48,483 bases of DNA from Deltaproteobacteria bacterium (GCA_031264145.1 JAISEK010000170.1:1-48483); one strand, 5' to 3'; positions 1 to 48,483 are shown, counted from the stretch's first letter. Notes: a model not told the origin generated them from the sequence alone. Numbers and translations are program-made.

Positions 1-92
1 CGTCATTACCTTTATGACTATCACCATCGCCCATAACATCATTTTATACTATACCGCATTCTATTATAACGTGGTTATACTTAACTTTTCCA

Positions 93-366
93 TCACCGCT
101 TGAAATACCTCCGGCAACATTTCCCGTGCCTCCGCTTCCCGGCGTTCCGCCACCGCATGCCAGGGGTACCGGCATTACGGACGGGCCAGCTGTCCTTTAT
201 TCTGGCGCAAATCTTTCCACCTGTGCAATTGGAAGCAGAGCCAAACCAGACCCACATTGCCAGCCAACCTGAGCAAAGCCTGGGTCCACAATTGGCGAAG
301 CCAGGAGTCACGTTCATGCCGGGATAGCGACCGAATATATGGCGGAAACAGATCCAGTATCACCAC
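93..366 (-). pseudogene. Transposase-like or hypothetical gene remnant
   Basis: On the minus strand, residues read from 366 downwards look like natural protein (a stretch containing TQALLRLAGNVGLVWLCF), then hit a stop near 175. Another frame continues with an amphipathic segment (VAERREAEAREMLPEVFQ) up to a stop near 80. The sense-like text split across frames suggests a decayed gene tail. The family is not secure; it resembles the tails of DDE transposases found near other debris in this window. No ribosome binding site supports a functional ORF. Confidence 0.25.
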
Positions 367-479
367 AAAATGCCGTATTTATGTTTCAAGCGAGTAAAAT
401 AAAGCTGGACAGATTAAATCAGACCTGCTATTGTATGAGAAGGCTATCGTCATGGTTACCCTAAATGGGCACCATATAT

Positions 480-1372
480 GCATTAAATCTCTCCAATAGC
501 AAGGCAAGCGCTTCAATGACAGAAAAAACCATCAAGCACACTGTCCAGATCGTGAACGAGAACGGCGAGGAAGAAATCGTCGTCACAAGTTCAAGGGCGA
601 TCCCTGGTTTCCCTGAATTTGAGGAGTCAGGTTTTGCCGCCGCATTCCATAGCTGGAAGGCACCATCCTGGAAGCCAGCAAAGACGTCAACGTCAGGGTA
701 ACGGAACAATGCCCCAAGTGATGGCACTAAAAAGGTCGAGGAAGCCCAATGCCTGGAAAGCGGGGCAAATCTTGAGATAAAGGAAACGCCCTATCCCATG
801 GAATCGAAATTTGGCACGGTCATCGCCGAGTCGCATCGACTGATGTCAGGCAGGACCAGGCCATATGACATTGCCATTGAATTTTTCATCAAGACAGGTC
901 CACGTGGGAAATGGTATTCATGTCGTTTCAACGAGTTGCTGTAATTGCCCTGTGAATGATCATGGTAACAGGAATATGGCTCAAGTGCCAGACAAGATCA
1001 TGGATCAGGACAGCGTCATCCCGACCACCGTCCGGAACCACCTGGAAAGGAATGGGGCCGCCATGGCGGCGGAAATAAAGACGAAGACGGATAAGGCTCC
1101 CTGTCGACGCCAATTTTGTGCCGGGCCTGACGATTGGCCAGGAGCGACGGGCCTTATTTGATGACATGTCATTTTTCCTGGATCATGGCGTGGTCGCCGA
1201 AACGGCAGCAGCCAACGGCATCACGGATTACAATCCGGCGGATTACGAGGCCCCATTAACGGAGATCATCATTTCCGTCGACGATATAGGCGTGACATGC
1301 CAGAATCCTGCCCGGCCAACATGGCAAATCGGCCGTGGCAAAGTGGGGGTGGATCCCGAGCGATGCGCCGGC
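480..1372 (+). pseudogene. Multiply frameshifted transposase-like gene
   Basis: Protein-like text runs through successive plus-strand frames. First comes a segment with VQIVNENGEEEIVV (from about 540). After a shift near 655 comes EGTILEASKDVNVRVTEQ, then a frame through 728-943 (KFGTVIAESHRLMSGRTRPY). Next is 946-1161 (VRNHLERNGAAMAAEIKTKT), then 1118-1384 (MSFFLDHGVVAETAAANGI, then EIIISVDDIGV). The order of pieces is continuous, so this is one ancestral gene with several indels. The IISVDDIGV segment recalls the catalytic core of some DDE transposases, but the family (ISKra4-like or another) is uncertain. It ends against the convergent restriction-modification gene. Confidence 0.5.
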
Positions 1373-1373
1373 C

Positions 1374-4058
1374 TCAGGCCGTAAGCCGCCGGTACAGGGC
1401 CATCAGGGCCTTGACTTGGGCGCTGTCGGATGGATCTCCGAGTCTGAAGCCATAGGCCCTGGACACGGCCCGGTCGTTGTCCTCGTGGGCCCGGAGCAGT
1501 TCCCTCGGCATCGTCAGCGGATCGTACAGGTCCGCCAGGCTGGCCCCCGGGAACCGTTTCCTGGCGTCGAGGATGGCCCGGGCGGTGCCCGTCACCGCCG
1601 CGACCCGGTCCCTGGAGGGCTCCGGCCAGGGAAAGTTGTTGTAGACGATGTCCTTGCTATACCTATAACGCGATTCTAAACGGCCGCAGACCGTCCTTGC
1701 CCACGCCATGTGGACCTCCGAGGCAAGCACCCCGAAGTGGTAGAGCGTTGCCCCCGTCACGATTAGAATGGAGTCACTGGCTATGATTTCCGGTTCGATT
1801 AGTCCCATCGGGATATATCTTCTTTTTTCGGAGGACACTCTGGGTACGGCGATATAATTGTCAGTTGGGAAATTCTCGACGTGGAAGTGCGTGGGGCTAC
1901 CGGACAGTTTTCTCGTCGGGGCGCTTACGCTGGCCAGCCTGAAATTCCTGACGGCCTCGACCCTTTTCATGCATTCGGGCATCGAGCGCAATACTTCTGC
2001 CGGGCAATCCTTCAGCAACAGGCAATAGCGGAAATATCCATTGATCAATTCATCCGAGCCTATCCAGGGCCGAAACCATTTCCCGGACCTTGGTTCTTTT
2101 TTGATGAAATCGTTTTTCTCGGCCTCGTTGAACAGGTAATTGCCCCCGTCGATCGGCTTGTTGCCGATGCCCATTTTCGGCACGTCGCATATGGGCCGCC
2201 CGCGGCCCTCAATGAACGTGGCCGGCCCGTCGAGCAGATATTGGTTGAGATCGTGAGCGGTCTTCCGATCGCTGAATCCGATTATGGCGCAATGGACGGC
2301 CGCCTCGCCCTTGGCCTCGTTCGCCCACTTGAAGGACGGCAGGCCGAAATTGATGCATGTCCCGCCCGCCATCAGCGGCTTCCACAGGATCGCCGGCTGC
2401 TCCCCCTGCGTTAGGCTGCTGGTCGAGACGAAGGCGCACCTCACGCCGGTGCCCTTGATATAGTCCGAGGCCTTCCTGAACCAGGCGGCCACGTAGTCGA
2501 GATTGCCGATCCCCTTGAGGTCGCCGAAGACCAGCCGCATGTCGGATTTTTGCTCCTGGGCCATCGTCCTGGCCCCATTGAAGGGGGGATTGCCGAGAAT
2601 ATAACTCAGCTCTTTCCTCGACACGATTTCTTCCCAATCCAGGCGCAGGGAGTTCCCGTTGATTATCGTGGCCTGCGTCTTCAATGGCAGGCGATGGTAG
2701 TATGTCCCAAATTGTTCCGAAACTTCAAGGTTCATTTGGTGGTCGCAAAGCCACATCCCTACTTGGGCTATTTGACATGGAAAATCCAAATACTCAATTC
2801 CATAAAACTGATTTACGTTGACTTTTAGCCTATAGCTGATGTCCAATAGCGATTCCATTTTTTTTCGATATTTTAAGACGTTATGCTCCAGCCTGCGCAA
2901 CTCCCGATAAGTGACTATGAGAAAATTGCCGCAGCCACAGGCCGGATCCAGGAATCTTAGCTGCGAAAGTTTATCTTGAAAGCGTTCAAGAGCGCGAGGA
3001 TCCGTCTTCACTTGCTCAAATTCCTGCCATAAATCATTCAGAAACAAGGGATTTATGAGCTTCAGAATATTTTCCTCGCTGGTGTAGTGCGCCCCTATTC
3101 GTCTTCGATCGTCCTTGTCCATGACCCCTTGGAACATCGATCCAAATATGGCGGGACTTATCAGGCTCCAGTCAAAATTGGCGCACTCCAATAGGATCCG
3201 GCGCGCCCTGGCGTCGAAATCGGCGGTCGGGAGCAACCCGCTGAAAAGCGAGCCATTGACGTACCGGAACTGTCTAAGTTGCTCGCTTAGAAGATGGCGC
3301 TTGTTCCTATCTCCCTCCGGCGTATCCAAAATCTCAAATAAGGAGGCCAATTTGCTGGACAGATCGCTTCCGTCGGCTTTTGAGGTTTCAATGTAATTCA
3401 GGAAATTATTTCTTGGGAAAATGTTCGTGCTGTCCGAGAACAGACAAAATAATAGCCTCACCAGATAAACCTCAAGATTATGCCCATCATAGCCAAGAGA
3501 TTTCAATGAATCATGAAGCTTGGCCATTTTTTCTGCGGCCTTCACGTTGGCCTCAACCCGATCCTCGTAGACGCGCTCAGGTGAGTAACCGGCGATGTCG
3601 GCGAAAAGTTTGGTCTTCTTTCTCAGATCACTGGTCTTGAAACTCCATTCCCTGTTGACGGATCGCCGTATGAGCCGCATATTCTCGAAGTCACATACCA
3701 ACCATAGATCGGGAATGTCGTCAGGTGGCAGGTGTCTCAGATAGTTTTGAAGTTGGTTTTTGGCGTCATCCAGATTCTTTCCTCTGGATTTCATCTCTAT
3801 GGCTATCTTCTTGACCCATAAATAATCGATGTAGCCGGTCTTGCCGTCCGATAAAGGTACCTTGTACTCAAAATTACCAACCGATCCCGGATCCGATACC
3901 CCAAAAACACGCAAAAAATCAGCCACGAAAGATTGGGCCTGGGCTTCCTCATTACGGGCGTCTTTCCAACGCCCTGAAAAAGCCATGGCCTTTTCATCTA
4001 TTTTTCTCCACAAAGATGGCATAAAATTCCCCGACGATTTGGCGTCGGCCTTGACCAT
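1374..4058 (-). CDS. MmeI-like type IIL restriction-modification enzyme
   Basis: Predicted single-polypeptide endonuclease and adenine-N6 DNA methyltransferase that cuts at a fixed distance from its site. The 894-residue product is close in length to MmeI (about 919). The N-terminal nuclease domain keeps the D-x9-E-x-K pattern at D78, E88 and K90 (IEMKSRGK). A helical spacer follows, then the methyltransferase domain with SAM motif DPACGCGNF at 371-379 and catalytic NPPF at 490-493. The remainder corresponds to the target-recognition and C-terminal helical domains (RLESRYRYS near 790). No separate R, M or S gene is nearby, as expected for type IIL enzymes. Both active sites look intact, so the enzyme is probably functional. 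Its recognition sequence cannot be read from motifs. It stands alone among decayed mobile-element debris, consistent with acquisition by transfer. Confidence 0.88.
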   Translation of the reverse strand: MVKADAKSSGNFMPSLWRKIDEKAMAFSGRWKDARNEEAQAQSFVADFLRVFGVSDPGSVGNFEYKVPLSDGKTGYIDYLWVKKIAIEMKSRGKNLDDAKNQLQNYLRHLPPDDIPDLWLVCDFENMRLIRRSVNREWSFKTSDLRKKTKLFADIAGYSPERVYEDRVEANVKAAEKMAKLHDSLKSLGYDGHNLEVYLVRLLFCLFSDSTNIFPRNNFLNYIETSKADGSDLSSKLASLFEILDTPEGDRNKRHLLSEQLRQFRYVNGSLFSGLLPTADFDARARRILLECANFDWSLISPAIFGSMFQGVMDKDDRRRIGAHYTSEENILKLINPLFLNDLWQEFEQVKTDPRALERFQDKLSQLRFLDPACGCGNFLIVTYRELRRLEHNVLKYRKKMESLLDISYRLKVNVNQFYGIEYLDFPCQIAQVGMWLCDHQMNLEVSEQFGTYYHRLPLKTQATIINGNSLRLDWEEIVSRKELSYILGNPPFNGARTMAQEQKSDMRLVFGDLKGIGNLDYVAAWFRKASDYIKGTGVRCAFVSTSSLTQGEQPAILWKPLMAGGTCINFGLPSFKWANEAKGEAAVHCAIIGFSDRKTAHDLNQYLLDGPATFIEGRGRPICDVPKMGIGNKPIDGGNYLFNEAEKNDFIKKEPRSGKWFRPWIGSDELINGYFRYCLLLKDCPAEVLRSMPECMKRVEAVRNFRLASVSAPTRKLSGSPTHFHVENFPTDNYIAVPRVSSEKRRYIPMGLIEPEIIASDSILIVTGATLYHFGVLASEVHMAWARTVCGRLESRYRYSKDIVYNNFPWPEPSRDRVAAVTGTARAILDARKRFPGASLADLYDPLTMPRELLRAHEDNDRAVSRAYGFRLGDPSDSAQVKALMALYRRLTA

Positions 4059-4226
4059 TGACGGCTAGACTGCGGCCCAAGAGACTATTAGACAAGCTTA
4101 TCACGTTGACCCACCCTGGCTCAACTTTGACCTGCGAATCCCGCCTCCCGCCGCCATGCTCGCCCTGGACGGCTTGCCATTCCGGCGGGTTTAGCTATAT
4201 GACCCAGGCCAGGTCATAAAAAAGCC

Positions 4227-4335
4227 GGAGGGGTGCCTTCCGCACCGGCGAGACGGTGCGCTAGTCCGGCCCAAGGCCGAGTCCAGAGGATATATGGCTG
4301 CGGCGGTTGTCGACTTGTTAATGTAGTGCCCCTCC
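4227..4335 (+). ncRNA. Possible structured RNA of unknown class
   Basis: A GC-rich patch lies between AT-rich flanks. A 10-pair helix, two of the pairs G-U, can join 4227-4236 with 4326-4335. Inside it are a perfect 7-pair hairpin (CGCACCG 4241-4247 with CGGTGCG 4254-4260, loop GCGAGA) and a 5-pair hairpin (CGGCC 4267-4271 with GGCCG 4275-4279, loop CAA). A closing stem with nested hairpins resembles a structured RNA. I could not match it to RNase P, SRP, tmRNA, 6S or a known riboswitch. The strand is uncertain because the pairing is symmetrical. Confidence 0.3.
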
Positions 4336-4551
4336 TTTGATGTGGGCTTTCACCGCACTGGCGTTACCCCTTCACAGGCGCACATATAATTTAAGATATG
4401 AAGGATAAGTATGTCTTTTGCCATAAAAATAATAAAAGATTGGTTAAAGGAAATACTTTAGAAAATTTATCTAGATGATGCATTAATTATGCATATCTCT
4501 CACTAATTTTTTACTATAGATTTGCAACTCCAGGAACATCAAGTGTATCCG

Positions 4552-4698
4552 CAATGTCAACAACTTAAACCAATCTCGGCATCCGATCCAGGTAGCAAGT
4601 GCAAAAAATCAGAAGTCTTGCCCCTCAGTAAACGTGCCCTAAACGAATACCACTTTCTCATAATATGAGGATGGGACACCTTAAGTTATTGACATTGC
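4552..4698. repeat. Inverted-repeat pair, copy A (MITE-like)
   Basis: CAATGTCAACAACTTAA at 4552-4568 faces its near-exact inverse TTAAGTTATTGACATTG at 4681-4697. The same pair, in the same orientation and at similar spacing, occurs at 32855-32990. The interior is AT-rich, has no ORF and does not resemble the other copy's interior. Terminal inverted repeats of a short non-autonomous element or of a decayed insertion sequence are the simplest reading. Confidence 0.45.
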
Positions 4699-4960
4699 TA
4701 AGGAACGCAAAGCCTTCGGGGATCCTTTTTTGCGAGACCATCTGGAGCATCATCGGCACCTTGAAAAAAACGCATCGAGCCCATGCCCTTCCTCATCGCG
4801 GCCATGAGGGCCTATGAAGACGGCCAGCCACTGTCTTCCTTGGCGAATGTCGGTGGCCATGTCGAGCCGGCGTTCGTGGGGCGGGCAGGGGTGGAGAAGG
4901 AAGAAATACTTAAAGAGGAAAAAGCCGCCTGCGCCCAGACGCTGGATACAGGTCATGACA
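4680..4960 (+). pseudogene. Decayed coding fragment, possibly transposase
   Basis: Reading across a frame change near 4697 gives LKLLTLAKERKAFGDPFLRD. Another frame follows from 4783 (MPFLIAAMRAYEDGQPLSSL, to about 4950). The text reads like protein, but no frame stays open with a ribosome binding site. The FGDPFL segment recalls openings of some IS4/IS1634-type transposases; this is only a resemblance. Confidence 0.25.
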
Positions 4961-5760
4961 CCCCCAATTCGTCGGCCATCGGCCCAGTGCCAGGGCCAGA
5001 CGCCACCAGCCGCCCTCCCGAGCCCCGCCCGTCGCCGCCTGGTAAGGGCCTGGACAGGCCTTCAGGGCCAAACCCGCCGGCATCCTGCGAAGAGCCATGT
5101 CCGGAATGGACCATGTCGCGCCATGCCGAGGATATGCCGGGGGCCTGGAACGCCGGGCGTCCCAGGGGCGATGGCGGGGACGGCCACGGGTATATGCGTG
5201 GGCTTTGCTCCAGGGGCTTGGATCGGCCAAAAAGGCTAGGACGGACCCGTCGCCACCCAAGGGCGGTGCGCCAGGAAACGGCCACGGACCAGACGCCGCC
5301 ACGTATCCTCCCAAAGAACCATCCCATCGACGAGTCTTGGCTCCGGAACCTGCCTTGAAGGGTCTGGAGCCTGCCCAGATGGACGACGCAGCCCCCCCTG
5401 TAGCGCCAATCCCACTTGATGTACCAGGCATTGCCACCGCTGTCTTGGAACAGCCTGGTGCCAGTGGTTTTCAGACACTGGTTGCGGACAGAGACAAGCC
5501 ATGGCGGGTTTTCCGCCTAGAAAGCCTCATGGCTCCCGAGCAATTCCGGGCATTATTTCTGTCTGGGGGAGGGTTTCGCCCTGTTGGCTGGCATGACCGT
5601 CATTGGCGGCCATGGATAATCGCCATGTCTCGCCGCTCCACAGGCGGGATTGGAACGGCACGATTGTCCGGCCCGTGAACGGATGCCCAGGTCCATCTGT
5701 GATATTTAGATTCTTTGGCTGTATTAGATTAAATTAGCAAATTTTATTTTATAATATTTT
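4961..5760. other. GC-rich stretch without a credible gene
   Basis: Several overlapping frames are open on both strands, as is common in GC-rich DNA, but none has a convincing start or domain. On the minus strand about 5365-5490 a piece (TRLFQDSGGNAWYIKWDW) reads like real protein and may be a fragment of a lost gene. From 5700 the sequence becomes AT-rich up to the dnaB promoter. Confidence 0.3.
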
Positions 5761-5824
5761 ATAAATATAAAATTAATATATATATGAACTGCTGGTAACC
5801 AGACAAAGTTTCGGAAATATAGGG

Positions 5825-5854
5825 TTGCAGGGCCGGGCTGGGTTGGGGTAGAAT
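5825..5854 (+). promoter_or_regulatory. Predicted dnaB promoter
   Basis: TTGCAG (5825-5830), an 18-base spacer and TAGAAT (5849-5854) form a sigma70-type promoter about 120 bases before the chosen dnaB start, just downstream of an AT-rich segment that could act as an UP element. Confidence 0.5.
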
Positions 5855-5972
5855 CATCCTCCCCTGGCCAATTCCGAGGACCCGGCGGGGAGGCCCGAGC
5901 CTTCGGGAGGGCCGCCCGTCGGCCATGTCGTCCAAGCCGGAAGCGGCGATTGGCCCGGGGAGAGGAGCTTTT

Positions 5973-7412
5973 ATGAACGAGACTGGCTTGGAGGCGTTGG
6001 CCTTCCCCGAGCCACCCGAGACGGCGGGGGAGCCGATCGGCGGGCCCCAGCTCTCACATCCGGACATGGAGGTGGAGCGGGCCATCCTGGGGGCCATCAT
6101 GGCCAACCCGCACGAGGGCATCCCACTGTCCCTGGAAGCCAACCTGAAGGAAGGCGACTTCCTGGAGCCGATCCACGGCCACATATACTCCCTCATGCTC
6201 GATCTCTACAACGCAAACCTGCCCGTGGACCTCCTGACCCTGTCGGAGAAGGTAAGGCAGAAAAAGATGACCAGGCTGGTCGGCGGGGCCTCCTACATCT
6301 CGGAGCTCCATGACCAGTACGGCATTCCAGGCCACGTGGGCTACTATGCCAAGCTCATCATCGACCGGGCCATCCTGAGGCGCCTTCTGGAGGTCTCGGC
6401 CGAGATATCCGAGACCTGCCGCTCCAACCCGCCCAGCGTGGTCGAGGTCCTGGACCAGGCCGAGGCCTCCATCTACAGGATCAGGGACACGAGGACCTCC
6501 AACAGGCTCCTGCACGTCAACGATCAGCTGGACAAGGTCTACGAGCGGGTGCTGGAGGTCAAGAACCAGCCCGGCGGCATCTCGGGCGTCCCGACCGGCT
6601 ACTCCTTCCTGGACAAGATGACCGGTGGCTTCCAGGCCACGGACCTGATCATCATCGGCGGCCGGCCCGGCATGGGCAAGACGTCCCTGGCCCTCAATTT
6701 CGCCCTCAACGCGGCCATCCCCTCCATGCGCGAGGACAAGAAGGACCTGCCGGCCCAGCCGGTGGCCATCTTCAGCCTGGAGATGGGCAGCGACCAGCTC
6801 CTGCAGCGCCTCCTGTGCCAGATAGGCCACCACAACTTGACCGATCTGCGCACCGGGCGCATCAGCGACGAGGAGATCCGCAGGCTCACCATCAACTCGA
6901 GCCTTCTGCGCCAGGCCAACATCTTCATCGACGACACCTCGGCCATCAGGCCGGTCGAGATGAGGGCCAAGGCCCGGAGGCTCAAGACCCAGCTCAGGGC
7001 CATGGATCTTGACCTGGGACTGATCATAGTCGACTATCTCCAGCTCATGCACCCCAACGGGCGCCACCAGAACCGCGAGCAGGAGATCCGCGAGATCAGC
7101 GGCTCCCTGAAGGCCCTGGCCAAGGAGCTGCTGGTGCCGGTCATCACCCTGTCCCAGCTCAAGCGCTCCGACGAGCTGGAGCCCAGCCTGGCCGACCTGA
7201 GGGAAAGCGGCAGCATCGAGCAGGACGCCGACCTGGTCTTCTTCGTCGTCCGCCCCGAGATGATCAAGAAGGACGATCCCGATCTCAGGGGCAAGGCCGA
7301 GCTGAGACTCAAGAAACACCGCAACGGCCCGACCGGCCTGGTCCACCTGAGGTTCATCAAGAAAAGCACTTCCTTCGAGCCGGCCGAAAACTTCCATGGG
7401 ATCGACGGGTAG
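5973..7412 (+). CDS. dnaB: Replicative DNA helicase DnaB
   Basis: Hexameric 5'-3' helicase that unwinds DNA at the replication fork and interacts with primase. The product has 479 residues. The N-terminal helical domain begins near EVERAILGAIM. The C-terminal RecA-like motor has Walker A GRPGMGKT at 230-237 and a Walker B-type IIVDYLQLM; the DLRESGSIEQDAD motif lies in the DNA-binding region. The ATG at 5973 is preferred over the one at 5925 because AGAGGAG lies 5 bases upstream of it; the upstream start would add 16 residues. The gene is monocistronic, with its own promoter and a separate promoter before leuS. No intein or truncation is seen. Confidence 0.96.
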   Translation: MNETGLEALAFPEPPETAGEPIGGPQLSHPDMEVERAILGAIMANPHEGIPLSLEANLKEGDFLEPIHGHIYSLMLDLYNANLPVDLLTLSEKVRQKKMTRLVGGASYISELHDQYGIPGHVGYYAKLIIDRAILRRLLEVSAEISETCRSNPPSVVEVLDQAEASIYRIRDTRTSNRLLHVNDQLDKVYERVLEVKNQPGGISGVPTGYSFLDKMTGGFQATDLIIIGGRPGMGKTSLALNFALNAAIPSMREDKKDLPAQPVAIFSLEMGSDQLLQRLLCQIGHHNLTDLRTGRISDEEIRRLTINSSLLRQANIFIDDTSAIRPVEMRAKARRLKTQLRAMDLDLGLIIVDYLQLMHPNGRHQNREQEIREISGSLKALAKELLVPVITLSQLKRSDELEPSLADLRESGSIEQDADLVFFVVRPEMIKKDDPDLRGKAELRLKKHRNGPTGLVHLRFIKKSTSFEPAENFHGIDG

Positions 7413-7545
7413 GCCGGCGGAGGCCAGCCTGGCCGCATAAATCGGCCCGGCCAGGCCCTGGCCGGAGGCGAGCAGGCGCCACCGCTGCCAGGCGGCCGGA
7501 TGGTTCTTGCCCTCGCTTTTTTGATCCCCCTGCCGGCGGGGTCGC

Positions 7546-7574
7546 TTGACACCCCCTGGGCCCGCAAGTAAAAT
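7546..7574 (+). promoter_or_regulatory. Predicted leuS promoter
   Basis: TTGACA (7546-7551), a 17-base spacer and TAAAAT (7569-7574) make a near-consensus sigma70 promoter. Transcription would begin near 7581, leaving a GC-rich leader of about 155 bases before leuS. Confidence 0.7.
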
Positions 7575-7735
7575 CAGGCCACTCCGGCCATTGGGCCGGG
7601 GAAGGGGCCGGCGCGGGCCGTTTTTCTTGGGAAAAGCGGATATTGCCGCGGCGGAATGGTCGCGTCGTCGCATAAAGACCGTTCTTGGCGATACCTAGTT
7701 TTAAGACTTATTTAACAGACCGAGGGCAAGGAAGC

Positions 7736-10162
7736 ATGGCAAAGTACGATCCATCGGTGGTCGAGGCCAAGTGGCGGGACCGCTGGGAAAGGGATGGCAC
7801 CGACCGGACCGACCTTCGAGGGGCCAAGCGGCCCTTCTACAACCTCATGATGTTTCCCTACCCGTCGGCCGAGGGCCTCCACGTCGGCAACCTCTTCGCC
7901 TTCGTGGGCTCGGACATCCAGGGCCGCTTCCACCGCCTGCAGGGCTACGACGTGTTCGAGCCCATGGGCTTCGACGCCTTCGGCATGCACTCGGAGAACT
8001 TCGCCCTCAAGACGGGGCGCCACCCGGCCGAGATGGTGCCCAGGAACATAGAGCGCTTTCGGGAGACCCAGCTCAAGAAGGTGGGCCTGATGGTCGACTG
8101 GAGCCACCAGGTGGACACGACCAGCCCCGAGTACTACCGCTGGACCCAGTGGATTTTCGTGACGCTGTACAAGAACGGCCTGGCCTACCGCAAGAAGGCC
8201 TCGGTCAACTGGTGCCCGGGCTGCAAGACGGTCCTGGCCGCCGAGCAGGTCATTGACGGCCAGTGCGAGCGCTGCCAGTCCGAGGTCACCAAGAAGGAGA
8301 TGGCCCAGTGGTTCCTCAGGACCACGGCCTTCGCCCGGGAACTTCTGGAGGAGCTGGACCGGATGGACTGGTCGGAGCGCACCAAGGTGGCCCAGCGCAA
8401 CTGGATTGGCCGCAGCCAGGGGGCCGAGGTCACCTTCAGGCTGGAGGGGGGCCCCGAGTTCAGCATCTTCACCACTAGGCCGGACACGCTCTTCGGGGCC
8501 ACCTACATGGTCTTCTCCCCCGAGCACCCGCTGGTCGGGGAGATGACCGCGGACGGGCGGCGGGAGGCCGTGGAGGCCTACCGCCAGGGCGTCCTGGGGC
8601 TCTCGGAGGTCGAGCGCCAGGCCGAGGGCCGGGAGAAGACGGGCGTCTTCACCGGGGCCCACGCCATAAACCCGGTCAACGGCGAGAGGATCCCGGTCTG
8701 GGTGGCCGACTACGTCCTCATGGGCTACGGCACCGGGGCCATCATGGCCGTCCCGGCCCACGACGTCCGCGACCACGAGTTCGCGGTGAAGTTCGGCCTG
8801 CCCATCAGGGAGGTCGTCCGGGGGGCCGGCGGGGACGCCGACGTCCAGAGGGAGGCCTTCGTGGGCGACGGGAGGCTGGTCAACTCCGGCGAGTTCGACG
8901 GCCTCGAGGCCAAGACCGAGGGCATCTACTCGATCACCAAGATGCTCGAGATGCGCTCGCTGGCCAAGTTCACCACCAACTACCGCCTCAGGGACTGGTG
9001 TCTGAGCCGGCAGCGCTACTGGGGCCCGCCCATCCCCATAGTCTATTGCGACAAGTGCGGCCAGGTGCCGGTCCCGGAGAAGGATCTGCCGGTCCTCCTG
9101 CCCAGGCTGGACGACTACAGGCCCGACGGCTCGGGCCTGTCGCCCTTGGCCCGGGACGAGGGGTTCCACAAGACTTCCTGCTCCCAGTGCGGCGGTCCGG
9201 CCCTGAGGGAGACGGACGTCTCCGACAACTTTCTGTGCTCGGCCTGGTACTTTTACCGCTATCCCTCGACCGACTTCGACGACCGGCCCTTCGATCCCGA
9301 GCTGACCAGGAAGTGGCTCCCCGTCGACCTGTACGTGGGCGGCAACGAGCACGCCGTCCTCCACCTCCTCTACAGCCGCTGGCTCTGCCGGGCCCTCCAG
9401 AAATGCGGGCACCTGGATTTCGCCGAGCCCTACGAGAAGTTCGTGGCCCACGGCATGATCGTCTACAACGGCGCCAAGATGAGCAAGTCCCGGGGCAATA
9501 TCATAAACCCCGACGAGTACATCAGGGAGTTCGGGGCCGACAGCTTCCGCATGTACCTCATGTTCATGGGGGCCTACCTGGAGGGGGGCGACTTCCGGGA
9601 CGGCGGGGTCAAGGCCATGAAGGCCTTCCTGGATCGCCTGTGCGCCGCCGCCCTGCCGGGCGAGGGCGAGGAGCTCGACGGGGGGCCGCCCGCCGACGCC
9701 GAGACCCTTTTCTGGCTCAACTCGACCATCAAGGCCGTGGGCGCCGATCTGGCCCGCTTCTCCTACAACACGGCCATCGCCAGGCTCATGGAGCTGGTCA
9801 ACCACATGACCAGGAACAAGGTGCGGAACAGGGAGGTCTCCGGGGCCCTGGCCCGGCTCCTGGCCCCCCTGGCCCCCCATCTGGCCGAGGAGATATGGGA
9901 GGCCCTGGGCCACGGCGAGAGCGTCTTCAGGTCGTCCTGGCCCGAATTCGACGAGGCCGCCTGCCATCGGCCCGAGGTCGAGTACGTCATCCAGGTCAAC
10001 GGCAAGGTCCGGGGCAAGATCCTCCTGGCCGCGGGCCTCCCGCAGGAGGAGATCGAGCCCCTGGTCCTGGCCAACGAGGCCGTGGCCAAGTGGCTCTCGG
10101 GGAAGACCGTGGTCAAGAAGATTTACGTGCCGGACAAGCTGGTCAACCTGGTGGTAAGGTAG
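7736..10162 (+). CDS. leuS: Leucyl-tRNA synthetase
   Basis: Charges tRNA-Leu with leucine in the cytoplasm (class I synthetase). The 808-residue product carries the HIGH-type motif HVGN at 49-52 and KMSKS at 581-585. An editing (CP1) domain lies between them, with the conserved TTRPDTLFGATYMV stretch. Two CxxC pairs (CPGC/CERC near 163-180 and CDKC/CSQC further on) suggest zinc ribbons. The C-terminal anticodon domain ends with VNGKVRGK, typical of bacterial LeuRS. The ATG at 7736 follows AAGGA; an in-frame TTG at 7685 would add 17 residues and has no ribosome binding site. It has its own strong promoter. Confidence 0.97.
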   Translation: MAKYDPSVVEAKWRDRWERDGTDRTDLRGAKRPFYNLMMFPYPSAEGLHVGNLFAFVGSDIQGRFHRLQGYDVFEPMGFDAFGMHSENFALKTGRHPAEMVPRNIERFRETQLKKVGLMVDWSHQVDTTSPEYYRWTQWIFVTLYKNGLAYRKKASVNWCPGCKTVLAAEQVIDGQCERCQSEVTKKEMAQWFLRTTAFARELLEELDRMDWSERTKVAQRNWIGRSQGAEVTFRLEGGPEFSIFTTRPDTLFGATYMVFSPEHPLVGEMTADGRREAVEAYRQGVLGLSEVERQAEGREKTGVFTGAHAINPVNGERIPVWVADYVLMGYGTGAIMAVPAHDVRDHEFAVKFGLPIREVVRGAGGDADVQREAFVGDGRLVNSGEFDGLEAKTEGIYSITKMLEMRSLAKFTTNYRLRDWCLSRQRYWGPPIPIVYCDKCGQVPVPEKDLPVLLPRLDDYRPDGSGLSPLARDEGFHKTSCSQCGGPALRETDVSDNFLCSAWYFYRYPSTDFDDRPFDPELTRKWLPVDLYVGGNEHAVLHLLYSRWLCRALQKCGHLDFAEPYEKFVAHGMIVYNGAKMSKSRGNIINPDEYIREFGADSFRMYLMFMGAYLEGGDFRDGGVKAMKAFLDRLCAAALPGEGEELDGGPPADAETLFWLNSTIKAVGADLARFSYNTAIARLMELVNHMTRNKVRNREVSGALARLLAPLAPHLAEEIWEALGHGESVFRSSWPEFDEAACHRPEVEYVIQVNGKVRGKILLAAGLPQEEIEPLVLANEAVAKWLSGKTVVKKIYVPDKLVNLVVR

Positions 10163-10227
10163 CTGCGGCCGGCCTCCCGCCGGGGACGGGCGGAATTTGC
10201 GGGTTTGCGGGCGTGTTTTTCCGGCTA

Positions 10228-10256
10228 TTGACAAGGGGGGCCCTACGGGCTACAAT
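10228..10256 (+). promoter_or_regulatory. Predicted rplU-rpmA promoter
   Basis: TTGACA (10228-10233), exactly 17 bases, then TACAAT (10251-10256). This is an almost perfect sigma70 promoter placed 36 bases before rplU, fitting the high expression expected for ribosomal proteins. Confidence 0.8.
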
Positions 10257-10291
10257 GCTAAGTTCAGTTCGCCTGAAGGGGGACGACTAAA

Positions 10292-10603
10292 ATGTACGCA
10301 GTCATAAAAAGCGGCGGCCGCCAGTACAAGGTGACCGAGGGCCAAGTGGTGAGGGTCAACCTTTTGAAGGCCGAGCCCGGCCAGGAGATAGTCCTGGGCG
10401 ACGTGCTTCTGGTCTCAGAAGGCGGGGAGGCCCGCTGCGGGCGGCCCACCCTCGAGGGGGCCAGCATAAAGGCCCAGGTGCTGAACCACGCCCGCGACAA
10501 GAAGATCCGGGTCTTCAAGAAGAAGCGCCGCCAGGGCTACCACAAGGCCCAGGGCCATCGCCAGGACTACACGGCCCTGAAGATCCTCGCCATAGAGGCC
10601 TAG
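10292..10603 (+). CDS. rplU: 50S ribosomal protein L21
   Basis: Structural protein of the large ribosomal subunit that binds 23S rRNA. The 103-residue product has the usual L21 length. It opens with MYAVIKSGGRQYKV and has the conserved basic KKIRVFKKKRRQGYHK and HRQDYT signature. GGGGGACG precedes the ATG. It is followed by rpmA about 90 bases downstream, the standard bacterial order, and both share the promoter at 10228-10256. Confidence 0.97.
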   Translation: MYAVIKSGGRQYKVTEGQVVRVNLLKAEPGQEIVLGDVLLVSEGGEARCGRPTLEGASIKAQVLNHARDKKIRVFKKKRRQGYHKAQGHRQDYTALKILAIEA

Positions 10604-10695
10604 GGGACGCCGGGAGGCCCCGGGCCGGGGCATGACAATATTCAGTGGCCGGCCTGGCCCATCGGGACCGGGGCCGGCGCCAGAGGAGGGGAGAG

Positions 10696-10995
10696 ATGGC
10701 CCACAAGAAGGCCGGCGGCTCCAGCCGCAACGGACGGGACACCATAGGCAAGAGGCGTGGAGTCAAGCGCTACGCCGGGCAGAGCGTCGGCGCCGGCAAC
10801 ATCCTGGTCCGCCAGCTTGGCACCAGGATTCACCCTGGCCAGAACGTGGGCATGGGCCGCGACTATACCCTCTTCGCCCTGGTAGATGGCTGGGTCAAGT
10901 ACGAGCGTTACGGGGCCGACCGCAAGAAGGTCAGCGTCATCCCGGCCCTTGGTTACGCTCCGGCGGTGGAGCCGGCCATCCCCGCGTCCATGTGA
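10696..10995 (+). CDS. rpmA: 50S ribosomal protein L27
   Basis: Large-subunit protein whose N-terminal tail reaches the peptidyl-transferase centre. The 99-residue product begins [16 protein letters not shown] and has the family signature GVKRYAGQ and IVRQ-like [22 protein letters not shown] lies directly before ATG 10696, which decides this start over an in-frame start at 10645. There is no N-terminal extension of the cleaved Firmicutes type. It is second in the rplU-rpmA operon, and a hairpin terminator follows at 11083-11114. The usual third gene (obgE) is not adjacent. Confidence 0.97.
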
Positions 10996-11082
10996 TTGCC
11001 CAGCCAGGGGGGCCGTTTTCCGGGCCTACCGCCGATGGGCCCCTGGACGCCCAGGCCGCCCCGTCAGGAAATTAGCTTATCG

Positions 11083-11114
11083 CCCGGGCCGATTTTTTTT
11101 CGGCCCGGGTTTTT
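11083..11114 (+). terminator. Intrinsic terminator of rplU-rpmA
   Basis: CCCGGGCCGA (11083-11092) pairs perfectly with TCGGCCCGGG (11100-11109) across a T-rich loop. Five T follow, then CTTTTT. This is a classic rho-independent terminator about 90 bases after rpmA. Confidence 0.85.
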
Positions 11115-11251
11115 CTTTTTGGGGCCGCGAAAGGCCACCGATGGGCTGAAAAAGCGGTAAATCGATGGTTGAAACGACCTGTTGGGAGCAAAAATAGCCT
11201 TTCTGCGTCTATTGCCATGCCTCAAGGGCGGTTTGGATTCGTCAAAAAAAC

Positions 11252-11280
11252 TTGCTTTCAATCCGGTTTTGGGTTATAAA
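11252..11280 (+). promoter_or_regulatory. Predicted ferredoxin promoter
   Basis: TTGCTT (11252-11257), a 17-base spacer and TATAAA (11275-11280), after a run of A. Transcription would start near 11287, giving a leader of about 120 bases. Confidence 0.5.
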
Positions 11281-11409
11281 CATTGAACCGACCCCCATCT
11301 AAACGCCAAGATAAATGACCGGCCGGGATGGCATGGGTCCAGGTGGGAGGCTTCTTTGGAATCCGGAGAAGCACTTTTCAATCATTCCTTTCAGAAAGGT
11401 GTTGTCAAA

Positions 11410-11598
11410 ATGGGCTGGGTAGTAACCGTTGATGCAGCAAAGTGTACCGGTGACGGCAATTGCAAGGACGCTTGTCCTGCCGACGTCTACGAGATCAAAG
11501 ACAAGAAAGCCGTCGCGGTCAACGTGGCCGAATGCCTTGGCTGCGAGTCCTGCGTCGAGGCGTGCGAGGTCGGCGCCATTAAGGTGGTCGAGGAGTAA
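11410..11598 (+). CDS. Two-cluster ferredoxin (D. africanus FdIII type)
   Basis: Small soluble electron carrier of 62 residues. Cluster I ligands are C12, D15 and C18 (CTGDGNC) with C52; cluster II ligands are C42, C45 and C48 (CLGCESC) with C22. The aspartate at position 15 replaces the usual second cysteine, as in Desulfovibrio africanus ferredoxin III, where that cluster interconverts between [3Fe-4S] and [4Fe-4S] forms. That behaviour is inferred from the homolog. The ATG at 11410 follows AGAAAGG and gives the family length; an in-frame TTG at 11356 would add 18 residues. It is monocistronic, with a promoter at 11252-11280 and a 20-pair hairpin just after it. Likely partners are low-potential oxidoreductases such as hydrogenases or pyruvate oxidoreductase, none of which lie in this window. 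Confidence 0.93.
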   Translation: MGWVVTVDAAKCTGDGNCKDACPADVYEIKDKKAVAVNVAECLGCESCVEACEVGAIKVVEE

Positions 11599-11658
11599 TC
11601 CTCTCCCCTAGCGACCAGGGCCGGAGGAGGGTGTTCCCCGTCCGGCCCAAGCGTTTGG

Positions 11659-11703
11659 AAGTAAGCCGGCGGGGGCTCGCCCGGAGCCCCCGCCGGCTTA
11701 CTT
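11659..11703 (+). terminator. Long hairpin after the ferredoxin gene
   Basis: A perfect 20-pair stem (11659-11678 with 11684-11703) has a 5-base loop. There is no T-run after it, so it may act as a terminator or as a 3' stabilising structure for an abundant small mRNA. Confidence 0.65.
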
Positions 11704-11830
11704 GTGTCCATTTGGGGTCTCATCGTGGCCTTCCGGCCTTGGCCCTAAATGACAGCCTAACAGACTGTTTTATTTCAAGTCGATTGTCAAAAGATTGTTT
11801 TAGGTCTTATTGTCAACTAATAACTTCTTC

Positions 11831-11859
11831 TTGAAACCAAGCTCCCCCTGGGATATAAT
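11831..11859 (+). promoter_or_regulatory. Promoter of the 11908 gene and pyridoxal kinase
   Basis: TTGAAA (11831-11836), 17 bases, and a perfect TATAAT (11854-11859), about 50 bases before the first gene. Confidence 0.75.
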
Positions 11860-11907
11860 CTTCCCCTGTCCTCTAGGGCCATTTAGCTATGTTCAAGTGA
11901 GGCTCAG

Positions 11908-12201
11908 ATGCGCCACAAGGTCTTGGCTGCCGGCCTGCTTTTGGTCTTTCTGCCGCTCGGCCTGCGCACCCTGCGCCAAGCCTTCGGGATTGAGGGTTCG
12001 CCCCACGTCTTCGTCATGCTCGTCTTCTCGGGGAGCCTGATGCTCCTGATAGGGCTGTGCGGCCTCGTCGGCCTTCTCGCCCCCAGGGTCCGGCCCCTGG
12101 GCCGGGGAGGCCAGGACGGGGAGCCCGGCGACGACGGACAGGATGAAATTAAGGAGAAAGATAATGAGAAATCCGCTGCCCCGGGTGGCCGCCATCCATG
12201 A
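11908..12201 (+). CDS. Small membrane protein, function unknown
   Basis: A 97-residue protein with two predicted membrane helices, roughly residues 5-20 (LAAGLLLVFLPLGL) and 33-58 (FVMLVFSGSLMLLIGL). A charged, disordered tail rich in D, E, G and K follows. GTGAGG precedes the ATG by a few bases and a strong promoter lies upstream. It overlaps the start of the pyridoxal kinase by 38 bases, so translation is probably coupled. I do not recognise the family. The helices argue for a real gene despite its size. Confidence 0.6.
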   Translation: MRHKVLAAGLLLVFLPLGLRTLRQAFGIEGSPHVFVMLVFSGSLMLLIGLCGLVGLLAPRVRPLGRGGQDGEPGDDGQDEIKEKDNEKSAAPGGRHP

Positions 12202-13036
12202 CCTGTCCGGATTCGGGCGATGCTCGCTTACGGTCGTCATCCCCATCCTCTCCACCATGGGCCTCGAGGTCTGCCCCCTGCCCACGGCGGTGCTGTCCAC
12301 CCACACGGGCATCGAGGGCTTCAGGATTTTTGATCTGACCGACCAGCTGCCTGGCTTCATCGAGCACTGGAAGTCGCAGAATCTGGGCTTCGAGGCCATC
12401 TACAGCGGCTTTCTGGGCTCGGCCAGGCAGGCGGGCATGGTCTCCGACTTCATAAAGTCCTTCGCCGGCCCCGAGACCCTGGTGGTGGTCGACCCGGTCA
12501 TGGCCGACTTCGGGAAGCTCTACGCCTCCATGTCCCCGGAGATGGTCGGCGAGATGCGGGCCCTGGCGACCCAGGCCAAGGTCATCACCCCCAACATAAC
12601 CGAGGCCGCCTTCATGCTTGGCCGGGAGGTCCCGGAGGGCCTCACCGAGAGCCAGGTCAAGGACTGGCTCAGGGCCCTGGCCGATCTCGGGCCCGCCATG
12701 CCGGTCATAACCAGCCTTCCGCTCTCGTCGAGGACCGACCGCAGCTACGTGGCCGCCTACAATCGCGAGGACGGCCGCTTCTGGCTGGCCGGGCGGCCCC
12801 TGGTCCCGACCCAGTATCACGGGACGGGCGACATCTTCTCCAGCGTCTTGACCGGGAGCCTCCTCCAGGGGGACAGCCTCCCCATCGCCCTGGACCGCAG
12901 CTGCCAGTTCGTGGCCACGGCCATCCAGGTCACCTTCGGCTACAGCGGCCTCGATCACCACGAGATCCTCCTGGAGCGCTCCCTGGGCACCCTCCAGGCC
13001 CCGGTCACCTACGCCAGCTACGAGCTCCTGCCGTAG
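12164..13036 (+). CDS. pdxY: Pyridoxal/pyridoxamine kinase
   Basis: ATP-dependent phosphorylation of pyridoxal, pyridoxamine or pyridoxine in vitamin B6 salvage. The 290-residue product is a ribokinase-fold enzyme. It opens with PRVAAIHDLSGFGRCSL, the conserved start of the PdxY/PdxK group. It has VVVDPVMAD for substrate and metal contacts, VITPNITEA, and the anion-hole and catalytic motif HGTGD about two thirds in. The ATG at 12164 is chosen for AAGGAG 6-7 bases upstream; an in-frame ATG at 12143 would add 7 residues. It is second in a two-gene operon. PdxY and PdxK cannot be told apart from motifs alone, so the symbol is provisional. Confidence 0.87.
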   Translation: MRNPLPRVAAIHDLSGFGRCSLTVVIPILSTMGLEVCPLPTAVLSTHTGIEGFRIFDLTDQLPGFIEHWKSQNLGFEAIYSGFLGSARQAGMVSDFIKSFAGPETLVVVDPVMADFGKLYASMSPEMVGEMRALATQAKVITPNITEAAFMLGREVPEGLTESQVKDWLRALADLGPAMPVITSLPLSSRTDRSYVAAYNREDGRFWLAGRPLVPTQYHGTGDIFSSVLTGSLLQGDSLPIALDRSCQFVATAIQVTFGYSGLDHHEILLERSLGTLQAPVTYASYELLP

Positions 13037-13526
13037 ACCCATTTTGTGGTCGCGGCCGGTTCCGCCCCTGGGATTTGCCATGGCCTAGTTTGGCGGGAAG
13101 ATTTGGGCCGTATGTCTGGCAAGTAATCTCGAAGGGCATGCAGAAGGGCCCCTTTTTGGGTATCCGCTAGGATAGAGCCTTGAGAACAGGCATCAAGCCG
13201 GAAGGATACTCGTGGCCAGGGCTACTTGTCGCCCACCGCGACGGGGGGCGTCAATAAAACGTTGCCTCCCTTTTTTGCGTCCCTGCGGGACATCCGGCGC
13301 CGAGAAGAGTCTTGACGCCGGCCCGGATTTCCCAGGATTCCTTGTCCCCCGGCCCTGCCGCCGTCGTCTGGCGGGCCGCGTCATCCCCGTGCCGGCGATG
13401 CGGGGCTGAGGCTGCGGGAAGGCCGGGACCTGGCAAGTGGCTGGTCCAGCCGACGCATGGAGCGGAAGGCGGCGTCAGCCGCGGGCCTGGACAGGCCAGT
13501 CCAGGAACAGGGCGTCTGTTGGAAAC
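13037..13526. other. Intergenic stretch without a credible gene
   Basis: The GC-rich sequence between the convergent kinase and tlyA genes has short open frames on both strands without start signals or recognisable motifs. I see no promoter or repeat. Confidence 0.4.
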
Positions 13527-13575
13527 AAGAAGGCCGCCGTCCGGTCCCCCTTGGGGCCTGGACGGCGGCCTTCTT
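13527..13575 (-). terminator. Hairpin after tlyA
   Basis: AAGAAGGCCGCCGTCC (13527-13542) pairs perfectly with 13560-13575, with further C/G pairing in the loop. Read on the minus strand it lies about 20 bases past the tlyA stop and is followed by GTTTCC. It is probably the terminator of the hppA-tlyA side. Confidence 0.65.
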
Positions 13576-13593
13576 GGCCAGCGCGGCGGTTAG

Positions 13594-14373
13594 TCAAGGC
13601 GCGAGGAGGAGGAAGACCTCCTGGTTGCCGTCCTTGCCCGTCAGCCGGGAGAAGGCCCGGCCGACCTCCCGGAGGGGAGGGGAGAGGGAAGGCCCCACGG
13701 CGGCAATCTTATCGACCGCCCCCTGGATCAGGGCCTGGTCCCTGACCAGGCCGCCCTTGCCGACCTCGCGGCGGCCGACCTCGAACTGGGGCTTGACCAG
13801 GGCCAGGATCCGTCCCCCGGGCCTCAGCAGGGGGGCCATCTGCGGCAGGACCAGGGCCAGGGAGATGAAGCTTAGGTCGGCCAAGGCCAGGTCGAAGGGG
13901 GCCTTGAGGTCGATTTCCGGCCCCGCCGAGGCGAGGTTCCGGGCGTTTAGCCCCTCCACCAGGGTGACCCGGGGATCCTCCCGGAGGCGGAGGTCAATCA
14001 GGCCCCGCCCCACGTCCACGGCCGTGACCGAGGCCGCCCCGGCCTGGAGGAGGCAGTCGGTGAAGCCTCCGGTCGAGGCCCCCACGTCCAGGCAGGCCAG
14101 GCCCAGGGGGTCCACCCCCAGGTCGTCCAGGGCCCCGGCCAGCTTGTGGCCGGCCCGGCTGGCGAAGAGGCGACCCTGGGCGATGGACAGGACGGTCCCG
14201 GCGGGCAGCATCCGGCCGCCCTTCTCGACGCGGCCGCCGTCAGGGCCCAGGACCCTTCCGGCCATGATGAGCGACAGGGCCTGGCTGCGGCTCTGGCAGA
14301 GGCCCAGACGGACCAGGAGATCGTCGGCCCTGATTTTTTCCTTGGGCGGCATGGGCGGGACCGGCGCGGGCAC
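13594..14373 (-). CDS. tlyA: TlyA-family rRNA 2'-O-methyltransferase
   Basis: Predicted SAM-dependent methyltransferase acting on ribosomal RNA cytidines; the family was once annotated as haemolysin. The 259-residue product begins with a proline-rich leader. An S4 RNA-binding domain follows (about 14-75, with RADDLLVRLGLCQSRSQA and AGRVLG), then an FtsJ-like Rossmann domain with SAM motif LDVGASTGGFTD near 95-106. Downstream are DLALADLSFISL and the family block LVKPQFEVGR, then KGGLVRD. Met10 (14346) is an alternative start that removes the proline-rich leader. The gene lies downstream of hppA on the same strand, with a GC hairpin between them. Confidence 0.9.
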   Translation of the reverse strand: MPAPVPPMPPKEKIRADDLLVRLGLCQSRSQALSLIMAGRVLGPDGGRVEKGGRMLPAGTVLSIAQGRLFASRAGHKLAGALDDLGVDPLGLACLDVGASTGGFTDCLLQAGAASVTAVDVGRGLIDLRLREDPRVTLVEGLNARNLASAGPEIDLKAPFDLALADLSFISLALVLPQMAPLLRPGGRILALVKPQFEVGRREVGKGGLVRDQALIQGAVDKIAAVGPSLSPPLREVGRAFSRLTGKDGNQEVFLLLAP

Positions 14374-14404
14374 CCGGGGCCAGCGGGGCCCCGGGCGGAC
14401 GCGG

Positions 14405-14432
14405 CCGGGCCCGGCCGGTTGGCCGGGCCCGG
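14405..14432 (-). terminator. GC-rich hairpin between hppA and tlyA
   Basis: CCGGGCCCGGCC (14405-14416) and its perfect inverse (14421-14432) enclose a GGTT loop. It lies just past the hppA stop on the minus strand, without a T-run, so it could end or attenuate transcription into tlyA. Confidence 0.5.
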
Positions 14433-14443
14433 GGGGATGGGGG

Positions 14444-16942
14444 CTACTTCTTCTCCGGCCCCCCGGACAGCCGGGAGATGCGCATGCCGTAGAAGGAGCG
14501 GTAGACGAAGAAGAGGGCGATCACTAGGAAGAAGACGCCCAGGGCGGTGGACTTGGACCTGAAGGCCGGGGCGATGGCGATTTCCAGGGCCAGCATGCCG
14601 AAGAGGGTGGTGAACTTGATGATGGGGTTCAAGGCCACCGAGGAGGTGTCCTTGAAGGGATCGCCCACCGTGTCGCCGACCACCGAGGCGTCGTGCAGGG
14701 GCGTGCCCTTCTGCTTGAGGTCGACCTCGACCACCTTCTTGGCGTTGTCCCAGCAGCCGCCGGCGTTGGCCATGAACACGGCCTGGAAGAGGCCGAAGAA
14801 GGCGATGGAGAGGAGGTACGAGATGAAGAAGCTGACCGAGCTGTTCCCGGACACGGGGCTGGAGAGGAAGGCGAAGGAAAGCGCGAAGGAGAAGACGGCG
14901 ATGAAGATGTTGAACATGCCCTTCTGGGCGTACTGGGTACAGATCTTCACCACCTCCTTGGAGTTCTCCACGGCTGCGCTCTTGGACGAGTCGGGGTCGA
15001 GGTCGATGTTGTCCTTGATGTAGGCCACGGCCCGGTAGGCCCCGGTGGAGACGGCCTGGGTGGAGGCCCCGGTGAACCAGTAGATGACCGCCCCGCCGCA
15101 CAGGAAGCCCAGGATGGTGAAGGGGTTCAGGATGTTCAGAATGCTCTCCGGGACCACGCCCAGCTCCTGCTGGATGACCAGGATGGTCGAGAAGATCATG
15201 ATGGTCGAGCCGACCACGGCCGTCCCGATGAGGACCGGCTTGGCCGTGGCCTTGAAGGTGTTGCCGGCCCCGTCGTTGCTCTCGAGGTAATAGTGGGCCT
15301 TGTCGTAGTCCGGCTTCTGGCCGAACTCCCTCTCCAGCTCCTCGGATATCCCCGGTATCTCCTCGATTAGGCTCAGCTCGTATATCGACTGGGCGTTGTC
15401 GGTCACCGGCCCGTAGCTGTCGACGGCGATAGTGACCGGGCCCATGGACAGGAAGCCGAAGGCCACCAGGCCGAAGGCGAAGACCGAGGGGTAGCTCATG
15501 ATGGCGGCCAGGCCGCTCTGGCTGAAGCAGTAGGCCACGAACATCAGCAGGCAGAAGACCATGCCCATCCAGAAGGCGCTGAAGTTGCCGGCGATGAACC
15601 CGGCCAGGATGTTCAGGGAGGCCCCGCCTTCCTTGGAGGCCTCCACGGTCTCCCTGACGTGGGCCGACTTCCCGGAGGTGAAAAGCTTGGTGAACTCGGG
15701 GATGAGGGCCGCCCCGAGGGTGCCGCAGCTGATGATGGAGGCCAGAACGTACCAGTACTTGGAGCCGTGCCCGGAGCTGGCCAGGGCGAAGTCGGAGGTT
15801 GGGCCAAGGAGGATGTAGCTGGCCACGTAGGTCATGGCTATGGAGAGGATCGAGCCTATCCACACCAGGCTGGTCAGCGGGGCCTCGAAGTCGAAGTCCT
15901 CGGAGGCGCCGTACTTGGCGCTGCTGAAGGCCTTGTTGGCGTAGAAGGCCACCAGGGAGGTCACCAGCATCAGGATCCTCATGACGAAGATCCAGGTCAG
16001 GAGGTTGGTCTGCAGCCTCAGCTGGCCATCCTGCCCCACGCCCACGGCCAGGCAGATGAAGGTGACCAGGGCCACGCCCGTGACCCCGTAGGTCTCGAAG
16101 CCGTCGGCGGTGGGCCCCACGCTGTCGCCGGCGTTGTCGCCGGTGCAGTCGGCGATGACGCCCGGGTTCCTGGGATCGTCCTCCTTGATCTTGAAGACTA
16201 TCTTCATCAGGTCGGAGCCGATGTCGGCGATCTTCGTGAAGATGCCCCCAGCGATCCTGAGCGCGCTGGCCCCCAGGGACTCGCCGATGGCAAAGCCGAT
16301 GAAGCAGGGGCCGGCCAGATCCCGGGGCACGAAGACCAGGATGATCAGCATCATCACCAGCTCGACCGAGATCAGCAGGACGCCGATGCTCATGCCGGCG
16401 TCAAGGGGGATGTTGAGGAGCTTGAGGGGCTTCTTCTCAAGCGAGGCGTAGGCCATGCGGCTGTTGGCCAGCGTGTTGACGCGCATGCCGAAGAAGGCCA
16501 CCGAGTAGGAGCCCAGAATGCCGACGACGGTCCACAGCAGGATCAGGAACACCGAGCCGAGGCCCATCGCCAGGAGATAGCCGAAATAGAAGGAGATGCA
16601 GATGCCGACGAAGACCAAAAGGATCGCCAGCAGCTTGGCCTGCTGGAACATGTAGGTCTTGCAGGTCTCGTAAATCATGGCCGCGACGTCGAGCATCGAG
16701 GCGTGGGCCTTGAGCTTTTTTATGCCCAGGTACTGGTACAGGCCGAACAGAAGGCCAAGAACGCAGACCACGAGGCCGCCGCCAAGCAGCATGTTCTGCC
16801 AGCCCTCGAGTTCGGGGACCTTGAGGTTTGACTCGCTGGCCAGGGCGGCCGTGGCGGAAAGGGCCGCGATGAGGGCCAGGGCCACCAGGGCCGGCTTGAG
16901 CATCAACCGCATGCTCTTGTTGAGAACGGGGACGAGTGCCAT
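14444..16942 (-). CDS. hppA: Membrane-bound pyrophosphate-energised proton pump
   Basis: Integral membrane pyrophosphatase that couples PPi hydrolysis to cation export. The 832-residue product has many membrane helices, preceded by a signal-like segment (about 15-35). The PPi site is divergent but recognisable: ADIGSD with D240 and D244, then EDDPRNPG and GDNAGDS (D269, D273). The second half has DNAKKVVE and GDTVGDPFKDTSSVALN. G560-N-T-F-K-A-T566 places Lys at the position that is Ala in potassium-dependent enzymes, which by family knowledge points to a potassium-independent pump. The start at 16942 is supported by GGAGG 9 bases upstream on the minus strand; longer in-frame starts add about 52 residues without a ribosome binding site. 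It is probably an energy-saving device for biosynthetic PPi. Confidence 0.93.
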   Translation of the reverse strand: MALVPVLNKSMRLMLKPALVALALIAALSATAALASESNLKVPELEGWQNMLLGGGLVVCVLGLLFGLYQYLGIKKLKAHASMLDVAAMIYETCKTYMFQQAKLLAILLVFVGICISFYFGYLLAMGLGSVFLILLWTVVGILGSYSVAFFGMRVNTLANSRMAYASLEKKPLKLLNIPLDAGMSIGVLLISVELVMMLIILVFVPRDLAGPCFIGFAIGESLGASALRIAGGIFTKIADIGSDLMKIVFKIKEDDPRNPGVIADCTGDNAGDSVGPTADGFETYGVTGVALVTFICLAVGVGQDGQLRLQTNLLTWIFVMRILMLVTSLVAFYANKAFSSAKYGASEDFDFEAPLTSLVWIGSILSIAMTYVASYILLGPTSDFALASSGHGSKYWYVLASIISCGTLGAALIPEFTKLFTSGKSAHVRETVEASKEGGASLNILAGFIAGNFSAFWMGMVFCLLMFVAYCFSQSGLAAIMSYPSVFAFGLVAFGFLSMGPVTIAVDSYGPVTDNAQSIYELSLIEEIPGISEELEREFGQKPDYDKAHYYLESNDGAGNTFKATAKPVLIGTAVVGSTIMIFSTILVIQQELGVVPESILNILNPFTILGFLCGGAVIYWFTGASTQAVSTGAYRAVAYIKDNIDLDPDSSKSAAVENSKEVVKICTQYAQKGMFNIFIAVFSFALSFAFLSSPVSGNSSVSFFISYLLSIAFFGLFQAVFMANAGGCWDNAKKVVEVDLKQKGTPLHDASVVGDTVGDPFKDTSSVALNPIIKFTTLFGMLALEIAIAPAFRSKSTALGVFFLVIALFFVYRSFYGMRISRLSGGPEKK

Positions 16943-17480
16943 CTTGACTTGCCTCCAAATGTCTGTGATGGTAAGGACGGGCCTCGGAAACTGGTTTACC
17001 GTCGCCTTGGGTCGGCCTTTGGTGGATGTCTTGGGAATCGGCGAAAACAATATGCCCACCCGGGGCAATGGTTTTCCAATCCCGGTCGCCAAAGCCATGG
17101 CTCATGGCTAAAAAATGTGAAAAAGGTCGGCATGGGAATAGTCCTTGGGAATGACTTCTGTGTCTAGGACTCGATTCTGTCTGCCAAAAAATGTGATAAA
17201 AAAACCCCTTGGAGGGGGTGATATGTTAATTTATTGACCTAAGTAATTTTCATGATATAATCAATTGCTTATAATGGTCATGTATAATTGTTAGAGATAT
17301 CAAAAAAGCCGTTGGCCTGGAAGCCGTCCATGGTCCAAGCTGAGGGGCCGTATCCAAGGCGTTTGAAAAAAATACTTCAAAATCATTGGTTAGTCAAGAA
17401 TTTTGAAGCCCCCGAAAAGCCAAGACGTCAATATAATTTGACAAGGGAATCATCAATCGCCAAAGATGCCCAAACGGCCG
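16943..17480. other. hppA upstream region, no other gene
   Basis: This region turns AT-rich past 17100. It holds the presumed hppA promoter and leader on the minus strand and a small hairpin with a T-run at 17198-17219. I cannot place a convincing promoter. Confidence 0.4.
17198..17219 (-). terminator. Small terminator-like hairpin upstream of hppA
   Basis: On the minus strand ACCCC pairs with GGGGT around a 6-base loop and seven T follow. No minus-strand gene lies upstream for several kilobases, so it could be an attenuator in the hppA leader or a leftover. Confidence 0.35.
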
Positions 17481-18410
17481 AGGATTGTTTATGTCTTCAT
17501 CCTCACAATATTCTGAGAGCCAGGCCAGATCGGTCCCCGCTTTCGGGGAAATACCTCCTGTTTGGGCCAGGCCTGTCCCTTGCCCATTCCCGGCCTGGCG
17601 ACAGGCGTCCTGCCGGACGAGGGCGGGGATTCCGGCGGGTCAGGCTCGGCGATCCCAGGAATCCCGTGAATCTTCATGCGTGGCCGGCAAGGGCCGCCTC
17701 CCCATGCCGCTGGCGCGGAGGCGGCGTCGGGGCCATTTCGCCTGGCGGGGCACGGTGGCAGGGCCAGGCCAGGTTCCGCCAAGGGGACACGGTCTATGGC
17801 GTGAGGATCCCCCGGAAAGCAGGAAAGGGCCAGGTTGACGCCCGGAGTTTGAGGATTTGATTGGCGGAATCCCAAAAAGCAGGGCTTTTACGTGTCCAGT
17901 CGAGGGTTGCCCTCGGCCATCCCATGGTGCCGTGGGCCCAAGTCCCGTCGACTTGCGTTGCCCTAGGCCATGCGGGGACAAGGTCCTCTGGGGCCACGTT
18001 GCCACCCTCTTCCGTATGCTATAATCGATACGCTCTGATTGTGGCCCAAAAGCGGGGCGGCCAATGGAGGCCGTGACGAGAGGCGGCGGGATCACCCCGG
18101 GCCGAATCCTTTGCCCGGGATTGACCCGGCCAGGGTGCCCGCCGGCAGGGCGGGAACCTGGCGGCCGCCTCCCCTGGCCATGTAGAGGAGAGGCTCCCGG
18201 AATGCGGTGGACGCGGCCCGCCCTGGGCGCCGTGGGACGCCGAGGGACGCCGGACATGGCCGTCTCATCGACAGGTGTCCCGGTGGCTGGGCAATTCGGG
18301 AAACTGGCCGAGGCATGGGCCCATTTCGGGAGTCGTGGCCAGGGGGGACCAATGAGGCTTTCCCCTTTCTGGGAGTCCCCCTAGCTCTGGGCGGGAAGGC
18401 CGACTGATTC
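17481..18410. other. GC-rich stretch without a credible gene
   Basis: About 0.9 kb of GC-rich DNA with overlapping open frames on both strands, rich in P, G and R as expected from base composition. No frame has domain motifs together with a ribosome binding site. It may be the remains of lost genes. Confidence 0.35.
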
Positions 18411-18464
18411 TGTCAGCGGTTATGATTCTCAGGTTTTTAAGTTATTTAGATAAAGGCGCAAATT

Positions 18465-20165
18465 GTGAAAAACTTAACTACTATAACTCAAATTTTTGTA
18501 AATATAATAGAAAACAATATGATATATTCTGATAAAACTAAATTTATATATAATTTACTCAAGGTTCCACAAACTTATTTTTTAAGTCGACCTAGGCGTT
18601 TTGGTAAATCACTTTTACTTGATACTATGAATGAAGTATTTTTAGGGAATAGAGATATTTTTAAAGGACTTTATATATATTCATCTGATTATAACTTTAT
18701 AAAATACCCAATCATCAGACTTAGTATGGATTATGATAATGTTTCTGAACCAAAAATTATTGAAAAATTAATTATTGATGATTTAAATCGTATTGCTACT
18801 CATGAAAATGTGCAAATAAGTGCTATTACTCCAGGTAATGCCTTAAAAACATTGATTATAGAACTTTATGAAAAATATAAAAATAAAGTAGTCGTTCTGA
18901 TTGATGAATATGATGCGCCAATTCTGGATAAAATCAATGAGCCTGCTTTGGCCCAGGCCAATCTTGAAGTCCTTCACGGCTTTTACCGCACCCTCAAGGG
19001 GGTGGAGAGGGCGGTTCAATTCTCCTTCGTCACCGGAATCTCCCAGATGGCCCGGAAAGCCATGGGCCAAAGCGTCAGCAATCTTGTTGACCTGTCCCTG
19101 GACCCCGCCTACGCCGAGATATGCGGCTTCACCATGGCCGAGATGGACCAGCTTTTTAGCGACCGCTATGCGGTGACCCTAAGAAATCTGCCGGCAAGAC
19201 AAAAAGGCAAGCCAAAGACGGTGGCTGATTTGCGCCAAATGATCCTGGACTGGTATGATGGCTACAACTTCGGCGGGCGGGAGCAGGTCCTGAATCCCTT
19301 TTCCATCATGAGTTTTTTCAGGTACGGCAGATTTGACAATTACTGGCTCGATTCTGGGCCGTCCCTGTTTTTGTCAGGGCTCATCAAGAAGCAGCCGTCC
19401 AGATTTCTCAACGTCCTGACGACGGGCCATGACGAGTCTCTTTTGAGACGACTTGATGTTGAAAATCTAGATATAGTTTCTATATTGTATCAAACAGGCT
19501 ATATAACTATAGATAAAATCGTAGATTTCCATAATAAAAATACCAATAGCTATGAATCTTATTGTTATTTCAAATTGCCTAATAAAGAAGTGCGCAAAGC
19601 ATATAATTTAACAGTAAGAACAGATTTTTTTAATATAAAAGTATCTGAATATAAGGATTTGACAAATAATCTCAGCAGGGCTTTTCAGGAACGGGATGCC
19701 AAATGGCTAGAGACTTGCGTGCACTCCCTCCTATCCTCGATTCCAAGCATTCTTCACCAACCCTCCGAGGCATTTTACCACGGGGCCATACATGGGCTTC
19801 TATTCTCGATGAATCTTGATGTGGTCTCGGAAGCTGATTCGGCCACGGGCCGCTCGGACGTGGTTCTTATTTTGCCGGGCATGGTCTACGCGGTCATTGA
19901 GCTGAAGTATGTCGCGAGAACGGCCAAGGCCGACGGCGACCCCGTCGAGGCCGACAGGCTCCAGCAGGCAGCCATAAAAATGGCCTTTGAGCAGATCGCC
20001 GCAAAAGGCTATCATGACCCGTACTTGGCCAAGGCCAAGGAGATTTGGCCTGTCGGCCTGGCAGTTTATGGCCGCGACCAGGTCAAGCTTTCTTTCGGCC
20101 AGCCGATCGCCGGTCTCAAGGCCGCGCCCGCCGGGCCGTCTTCCGGGCGGCGTCCCCAAAAGTGA
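18465..20165 (+). CDS. AAA ATPase with PD-(D/E)XK nuclease domain
   Basis: Member of the widespread AAA-ATPase-like/PDDEXK_9 family, abundant in anaerobes; its role is not established. The 566-residue product has a Walker A-like RPRRFGKS ending at 49, a Walker B region VVLIDEYDAP near 144-153, and a C-terminal nuclease core with D465 (RSDVV) and E479-L-K481 (VIELKY). All key residues appear intact. The base composition is mosaic: AT-rich 18465-18900, GC-rich 18900-19435, AT-rich 19440-19675, GC-rich to the end, all in one frame. The start is the first ATG of the AT-rich segment, with only a weak ribosome binding site. Recombination between diverged paralogs would explain the mosaic. Confidence 0.85.
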   Translation: MKNLTTITQIFVNIIENNMIYSDKTKFIYNLLKVPQTYFLSRPRRFGKSLLLDTMNEVFLGNRDIFKGLYIYSSDYNFIKYPIIRLSMDYDNVSEPKIIEKLIIDDLNRIATHENVQISAITPGNALKTLIIELYEKYKNKVVVLIDEYDAPILDKINEPALAQANLEVLHGFYRTLKGVERAVQFSFVTGISQMARKAMGQSVSNLVDLSLDPAYAEICGFTMAEMDQLFSDRYAVTLRNLPARQKGKPKTVADLRQMILDWYDGYNFGGREQVLNPFSIMSFFRYGRFDNYWLDSGPSLFLSGLIKKQPSRFLNVLTTGHDESLLRRLDVENLDIVSILYQTGYITIDKIVDFHNKNTNSYESYCYFKLPNKEVRKAYNLTVRTDFFNIKVSEYKDLTNNLSRAFQERDAKWLETCVHSLLSSIPSILHQPSEAFYHGAIHGLLFSMNLDVVSEADSATGRSDVVLILPGMVYAVIELKYVARTAKADGDPVEADRLQQAAIKMAFEQIAAKGYHDPYLAKAKEIWPVGLAVYGRDQVKLSFGQPIAGLKAAPAGPSSGRRPQK

Positions 20166-20655
20166 CGCCCGCTGAATACCAGGGGGCCTTCCGGGCCAAG
20201 GAGGGCCAGCCCAGGTCCCAGGCCGCTGCCACCGGGGCCAGAAGGCCTGGGTTTCCTGCCCGCCTTTTGGCCAGGAAGACAGAAATTGCCCGCGTCGGCA
20301 GCTGGTTGGGGCGTGGAACCGCTCACCCACGCAATTTTGCGGCCAAAATTAGCCAAAATTGCGCTATGTCTCTAAGATTTGGTCCTTTGGCCTCGAAATA
20401 TATCGAGGGGCCTTGCGTCAACTTTCGTGACTTTGATAAAATGCTCCCCAGGACATGATAGGGAATGTTTAGGCCTGTCCCGGCCTTGGGTCTTCCGGCC
20501 GCCGGGTCCCGTCAGGCTAGTGGTCCGGGCGATTTTAAAGGACATCGCATTCTTGCTTGACTCGCCTATCCTTGCTAAACCAACCACCCTACATTCTTAA
20601 TGTATGTTGATTTCTGAATAATAAGCACTAAAATATATAATTCTCAAAATAGGCC
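20166..20655. other. Intergenic stretch without a gene
   Basis: A GC-rich part (to about 20320) is followed by mixed sequence. It contains the inverted repeat at 20330-20363. No ORF with a start signal is seen on either strand. Confidence 0.4.
20330..20363. repeat. Inverted repeat with GCCAAAATT motifs
   Basis: CGCAATTTTG (20330-20339) and its inverse CAAAATTGCG (20354-20363). GCCAAAATT occurs twice in direct orientation inside, and a third copy lies at about 20687 next to the promoter-like TATAAT at 20664. A regulator binding site is possible. Confidence 0.3.
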
Positions 20656-20660
20656 CCAAA

Positions 20661-20669
20661 TGGTATAAT
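20661..20669 (+). promoter_or_regulatory. Extended -10 promoter candidate upstream of mltD
   Basis: TGGTATAAT matches an extended -10 element (TGnTATAAT). No good -35 is present. It lies about 310 bases before the lytic transglycosylase gene, with no other gene between. Confidence 0.4.
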
Positions 20670-20980
20670 CTTTTGCGCCAAAATTCGGCCAATGCCTTTA
20701 TGGTTAAATATGGGCCTGTTTTCAGTTTATCAAACTATTGGCCAAGCATCATTTCTTTTGTTTATCAATTGTTTGTTTTTAACCTGTATAATAACGCAAT
20801 ATTGTAGTAGCGTTTATCCCGAGAAATCGTCTTTATTTTGTTTGCTGTTAACCATCGATATCTTCAAAAGGATAAAATAATGGCCAAGCGAGCCGAGAGC
20901 CCCGTCCAGGGAAACCTGGAAGGGGGCCAGGGCCTGTCTTTATGGCTGGCCCCGACGAACGCGGGGTGTTAGGTGGTCTC

Positions 20981-23900
20981 ATGAGACGCTTCGGACTGTC
21001 AGCCCCGTCGATTCTGTCCCTGGTCGCGTTGGCGGCCATCATGGCGACTTCCTGCGGCGCAGGCGGCGGCAGCCGCAACTCCACCATAGGCCGGCAGGCC
21101 TCCCAGGTGGCCAGGGAGGGCCGCGGCGGCGGCCAGAAGTACTACCAGCTCGGGCCCCAGTTTGAGCAAAGGCTGGACCAGATGGTCGGCCAGGAGATCA
21201 TGGCCCTATCCAGCCGCAAGGAGGACCTGCCCCTGGAGCTGAACCAGGACGTGCTGGTCAACCTAAGGTATTTCCTGAACGATGCCCGGGGCTTCATGAT
21301 CCGGTCGCTTTCGCGCGGCCAGAAGTACATCCCCATGATGAAGGCCATCCTGCGCCAGAAGGGCCTGCCGGAGGACCTGGTCTACCTTGCCCTCATCGAG
21401 AGCGGCTTCAGGACCGAGGCCGTCTCCACGGCCAGCGCGGTGGGGCCGTGGCAGTTCATAGCCGGCACCGGCCGACGTTACGGCCTGGTGATCGACGAGT
21501 GGGTCGATGAGCGCATGGACCCGGTCAAGTCCACCTATGCCGCCGCCGACTACCTCACCGCCCTCCACGAGATGTTCAAGTCATGGCCCCTGGCCATCGC
21601 CGCCTACAACACCGGCGAGGGCAAGATCCAGAGGGGCATGAGGGACCCGGACACGGACAACTATTGGGACATGGCCAGGAGGGACGGCTTTTTGGCCAAC
21701 GAGACCAAGCGCTACGTGCCCAGCTTCCTGGCCGTGACCATCATCTCCAAGGATCCCCAGGCCTACGGGCTGGAGATCGAGTCGGCCCCACCGGACGCCT
21801 GGGAGGACGTGGTCGTGCCCGATCCCATGGATCTCTCCCTCGCGGCCTCCCTCTCGGGCAGCACCCTTGAGCGCCTCAAGGAGCTGAACCCCCACCTCAA
21901 GCGGATGGCCACCCCTCCCAACGAGGCCAACTTCGTCCTGAGGGTGCCCGAGGGCTCCCGGGCCAACTTTTACCGCCTCTACGCCCAGCTTCCCGAGGCC
22001 AGGCGCGGCGGCGGCATCATCACCCACACCGCCCGCCGGGGCGAGACCGTCGACCAGGTGGCCAGCCGCTACCAGCTGACGCCGGCCGTGGTCAGGCAGT
22101 ACAACAACCTCCCGGAGGGGGCCAGGCTGGCCGGTGGCCAGCAGCTGGTCTTGCCGGCCAGCATGCCGCCGGAGACGACTTCCGACGTCGTGGTGGCCGC
22201 CGCGCAGCAGACGGCTTCCCGGCCCTCGTCCCGGCCCGAGGTCCCGGCGCCGTCATCGGAGCCCTGGCCCGAGCCGGCAACCGCTCCCGCCCCCCCCGCC
22301 TCGCAACCGCCCAGGCCGGCGGCCGTCGCCTCCAGCCAGCCCAGAAGGTCCCAGGTCATCAACTCCATCAGCCACAGGGTCCGCTCAGGGGACACCATCC
22401 TGGGCATAGCCAAGCTGTATGGGGTCAAGGCCGAGCAGATCAAGTCAGACAACAAGCTGGCCTCCAACGACATAATGGAGGGCCAGGTCCTGAACATACG
22501 CTCCAATCTGCCCTTGACCGCGGCGACCTCCTCTAGGGCCTCGAGGAACACCTGGGTCGAGGTCTCCGAGGGCGTGCCCGTCTCCCACACGGTCCAGAAG
22601 GGCGAGACCATCAGCTCCATCGCCGCCAACTACCGGGTAAGCCAGCGGCAGCTGATGGATCTTAACAACCTCTCCAGCAACACTATAAGGGTCGGCCAGA
22701 GGCTGGCCATAGGCACCGGCCCGGCCCCTTCCAGGGATCTCACCGGCTCGGTGGAGTACACGGTCGTTTCCGGGGACACCGTGAGCACCATCGCCGAGCG
22801 TCACGGCCTGACCTCCGAGGAACTCCGGGGCATCAACAACCTCTCCGGCAACAACATCAGGGCCGGCCAGAAGCTGAGGGTCCCGGCCTCCGCGCAGGGG
22901 GCGCCTTCCGGCGGCCGGCCCGCCGAGTATGAGGTCCAGAGAGGCGACACGGTCGGCCAGATCGCCGAGCGGCTGGGCGTCGGGGCGGACGATCTCCGGA
23001 GGCTGAACGATCTTTCCGGCGACATCATAAGGGTCGGCCAGAGGCTCAAGATCGCCGGCGGCGGGACAGTGGAGCGGACCTACGAGGTCGTGGCCGGCGA
23101 TACCCTGGGCGGCATCGCCGGGCGCCATGGCATGTCCTCGGCCCAGCTGAGGGAACTCAACGGCCTCACCGGCGACAACCTGAGGATCGGCCAGAAGCTC
23201 AAGGTCCTGGAGGGCGGCCAGGCTGCCCAGGCCTCCCAGGCCGCCGCCTCCGCCCAGGCCCCCAGGACGTCAGGGGACTTCGACACCTACGTGGTCCAGG
23301 CCGGCGACACGGTAAGCCAAATCGCCGAGCGTTTCGGCATGGGTTCGGCCGAGCTGAGGGAGATCAACAATCTGAGGAACGACGGCCTGAGGGTCGGCCA
23401 AAGGCTCTTCGTCATCCCCGGCCAGCCCGTCCCGGCGGCCGCCTCGGGCGAGTACGTGGTCCAGGCAGGCGACACTCTGAGCCAGATTGCCGAGCGCCAT
23501 GGCCTGCGGTCGGCCGAGCTGAGGGAACTGAACGGTCTCTCGGGTGACGTCCTGAGGCCGGGCCAAAGGCTCAAGGTGGCCATCGCCAGCCAGGCGGCGG
23601 CGGCGACGACGGCCGCCCCGGCCCAGCGGCGGCCCGAGAGCCCCGCCGCCAGGGCGACGTCCAGCTCCACCGGGGAGTACGTGGTCCAGGCCGGCGACAC
23701 TCTGAGCCAGATTGCCGAGCGCCATGGCCTGCGGTCGGCCGATTTGAGGGAACTGAACGGTCTCGCCGGCGACGTCGTGAGGGTGGGCCAAAGGCTGAGG
23801 GTCCCCGTGGCCGGACAGACGGCCCCCTCCCAGCGGCCGGCCGAGAGCCAGGCCTCCACCGTGGCGGCCCCCGCCGGGGAGTACGTGGTCCAAGGCGGCG

Positions 23901-24394
23901 ACACTCTGAGCCAGATAGCCGAGCGCCACGGCCTGCGGTCGGCCGAGCTGAGGGAGCTTAACGGCCTCTCGGGTGACTCCATAAGGGTGGGCCAAAGGCT
24001 GAGGGTCCCCGGGACAGGGCGGACGGCCCCCGCGCCGCCGTCGGCCGAGAGGCCCGCCGCCAGCCCCGCCGGGGAGTACGTGGTCCAAAGCGGCGACACG
24101 CTGAGCCAGATAGCCGAGCGCCACGGCCTGCGGTCTGCCGAGCTGAGGGAGCTTAACAATCTCCAGGGTGACTCCATAAGGGTGGGCCAAAGACTGAAGG
24201 TCGGCAATGGAGGGACGGGGCGGGGCACCGCCTCCTCGGCCCCGTCAGGCGGGGCCGACACCTACAAGGTAGCCGCCGGCGACACCATGTACTCCATAGC
24301 CACCAGGCACGGCCTAACGGTTGACGGGCTCAAGGCCTTGAACGGCCGGCAAAGCGACATCGTCCGCCCCGGCGAGGTGCTGAGGGTCAGGTAG
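20981..24394 (+). CDS. MltD-like lytic transglycosylase with twelve LysM
   Basis: Predicted periplasmic, probably lipid-anchored, enzyme that cleaves peptidoglycan between MurNAc and GlcNAc. The 1137-residue product has a hydrophobic signal ending in MATSC, so C25 would carry the lipid. An SLT domain follows with catalytic E140 (ALIESGF), then SAVGPWQF and the AAYNTGEG motif. From about residue 345 to the end there are twelve LysM modules of about 44 residues, each with a GDT or GET core and a GQ-L end. A proline-rich hinge (about 412-455) separates modules 1 and 2. MltD proteins usually have a few LysM, so this expansion is unusual. The ATG at 20981 is chosen for AGGTGG 4 bases upstream and because the signal then begins MRRF; an ATG at 20942 would add 13 residues. 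Confidence 0.92.
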   Translation: MRRFGLSAPSILSLVALAAIMATSCGAGGGSRNSTIGRQASQVAREGRGGGQKYYQLGPQFEQRLDQMVGQEIMALSSRKEDLPLELNQDVLVNLRYFLNDARGFMIRSLSRGQKYIPMMKAILRQKGLPEDLVYLALIESGFRTEAVSTASAVGPWQFIAGTGRRYGLVIDEWVDERMDPVKSTYAAADYLTALHEMFKSWPLAIAAYNTGEGKIQRGMRDPDTDNYWDMARRDGFLANETKRYVPSFLAVTIISKDPQAYGLEIESAPPDAWEDVVVPDPMDLSLAASLSGSTLERLKELNPHLKRMATPPNEANFVLRVPEGSRANFYRLYAQLPEARRGGGIITHTARRGETVDQVASRYQLTPAVVRQYNNLPEGARLAGGQQLVLPASMPPETTSDVVVAAAQQTASRPSSRPEVPAPSSEPWPEPATAPAPPASQPPRPAAVASSQPRRSQVINSISHRVRSGDTILGIAKLYGVKAEQIKSDNKLASNDIMEGQVLNIRSNLPLTAATSSRASRNTWVEVSEGVPVSHTVQKGETISSIAANYRVSQRQLMDLNNLSSNTIRVGQRLAIGTGPAPSRDLTGSVEYTVVSGDTVSTIAERHGLTSEELRGINNLSGNNIRAGQKLRVPASAQGAPSGGRPAEYEVQRGDTVGQIAERLGVGADDLRRLNDLSGDIIRVGQRLKIAGGGTVERTYEVVAGDTLGGIAGRHGMSSAQLRELNGLTGDNLRIGQKLKVLEGGQAAQASQAAASAQAPRTSGDFDTYVVQAGDTVSQIAERFGMGSAELREINNLRNDGLRVGQRLFVIPGQPVPAAASGEYVVQAGDTLSQIAERHGLRSAELRELNGLSGDVLRPGQRLKVAIASQAAAATTAAPAQRRPESPAARATSSSTGEYVVQAGDTLSQIAERHGLRSADLRELNGLAGDVVRVGQRLRVPVAGQTAPSQRPAESQASTVAAPAGEYVVQGGDTLSQIAERHGLRSAELRELNGLSGDSIRVGQRLRVPGTGRTAPAPPSAERPAASPAGEYVVQSGDTLSQIAERHGLRSAELRELNNLQGDSIRVGQRLKVGNGGTGRGTASSAPSGGADTYKVAAGDTMYSIATRHGLTVDGLKALNGRQSDIVRPGEVLRVR
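23450..24205 (+). repeat. Tandem DNA repeats encoding LysM modules 8-11
   Basis: Nearly identical blocks begin with GAGTACGTGGTCCA at 23450, 23675, 23879 and 24074 (spacings 225, 204 and 195 bases). Similarity at the DNA level, not just protein, indicates recent duplication. Variable-length P/A/S-rich linkers account for the unequal spacing. Confidence 0.85.
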
Positions 24395-24701
24395 GCGGGC
24401 CACCTGGGATGGATTCGGTTGGCTTTCCCCGGCACCGGCGTGGAGCCAGCCGACGGCACCCATCGGCGAAAGGCGCCGGCCCACGGGGGCCGAGTGCCCA
24501 GAATCGGCGGAATATCCCATGGATGGCGTTCCAGTGCGGCGGCAATCTGTCAGTGTTTTCCTGCCGAGGAGTTACGAGATGAAATGACCGAATCGCCCTT
24601 TCCAGATGGGGACCCGTCAGGCAAGACGGGGGCCATTTGGCCTGGGACGGGCGAGATTGGCCTTGGGCCGGGCCTTCCTGGACCGTCGCCCTGGTGCCCA
24701 A
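24395..24701. other. Convergent intergenic region
   Basis: About 300 bases between the mltD-like gene and the hdrB terminator. I see no credible ORF; the open frames lack start signals. Confidence 0.45.
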
Positions 24702-24746
24702 GGACAAAAAAAGGGCGATCCCCAGAGGGACCGCCCTTTTTTTGTC
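24702..24746 (-). terminator. Bidirectional terminator between mltD-like gene and hdrB
   Basis: GGACAAAAAAAGGGCG is mirrored by CGCCCTTTTTTTGTCC around a loop containing CCC/GGG. The stem carries a T-run on either strand, so it can stop transcription from both sides. It lies about 20 bases past the hdrB stop. Confidence 0.85.
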
Positions 24747-24768
24747 CTTTCAGTGGGGCAAATCTATG

Positions 24769-25647
24769 TCAGCCCCACAGGCCGGTCTTCTTGAGGACGG
24801 GGGAGGGATCGATCAGGTGGAACTTCCACCAGTCGGCGTGCTCGGAGGCCTTCTCGCCCAGGTACAGGGCCATGAGCTGGTTGAGGTGGAAGATGGGCAG
24901 CTGGTTGTTCATACGGGCGGAGACGGCCCTCATCTCGAGGTTCATCTGGCACATGGCGCAGGTGGTCACCAGGGCCTCGGCCCCGGCCTCATAGGCCCCG
25001 CCGATGATCTGGGTGGCCAGTTCCTCGGCGATCTCGGGATAGACGGCCGAGACGAAGGCGCTGCAGCACTTGTGCGGGTAAGGCCAGGTGATCACGTCGG
25101 CCCCGATCTCGGTCATGATCCTCTCGACGGTGTCCCTGGGAGGGCCCACGGGGCGCAGATGCTTTGGATACATGGCACCGCAGCCATAGTAGACGGCGAT
25201 CTTGAGGCCCTTGAGCGGCTGGACGCCCTCGAACTCGACCGACTTGAGCCTGGCCAGGTTGAAGACGTGGTGGTAGAGGTCGTAGATGTTGAGGATGGGG
25301 TCGCTGATGTTGATGCGGCCGAACTGATCCTCGTACTTCTTCAGGGTCTCGGGCTCGTGGGACAGGTGGTAGTGGGCCCCGGTCCAGTTGCGGAAGCAGT
25401 TGGGGCAGGGGATGATGATGGGGCGGCCCTTGGGCACCTTGGAGAGGTTGCGGGCCCCCATGGCGGTCCCGATCTCGTGGTTGACGGCGTGGCCGGAGGA
25501 AGAGCCGCAGCAGTTCCAGTCCTCGATCTCGAAGAGCTTGATCTTGAGCTTGTCGAGGACGATTTGCATGGGCAGGTTCGACTCTTCGACGCCGGTCTTC
25601 ATTGTGCAGCCAGGGAAATAGGTGGCTTCCATCAGGTATTCGGTCAT
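24769..25647 (-). CDS. hdrB: HdrB-like heterodisulfide reductase subunit
   Basis: Catalytic-type subunit of heterodisulfide reductase complexes, which bind non-cubane iron-sulfur clusters through two CCG domains. The 292-residue product shows the first CCG set (FPGCT, NCCGSS near 45, PCPNC near 80) and the second (YYGCGAMYP, KCCSAF, TTCAMCQMN). AGGAGG lies 6 bases before the ATG. It is 10 bases downstream of hdrC, so the pair is cotranscribed. Sulfate reducers use HdrBC-like pairs with HdrA/Flx or Qmo-type partners, perhaps with a thiol/disulfide such as DsrC as substrate. No HdrA is in this window, so the partner and substrate are unknown. Confidence 0.88.
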   Translation of the reverse strand: MTEYLMEATYFPGCTMKTGVEESNLPMQIVLDKLKIKLFEIEDWNCCGSSSGHAVNHEIGTAMGARNLSKVPKGRPIIIPCPNCFRNWTGAHYHLSHEPETLKKYEDQFGRINISDPILNIYDLYHHVFNLARLKSVEFEGVQPLKGLKIAVYYGCGAMYPKHLRPVGPPRDTVERIMTEIGADVITWPYPHKCCSAFVSAVYPEIAEELATQIIGGAYEAGAEALVTTCAMCQMNLEMRAVSARMNNQLPIFHLNQLMALYLGEKASEHADWWKFHLIDPSPVLKKTGLWG

Positions 25648-25657
25648 GGCTGGCCTC

Positions 25658-26263
25658 CTATCTGTCGCGCCAGGCGCCGACGACGAGCTTGCGGACCTGG
25701 GAGATGCCCGAACTCATCAGGCGGGAAGGGAGAAGATGCAGCTTGTGCATGAGGATCATCTTCATTCCCAGGAAAGCGTCCTGCATCCAGGCCTTGGGCC
25801 CGCTCCCGATGGTGAAGAGCTTGTGGAGGCTCATCAGCTCGACCTTGGAGCACCGGCCGTGAAACCTGACCGAGGTCAGGAAGGCCTTGTGGAACTCAAA
25901 GAGGGGCTTGTCGCCGATGGGCATCTTCTCCTTGAGGCAGAGCTCGCGGAGGTAGTCCATGACGCCGGCGATGTTGATGGCCATGGGGCAGACGGCGGCG
26001 CAGGTATGGCAGCCGACGCAGCGCCAAATGCTCGTGGAGGTCAACGCTTCCTTCTTCAGCCCGAGAACCGCCAGCCTCATGATCCCGTGGGGACCGTAGT
26101 CCATGTAGGGATACATGGGACAGCCGCCTGAACAGCTCATGCAGGTCAGGCAGGAGTTGAGATCGGTGCCGGCGACTTCGCCAATCTGCTTGGCGAAGTT
26201 CAGGTCACTGTCACTCATGCTGATGGGTTCAGCGGATGAGAATTTCTTCTCTTCCTTGTCCAT
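25658..26263 (-). CDS. hdrC: HdrC-like 4Fe-4S dicluster protein
   Basis: Electron-transfer subunit that feeds electrons to HdrB. The 201-residue product has two [4Fe-4S] sites: CLTCMSCSGGCP near 38-49 and CVGCHTCAAVCP near 82-93. Helical flanks are typical of soluble HdrC. No membrane helices are obvious, so a cytoplasmic HdrBC is more likely than a membrane HdrE type. The ATG is preceded by AAGGAG 7 bases away, and a promoter lies at 26446-26474. It is the first gene of hdrCB. Confidence 0.88.
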   Translation of the reverse strand: MDKEEKKFSSAEPISMSDSDLNFAKQIGEVAGTDLNSCLTCMSCSGGCPMYPYMDYGPHGIMRLAVLGLKKEALTSTSIWRCVGCHTCAAVCPMAINIAGVMDYLRELCLKEKMPIGDKPLFEFHKAFLTSVRFHGRCSKVELMSLHKLFTIGSGPKAWMQDAFLGMKMILMHKLHLLPSRLMSSGISQVRKLVVGAWRDR

Positions 26264-26445
26264 TATATGCTCCTTGGGAGTGGTGGGACGGAGCCGGAAA
26301 CCATTGGCTGGGCCGCAGCCGAGTAAGGGGCGGGGGACGGCGGATGGCCGGATTACTCATGACGCCAAAGGCTGCCTCCTGGGCCCCTCTTGACTCAATC
26401 CTGGGACAGGCCCAACGATTTCCAATGTGCTCCTTGATTCTGGAC

Positions 26446-26474
26446 ATGATAGCATGGACCAGGGCAAAGGGCAA
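26446..26474 (-). promoter_or_regulatory. Predicted hdrCB promoter
   Basis: On the minus strand TTGCCC (26469-26474), 17 bases, then TATCAT (26446-26451). Transcription would start near 26439, leaving a leader of about 175 bases before hdrC. Confidence 0.5.
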
Positions 26475-26614
26475 GGTTTTTTATTGACGGGTGGGGACGT
26501 TTTGGGGCGGCCAGTGGGAAAGGACGGCATTTTGGTGGGATCTGGGACCTTTTGGCGATTCCTTTGCTGGTTGGTCCAGTCCAGGCCATGGTCACAAACC
26601 AACAATAAGAGCGA

Positions 26615-26661
26615 AAAAACTCGCCAGTCCCCCAAAACGCATTTTTTATGGGGACTGGCGA
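26615..26661 (-). terminator. Intrinsic terminator of the exonuclease gene
   Basis: TCGCCAGTCCCC (26621-26632) pairs with GGGGACTGGCGA (26650-26661). On the minus strand the stem is followed by GTTTTTTCGC. It lies about 35 bases after the xth stop. Confidence 0.8.
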
Positions 26662-26694
26662 TAGTTTTCCTGGGCAAGGCCCTTTTTGGTCCCC

Positions 26695-27465
26695 CTACAG
26701 GTCCAACTCCAGGCCAATCGGGCAGTGGTCGGAAAAACCGACCTGGGGCTCAATCCAGGCCTTGGACAGCGCGCCCGCCAACTCGCTGGAGACGAAGAAA
26801 TAGTCAATCCGCCAGCCGTTGTTCCGGCGCCGGTCCCCGGCCCGGTAGGACCACCAGGTGTACTGCCCCTCGAGGTCGCCGTTGAGGGTCCTGTAGGTGT
26901 CCAGATAGCCCTTCCCGATAAGGCCTGAAAGGAATCCCCTTTCCTGGGGCAAAAAGCCCGAGGTGTCGCCATAGAGGTCCGGCCTCGCCAGGTCGATTTC
27001 CCTGTGGGCGGTATTGAAGTCGCCGCAGACGACCACCGGCTTGGAAGCCCTCAGGCCCTGGGCGAACTCCAGGAAGGCCTCGTAATAGCCGAGCTTGAAG
27101 TCCAGCCGTCCGGAATCCCTCTGGCCGTTGGGAAAGTAGACGTTCAGGAAGTGGAAGTCCTTGAGTTCCAGGTGGATCAGGCGTCCCTCCTGGGCCCATT
27201 CCGGCCATGGGAGCTCGAAAGTCGTGGCCAGGGGCCTTTCCCTGGCATACACGGCCACCCCGGAGTAGCCCTTCTTGGCGGTGGGACAGGAGAAGAAGGC
27301 CCCGTAGCCGTCAGGGGAGGCCAGGGCGCCCGGGAGCTGCTCGGGCCTGGCCTTGGTCTCCTGGAGGGCCAGGACGTCGGCCCGGGACGAGGCCAGCCAG
27401 TCGGCGAAGCCTGGCTTGGAGAAGGCGGCCCTCAGGCCGTTCACGTTGTAGGAGATGAGTCTCAT
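26695..27465 (-). CDS. xth: Exodeoxyribonuclease III (AP endonuclease)
   Basis: Cuts DNA at abasic sites and degrades 3' ends in base-excision repair. The 256-residue product has the exonuclease-endonuclease-phosphatase fold with all key motifs: SYNVNGLRAA at the start, LQETKA (metal-binding Glu), CGDFNTAHREIDL (catalytic Asp and Asn), WRIDYFF and SDHCPIGLEL (catalytic Asp-His) at the end. The ATG at 27465 is preferred because AGGA lies 6 bases upstream and it gives the usual MRLISYN opening; ATG 27471 would touch the ribosome binding site. It is a single gene with its own terminator. Confidence 0.95.
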   Translation of the reverse strand: MRLISYNVNGLRAAFSKPGFADWLASSRADVLALQETKARPEQLPGALASPDGYGAFFSCPTAKKGYSGVAVYARERPLATTFELPWPEWAQEGRLIHLELKDFHFLNVYFPNGQRDSGRLDFKLGYYEAFLEFAQGLRASKPVVVCGDFNTAHREIDLARPDLYGDTSGFLPQERGFLSGLIGKGYLDTYRTLNGDLEGQYTWWSYRAGDRRRNNGWRIDYFFVSSELAGALSKAWIEPQVGFSDHCPIGLELDL

Positions 27466-27653
27466 CACCATTCCTGGTCAGGGGATGTCAGCGGCCAGGC
27501 CGTTTCGGGCCGCGAGGGTCCATTTTCCCGCTGAAATGTCAGGACGGTATCGTTAGCGCCAAGTTGTTGGCTCGACAGCATTGGAAAAGCCTTTGACTGC
27601 CAGATATCGTCTTTTGCATGGGGGACAAAACTGGCCTTCCCCGCAATCAGGGT

Positions 27654-29849
27654 CTAAAGGCCGGACCTGGCCCTGGTCTGCCGGAGGGCCTCGGCCAATA
27701 GCCGGTCCAGGTGGCTGTAGCGTTGGTCCTCATGGTTGTTGAGGACCGAGCGTCTCAGGGCCTCGGTGGAGCCCACCAGGAAGACCATGCGCCTGCCGCG
27801 GGTCACCGCCGTGTAGATCAGCTTTCTCCGGAGCATGATGTGGTGCGATGGGTGGACGGGAATGACCACGGCCGGGAACTCGGAGCCCTGGGCCTTGTGG
27901 ACCGTGGAGGCCCAGGCCAGCGAAAGTTCGTCTAGCTCCGAGAAGTCGTAGACGGCCTTGCGGTCGTCGAAGGCCACCCTAAGCTCCTGATCCTCCATGT
28001 CGATGCTGAACACCCGGCCAAGGTCCCCGTTGTAGACCTCCTTGGCGTAGTCGTTGCGGTTCTGCATGACCCTGTCCCCGATCTTCAGTATCTGTCCGAA
28101 GCGGTTGACGGAGGGCCCCATGGCCGGGTTCAGGGCCCGGCCCAGGTGGGTGTTCAGGTTCACGGTCCCCAGCTCGCCTTTTTTGGTCGGCGACAGGACC
28201 ATGATGTCGCTCCTCGGGTCCAGGCCCAGCTTCCTGGGGATGCGCTCGCAGACCAGCTTGAGTATTTTGTCGATGATCCTCGCGTGGTCCTCCTCGGGCA
28301 CGAAGAAAAAGTCGGAGTCCGGGGACGTCCCCAGGCCGGCCGGGGTCTGGCCCGAGTTGATCATGTGGGCGGCGGTGATTATCTGGCCCTGTTCGGCCTG
28401 GCGGTAGATCTTCGTGAGCCTCTTGGAGGGGACCAGGCCCGATTCCAGGAGATCTGGGAGAACCCGGCCCGGGCCCACCGGCGGCAGCTGGTCCTGGTCA
28501 CCGACCAAAACCAGGGCCGCCTTGGACGGCAGGGCGCCCAGGAGCTGGTTCATCAAAAGGACGTCGAGCATGGAGGACTCGTCGACCAGGAGCATGTCCA
28601 GATCCAGCCGGTTCTCGGGCCCATGGATGAAGCCTCCGTCGCTGGGGGCGTATTCCAGGAGGCGGTGGATGGTCGTGGCCTCGTAGCCGGTGGCCTGGGA
28701 AAGCCGCTTGGCCGCCCGGCCAGTGGGGGCCACCAGGGCCACCTTGCCGGTCACGGCCTTCCAGATGCCGCAGACGGCCTTGGTCATGGTCGTCTTGCCG
28801 GTGCCGGGTCCGCCGGTGACGATGGAGCATTTCTGGGTGATGGCCAGGATGGCCGCCTGGCGCTGGTCCTCGTTGAGCTCGAGGCCCATGGTGCCCTCGG
28901 CCCAGGCCAGGGCCTTCTCGGGGCGGGGGACGGCCACGGAGAAGGGCGCGGCCAGGATGGAGGCGATGGATCTGGCCACCCAGTTCTCGGCCCTGTGGGT
29001 TTGGGGCAGGTACACGTCCAGCTGCCCGGGCTCGTCCTGCCGCTCGGCGATGACCCTGCCGGCGACGGAGACCCTGGACAGGGCCTCCTCCAGGGCCAGG
29101 GGCTGGGCCTCGGGGATTAGCTTCCTGGTGTCCTGGATAAGCTCGCCGGAGGGAAGGTAGTCGTGGCCCCGTCTCACGGCCCCGTCCAGGCAGAACAACA
29201 GGCCCGCCTCCAGCCTCTGGGGGCAGTCTGGGGCGAAGCCCAGGGTCTTGGCCACCTTGTCGGCGATGAGGAAGCCGATCCCGTGGATCTCGTAGGCCAG
29301 GCGGTAGGGATCCTGGCGGATGGCCTCCTCGGCCCCCGAGCCGAACCTCTTGAGGATCTTGATGGCCAGGGCCGGGCCCAGGCCGAAGGTGGACAGGAAC
29401 GAGAGGAGCTGCTTGAGGCCGGCCGTGGAGCGCCAGGCCTCGATGATGCGCTCGCGCCTCACGGGGCCCAGGCCCCTGACCTCGGTCATGCGCTCGGGCT
29501 CGTTGTCGAGGACATCAAGGACGCTTTGGCCAAAGGCGTCGACCATGCGTTTGGCCAGGATCGGGCCCACGCCCTTGATGAGCCCAGAGCCCAGGTATTT
29601 CGCCAGGCCAGTCTCGTTCTCGGGGGGCCGCGACGCGCAGGAGGCCACCTCGAATTGGAGCCCGAAGCGTGGGTGGCGCTTGAACTCGCCGGTCATGTCC
29701 ACGAGCTCGCCCACGGCCGGGGAACTGAGCTGGCCCACGGCCGTGACCGCCTCCCGGCGGCCGTCGACCTTGAGCATGACTATGGAGAAGCCGGTCTCGT
29801 CGTTCAGGTAGGAGACCTTCTCTATCTGTCCAGCCAGGGACTCGGTCAT
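27654..29849 (-). CDS. recD2: RecD2-family ATP-dependent DNA helicase
   Basis: 5'-3' SF1B helicase of the RecD2/TraA type, which works without RecBC in DNA repair. The 731-residue product begins with an OB-like domain (QIEKVSYLNDETGFSIV). Helix-hairpin-helix repeats follow near 90-170 (SGLIKGVGPILAKRM, VRGLGPVRRERI). The motor has Walker A VTGGPGTGKTT near 343-353, the DESSMLD box, GDQDQLPPVGPG, and STVHKAQGSEFPAV near the C-terminus. It overlaps the upstream trmB stop by ATGA, so the two are translationally coupled. Confidence 0.95.
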   Translation of the reverse strand: MTESLAGQIEKVSYLNDETGFSIVMLKVDGRREAVTAVGQLSSPAVGELVDMTGEFKRHPRFGLQFEVASCASRPPENETGLAKYLGSGLIKGVGPILAKRMVDAFGQSVLDVLDNEPERMTEVRGLGPVRRERIIEAWRSTAGLKQLLSFLSTFGLGPALAIKILKRFGSGAEEAIRQDPYRLAYEIHGIGFLIADKVAKTLGFAPDCPQRLEAGLLFCLDGAVRRGHDYLPSGELIQDTRKLIPEAQPLALEEALSRVSVAGRVIAERQDEPGQLDVYLPQTHRAENWVARSIASILAAPFSVAVPRPEKALAWAEGTMGLELNEDQRQAAILAITQKCSIVTGGPGTGKTTMTKAVCGIWKAVTGKVALVAPTGRAAKRLSQATGYEATTIHRLLEYAPSDGGFIHGPENRLDLDMLLVDESSMLDVLLMNQLLGALPSKAALVLVGDQDQLPPVGPGRVLPDLLESGLVPSKRLTKIYRQAEQGQIITAAHMINSGQTPAGLGTSPDSDFFFVPEEDHARIIDKILKLVCERIPRKLGLDPRSDIMVLSPTKKGELGTVNLNTHLGRALNPAMGPSVNRFGQILKIGDRVMQNRNDYAKEVYNGDLGRVFSIDMEDQELRVAFDDRKAVYDFSELDELSLAWASTVHKAQGSEFPAVVIPVHPSHHIMLRRKLIYTAVTRGRRMVFLVGSTEALRRSVLNNHEDQRYSHLDRLLAEALRQTRARSGL

Positions 29850-30844
29850 TTTCCGGACTCCTCCAAGGCGGCCAGTGCCAGGGCCGTGGCCACCCCAAGG
29901 GTGGGGAAGACCTGGCTTGGCTGGGCCGGGGCCAGCTTGTGGCCGCCATCGGGCTGTTGGGAGATCCGGATGTAAAACTCCTGTATGAACTGGTCCTCGA
30001 CTACCTTGGTGGCCAAGAGGCCTTGCTTTTTACGGTCATCGTAAACGAAGTCCCCAAAAACGACGGTGGGCTCTAGGCTCCGGCCCTGGGGATGGTATTC
30101 CGAGGGTACTATCGAGTAGCTTAGTCGTGGCTGCATGTCTCCAAAACCTGGTTCGCGGATTTCAGCGTGGCCGGCCTTGCGGCCGGTTAGATGGTAAAAG
30201 GTATCTTGGCCGCCAGATAGCCATTTCCGTTCGTACTTGGTGTCCATAAGCTCATGGCCCATGGCCAGAGAGAGGGGCAGACCGGAGCCCTTTGACTGCC
30301 CCAGGGCCCAGTGGGCCAGGCCCTCGTGGTCGGTGACGACGGAAAACGAGCCGCCGTCGTCCAGCCTGTTGGCCAGGAGGTCAAGAAAGGCCCTGGAGAA
30401 CAGGCGCTTGTGGGCCTGCTTCTCGTTGGGCCAGGGGACTGGGAAGAGGCATCTCGCCGCGGAAAGGCTCCTGGGCCCGAAGAACCGCTCCAGGGCCGGG
30501 AAGGCCGGCAGATGCAGGAGGCGCACGTTGTCCCTCGGAGGGCTGGCCAGACGGCGCAGGGCCCTCTTCAGGCTGTTCCAGGCAATCTCCAGGCCCACGA
30601 AGTCCCTCTCCGGGGCCGCTTCCGAGGTCCTGGCCAGGTATTCCCCGTTGCCGAAGCCAATCTCCAGTTCCAGGGGGGCCCGGTGCCCGAAGAGGCCCGC
30701 CCAGCCGCCGGCCTCGGCCAGGGCGCGGGGGCTGGCCATGGGGGACAGGGAGCGGTAGTATCTTCTCGCGCCGCCGGGATTCGGCGGGAACGGCCCGGAG
30801 TGCAGCCGGCCGCCGCCTGTCGTCGGCGGTTGGTTCAGCCCCAT
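29846..30844 (-). CDS. trmB: tRNA (guanine-N7-)-methyltransferase TrmB, extended
   Basis: SAM-dependent enzyme forming m7G46 in the variable loop of tRNAs. The 332-residue product has SAM motif LELEIGFGNGEYL near 57-69, VGLEIAWNSLKRA, and the family signature FPVPWPNEKQAHKR, where most TrmB have FPDPWPKKRH. It is longer than typical TrmB (about 210-240): about 100 C-terminal residues, from near LTGRKAGHAE, form an added domain also seen in some delta-proteobacterial homologs. ATG 30844 is used; a TTG at 30850 is also open. The N-terminal 37 residues are low-complexity, so the true start may be the internal Met (MASPRAL). Its stop overlaps the recD2 start. Confidence 0.85.
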   Translation of the reverse strand: MGLNQPPTTGGGRLHSGPFPPNPGGARRYYRSLSPMASPRALAEAGGWAGLFGHRAPLELEIGFGNGEYLARTSEAAPERDFVGLEIAWNSLKRALRRLASPPRDNVRLLHLPAFPALERFFGPRSLSAARCLFPVPWPNEKQAHKRLFSRAFLDLLANRLDDGGSFSVVTDHEGLAHWALGQSKGSGLPLSLAMGHELMDTKYERKWLSGGQDTFYHLTGRKAGHAEIREPGFGDMQPRLSYSIVPSEYHPQGRSLEPTVVFGDFVYDDRKKQGLLATKVVEDQFIQEFYIRISQQPDGGHKLAPAQPSQVFPTLGVATALALAALEESGK

Positions 30845-31494
30845 GGCCAAACCCGCCGCTGGCGGTCGGCCCGGCCCAAGGGGGGGCGTATCATGGTCTT
30901 GGTTTTTTTCATCCGTGCTTATTTTCTGGCCCCTGACTTTTGGGCAGGGGCGGCGGTCAGATGTCCTGGGTGACGGTCGGCGTCGTTTTGGCCAGGGGCA
31001 AAACAGCCGACAACGGAAGCCTTTCGCCGGGGTCCTGGCAGGCCAGGGCCACAGTCAGAAAGCCAGTATTGGTTGTAGTTATATTTTGTCAGAGGAAATA
31101 AGGTCACCAAGAAAATGGGGCGCAAGACAAATGACTACGATGGATTGGTCTGGGCCGGATACCCGCTTGTGTCCCAAGGTCGATTGCGTAAGGGAAATAA
31201 TAACCAAATAACTGTTTACATGCAATGATTTTGTGCATATTTAAGATGGTTGCCTTGATGCTTGGCGTTAAGAAAACCATGATCGGGAGTCAACTTGCGC
31301 CTGGGACGTTTCCGGCCGGCCCAAAGGAGCAGGTTTCCGTGGCTGTCTTGCCCTGAACGGCGATTGTCAGTCTTGTATCCGGGCAGGCCGGTCCAAACCT
31401 CACCAAGAGGGAACATGGTCCAATGCTACCAGGGATTATCTCGACATGCCAGTCTAATTTCACCTTCCCTTAAGTAAAAACTTATCATTTGGGC
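30845..31494. other. Intergenic region upstream of trmB
   Basis: GC-rich at first, then mixed. On the minus strand 31216-31416 a short open frame (GYKTDNRRSGQDSHGN) reads somewhat like protein and might be a transposase scrap. No start signal and no clear trmB promoter were found. Confidence 0.3.
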
Positions 31495-31626
31495 ATGGAC
31501 GATGGCACTAGGGTAACCCAGCTTAAGGTTGCTCCAGTAAATTTCATGGAATTATTGCCGGAAATTCGTGAGGAAGATGAAAGACAGGGAAAGTGCAGAT
31601 TTGTAGAAATCTTTTGTTCAAAATAA
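31495..31626 (+). pseudogene. Short protein-like fragment
   Basis: A 43-codon frame encodes a balanced sequence (VAPVNFMELLPEIREEDE) unlike random AT-rich DNA, but has no ribosome binding site. It may be the last piece of a lost gene. No family is recognised. Confidence 0.2.
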
Positions 31627-31865
31627 ATCATTTTAATTTTTCTTTGCTTAATTAATTAATTATATAAGTGCAATAATAAATATAATTACCAGAATTAAAC
31701 GTCGTTTTTTGGTGATTGCCTCTGGCATGTTTGGGGCGGCAATGGGGAAAGAGGTCACTTACCAGCTATCCCACCCAGGGAAACCAGCTTTCAATCCAGC
31801 AAAGTCTTGTGGCGTTTAATGTAATATGACGATTATGGTGCTTTTCTTGGAAGAGCAACAATATT

Positions 31866-31985
31866 TCAGATTGTGACGTGTTCTGATTTTACGACTGACA
31901 GTCGCGAGCCCAAGATGTCAGTGCTAAAATACACCCGAAATCCTCTCTCGTCAAGTTATGATTCAAACCGTGTTTTCACGGGCTT
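31866..31985 (-). pseudogene. Possible transposase scrap
   Basis: On the minus strand a stretch includes LDERGFRVYFSTDILGSR. The RVYFSTD piece resembles the core of some IS1634/IS4-type transposases. It is short and interrupted by stops; low certainty. Confidence 0.2.
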
Positions 31986-31995
31986 GATTTTTTCG

Positions 31996-32024
31996 TTTAA
32001 ATTTTGTAACTTATGGTGTATAAT
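31996..32024 (+). promoter_or_regulatory. Promoter candidate for the AT-rich membrane gene
   Basis: TTTAAA (31996-32001), 17 bases, TATAAT (32019-32024), about 55 bases before the ATG. Chance matches are common in AT-rich DNA. Confidence 0.4.
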
Positions 32025-32078
32025 AGAGGACAGACTAATTAACCGTATTTTTCAGGTTTTATATCTCTAAAATTATTT

Positions 32079-32678
32079 ATGATAAAAATAAAATATGTTA
32101 AATCAAAGTTTTTTATTGGTTATATCGTATATGATATAATTTTACTTCTTTTTAATTTTACTATATGGCCATTTTTATCAGTAAATTTATATAATAATTT
32201 TTTAATATGCAATATGTTTCCTGTAAGATCTTTATTTTGTTTTTATTATAGCTTTATTTCTACTTTTTCTTATTTTAGTACGATTTTTTTTGTATCTTAC
32301 TTTTATGACTCTAATTTAATGTCTAATATTGATGCAATAAATGTGAAAGAATATTCTAAGTCATATTATTATTCAAAAAAATTGTTAAAATCGAGAAAAA
32401 GATTTATATCTTTTCTTATATTGTATTTTTTATTTATATTATTTATTTTTAATATGTTATTATATGCATATACTGTTAGAGAAATAAAAACAATATTTTA
32501 TTGTGGATATAGAATAAGTCATTTTTTATATATAGATAATTATTCATTCGAGTATATAATTCTATTTTCTTCTCTTAATTTTTTGTACTTTATATCTATT
32601 TTCCTTTTTCATATAATATTTCCAATCTTTTCTTTTGTCTTTGAACCTATTCAAAAACATATTTGGAGATTAAAATAA
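32079..32678 (+). CDS. AT-rich integral membrane protein, unknown function
   Basis: A 199-residue protein with about four hydrophobic helices: roughly 12-38, 52-74, 108-130 and 157-190. A basic stretch (YYYSKKLLKSRKRF) lies between helices two and three. It is extremely AT-rich, with F, I, Y, L and K dominant, unlike the GC-rich core genes. This points to foreign origin or lack of selection on composition. No Shine-Dalgarno sequence is clear before the ATG. The open length in such AT-rich DNA is improbable by chance, which supports a real gene. I do not recognise a family. Confidence 0.55.
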   Translation: MIKIKYVKSKFFIGYIVYDIILLLFNFTIWPFLSVNLYNNFLICNMFPVRSLFCFYYSFISTFSYFSTIFFVSYFYDSNLMSNIDAINVKEYSKSYYYSKKLLKSRKRFISFLILYFLFILFIFNMLLYAYTVREIKTIFYCGYRISHFLYIDNYSFEYIILFSSLNFLYFISIFLFHIIFPIFSFVFEPIQKHIWRLK

Positions 32679-33592
32679 TTATAGCTATTTGGTTGTTAAA
32701 ATATATTATTGTATGAGATTTATAGTATGAAAAGGAGAGTATATAGTAATTAGGCTAAGTATAAAAATCTCAACCTGTGTAAATGACAACAGAGCCCAAC
32801 AGTCTAACACTAATATCAACAACGTAAGCAATTTCAGCCTCTTAACCTCTTTAGCCAATGTCAACAACTTAAGAGAGTCGCCGACTTCGGGTATTTTAAA
32901 AATATCAGTCAATCCAAGATCTTAAGTTTGAATCCGAGACATTAGAATTAGGTGCTGTGGGCCAATATATCCTTAAGTTGTCGACATTGGGCCTCGACAG
33001 AGTGCGTCATGGCATCGCCTCCATTGTTCCTGGAAAGATTCCATAGTTAAAAATTAGTTCCTTGCGAGATTAAAATTATTAATTAAGACAGCTAAACATT
33101 CAGTCAATAGTATTAATATTGTGTAATTATTTTTATGAAGAAACTAGATTAAATTATTGGTCTTAATTATTAAAAATAACGCTCAAAATGGTATCGTTGG
33201 AGTAAGGTAGCTGTTTCATGATTAGATTAGTCCATTGTATCTTGATCATTAAATCAAGAAATGCAACTTATATAATACTCATCTTAAAGAAAATGTGTTT
33301 TATGAGACAATATGGCTAAAATTATGCGACTACGGGCGTTCAGATTGAATTGTGACTTTCACCCGGTATATCACAATCAACTTGATATTGATAGTATTTA
33401 AGATTATTTATTGGGAAAAGTAGAAATAGTGAAGATGATTAGAGATATAACAGACAAATTTATATAGAATAAATAAACGATTACAGTATTTTGGCTAGAT
33501 ACCTGCTGTTGATAGATACACGAACTACGGCTTATTAGTTTTATATTTTTTCAATAGTATAACTTATGCATATTGACAGTGGAAAGAAATTT
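32679..33592. other. AT-rich island without a clear gene
   Basis: It contains the inverted-repeat pair at 32855-32990 and short open frames only. The 68-codon frame at 32706-32912 (minus) overlaps one repeat arm and is probably not a gene. Confidence 0.4.
32855..32990. repeat. Inverted-repeat pair, copy B (MITE-like)
   Basis: CCAATGTCAACAACTTAAG (32855-32873) faces CTTAAGTTGTCGACATTGG (32972-32990). One mismatch pair separates the arms. Copy A at 4552-4698 has the same ends in the same orientation. Confidence 0.45.
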
Positions 33593-33668
33593 TGGAGCGG
33601 GTAACGGGGATCGAACCCGCAACTTCTAGCTTGGGAAGCTAGCACTCTACCAATTGAGCTATACCCGC
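33593..33668 (-). tRNA. tRNA-Gly (anticodon CCC)
   Basis: The minus-strand reading forms a complete 76-base cloverleaf. The acceptor GCGGGTA pairs with TACCCGC; the D-arm is GCTC/GAGT; the anticodon stem CTAGC/GCTAG encloses loop TTCCCAA, giving anticodon CCC. The T-arm GCGGG/CCCGT has loop TTCGATC (one mismatch or G-T pair). The discriminator T is followed by an encoded CCA. It reads GGG codons, which should be used in this GC-rich genome. It stands alone inside an AT-rich island. Confidence 0.95.
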
Positions 33669-34200
33669 TTGAACGTAATTAAATACTAGTGTTTAATGTA
33701 TACTGGTTATTTAGGTAAAAAATATTGATATTTCAAAATTAGCTGCTAATTTCGAGTCTTTGCCATAAAGGATAGATGAAAAATGACTTCTGTCAAAGCA
33801 TCTGACCGTTAGATTTTACAAGACCTCTTTTTTAATGTCAAGCCTTTATTCTGACGTTTTGACAGTCTGCCAGCCCCCGTCCCCTGACTCTTCCGTTTCC
33901 TCAAAGGTCTATTGAATTGCCCTTAAATCTTGGTTCTTCTGCGACCCACAGGCAAGAAGCCATGCGGGAAGAGTCTCAGTTTTGGCCGTTATGGGGGTGA
34001 TGGGGCCTCATGTTCCGGCTGGTGCCGACCCTGAGTGCCTGGCGGCGGTACTGGGCAATCGTGACTTCAATTGATAATATAAGGAAATTGTAATATTTGG
34101 CTTCAAGAGCGGGCCGGTCTGGGAATCCACGGGTAATCTGGGGACGCCTGGATATGGTCCCAAGTTGTCCGATGGCTTGCCAGGGACATCGACTGGCGTT
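33669..34200. other. Region between tRNA-Gly and the Aas fusion
   Basis: AT-rich near the tRNA, then mixed. Open frames on the minus strand (33976-34473) overlap the divergent gene's leader and lack motifs. No gene is supported. Confidence 0.4.
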
Positions 34201-34230
34201 TTGGCCACTTTTTGCTTCATATGATATAAT
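34201..34230 (+). promoter_or_regulatory. Promoter candidate for the Aas fusion gene
   Basis: TTGGCC (34201-34206), an 18-base spacer and a perfect TATAAT (34225-34230). The leader would be about 150 bases. Confidence 0.5.
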
Positions 34231-34384
34231 CCGGCCACAGTTTGTGAATTCGGCCAGGGCAGCCCTTGTCCTTTTCGCCGGCTCTTCGTTCGCTGGGCGG
34301 TTTTGCCCGTTCCATATGGTTTTTTTGAAGAAGAGACGAATCTTTTTTTTCGTTTTCCCATGGGTTTGTCCTTCTGGAGCTAAG

Positions 34385-37300
34385 ATGAACATATTTACCA
34401 GAATAATCATAAAACGTGACTTTTGGCCACTGTTCGGTTCCATGGCCCTGGGAGCCTTCAACGACAATTTCATGCGTCAGGCCATCATCTCCATGCTGGC
34501 CTTCGGCAGCCTGAACCTCACGGCGGCCCAGAGGAGCATCTGGGGCAGCCTGGCCACGGCCCTGATGGTCCTGCCATTTTTCCTGTTCTCCTCCCTGGCG
34601 GGCCAGCTGTCCGATCGCCATCATAAGAGCACGGTGGTCAAGGGCACCAAGCTTTTCGAGCTGGCCATCATGTGTCTGGCCGGGGCCTTGTTCATCTTCG
34701 GGCAGCTTGACGGTCTTTTTTTCGTACTGTTCCTGATGGGTGCCCAGTCGGCCTTTTTCGGGCCGGTGAAGTACGGCCTGTTGCCTGAGGTGCTGGAGGA
34801 GAGGGACCTCATTGCCGGAAACGGGCTCTTCAGCGGGGCAACCTTCCTGGCCATAGTCCTGGGTACCATGTTCGGCTCCTACCTGGTGACCACTTCCGTC
34901 GGCCCCAGGATCCTGATGCCCATAGGCCTGGTCTCCGTGGCCCTCCTGGGCTACATCCTGGCCTGGCTCCAGCCGCGCTCTAGGCAGGCCGATCCCGGCG
35001 TGCGGGTCGATCCCCTGCTCTGGCGCTCGACCTACGCCATCCTGAAGAGCGTCAAGGACCAGCGGGGCATCTGGCTGGCCATCCTCTCGATCAGCTGGTT
35101 CTGGGCCATGGGCAGCATCCTGTTGACCCAGATGCCGGTCCTGGCGGCCACGGTCATGGGGGCCAAGCCAGTGGTCAACACGGTCCTGGTGACCCTTTTC
35201 GCCCTGGGGGTGGCCGCCGGGTCTCTTCTGGTCAACAGGCTTACCAGGGGCAACGTCACCGCCGCCCTGGTCCCGGGCTCGGCGGCCCTCCTGACCGTCC
35301 TGATGTTGGCCCTGGGCCACGCTGTCAAGACCCTCCCCCCAGCCGGGGGGCTGTCGCTGGGCCTCAGGGAGTTCGCGGCCAGCCCCCACCACCTGCTGGT
35401 CGGCCTCCTGTGCCTGGCGGTGAGCATGGTCGGCGGGGTCTTCGTGGTCCCGTTGAACGCCTTTCTGCAGCACCAGGCGGAGGCCGGGCAAAGGGCCAGG
35501 GTCATCGCCGCCAACAACATCATGAACTCCCTCTTCATGGTCGCCGGCAGCCTGGCGGTGATGCTCCTGGTCAAGCTGGGGCTGTCCATAGCCCACGTCT
35601 TTTTGCTCGTGGGCCTGTCGGCCATGGTGGTCACGGTCCTGACTATATATTTCCTCCCCGAGACGGCCCTGAGGCAAATCGTGCGGATTGTCCTGTCCAT
35701 CGTCTACCGCCCGAGGGTCAGGGGCCTTGAGAACCTCGAGCCGTTCATGAAGGGCTCGGCCCTGATCATCCCCAACCACCTTTCCTTTGCCGACGTGGCC
35801 CTTCTGGTGGCCTACATCCCCAGGAGCCTCACCTTCGCCATCGACTCATTCAGGGCCCAGAGCTGGTGGATCAAGCTCTTCATGAACGTCTACAAGGCCA
35901 TCCCCATAAACCCGTCCCAGCCCATGGCGGCCAGGGACCTCATAGCCGCCCTGGACAGGGGCGATATGCTGGTCATCTTTCCCGAGGGCCGGCTGAACCA
36001 GACCGGCTCCATCATGAAGATCTACGACGGGGCCGGCCTGGTGGCCGCCCACTGCGGCTGCCCGGTGATCCCGGTCATTCTGGAGGATCTCGAGTACACT
36101 CGTTTTGGCCGTCTACGGGCCCTTCGCCTGAACAGGCCCCGCAGGCTCAGGATCAGGATGACCGTCCTGCCCCAGGCCAGCCTTGGCGAGCCCATCGGGG
36201 CCAGCGAGAGCCGCCGGGACTACCGGCGCCGGGTCACGGCGAACATCTACTCCATAATGGTCGAATCCACCTACAGGTGCCGGGACGTCCGGGTCAACGT
36301 CTACAGGGCCCTGGAGGCGGCGGCCAGGCGTTTCGGCCATGGCAGGACCATCATCGAGGACGACAGCCGCAAGTCCATGACCTACGGCGGTCTCCTGCGG
36401 GCCAGCAGGGTCCTTGGCCGCTACCTAGCGGACCTGCCCGGCCTGGGCCAGAACGTTGGTCTTCTGCTCCCCAACGCCAATCCCCTGGCCGTCCTGCTCT
36501 TCGGCCTCTGGGCCGGCGGCAGGGTCCCGGTCATGCTCAACTACAGCCAGGGCCCCCGCAACATCCGCCTGGCGGTCGAGACGGCCAATGTCTCCACGGT
36601 CATCACCAGCCGCAGGTTCGTCGAGGCCGGCAAGCTCGACGCCCTTCTGGACGATCTCCCGGCCGCGGTCCTGTTCCTGGAGGACCTGCGCCTTTCCTTC
36701 CTGGACAAGCTCAGGGGGCTTCTCTGGCGGCCCAGGCCGGGCAGGCCAGACGATCCGGCCGTCATCCTCTTCACCTCCGGCTCCGAGGGGGTGCCCAAGG
36801 GCGTGGCCCTGAGCCACGCCAACATGGTCTCCGATACCTGGCAGGCCAGGACCATCGTCGAGATCCACGAGGACGACGTGTTCTTCAACCCCATGCCCAG
36901 CTTCCATGCCTTTGGCCTGAACGTCGGCCTGGTGTTGCCCCTCATACTGGGGCTGAGGCTCTACCTCCACCCCAGCCCCCTGCAGCTTAAGGTCATCCCG
37001 GAACGGATCTACGACACCAAGAGCACGGTCATCATAACCAGCGACAGTTTCGCCCAAGCCTGGGGCGAGGCCGCCCACCAGTACGACTTCCACCGGGTGC
37101 GCCTGATTCTGGTGGGGGCGGAGAAGCTCAAGGAGAAGACTTTCGATCTCTATTTCCGCAAACTCGGGGTCAGGCTCTTCGAGGGCTACGGGGTGACGGA
37201 GGCCTCGCCCATAGTGGCCGTAAACACCCACATGTGGAACAGGTTCGGCTCGGTGGGGCACATCATCCCTGGCCAGGAATGGCGGCTGGAGCCCATCGAG

Positions 37301-38077
37301 GGCCTGGCCGAGGGCGGCCGCCTGCTGATCCGGGGCCCCAACATCATGCTGGGCTACCTCAGCAAGGACAGGCCGGGGCAGGTCGAGCCCCTGGTCGACG
37401 GCTGGTACGACACCGGGGACATCGCCCAGGTCGACCGGGACGGCTTTCTCTGGATCAAGGGACGCTACAAGCGCTTTGCCAAGATCAGCGGGGAGATGGT
37501 CTCGCTCTCGGCCATCGAGGATGTCGCCAGGACTGTCTGGCCGGAACTGCCTCTGGCCATCCTGGCCATGCCCGACCAGCACAAGGGCGAGCGGCTGGTC
37601 CTGGTCCACCAGGGGCCGGGCGGGATTGACCTGGCCCCCCTGCGCCAGGCCATCATCAAGGCCGGATTCACGGAACTGTCCTACCCCAGGCTGTCCCTGG
37701 CCGTCCCGGACATCCCCCTGACCCCCCTGGGCAAGGCGAACATCCCCGCCCTGGCCGAGGAGGCCGCCAGGCTTCTGGAGGCCGGCGAGGGGCGGGCCAG
37801 GAGCGTCCCCCTGATGCCGGCCACCGATGCCTCTGGCCCCGAGGAGCCAGTCCCCGGGGGGCCTGGCGCGTCCAGGCCTGTCGGACTGTCCGGCCTTGGC
37901 CTGCCCCATGGGGCCCCCTTGGCCAAAATCGATGACCAGCCCGTGGCCGAGGAGGGCGCGGGGCTACGGGAGGCCGCCGGGCCCCAGGACCGACCGGAGG
38001 CCCCCGGCCCGAAAGGGCCAGGCGTCGAGGACCCCCTGGCGGACTGGGCCAGCAGGCCAGGGGAGGATCGGGACTGA
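34385..38077 (+). CDS. aas: LplT-PlsC-acyl-ACP synthetase fusion (Aas-like)
   Basis: Lysophospholipid salvage enzyme in one chain of 1230 residues. Residues 1 to about 410 form an MFS transporter related to LplT, with about 12 helices and SLAGQLSDRHHKS after helix two. An inner-membrane acyltransferase follows with NHLSFAD (H-x4-D) near 462-468 and FPEGRLNQTG. The AMP-binding acyl-ACP synthetase has LFTSGSEGVPKG near 796 and YDTGD further on. The last 75 or so residues are low-complexity P/G/A and lie outside known domains. By family knowledge it flips 2-acyl-lysophospholipid inwards and re-acylates it using acyl-ACP. ATG 34385 is chosen because GGAG lies 6 bases upstream and MNIFTRI begins the transporter; the frame is open further back to 34097 without a start signal. 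Confidence 0.92.
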   Translation: MNIFTRIIIKRDFWPLFGSMALGAFNDNFMRQAIISMLAFGSLNLTAAQRSIWGSLATALMVLPFFLFSSLAGQLSDRHHKSTVVKGTKLFELAIMCLAGALFIFGQLDGLFFVLFLMGAQSAFFGPVKYGLLPEVLEERDLIAGNGLFSGATFLAIVLGTMFGSYLVTTSVGPRILMPIGLVSVALLGYILAWLQPRSRQADPGVRVDPLLWRSTYAILKSVKDQRGIWLAILSISWFWAMGSILLTQMPVLAATVMGAKPVVNTVLVTLFALGVAAGSLLVNRLTRGNVTAALVPGSAALLTVLMLALGHAVKTLPPAGGLSLGLREFAASPHHLLVGLLCLAVSMVGGVFVVPLNAFLQHQAEAGQRARVIAANNIMNSLFMVAGSLAVMLLVKLGLSIAHVFLLVGLSAMVVTVLTIYFLPETALRQIVRIVLSIVYRPRVRGLENLEPFMKGSALIIPNHLSFADVALLVAYIPRSLTFAIDSFRAQSWWIKLFMNVYKAIPINPSQPMAARDLIAALDRGDMLVIFPEGRLNQTGSIMKIYDGAGLVAAHCGCPVIPVILEDLEYTRFGRLRALRLNRPRRLRIRMTVLPQASLGEPIGASESRRDYRRRVTANIYSIMVESTYRCRDVRVNVYRALEAAARRFGHGRTIIEDDSRKSMTYGGLLRASRVLGRYLADLPGLGQNVGLLLPNANPLAVLLFGLWAGGRVPVMLNYSQGPRNIRLAVETANVSTVITSRRFVEAGKLDALLDDLPAAVLFLEDLRLSFLDKLRGLLWRPRPGRPDDPAVILFTSGSEGVPKGVALSHANMVSDTWQARTIVEIHEDDVFFNPMPSFHAFGLNVGLVLPLILGLRLYLHPSPLQLKVIPERIYDTKSTVIITSDSFAQAWGEAAHQYDFHRVRLILVGAEKLKEKTFDLYFRKLGVRLFEGYGVTEASPIVAVNTHMWNRFGSVGHIIPGQEWRLEPIEGLAEGGRLLIRGPNIMLGYLSKDRPGQVEPLVDGWYDTGDIAQVDRDGFLWIKGRYKRFAKISGEMVSLSAIEDVARTVWPELPLAILAMPDQHKGERLVLVHQGPGGIDLAPLRQAIIKAGFTELSYPRLSLAVPDIPLTPLGKANIPALAEEAARLLEAGEGRARSVPLMPATDASGPEEPVPGGPGASRPVGLSGLGLPHGAPLAKIDDQPVAEEGAGLREAAGPQDRPEAPGPKGPGVEDPLADWASRPGEDRD

Positions 38078-38080
38078 GCC

Positions 38081-39409
38081 ATGGTGCAGAATGGCCCTGG
38101 CCCCCCCGCAATCAGGGCAGTCGTCTATCGGGACCCTGATTTCCCGTCGGTCCTGTCCGGACACCGGCCCAGCCCCCTGGGGCCCTTGTGTCTGGAGACG
38201 ACCCTGGCCGACCTCGGCCGGATCGTCGAGGAGGTCCTTCTGGGCCTGGCCCAGGCGGCCAGGGCCCTGTGGCCAGACTGGTACTGGCCTCCGGCCGTCC
38301 TTTGGGCCGACTTGGCCGAGGCGGCCGGCGACCCGGCCAGGGCGTCCAGTGCCCCAAGGCTCATAAAAGGGGTTGACAAGGCCTGGCACGCCCTGGTCCT
38401 GGAGGCCATGCTCAAGGAAGGCGGCCTGCCCTTCTTCCCGAAAATGAATCTCGGGACGCAGGCCAGGCAGCTGAGCCTGGCCGTGGGACAGGCCATCGGG
38501 GCGTTCCATGTCCTGGTGCCCCCTTCCCTGGGGCCACCTGAGGCTGGCCTTGGCCTGGTCAGGGGGGCCGAGTGGCTGTCCAGGGAGACTTCCGTGGACC
38601 TGGCCGTTTTCCTGCCCGAGGAACTGGCCGGCCACGAGGTCTTTGGCCCTCTCCTGTACAGGGCCTTCCATTACCGGCCAGGGGAGAAAATCTGGACCCG
38701 TTACTGGGACCAAGGGCAGTGCCGCCCTTGCCCTCCCGTGGTCCCTGGTCCCGCCGGGCGGGGACCCTCGGTTGGCGGCCCCGGGCCTGGGGGGCTCTTG
38801 GCCAGGGAGGGCGGCCAAGGCGGAGAACGGCCGGGTTTCCCGGCGATGGCCGGTCGGCCCGTCCGGCCAGGGCCAGGCTACCCTGGGCCAGCCAGTGGCC
38901 CAGCGCCCCTCCCTGGGCCGGTGGACCTGCCGTCCCGGCGGCCGGGCCTTTTCGGGGAAGACGTCCCGAAGGTTGCCTCCGCTGGCCCTGGGTTCCCAAT
39001 TGAGGGCCTGCCCCACCCGGCCAGCCCCATAGAGAAGATGCTGGCCAGGTCGCTGGAGCTCGATGGCCGCCTGAGGGGCCTTTTCCTGTGCAACCAGCTG
39101 ATCGAGGCCCGGGGCGAGACCTTGATGGTCGACTTTTACTGGCCCAGGGGCAAGCTGGTGGTCGAGGCCGACGGCTACGCCTTCCACAGAAGCCATCTGG
39201 CCTTCCGGAACGATCGCTATCGGGACTTTCTTCTGACCGTCACCGGCCGGACCGTCCTCCGGCTGACCGGCTACGACATAAGCATGGATCTTCCGGGCTC
39301 CCTCGGCCGGATATGGGAGACTGTCAAGTTCGTCTCCAGGCGCGACGGCCTGGATCCTGGGCGGCAGGCTTCCGCGCCTGGGCCAGGGCCAGGCCCCATG
39401 GGGGAATGA
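38081..39409 (+). CDS. Protein with C-terminal DUF559-like nuclease domain
   Basis: A 442-residue protein. Residues 1-210 form an unrecognised domain (DKAWHALVLEAMLKEGGLPFF, then SVDLAVFLPEELAGHEVFG). Residues 211-312 are a low-complexity P/G linker. Residues 315-420 match DUF559/Vsr-like endonuclease domains: SPIEKMLA, MVDFYW with D351, VVEADGY with E362 and D364, then FRNDRYRD and VLRLTGYDI. The catalytic D-ExD pattern is intact. The ATG lies 3 bases past the aas stop with GGAGG upstream, so it may be translated by coupling. DUF559 proteins are thought to nick or cut DNA; the substrate is unknown. The following gene starts 165 bases downstream on the same strand. Confidence 0.75.
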   Translation: MVQNGPGPPAIRAVVYRDPDFPSVLSGHRPSPLGPLCLETTLADLGRIVEEVLLGLAQAARALWPDWYWPPAVLWADLAEAAGDPARASSAPRLIKGVDKAWHALVLEAMLKEGGLPFFPKMNLGTQARQLSLAVGQAIGAFHVLVPPSLGPPEAGLGLVRGAEWLSRETSVDLAVFLPEELAGHEVFGPLLYRAFHYRPGEKIWTRYWDQGQCRPCPPVVPGPAGRGPSVGGPGPGGLLAREGGQGGERPGFPAMAGRPVRPGPGYPGPASGPAPLPGPVDLPSRRPGLFGEDVPKVASAGPGFPIEGLPHPASPIEKMLARSLELDGRLRGLFLCNQLIEARGETLMVDFYWPRGKLVVEADGYAFHRSHLAFRNDRYRDFLLTVTGRTVLRLTGYDISMDLPGSLGRIWETVKFVSRRDGLDPGRQASAPGPGPGPMGE

Positions 39410-39574
39410 TCCTGGCCTGGACGGAATCGCCGCTAAATTCACCAGGTGTCTAGGCTAATGGCCAGACTGGACTGGTTTCATGGGTACATTGTTTGGGCAA
39501 GACCCGAAGATGGACTTGCCAGCCTGGCCATCACCGGCCAAATGCCGTCTGGCCATAATGATAGAGGATGAAAA

Positions 39575-40312
39575 ATGGATCCGAGCCTTTCCAACAGGAA
39601 CAGGACCCAGCTCTGGTGGATACACGTCTCCAAGGGAGCGGAGTGGTCCGAACTGGTCAAGCCTGGCTTCAATAACGCCGGCGAGCGCGATCTCATGATT
39701 GAGGCCGGCCTTCTGTCGCTTTCCAAGGAAATCCCGGAAGCGGTGGACAGGAAGAGATTTAAGGCCCCAAAGCCCGCCGCCTCGAAGCCAAAGGGGCCAT
39801 CGCCGCGCTCCAAGCCCAGGCCCAGATACCGTCTTGCCCTGACGCCAAAGGGGCGCGAGTATCTTTGGGGCCATCTGCCCGAACCAGGCAGCGAGCTTAC
39901 GCACAACATCGGCCCGATACTTAACTTTGTCCTGGAGGCCCTGGGCAAGGTCAAGGCCGGGCAGATGGGACTGGCCGAGGCCCTTGGGCTGGGACCTCCG
40001 GACCATGGGGCCGTGGTACCGGGGGAGCGCCAGGAGCCAGACAAGACGCATGGGCCGGGCGAGCTTCTCGGGCATATCAAAGGCCTGGGCCCCACCCAGT
40101 TCATGGCTGGCGGCGGCCTCAGGCTCTGCGTCCTCAGGAAGTCGTTGCCTGGCTGGACCAATGATTCCATCGACCAGGTCCTGCTCGGCCTGGAGAGGGA
40201 CGGGGCCATAGTCCTCTACCATTTTGACGATCCCTCGCGGATCACGGCCGAGGACAAGGAGGCTGCCCTCCATGTGGCCGGCCATTCCAGGCATTACTTG
40301 TATTTGAAATAG
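39575..40312 (+). CDS. Hypothetical protein, possible winged helix
   Basis: A 245-residue protein. It begins NRTQLWWIHVSKGAEWSELV; a K/P-rich segment (63-84) follows, then RYRLALTPKGREYLWGHL, which has the look of a winged-helix wing and helix (YxLTxxGxxxL). The second half (VLRKSLPGWTNDSIDQVLLGLERDGAIVLYHFDD) also resembles a winged-helix half ending in a beta hairpin. AGAGG lies 8 bases before the ATG. Its stop is 80 bases before the double-ATPase gene, the same arrangement as accessory subunits of ATPase systems. I do not recognise a named family; a DNA-binding or adaptor role is inferred. Confidence 0.7.
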   Translation: MDPSLSNRNRTQLWWIHVSKGAEWSELVKPGFNNAGERDLMIEAGLLSLSKEIPEAVDRKRFKAPKPAASKPKGPSPRSKPRPRYRLALTPKGREYLWGHLPEPGSELTHNIGPILNFVLEALGKVKAGQMGLAEALGLGPPDHGAVVPGERQEPDKTHGPGELLGHIKGLGPTQFMAGGGLRLCVLRKSLPGWTNDSIDQVLLGLERDGAIVLYHFDDPSRITAEDKEAALHVAGHSRHYLYLK

Positions 40313-40333
40313 TATTTTAAATAATTATATAAA
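40304..40333 (+). promoter_or_regulatory. Weak promoter candidate before the double ATPase
   Basis: TTGAAA (40304-40309) and TATATA (40328-40333) lie in an 80-base AT-rich gap overlapping the end of the previous gene. The gap is conspicuously AT-rich beside GC-rich genes. Confidence 0.3.
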
Positions 40334-40391
40334 TAAATACATTTTTTGATTTTATAAATTGTTTGCAATGTAGATTTTAAAGAGGATTTTA

Positions 40392-43300
40392 ATGCAGAAA
40401 AAATCAGATGGCAAGGATATCAATGAGCTTGATGTTATCAAAAATATAGATTTTTCCCATTGGATCCGTCTTGACAACGTCTGGGATGCCATCACGTGGG
40501 ACGTGCCGCAGGCCAATGCCGACATAAGGGACCTGTTAGGGCGCAGGCTGGACGAGCTGTCGGGCGAAAGGCAGGGCGCCAGCTCAGGCCTGGCGATAAT
40601 AGGGCATGGCGGGACAGGCAAGACCCACATGTTGTCCCATTTGCGGCAAATGACGATGGAAAGGTCCGGCTACCTGATCCTGACCGACATGACCAACGTC
40701 AGGGACTTCTGGGACACCCTGGCCTACCATGCGGGTCTTTCCCTGGAACGGCGGGGCTTTGACGGGCAGTGCCAGAGGATAAGCCTGGCCCAGAAGATCG
40801 CCCGCGTCGCCGGGCAAAGGGATCTCGAGGATCCGGATTCGTTTTTTTCCGGGGCCAAGCCCGAGGACTACGCCGACCTGGCCGAGAGGATTTACAAGGG
40901 CCTGTTCAGGCTGTACCGCTTCCAAGCCCAGGAATACCAGGATCTCATAAGGGCCCTGCTGCTCTTGAACTCAGATGTCCCCGAAATCCTGAATGACGGC
41001 AAGTATTGGCAGTCAGCCGACAAGGGCATGGGGGAGGAGGCGACGAAATATGGCTTCATGTTTGACAGGATCAAGAACAACGAATGGTTCATGCTCGGCC
41101 TGAGCTGGCTCTTTTCCGTTGACGGCGGCTTCTCGGTCATGGCCTTCGACCAGCTGGACTCAACCGTGAAATACAACTCCCTCAGGGCTGACACGGAGGA
41201 AGAGAGCGAGGCCAACAGGAAGATACTGATCTCCGTCAGCAACGGCTTCAGCACGCTCATAAGCAAGGCCCACTCTTGCCTGACCGTGTCCACTTTTCTG
41301 GCGGACAGCTGGGATATCCTCATTGAGAAGGCCATGAGGACCGACATGGCCCGGTTTGACCGCCCTCACTATCTGTCCCCCATCGAGTCAGGCGGGTTGG
41401 CCAGACAAATCCTGAAACGCCGCCTTGACGCGGCTTTCACGAAGACTGGCTTCGACCCGCCTTACCCGACTTGGCCGTTTCCGGAAAGGGTATTTGGCGG
41501 GTTCGTGTCCATCAGTCCCAGGGAAATGCTCCAGAAGGGCGAGGACCACGTCAAGGCCTGCATAAGCCTTGGAAGGGTTTTTGAGTACGGCGGTGAGCCA
41601 GTCGTAGTCGAGGGCACATCGGTTCCAGGTCCACCCGACAAGTTTAGGGAAATTGAAGACTCGTTCAATGGTATGCTTGGGGAAAACGACGTCGACGCAT
41701 TGAAAAGCGGCCACGCCGAGTCCTGGTTTTGGCCCAATTCCCTGGCATTGCTGTCTGAGATATTCTCTAAGGTCGTGGAATTGGGAAAAGATCAGGAACT
41801 CGTCATAGGGGACGACAGCCGCCCTCTGTCCAAAAGCTATCGCTCGTTCGCCTTTTTCCGCCATTACCACGTGAAGGGGGAGGCCCCGGATCGCTGCCTT
41901 AGCCTCTGGGCCATACTGCACGACAACGCCAAGGCCTTCCAGGCCCGCCTGAGCACTGCCCTCTCCCAGTCGGGAATCGACAAGGACCTCAGCAGCCGGC
42001 GTCTGGTGGTCGTTAGGTTCTTCGACCCTCCCTCCGGCCAGGTCACGTCCAGAATCGTCCAGAGATTCAGGGAGAACAAGGGCATTTTCCTTGACATGCC
42101 GGATCAGGACCTGCGCGCCTTGCAGGCCCTTAACGGGCTTTCGGAGAAATTCGGCGGCCTGTTCATGGAATGGGCCGTCTGGCGCAAACCGGTCTATCTG
42201 CTGAGGTCCATCGCCCCGCACCTGGAGTGGCTGCTGAACAAGGCCCAGGGAACCCTGTGGTCACCCATGGCGGGCCTGCCAACAGCCGGCCTGTCCCAGC
42301 CGCCAACCATTTTGGCCCGGCCGTTAATACCCGCAGCCCAGACGCCAATCATTTTGCCCCAGAATCCAGCCACCGTCCTTGTAGCTAGACAGTTAACACA
42401 CCTAGCTCAGACGACAACCAATTTAGCCCATGACTCAGCCGTCGAAACGCAGCTGACGGCCAGTGTTGGGCCACCGCCAACATCTGTAGTTCGGCTGACA
42501 GCCACTGTGAAGCAGCCGCCAACAGCGCCGGCTTTGCCGGGGACGGATGGTTTGCTGATAGGCCAATTTCCGTCCCGAGATGGCATTGTCCGGCTGGCCA
42601 GCGTGAAGGCCGACGATCTGACGAGACACGTGGCCATCTTTGGCGGCACCGGTTCCGGCAAAACGGTCCTCATGCGCCGTATCGTCGAGGAAGCGGCCTT
42701 GGCCGGGGTCCCGTCGGTCGTGATAGACATATCCGGCGACCTGTGCCTTCTGGGCCAGTCCTGGCCTGCGCCTGAACCAGGGACCTGGCTGCCGGGCGAC
42801 GGGGACAGGGCGGCAAGGTATCTGGCCGGGACCGAGACCGTCGTCTGGACGCCTGGCATCAACAAGGGCAATCCCCTGAGGTTCCCAGTCATTCCCGACC
42901 TGGTCGCCCTCCGCCGGGGCGGCGACGTCGACAGTCTCGATGCCGGCATCGCCATGGCCCGCGAGGCCATAACGGCGGCTATCCGCCTCAAAATCACCGC
43001 GAAAACCCTTCCCAAGGAGGGCGTCATCTCCAGCGCCCTCAGGCGCCTGTCAGCCTATGAGAGGGATTCAGGGCCGACCCTGATGGACTTCGTCGAGCTT
43101 CTTGAGGACATGCCAGACGAGGCCATCGAGGAATTGGGGGACGGCGCCAGCAAGACGGCCAGGGCCATCGCCAAGGACCTCAGGAGCGCCATGAGCGTGG
43201 ACCAGGATCTCAAGGAGGAATCGACCGCCGACATCGCCGGCCTTTTCCGGGGCCGTGGCGGCCGGACCAGGATCTCGGTCGTCAACCTCTTGGGCCTGGG

Positions 43301-43805
43301 CCAGGAGGATGAGCGGCCGGCCTTCGTCCAGAGGCTGGTCATGAACATGTTTTCCTGGATGACCCGGAACCCTGGCAAGGGTCTGGCCGGGCTTCTGGTC
43401 ATCGACGAGGCCAAGGACTTCGTTCCCTCCCAGAATTCCACCCCGCCCAAGACGGTCATCCAGAGGGTGGCCAACCAGGCCCGAAAATTCGGCTATGGCC
43501 TGATCCTGGCCTCCCAGGCCATCAAGAGCCTTGACAGCCCGACGGTCAACAACTGCTCTTCAGTCTTCATCGGTCGGCAGTCGTCGCCCAGCAATATCGA
43601 CGCCTGCCGGACAGCCTGGGGGATTTCTGGGGTGGAGAAGCTCGGGAACGGCCAGTTTATGTGTATCTCCCCGTCACTGGGCGGCATGAGGGACAAGCCG
43701 GCCACCATCGCTTCGGCCATGTGCCTTAGCCGGCACCCCTCCCCAGCCCCATCTCTGGAGGAAATTATCGAGATTGCAAGAAAGAGCGCCGACATGATCC
43801 GATAG
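40392..43805 (+). CDS. Double P-loop ATPase, second module HerA-like
   Basis: A 1137-residue protein with two separate NTPase modules. Module one has Walker A GHGGTGKT at 71-78 and a Walker B candidate FSVMAFDQLD near 247-256, as in AAA/STAND-type ATPases. A low-complexity linker (about 623-716) with repeated AQTP-IL-type text follows. Module two has Walker A GGTGSGKT at 751-758 and Walker B LLVIDEAKDF at 1001-1010; then come QARKFGYGLILASQ and NCSSVFIGRQSS, a layout typical of HerA/DUF87 DNA translocases. AGAGGA precedes the ATG. HerA-like proteins pump DNA and often pair with nucleases in repair or defence; here the neighbours are a possible winged-helix protein and a DUF559-like nuclease. 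This architecture does not match a system I know. Confidence 0.82.
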   Translation: MQKKSDGKDINELDVIKNIDFSHWIRLDNVWDAITWDVPQANADIRDLLGRRLDELSGERQGASSGLAIIGHGGTGKTHMLSHLRQMTMERSGYLILTDMTNVRDFWDTLAYHAGLSLERRGFDGQCQRISLAQKIARVAGQRDLEDPDSFFSGAKPEDYADLAERIYKGLFRLYRFQAQEYQDLIRALLLLNSDVPEILNDGKYWQSADKGMGEEATKYGFMFDRIKNNEWFMLGLSWLFSVDGGFSVMAFDQLDSTVKYNSLRADTEEESEANRKILISVSNGFSTLISKAHSCLTVSTFLADSWDILIEKAMRTDMARFDRPHYLSPIESGGLARQILKRRLDAAFTKTGFDPPYPTWPFPERVFGGFVSISPREMLQKGEDHVKACISLGRVFEYGGEPVVVEGTSVPGPPDKFREIEDSFNGMLGENDVDALKSGHAESWFWPNSLALLSEIFSKVVELGKDQELVIGDDSRPLSKSYRSFAFFRHYHVKGEAPDRCLSLWAILHDNAKAFQARLSTALSQSGIDKDLSSRRLVVVRFFDPPSGQVTSRIVQRFRENKGIFLDMPDQDLRALQALNGLSEKFGGLFMEWAVWRKPVYLLRSIAPHLEWLLNKAQGTLWSPMAGLPTAGLSQPPTILARPLIPAAQTPIILPQNPATVLVARQLTHLAQTTTNLAHDSAVETQLTASVGPPPTSVVRLTATVKQPPTAPALPGTDGLLIGQFPSRDGIVRLASVKADDLTRHVAIFGGTGSGKTVLMRRIVEEAALAGVPSVVIDISGDLCLLGQSWPAPEPGTWLPGDGDRAARYLAGTETVVWTPGINKGNPLRFPVIPDLVALRRGGDVDSLDAGIAMAREAITAAIRLKITAKTLPKEGVISSALRRLSAYERDSGPTLMDFVELLEDMPDEAIEELGDGASKTARAIAKDLRSAMSVDQDLKEESTADIAGLFRGRGGRTRISVVNLLGLGQEDERPAFVQRLVMNMFSWMTRNPGKGLAGLLVIDEAKDFVPSQNSTPPKTVIQRVANQARKFGYGLILASQAIKSLDSPTVNNCSSVFIGRQSSPSNIDACRTAWGISGVEKLGNGQFMCISPSLGGMRDKPATIASAMCLSRHPSPAPSLEEIIEIARKSADMIR
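42297..42429 (+). repeat. Degenerate 22-base repeats in the inter-ATPase linker
   Basis: Units CAGCCGCCAACCATTTTG.. (42297-42318), CAGACGCCAATCATTTTG.. (42339-42360) and CAGACGACAACCAATTTA.. (42408-42429) are spaced by 42 and 69 bases, both multiples of three. They encode the flexible linker and suggest growth by slippage. Confidence 0.6.
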
Positions 43806-44107
43806 GCACTGACCCGCCGGTGGCCGAAAGGGCAAAGGGCTGCCAATGGGCTACTCCCTTGGGGAGAGCCTGGCCATGCCAGGGCAGAATGGGAAGCGCT
43901 CCCCGCATGGACGTCCCGATCATGGGTCCAGACATGGGCCTGGTCTGGAAGGGGCCAGACGATTTGATTTCAGGGAGTGTCAATTACGACAACTATGCTA
44001 TCCTGCGTTCAGGGGACCAGTCGTGAAAGTCAACGGCGATAATTTTGCGTCCATTCATCTCAACGAGGGTGGTGGCAGCCCGCACGACCAGTTAAAGGAG
44101 ACCCGAA
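43806..44107. other. Intergenic stretch, no gene seen
   Basis: About 300 bases. Base composition falls towards the Sel1 gene, and AAAGGAG lies just before its ATG. A convincing promoter is not visible. Confidence 0.4.
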
Positions 44108-45622
44108 ATGTTTCTACTGTCACTCGGCCACATCGCCTTTGTTTTATGCTTGCTGTTTGCCGGGGCGACGCAAGCGTATGCTTGTGCGACAACCTGGCCG
44201 GAAACGCTGTTCTTTGACGTCATTCCCGAAAAGTTGCTTGATGCGGATGTTATTGCGAAGGTCAGCTTGTTGACGGACGTATCTAAATACCCGAGTCCAG
44301 GAATGGAGGAGGAATTGGGGGCAGGGGCAGTAAGCGTCGTGCAGATTATAAAGACATCTGACGCCAGGCTTCATCCAGATGAAAAGATTGCGATAAAAGT
44401 CGATCCCATGACCTGCAGCTACATCGATCATGATAATGGAGACGAAGGAATCATCATTGCCAAAGCGAGGTCTGATGCCGAAGGTCGTCTGGTGTTGTGC
44501 CTGTACACGCGTAACCTTCTCAATCGCCACATTACACCGCCGTCCGCCTACGAATGTTTACCCGATGAAGTGCAGGCGACAGATCAAACCAGACTCGCGG
44601 CTGAAAAAGGGGATGCGAAGGCGCAAGTCGACCTCGGGTTGATATATGAGCGCGGCCACGAAGTCAGGAAGAATAATGAGGAGGCCATGAAATGGTATAA
44701 GCGCGCGGCGGAAAGTGGGGATGCGGCGGCGCAATGCATGCTTGGGCAGAGATATCTGCGTGAGGAGAACTGTGAAGAGGCGGTGAAATTGTTCGAGCTC
44801 GCGGCGGACCAGGGATATGTCTATGCGATGACCAGTATAGGGGATATGTACCGCGGCTGGGGCAAGTGTCTGGAAAAAAACGATGCGAAGGTGAGACAGT
44901 GGTACACGCGCGCTGCTGAAGGGGGGTATGATCTGGCTCAACTGATCCTTGGGCGGATGTACAAGAATGGTGAACATGGTAAGCGGAACGATGCGGAAGC
45001 AGTGAAATGGCTGCGATTGGCGGCGGCTCAGACAAATGCATACGCCGTATCCGAGCTTGAGGAGATGTATCGGAAAGGCCGGGGAGCTACGAAGAAAGAT
45101 GCGGATAAGAGCCACTGGCTACAGATCGCTGCGGAAAATGGTGATGTGAAGGCGCAATTGGAATATGGGCAGCAATGTTTGGTGAAATATCAAAACGACA
45201 GTAGCTGGAAAGACGTAAAAAACGTCGAAAATGTCAAAGAGGCAGCAAAGTATTACGAACTTGCGGCGGCCCAGGGCCATGTAGGGGCGATGTATAATCT
45301 TGGGAAGATATATTATGGATATGACGTGTGGGCGATTGATGAATCCATGAGGCTCCAGAATAAGGCGAAAGCGGTGGAATGGTTCACTCGTGCGGCTGAA
45401 CATGGGCATATATTCGCACAGTCTGAGCTGGGGCGGTTGTATCAGGAGGGGAGGGACGTTAAACAGGACGATGCGGAAGCGGTGAAGTGGTTCCGTTTGG
45501 CGGCGGCCCAGGGAGATCATCATGCCGCCGATCAGCTTAAAAAGATGTATCTGCAAGGCCGGGAAGCTACGAAGGACGATGCTAATGCTGATGCTGATGA
45601 GGCAAAGTTGTATTGGTTCTAG
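44108..45622 (+). CDS. Secreted Sel1-repeat protein
   Basis: A 504-residue protein with a signal peptide (residues 1-25, ending ATQAYA before C26). A 130-residue domain of unknown type follows (VIPEKLLDADVIAKVSL to LVLCLYTRNLL). From about residue 160 to the end there are eight or nine Sel1-like repeats (for example KNNEEAMKWYKRAAESGDAAAQCMLG and NDAEAVKWLRLAAAQ). Sel1 repeats are helical protein-binding scaffolds; a periplasmic or surface adaptor role is inferred. AAAGGAG lies 7 bases before the ATG. Base composition is clearly lower in GC than in the upstream block, suggesting later acquisition. Confidence 0.85.
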   Translation: MFLLSLGHIAFVLCLLFAGATQAYACATTWPETLFFDVIPEKLLDADVIAKVSLLTDVSKYPSPGMEEELGAGAVSVVQIIKTSDARLHPDEKIAIKVDPMTCSYIDHDNGDEGIIIAKARSDAEGRLVLCLYTRNLLNRHITPPSAYECLPDEVQATDQTRLAAEKGDAKAQVDLGLIYERGHEVRKNNEEAMKWYKRAAESGDAAAQCMLGQRYLREENCEEAVKLFELAADQGYVYAMTSIGDMYRGWGKCLEKNDAKVRQWYTRAAEGGYDLAQLILGRMYKNGEHGKRNDAEAVKWLRLAAAQTNAYAVSELEEMYRKGRGATKKDADKSHWLQIAAENGDVKAQLEYGQQCLVKYQNDSSWKDVKNVENVKEAAKYYELAAAQGHVGAMYNLGKIYYGYDVWAIDESMRLQNKAKAVEWFTRAAEHGHIFAQSELGRLYQEGRDVKQDDAEAVKWFRLAAAQGDHHAADQLKKMYLQGREATKDDANADADEAKLYWF

Positions 45623-45657
45623 AATTAATAGTGCCAAGGCTGCCCTTGAAGTCAAGC

Positions 45658-45683
45658 AAAAAACCACCTTTAGACGGAAGGTG
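45658..45683 (-). terminator. Small hairpin with T-run (minus strand)
   Basis: CACCTT (45665-45670) pairs with AAGGTG (45678-45683); on the minus strand GGTTTTTT follows. It could stop antisense transcription into the Sel1 gene. Confidence 0.35.
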
Positions 45684-45857
45684 AATAAGACTTGATACCC
45701 CGGCGGTAAATTATTAGACACGCAAAAATGTTGCCTATTTAACATTTTTGTCAGTCATTCCCTTGGTAAGCCTTGATATATTTATAATAAAATATAAATT
45801 GTATCGCATGGTTTAATTTTTTATAATAGAGCCATGAAACACCGATATTTACTCAAT

Positions 45858-45886
45858 AGGACTCCCAATGAGTCATTGGGAGTCCT
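45858..45886. repeat. Perfect 29-base palindrome
   Basis: AGGACTCCCAATGA, a central G, and TCATTGGGAGTCCT. The 14-base arms are perfect. With one central base it can form a tight hairpin or serve as a dimeric protein site. No T-run is adjacent. Confidence 0.6.
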
Positions 45887-46069
45887 GAAAACAGCCTTCC
45901 ATTATTTTAAACGACAAGCATCGATATCTTGCACCGTCAGTTTTCTGCTGGTCGCAGTTTCAACCATGTACTATTAAAAATAAAGATACCAACGGCACCG
46001 CTATAGAGCCGCCAAGTTCAACAATAGAGGTCGTAAGCCTGGTATTGGGCACAGTTTGACCGCTAATAA

Positions 46070-46870
46070 GGAGAACATGGCTTAAAGGCTGGAACACGAG
46101 CCCAGTGCCTGGCGATCATGGCTTGAACCATGGCGCATGGACATACGGGGCAATCACCGAGATGGCCTTCACCGGTCTCAAAAAGGCGGTGGACGTCAGG
46201 GCCATGGGCGATTATCTCAAAAGGTGGGGTTCTCGCCGCAGAGGCCTATCAAGAAGGCCCACCAGCAGGATCCCAGGGAAGTCAGGGAATGGCTTGGCAA
46301 GACTTTCCTTTCCATAAGGAAACTGGCGAGACAAGCGGGAGGCTTCATTCTTTTTGCCGATGAATCCGTACAGCACACGGAAAACTTTGCCAAAATCATA
46401 CTCCCCCAAGGGCCAGACGCCAGTGGTCGGGACGACTGGCACGAGACTCCCGATGAACGTGATATCGCTCTCTCAAATGCTGGCCTGATGAGGAGCATGA
46501 CGTATTCGGGCACGATGAACTGCCGCGTCTTAATCAGGTTCGTGAGGAACCTTCTGAGATCAATCGACACGCTGAAGGTTTTTTTGTCGTGGACAATATT
46601 TGCGTTCACCACGAGAAATTTGCGCAAAAGTGGATACAAAAGCACGAAAATTGAATTCAGTTATTTTTCATTCCAAAGTATTTACCTGAGTTGAACCCAG
46701 ATGAGTCACTGAACAATGTCATAAAGCAGAGATTGAATCTTCTCCCATGATCCAAGACAAAAGATAAAATGGCGGCTCCCCTGAGGACAATACTTGGCGA
46801 CCAGCGAAAATCTCCGGGGTTGATCGCGAGACTGTTCCTAAAGGACGAGACCAAGTATGCCGTGAACTGA
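46070..46870 (+). pseudogene. IS630-family transposase, frameshifted
   Basis: Reading across frames gives a recognisable IS630 transposase. First comes the N-terminal helix-turn-helix region (AVDVRAMGDYLKRWG, then FSPQRPIKKAHQQ). The first catalytic Asp lies in FADES, and NCRVLIRFVRNLL follows. A frame change near 46580 leads to the second Asp region (VDNICVHHEK), and the C-terminal YLPELNPDES supplies the Glu. The tail GDQRKSPGLIARLFLKDETK ends at a stop 46868-46870. At least three frame changes (near 46230, 46580 and 46670) and an internal stop at 46750 make it non-functional. Confidence 0.75.
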
Positions 46871-46978
46871 TTGGGATTTATTCCGTGCCAAATAAAGCCT
46901 TATGATAAAATTATTAATAAATACCAGAATTAGACGGCATGTATATATTTTTAACAATTTCCAGCCAGGGTAATATAG

Positions 46979-48127
46979 ATGCAAAAGATCGCAAGAGCGC
47001 CTTTGGAACGAATTACCATAGAAGGGTTCAAGTCGTTCCGCAACCTTAAAAATTTCGTCTTTAATCCAGGCCTCAATATCCTGATCGGCCCAAACGGGGC
47101 GGGAAAAAGCAATTTCATTGATTTTTTCCGGGTCATGGAGCAATTGTCCCTTAGAGGGCTAGCGGATTATGTCGGCCGATATGGGCGGGCGGAGACCTTC
47201 TTTTTCCAGGGCACGAAGACGACACGGGTCATCAATATCGAGATGGTCATTCTCGGCATGACGTATTCCTTCTCTTTGTTGCCGACGGTCGAAGGCAGGG
47301 TGGAGGTAAAAGGGGAATCCCTTTCTGGAACCAGGGATGATGGGTCCCGCATAGAAGGACCAAGGATTGGACCCAACACGAACAGGCCGGCTGAATCAAA
47401 CCTAGGCTCCCCGACTAGAGTCGGAGGGGTCGTTGATTCAAAGATACCGGAAAGGATGATTCTCGACGTCATTGCCGGATGGCGGGCCTATCATTTCCGG
47501 GACACGTCGCCGTTTTCCCCATTGCGGAAAGAAGCCTCCATTTTCAACTCCGGGGAACTATTCGCAGACGGCTCCAATTTGCCAGCTGTTTTGTGGGGCT
47601 TAAAGGCGAATCGCCCGCAGGCTTACGAAAACATAGTATTGTCCATGCGCCAGATTATGCCTGTTTTCGATGACTTCGTGCTAGAACCGGAACAAAGGGA
47701 CGCCACCCAGGATCGCTTCGTGCGACTATGCTGGCGCGAGCGGGGATCCCGTTATGTCTACCAGCCATGGCAGATGTCCGACGGTGCCTTGTGCAGCCTG
47801 GCCCTGGTGACGGTCCTCAGGCAACCAGACCCGCCACCCACCATCATAATTGATGAGCCTGAGCTGGGCCTGCATCCAAGCACCCTGGATTTCATGGTCG
47901 GACTGATGCATTGGGCATCCGAGAAAACACAACTGATCGTGGCCACCCAGTCCCCGGACTTGCTGCGGACCATGGAGCCGGAGAACGTCATCGTCGTCCA
48001 TCAACGTAACGGCGAGACGACTTTCGAGCGCCTTGAGCGCGAGCCACTGTCCGATTGGCTGAAAGAATACTCACTGACCGAGCTTTGGCTCAAGAACGTC
48101 ATCCGGACCGATCCTGATCATGTCTAA
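46979..48127 (+). CDS. OLD-like AAA ATPase (RecF/ABC type)
   Basis: A 382-residue P-loop ATPase of the AAA_15/AAA_21 group. It starts RITIEGFKSFRNL; Walker A is GPNGAGKS at 37-44. A signature-like QMSDGALCSLALV comes next, then Walker B TIIIDEPELGLHPS near 287-300 and VATQSPDLL (H-loop position lacks a clear His). These proteins sense or hold DNA ends and commonly pair with a TOPRIM nuclease gene. Here the stop overlaps the next start by 8 bases, and that gene resembles DUF4276 (TOPRIM-type). CAGGG lies about 8 bases before the ATG. A defence role is inferred. It follows directly on the IS630 remnant. Confidence 0.85.
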   Translation: MQKIARAPLERITIEGFKSFRNLKNFVFNPGLNILIGPNGAGKSNFIDFFRVMEQLSLRGLADYVGRYGRAETFFFQGTKTTRVINIEMVILGMTYSFSLLPTVEGRVEVKGESLSGTRDDGSRIEGPRIGPNTNRPAESNLGSPTRVGGVVDSKIPERMILDVIAGWRAYHFRDTSPFSPLRKEASIFNSGELFADGSNLPAVLWGLKANRPQAYENIVLSMRQIMPVFDDFVLEPEQRDATQDRFVRLCWRERGSRYVYQPWQMSDGALCSLALVTVLRQPDPPPTIIIDEPELGLHPSTLDFMVGLMHWASEKTQLIVATQSPDLLRTMEPENVIVVHQRNGETTFERLEREPLSDWLKEYSLTELWLKNVIRTDPDHV

Positions 48128-48374
48128 GCCAGATCTCATCGTCATCACTGAAGGACAAACTGAGACCAGGGCCCTGCCGGAACTATTGGCGACCCATCTG
48201 CGCGACTATGGCTGGGAGCCGGTTTTCACGACGTTCGGGACAACTCGCCGCCAGAAAGGCGGTGCCTTGCGATTCAAGACGCTGCTCAATGACATCAAGG
48301 CATCAGCCAAGCAATACGCCGGATGTTATATTTCAACGTTTTTTGACTATCACTACAGCGAACAGAAAACCTAA
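48120..48374 (+). CDS. DUF4276-like (TOPRIM-type) protein, apparently frameshifted
   Basis: The frame begins KPDLIVITEGQTETRALPEL and continues LRDYGWEP, then QKGGALRFKTLLND and YISTFFDYHYSEQ, matching the N-terminal half of DUF4276 proteins (EGxTE and FFDY blocks). It stops after 84 residues, far short of the usual 200 or so. From about 48350 another frame continues with sensible text (SNYHAKIATLERHFQNM) to the window end. A one-base indel between about 48345 and 48372 would restore the gene, so this is either a pseudogene or a sequencing error near the A run. It overlaps the AAA ATPase stop by 8 bases, and the two probably act together. Confidence 0.6.
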   Translation: MSKPDLIVITEGQTETRALPELLATHLRDYGWEPVFTTFGTTRRQKGGALRFKTLLNDIKASAKQYAGCYISTFFDYHYSEQKT

Positions 48375-48483
48375 GCAATTATCATGCCAAAATCGCAACA
48401 CTTGAGCGTCATTTTCAAAACATGCCAATATTCAATGATGTGTTAGAGAATGATAATTTAATAATTATAGATTTTTTTACACC

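Follow-up and report, generated by a model that had tools for sequence, protein, structure and literature searches.

Three consecutive plus-strand genes, coding for a nuclease, a winged-helix protein and a double ATPase, raise the question of whether they constitute a single functional unit and, if so, against or upon which DNA such a unit might act. The window, i.e., the whole stretch of 48,483 nucleotides that was analysed, is one contig of a 4.0 Mb source genome comprising 198 contigs; among public genomes, its sisters are MAGs labelled 'Deltaproteobacteria', L052 (isolate Ct408_bin86) being one of them. The open reading frames were recovered exactly where a prior sequence-only reading had placed the three genes, and their products are here called NUC, WH and BIG:

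38081..39409, plus strand: NUC, 442 aa; conserved N-terminal region and C-terminal DUF559 (REase-fold) nuclease
38999..39334, plus strand: DUF559 nuclease core of NUC (residues 307-418)
39575..40312, plus strand: WH, 245 aa; N-terminal MarR-like winged helix (1-105) and a putative second, winged-helix-like C-terminal domain (about 160-245)
40392..43805, plus strand: BIG, 1137-aa double-ATPase protein
40425..41591, plus strand: AAA+ module of BIG (residues 12-400); Walker A intact, Walker B D-Q-x-D rather than D-E; BrxD profile match
41718..42026, plus strand: predicted inactive REase-like insert of BIG (residues 443-545), from model secondary structure and alignment columns
42033..42236, plus strand: winged-helix-like C-terminal end of the AAA+ unit of BIG (residues 548-615), by secondary structure only
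42273..42524, plus strand: Pro/Thr-rich disordered linker of BIG (residues 628-711; pLDDT <50)
42534..43781, plus strand: HerA/FtsK translocase domain of BIG (residues 715-1130); Walker A and B intact

An aas-like gene has its stop at 38077 and NUC begins just past it. The intergenic gaps are 165 bp between NUC and WH and 79 bp between WH and BIG, and what read as purine-rich, ribosome-binding-like sites precede both WH and BIG.

Domain architectures of NUC, WH and BIG

NUC is recovered by the Pfam DUF559 model with 25.8 bits (cut-off 20.6), and none of the active-site residues E318, D351, E362 and D364 changes in any of the 45 homologous stretches spanning them, in agreement with the intact DUF559-like core initially proposed for this gene. 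A Pfam scan of NUC, WH and further neighbours detected no NurA domain; likewise, it found neither DUF4297 nor SIR2 among the cassette neighbours, where DUF559 is present instead.

WH is without a Pfam match of its own, and 16 of its relatives give only scattered weak matches. Structure comparison with its AlphaFold2 model (pLDDT 86) identified the N-terminus as a MarR-type winged helix, the best match having a Z-score of 10.0 over 77 residues with an rmsd of 2.8; the winged helix that had been suspected here is thus borne out. The order of helices and strands in the C-terminal domain suggests a second winged-helix-like unit.

The model of BIG, which was built from 36 relatives (mean pLDDT 85), combines an N-terminal P-loop ATPase with a C-terminal HerA domain. 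The latter scores 50 bits against Pfam DUF87 (cut-off 23.2) and superposes on the solved HerA structure 4d2i with a Z-score of 29.9, which confirms that an AAA-type ATPase and a HerA-like translocase share a single 1137-residue chain. It also fits the structures of the anti-phage HerA-SIR2 and HerA-DUF4297 systems and of the DndH C-domain with Z-scores of about 20-30, and its Walker motifs are conserved among the relatives.

When the full BIG model was used for fold searches, HerA-type chains were the only ones retrieved, and a direct sequence search of its N-terminal part against solved structures gave no match. While D-E is the usual form of the Walker B motif, that of the AAA+ module of BIG is D-Q in about 104 of the 106 aligned stretches, suggesting that this unit binds ATP and hydrolyses it poorly. 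Profile comparison relates the AAA+ module to BrxC/BrxD-family proteins with 96% probability (E 5e-9, 309 columns), the corresponding value for the HerA domain of BIG, used as a control, being only 2.5%. BrxC belongs to the Orc/Cdc6 clade (PMC12839542), and extension from BrxC through the shared Pfam family PF10923 would place the AAA+ unit of BIG in the Orc/Cdc6 family. Further along the chain, residues 447-541 show in the model a helix-strand-strand-strand-helix-strand succession, which is the order of the restriction-nuclease core, followed by a helical/wing end. No D...(D/E)xK signature is conserved in this segment, and the two strands that would normally bear the catalytic acids show no conserved ones. 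Going by the strand order, residues 443-545 are predicted to be an inactive REase-like insert.

Linkage of the genes and exchange of the nuclease

Scanning one genome per species yielded at least 79 loci with relatives, and the complete AAA-HerA protein is present in 65 of those listed. The sample was set by two peptide patterns and is rich in actinomycetes, and the fractions that follow describe this sample among the matches listed. Both linkages that the sequence-only reading had put up for checking were found: WH adjoins the AAA-HerA gene in 57 of the 65 loci and NUC does so in 35, with the two present together in 30. When 81 AAA-HerA proteins were grouped at 50% identity into 28 clusters, WH was linked in 25 of these and NUC in 12, again among the matches listed. 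The gene order NUC, WH, BIG recurs across several independent phyla, far beyond chance, and consecutive cassette genes often overlap by 4 bp in several phyla, this being the typical spacing in actinomycetes. Exceptions in detail are one locus where WH lies 3' rather than 5' of BIG (L073) and another where it is concealed within a mis-called open reading frame (L100). Pairwise distances of BIG and WH are correlated with r 0.88, those of BIG and NUC with r 0.46. A distant branch (L104, L108, L111 and L118) presents NUC, a gene for 339-376 residues and then BIG; profile comparison of this middle gene with WH gave a non-significant 6.9%, while its position and size fit. WH and BIG, adjacent in 57 of the 65 loci, are the core of the cassette, in line with the notion that the last two genes may be the minimal unit.

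The same reading had allowed that NUC might belong to the aas transcript. We rejected NUC as part of an aas operon: its neighbours across several phyla are WH and BIG, and the local arrangements vary, with aas-NUC-WH-BIG in a sister genus (L042) and aas-WH-BIG devoid of NUC in the host genus itself (L040). Because NUC adjoins WH and BIG in several phyla, it belongs to the cassette, and aas is merely a neighbour at the site in this lineage.

As a member of the cassette NUC is exchangeable, being absent at some sites and replaced at others. In four actinomycete loci (L067, L079, L082 and L085) a relative of PDC-M02B occupies the place of NUC and directly abuts WH. In the three of these that were scanned (L079, L082 and L085) it is preceded by PDC-M02A, a DUF4365 protein, and L067 has the same two neighbour families. 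DUF4365 is a nuclease domain of short-Argonaute defence (PMC10810196). That PDC-M02B abuts WH-BIG suggests that the functional PDC-M02 unit can exceed its listed genes. In Mycobacterium peregrinum, the one genome checked in which WH-BIG is without an adjacent nuclease, a search elsewhere in the genome gave no convincing NUC. The gene 5' of WH-BIG reads as ferredoxin-reductase-like, an ordinary flank, in many Mycobacterium loci.

The components also diverge at different rates. When the Rhodococcus locus L093 was compared with L081, L088 and L105, the ribosomal neighbours were mostly 95-100% identical, BIG was 80% identical, WH 57-59% (two pairs) and NUC 52-53%, the values for BIG and NUC being taken over the whole open reading frames. 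Such values beside such conserved neighbours are as might be expected in an arms race.

Phyletic distribution and chromosomal sites

The AAA-HerA protein occurs in 32 of the 37 host-family genomes, in 29 with E <1e-30 and often in several copies, and nearly all other genomes of the host class or phylum are devoid of strong matches. It is patchy in one Mycobacterium genus (54 of 198 genomes) and present in 36 of the 37 genomes of one Rhodococcus genus. It was not found in phage records, and viral contigs give just distant matches to the HerA part. From plasmids it is nearly absent, with the best plasmid match sitting between ribosomal operons and looking chromosomal.

In several lineages, often in actinomycetes, the cassette occupies fixed chromosomal sites. 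Ribosomal-protein genes of the S10/spc operon flank it in Rhodococcus, Williamsia, Tsukamurella and Kitasatospora, the ribosomal identity of these flanks being annotated for Tsukamurella only and otherwise read from sequence. In Tsukamurella the junction (rpsQ to rplN; L155:4831-20897) additionally carries a VapB/PIN pair and a DEAD/DEAH helicase. The same site is seen in L055, L063, L072, L078, L081, L088, L093, L105, L114, L116, L124 and L128, and the junction looks like a recurrent actinomycete insertion site.

Elaborations of the basic architecture were also observed. In L031 (5253-18063), L033, L035, L036 and L037 the AAA-HerA and WH genes are accompanied by a paralogue of about 490-631 aa that has just the AAA/REase-like part and lacks HerA; such sets stand in tandem in L031, and there are several copies per host-family genome. 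A Gordonia locus (L064) has NUC-WH-BIG followed by a second AAA unit, while in Frankia and Pseudofrankia (L103:7989-12947, L106:7989-13208 and L112:7992-12836) the AAA-HerA protein is far longer, with extra sequence bringing it to 1614-1739 aa.

In the window, a gene for a Sel1-repeat protein (44108-45622) lies immediately 3' of the cassette, and a candidate HEC-01A ATPase gene (46979-48127; PADLOC E 1e-106) lies 3.2 kb 3' of it. Between the cassette and the latter is a short open reading frame with an HTH_33 winged-helix match (46137-46694), which is probably a decayed transposase, IS630-like by its sequence. An 84-aa DUF4276-like frame (48120-48374) seems to continue in another frame past an A-run near 48366, at the contig end, possibly reflecting a frameshift or an assembly error. 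The question of whether such cassettes lie in defence islands, which the sequence-only reading had posed, thus receives a divided answer: the HEC-01A candidate in the window speaks for it, but actinomycete cassettes are often at fixed chromosomal sites.

Proposed function and relationship to known systems

We propose that NUC-WH-BIG is a chromosomal anti-invader system that degrades DNA, a reading to which we assign a probability of about 0.62. WH and BIG would constitute its sensing and DNA-pumping core and NUC its exchangeable cutter. The two-winged-helix protein WH might recognize invading or replicating foreign DNA by one of its features and recruit BIG, whose Orc/Cdc6-type AAA+ unit, with its putative inactive REase-like insert, would then close on the DNA as a nucleotide-gated clamp. 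Given the D-Q motif observed in this unit, it could hold the DNA in the ATP-bound state. The HerA domain, with its clear fold and conserved motifs, would form a hexameric motor that pumps dsDNA, as can be expected from what is known of the HerA family. NUC, whose place a DUF4365 nuclease would take in some lineages, would receive the pumped DNA and destroy it; the conservation of the NUC active site and the observed swap are consistent with such a step.

Several observations favour a role in defence: the gene order with its 4-bp overlaps is kept in several phyla, the active sites of the nuclease and HerA are conserved, the cassette is patchy in Mycobacterium and, in the window, has a HEC-01A candidate downstream, and NUC is replaced in four loci by the PADLOC defence candidates PDC-M02A (DUF4365) and PDC-M02B. 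The proximity of the modelled HerA fold to those of the anti-phage SIR2-HerA, HerA-DUF4297 and DndH C-domain structures, and the rapid divergence of NUC and WH beside the ribosomal genes, point in the same direction. The architecture would, moreover, fit a class predicted to be anti-invader in the main text of PMC10853773. Against this stand the near-universal presence of the large gene in one Rhodococcus genus and its frequency in the host family, which are unusual for defence, its absence from phages and near-absence from plasmids together with the fixed chromosomal sites, and the many loci without an adjacent nuclease, such as those of many mycobacteria.

Some of these same facts would suit a machine for DNA end-processing or replication-fork repair comparable to HerA-NurA, with the AAA unit loading HerA onto breaks or stalled forks, where NUC would resect or cleave the DNA. 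The near-universal presence of the large gene in one Rhodococcus genus (36 of 37), the use of the S10/spc junction in several actinomycete genera, the high host-family prevalence and a HerA fold that is also close to HerA-NurA structures are compatible with this. Yet a nuclease that diverges fast and is missing or swapped does not behave as a repair nuclease, the scanned genes have no NurA domain, the Mycobacterium distribution (54 of 198) is patchy, and most relatives of the host in its class and phylum are without a strong match; we therefore hold a repair function to be unlikely. The frequent want of an adjacent nuclease could, on the other hand, mean that WH-BIG alone is one system, either a regulator or a DNA pump, and the nuclease an unrelated neighbour, as the 27 WH-BIG loci without detected adjacent NUC (among the matches listed), the BIG-NUC distance correlation of only 0.46 and the aas-WH-BIG arrangement of L040 might indicate. 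This appears quite improbable in view of the adjacency of NUC on the same strand, often with the 4-bp overlap, in several phyla, the distant branch of L104, L108, L111 and L118 among them, and of the replacement of an absent NUC by another nuclease. HerA/FtsK and Orc/Cdc6 ATPases are both found in replicon maintenance, and the tandemly arrayed paralogues of the host family (L031, L033-L037) could likewise evoke a chromosome or plasmid partition module or a domesticated mobile-element set, in which the DNA moved by HerA and processed by the nuclease would be that of the element itself. With hardly any plasmid copies of the cassette and none found on phages, and no integrase, relaxase or replication partner seen by eye among the neighbour families shared between genera, this is the least probable of the readings considered.

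Returning to the anti-invader reading, we tentatively suggest a machine anchored in the chromosome that serves immunity or guards the genome and differs from the HerA systems tested so far, namely a pump fused to a non-hydrolysing D-Q clamp of the Orc/Cdc6 type, held long-term as a near-core element at fixed sites, and offering a stable motor platform to a swappable, diversifying nuclease of the DUF559 or DUF4365 kind; this fuller picture is possible, though doubtful. If the anti-invader reading is true, a large group of bacteria, with Rhodococcus, Frankia, planctomycetes, many mycobacteria and termite-gut Desulfobacterota among them (the gut origin going by isolate names), carry an uncharacterised DNA-interception system that is currently annotated merely as DUF559, hypothetical and DUF87 proteins, as in the Tsukamurella record. 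The Orc/HerA capture class predicted in the main text of PMC10853773 would then gain a clear operon in culturable hosts, and with it a test of whether a fixed-sensor pump accepts different nucleases.

The expectation that the cassette fits no named system held against PADLOC 2.0 and NCBIfam (June 2026), neither of which has a named system matching it. The resemblances to individual systems are partial. DndFGH shares a HerA/FtsK translocase with a nuclease and a winged-helix partner, and the fold of its DndH C-domain (7es4) is matched with a Z-score of 26.7; however, the scanned genes have no DndF or DndG match and the PADLOC DndH model covers just the HerA stretch (E 9e-4). HerA-DUF4297 and HerA-SIR2 (Nezha) likewise place a HerA motor beside a gene for an effector enzyme, whereas the cassette pairs a DUF559 or DUF4365 effector with a motor fused to an AAA+ unit, and a winged-helix gene is nearly always linked. 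In PADLOC, the HerA part matches mad8 of MADS best (1e-19; 30 of 36 relatives), with coverage of only the motor; instead of the full mad1-mad8 set there are only the mad8-like HerA and a mad3-like ATPase that better fits HEC-01A. PDC-M02 is absent from the window and none of its models matches WH or BIG. The likeness to BrxC/BrxD of BREX is limited to the N-terminal AAA+, with Walker B D-Q rather than D-E, and the genes scanned in the cassette and 3' of it include neither PglZ nor PglX/BrxX. The HerA-NurA repair pair is close in its HerA fold, but the scanned genes include no adjacent NurA.

The closest counterpart is the 'HerA/FtsK capture' class, coupled to an Orc/Cdc6 ATPase, that is predicted as anti-invader in the main text of PMC10853773 (Rakesh, Aravind and Krishnan 2024). 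As described there, its domains are an Orc/Cdc6-type AAA+, an inactive REase before a terminal winged helix, a HerA/FtsK and an active REase, in one or several chains, with some members adding a multi-wHTH protein of 2-4 winged helices. The cassette is similar in having an AAA+ unit with the BrxC/BrxD profile match, a HerA motor and a putative multi-wHTH protein; the insert of BIG may, by its strand order, correspond to the inactive REase. NUC, with its intact active site, is a candidate for the active REase, for one family of which that text names AbiJ, and WH for the optional partner, with one winged helix recognized by structure comparison and another suggested by secondary-structure order. 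The main text names neither DUF559, which the cassette carries, nor DUF4365, found in some loci, and our literature search found no paper linking DUF559 with HerA. The main text describes the neighbourhoods as mobile, though it does not make this a requirement; the cassettes described here are chromosomal and often at fixed sites, with hardly any plasmid or phage copies, but are patchy in Mycobacterium. Because that text predicts neighbourhoods with this domain set, the cassette is not a new kind; of the initial claim that it is undescribed, the lack of a named system stands, while its domain set had been predicted in 2024. Judged from the main text of PMC10853773, it may be a variant of the predicted class, though this identity is not certain. 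What is new with respect to that class is the nearly invariant D-Q Walker B of the AAA module, along with the fixed chromosomal sites, the fast divergence of the nuclease and the tandem paralogue arrays.
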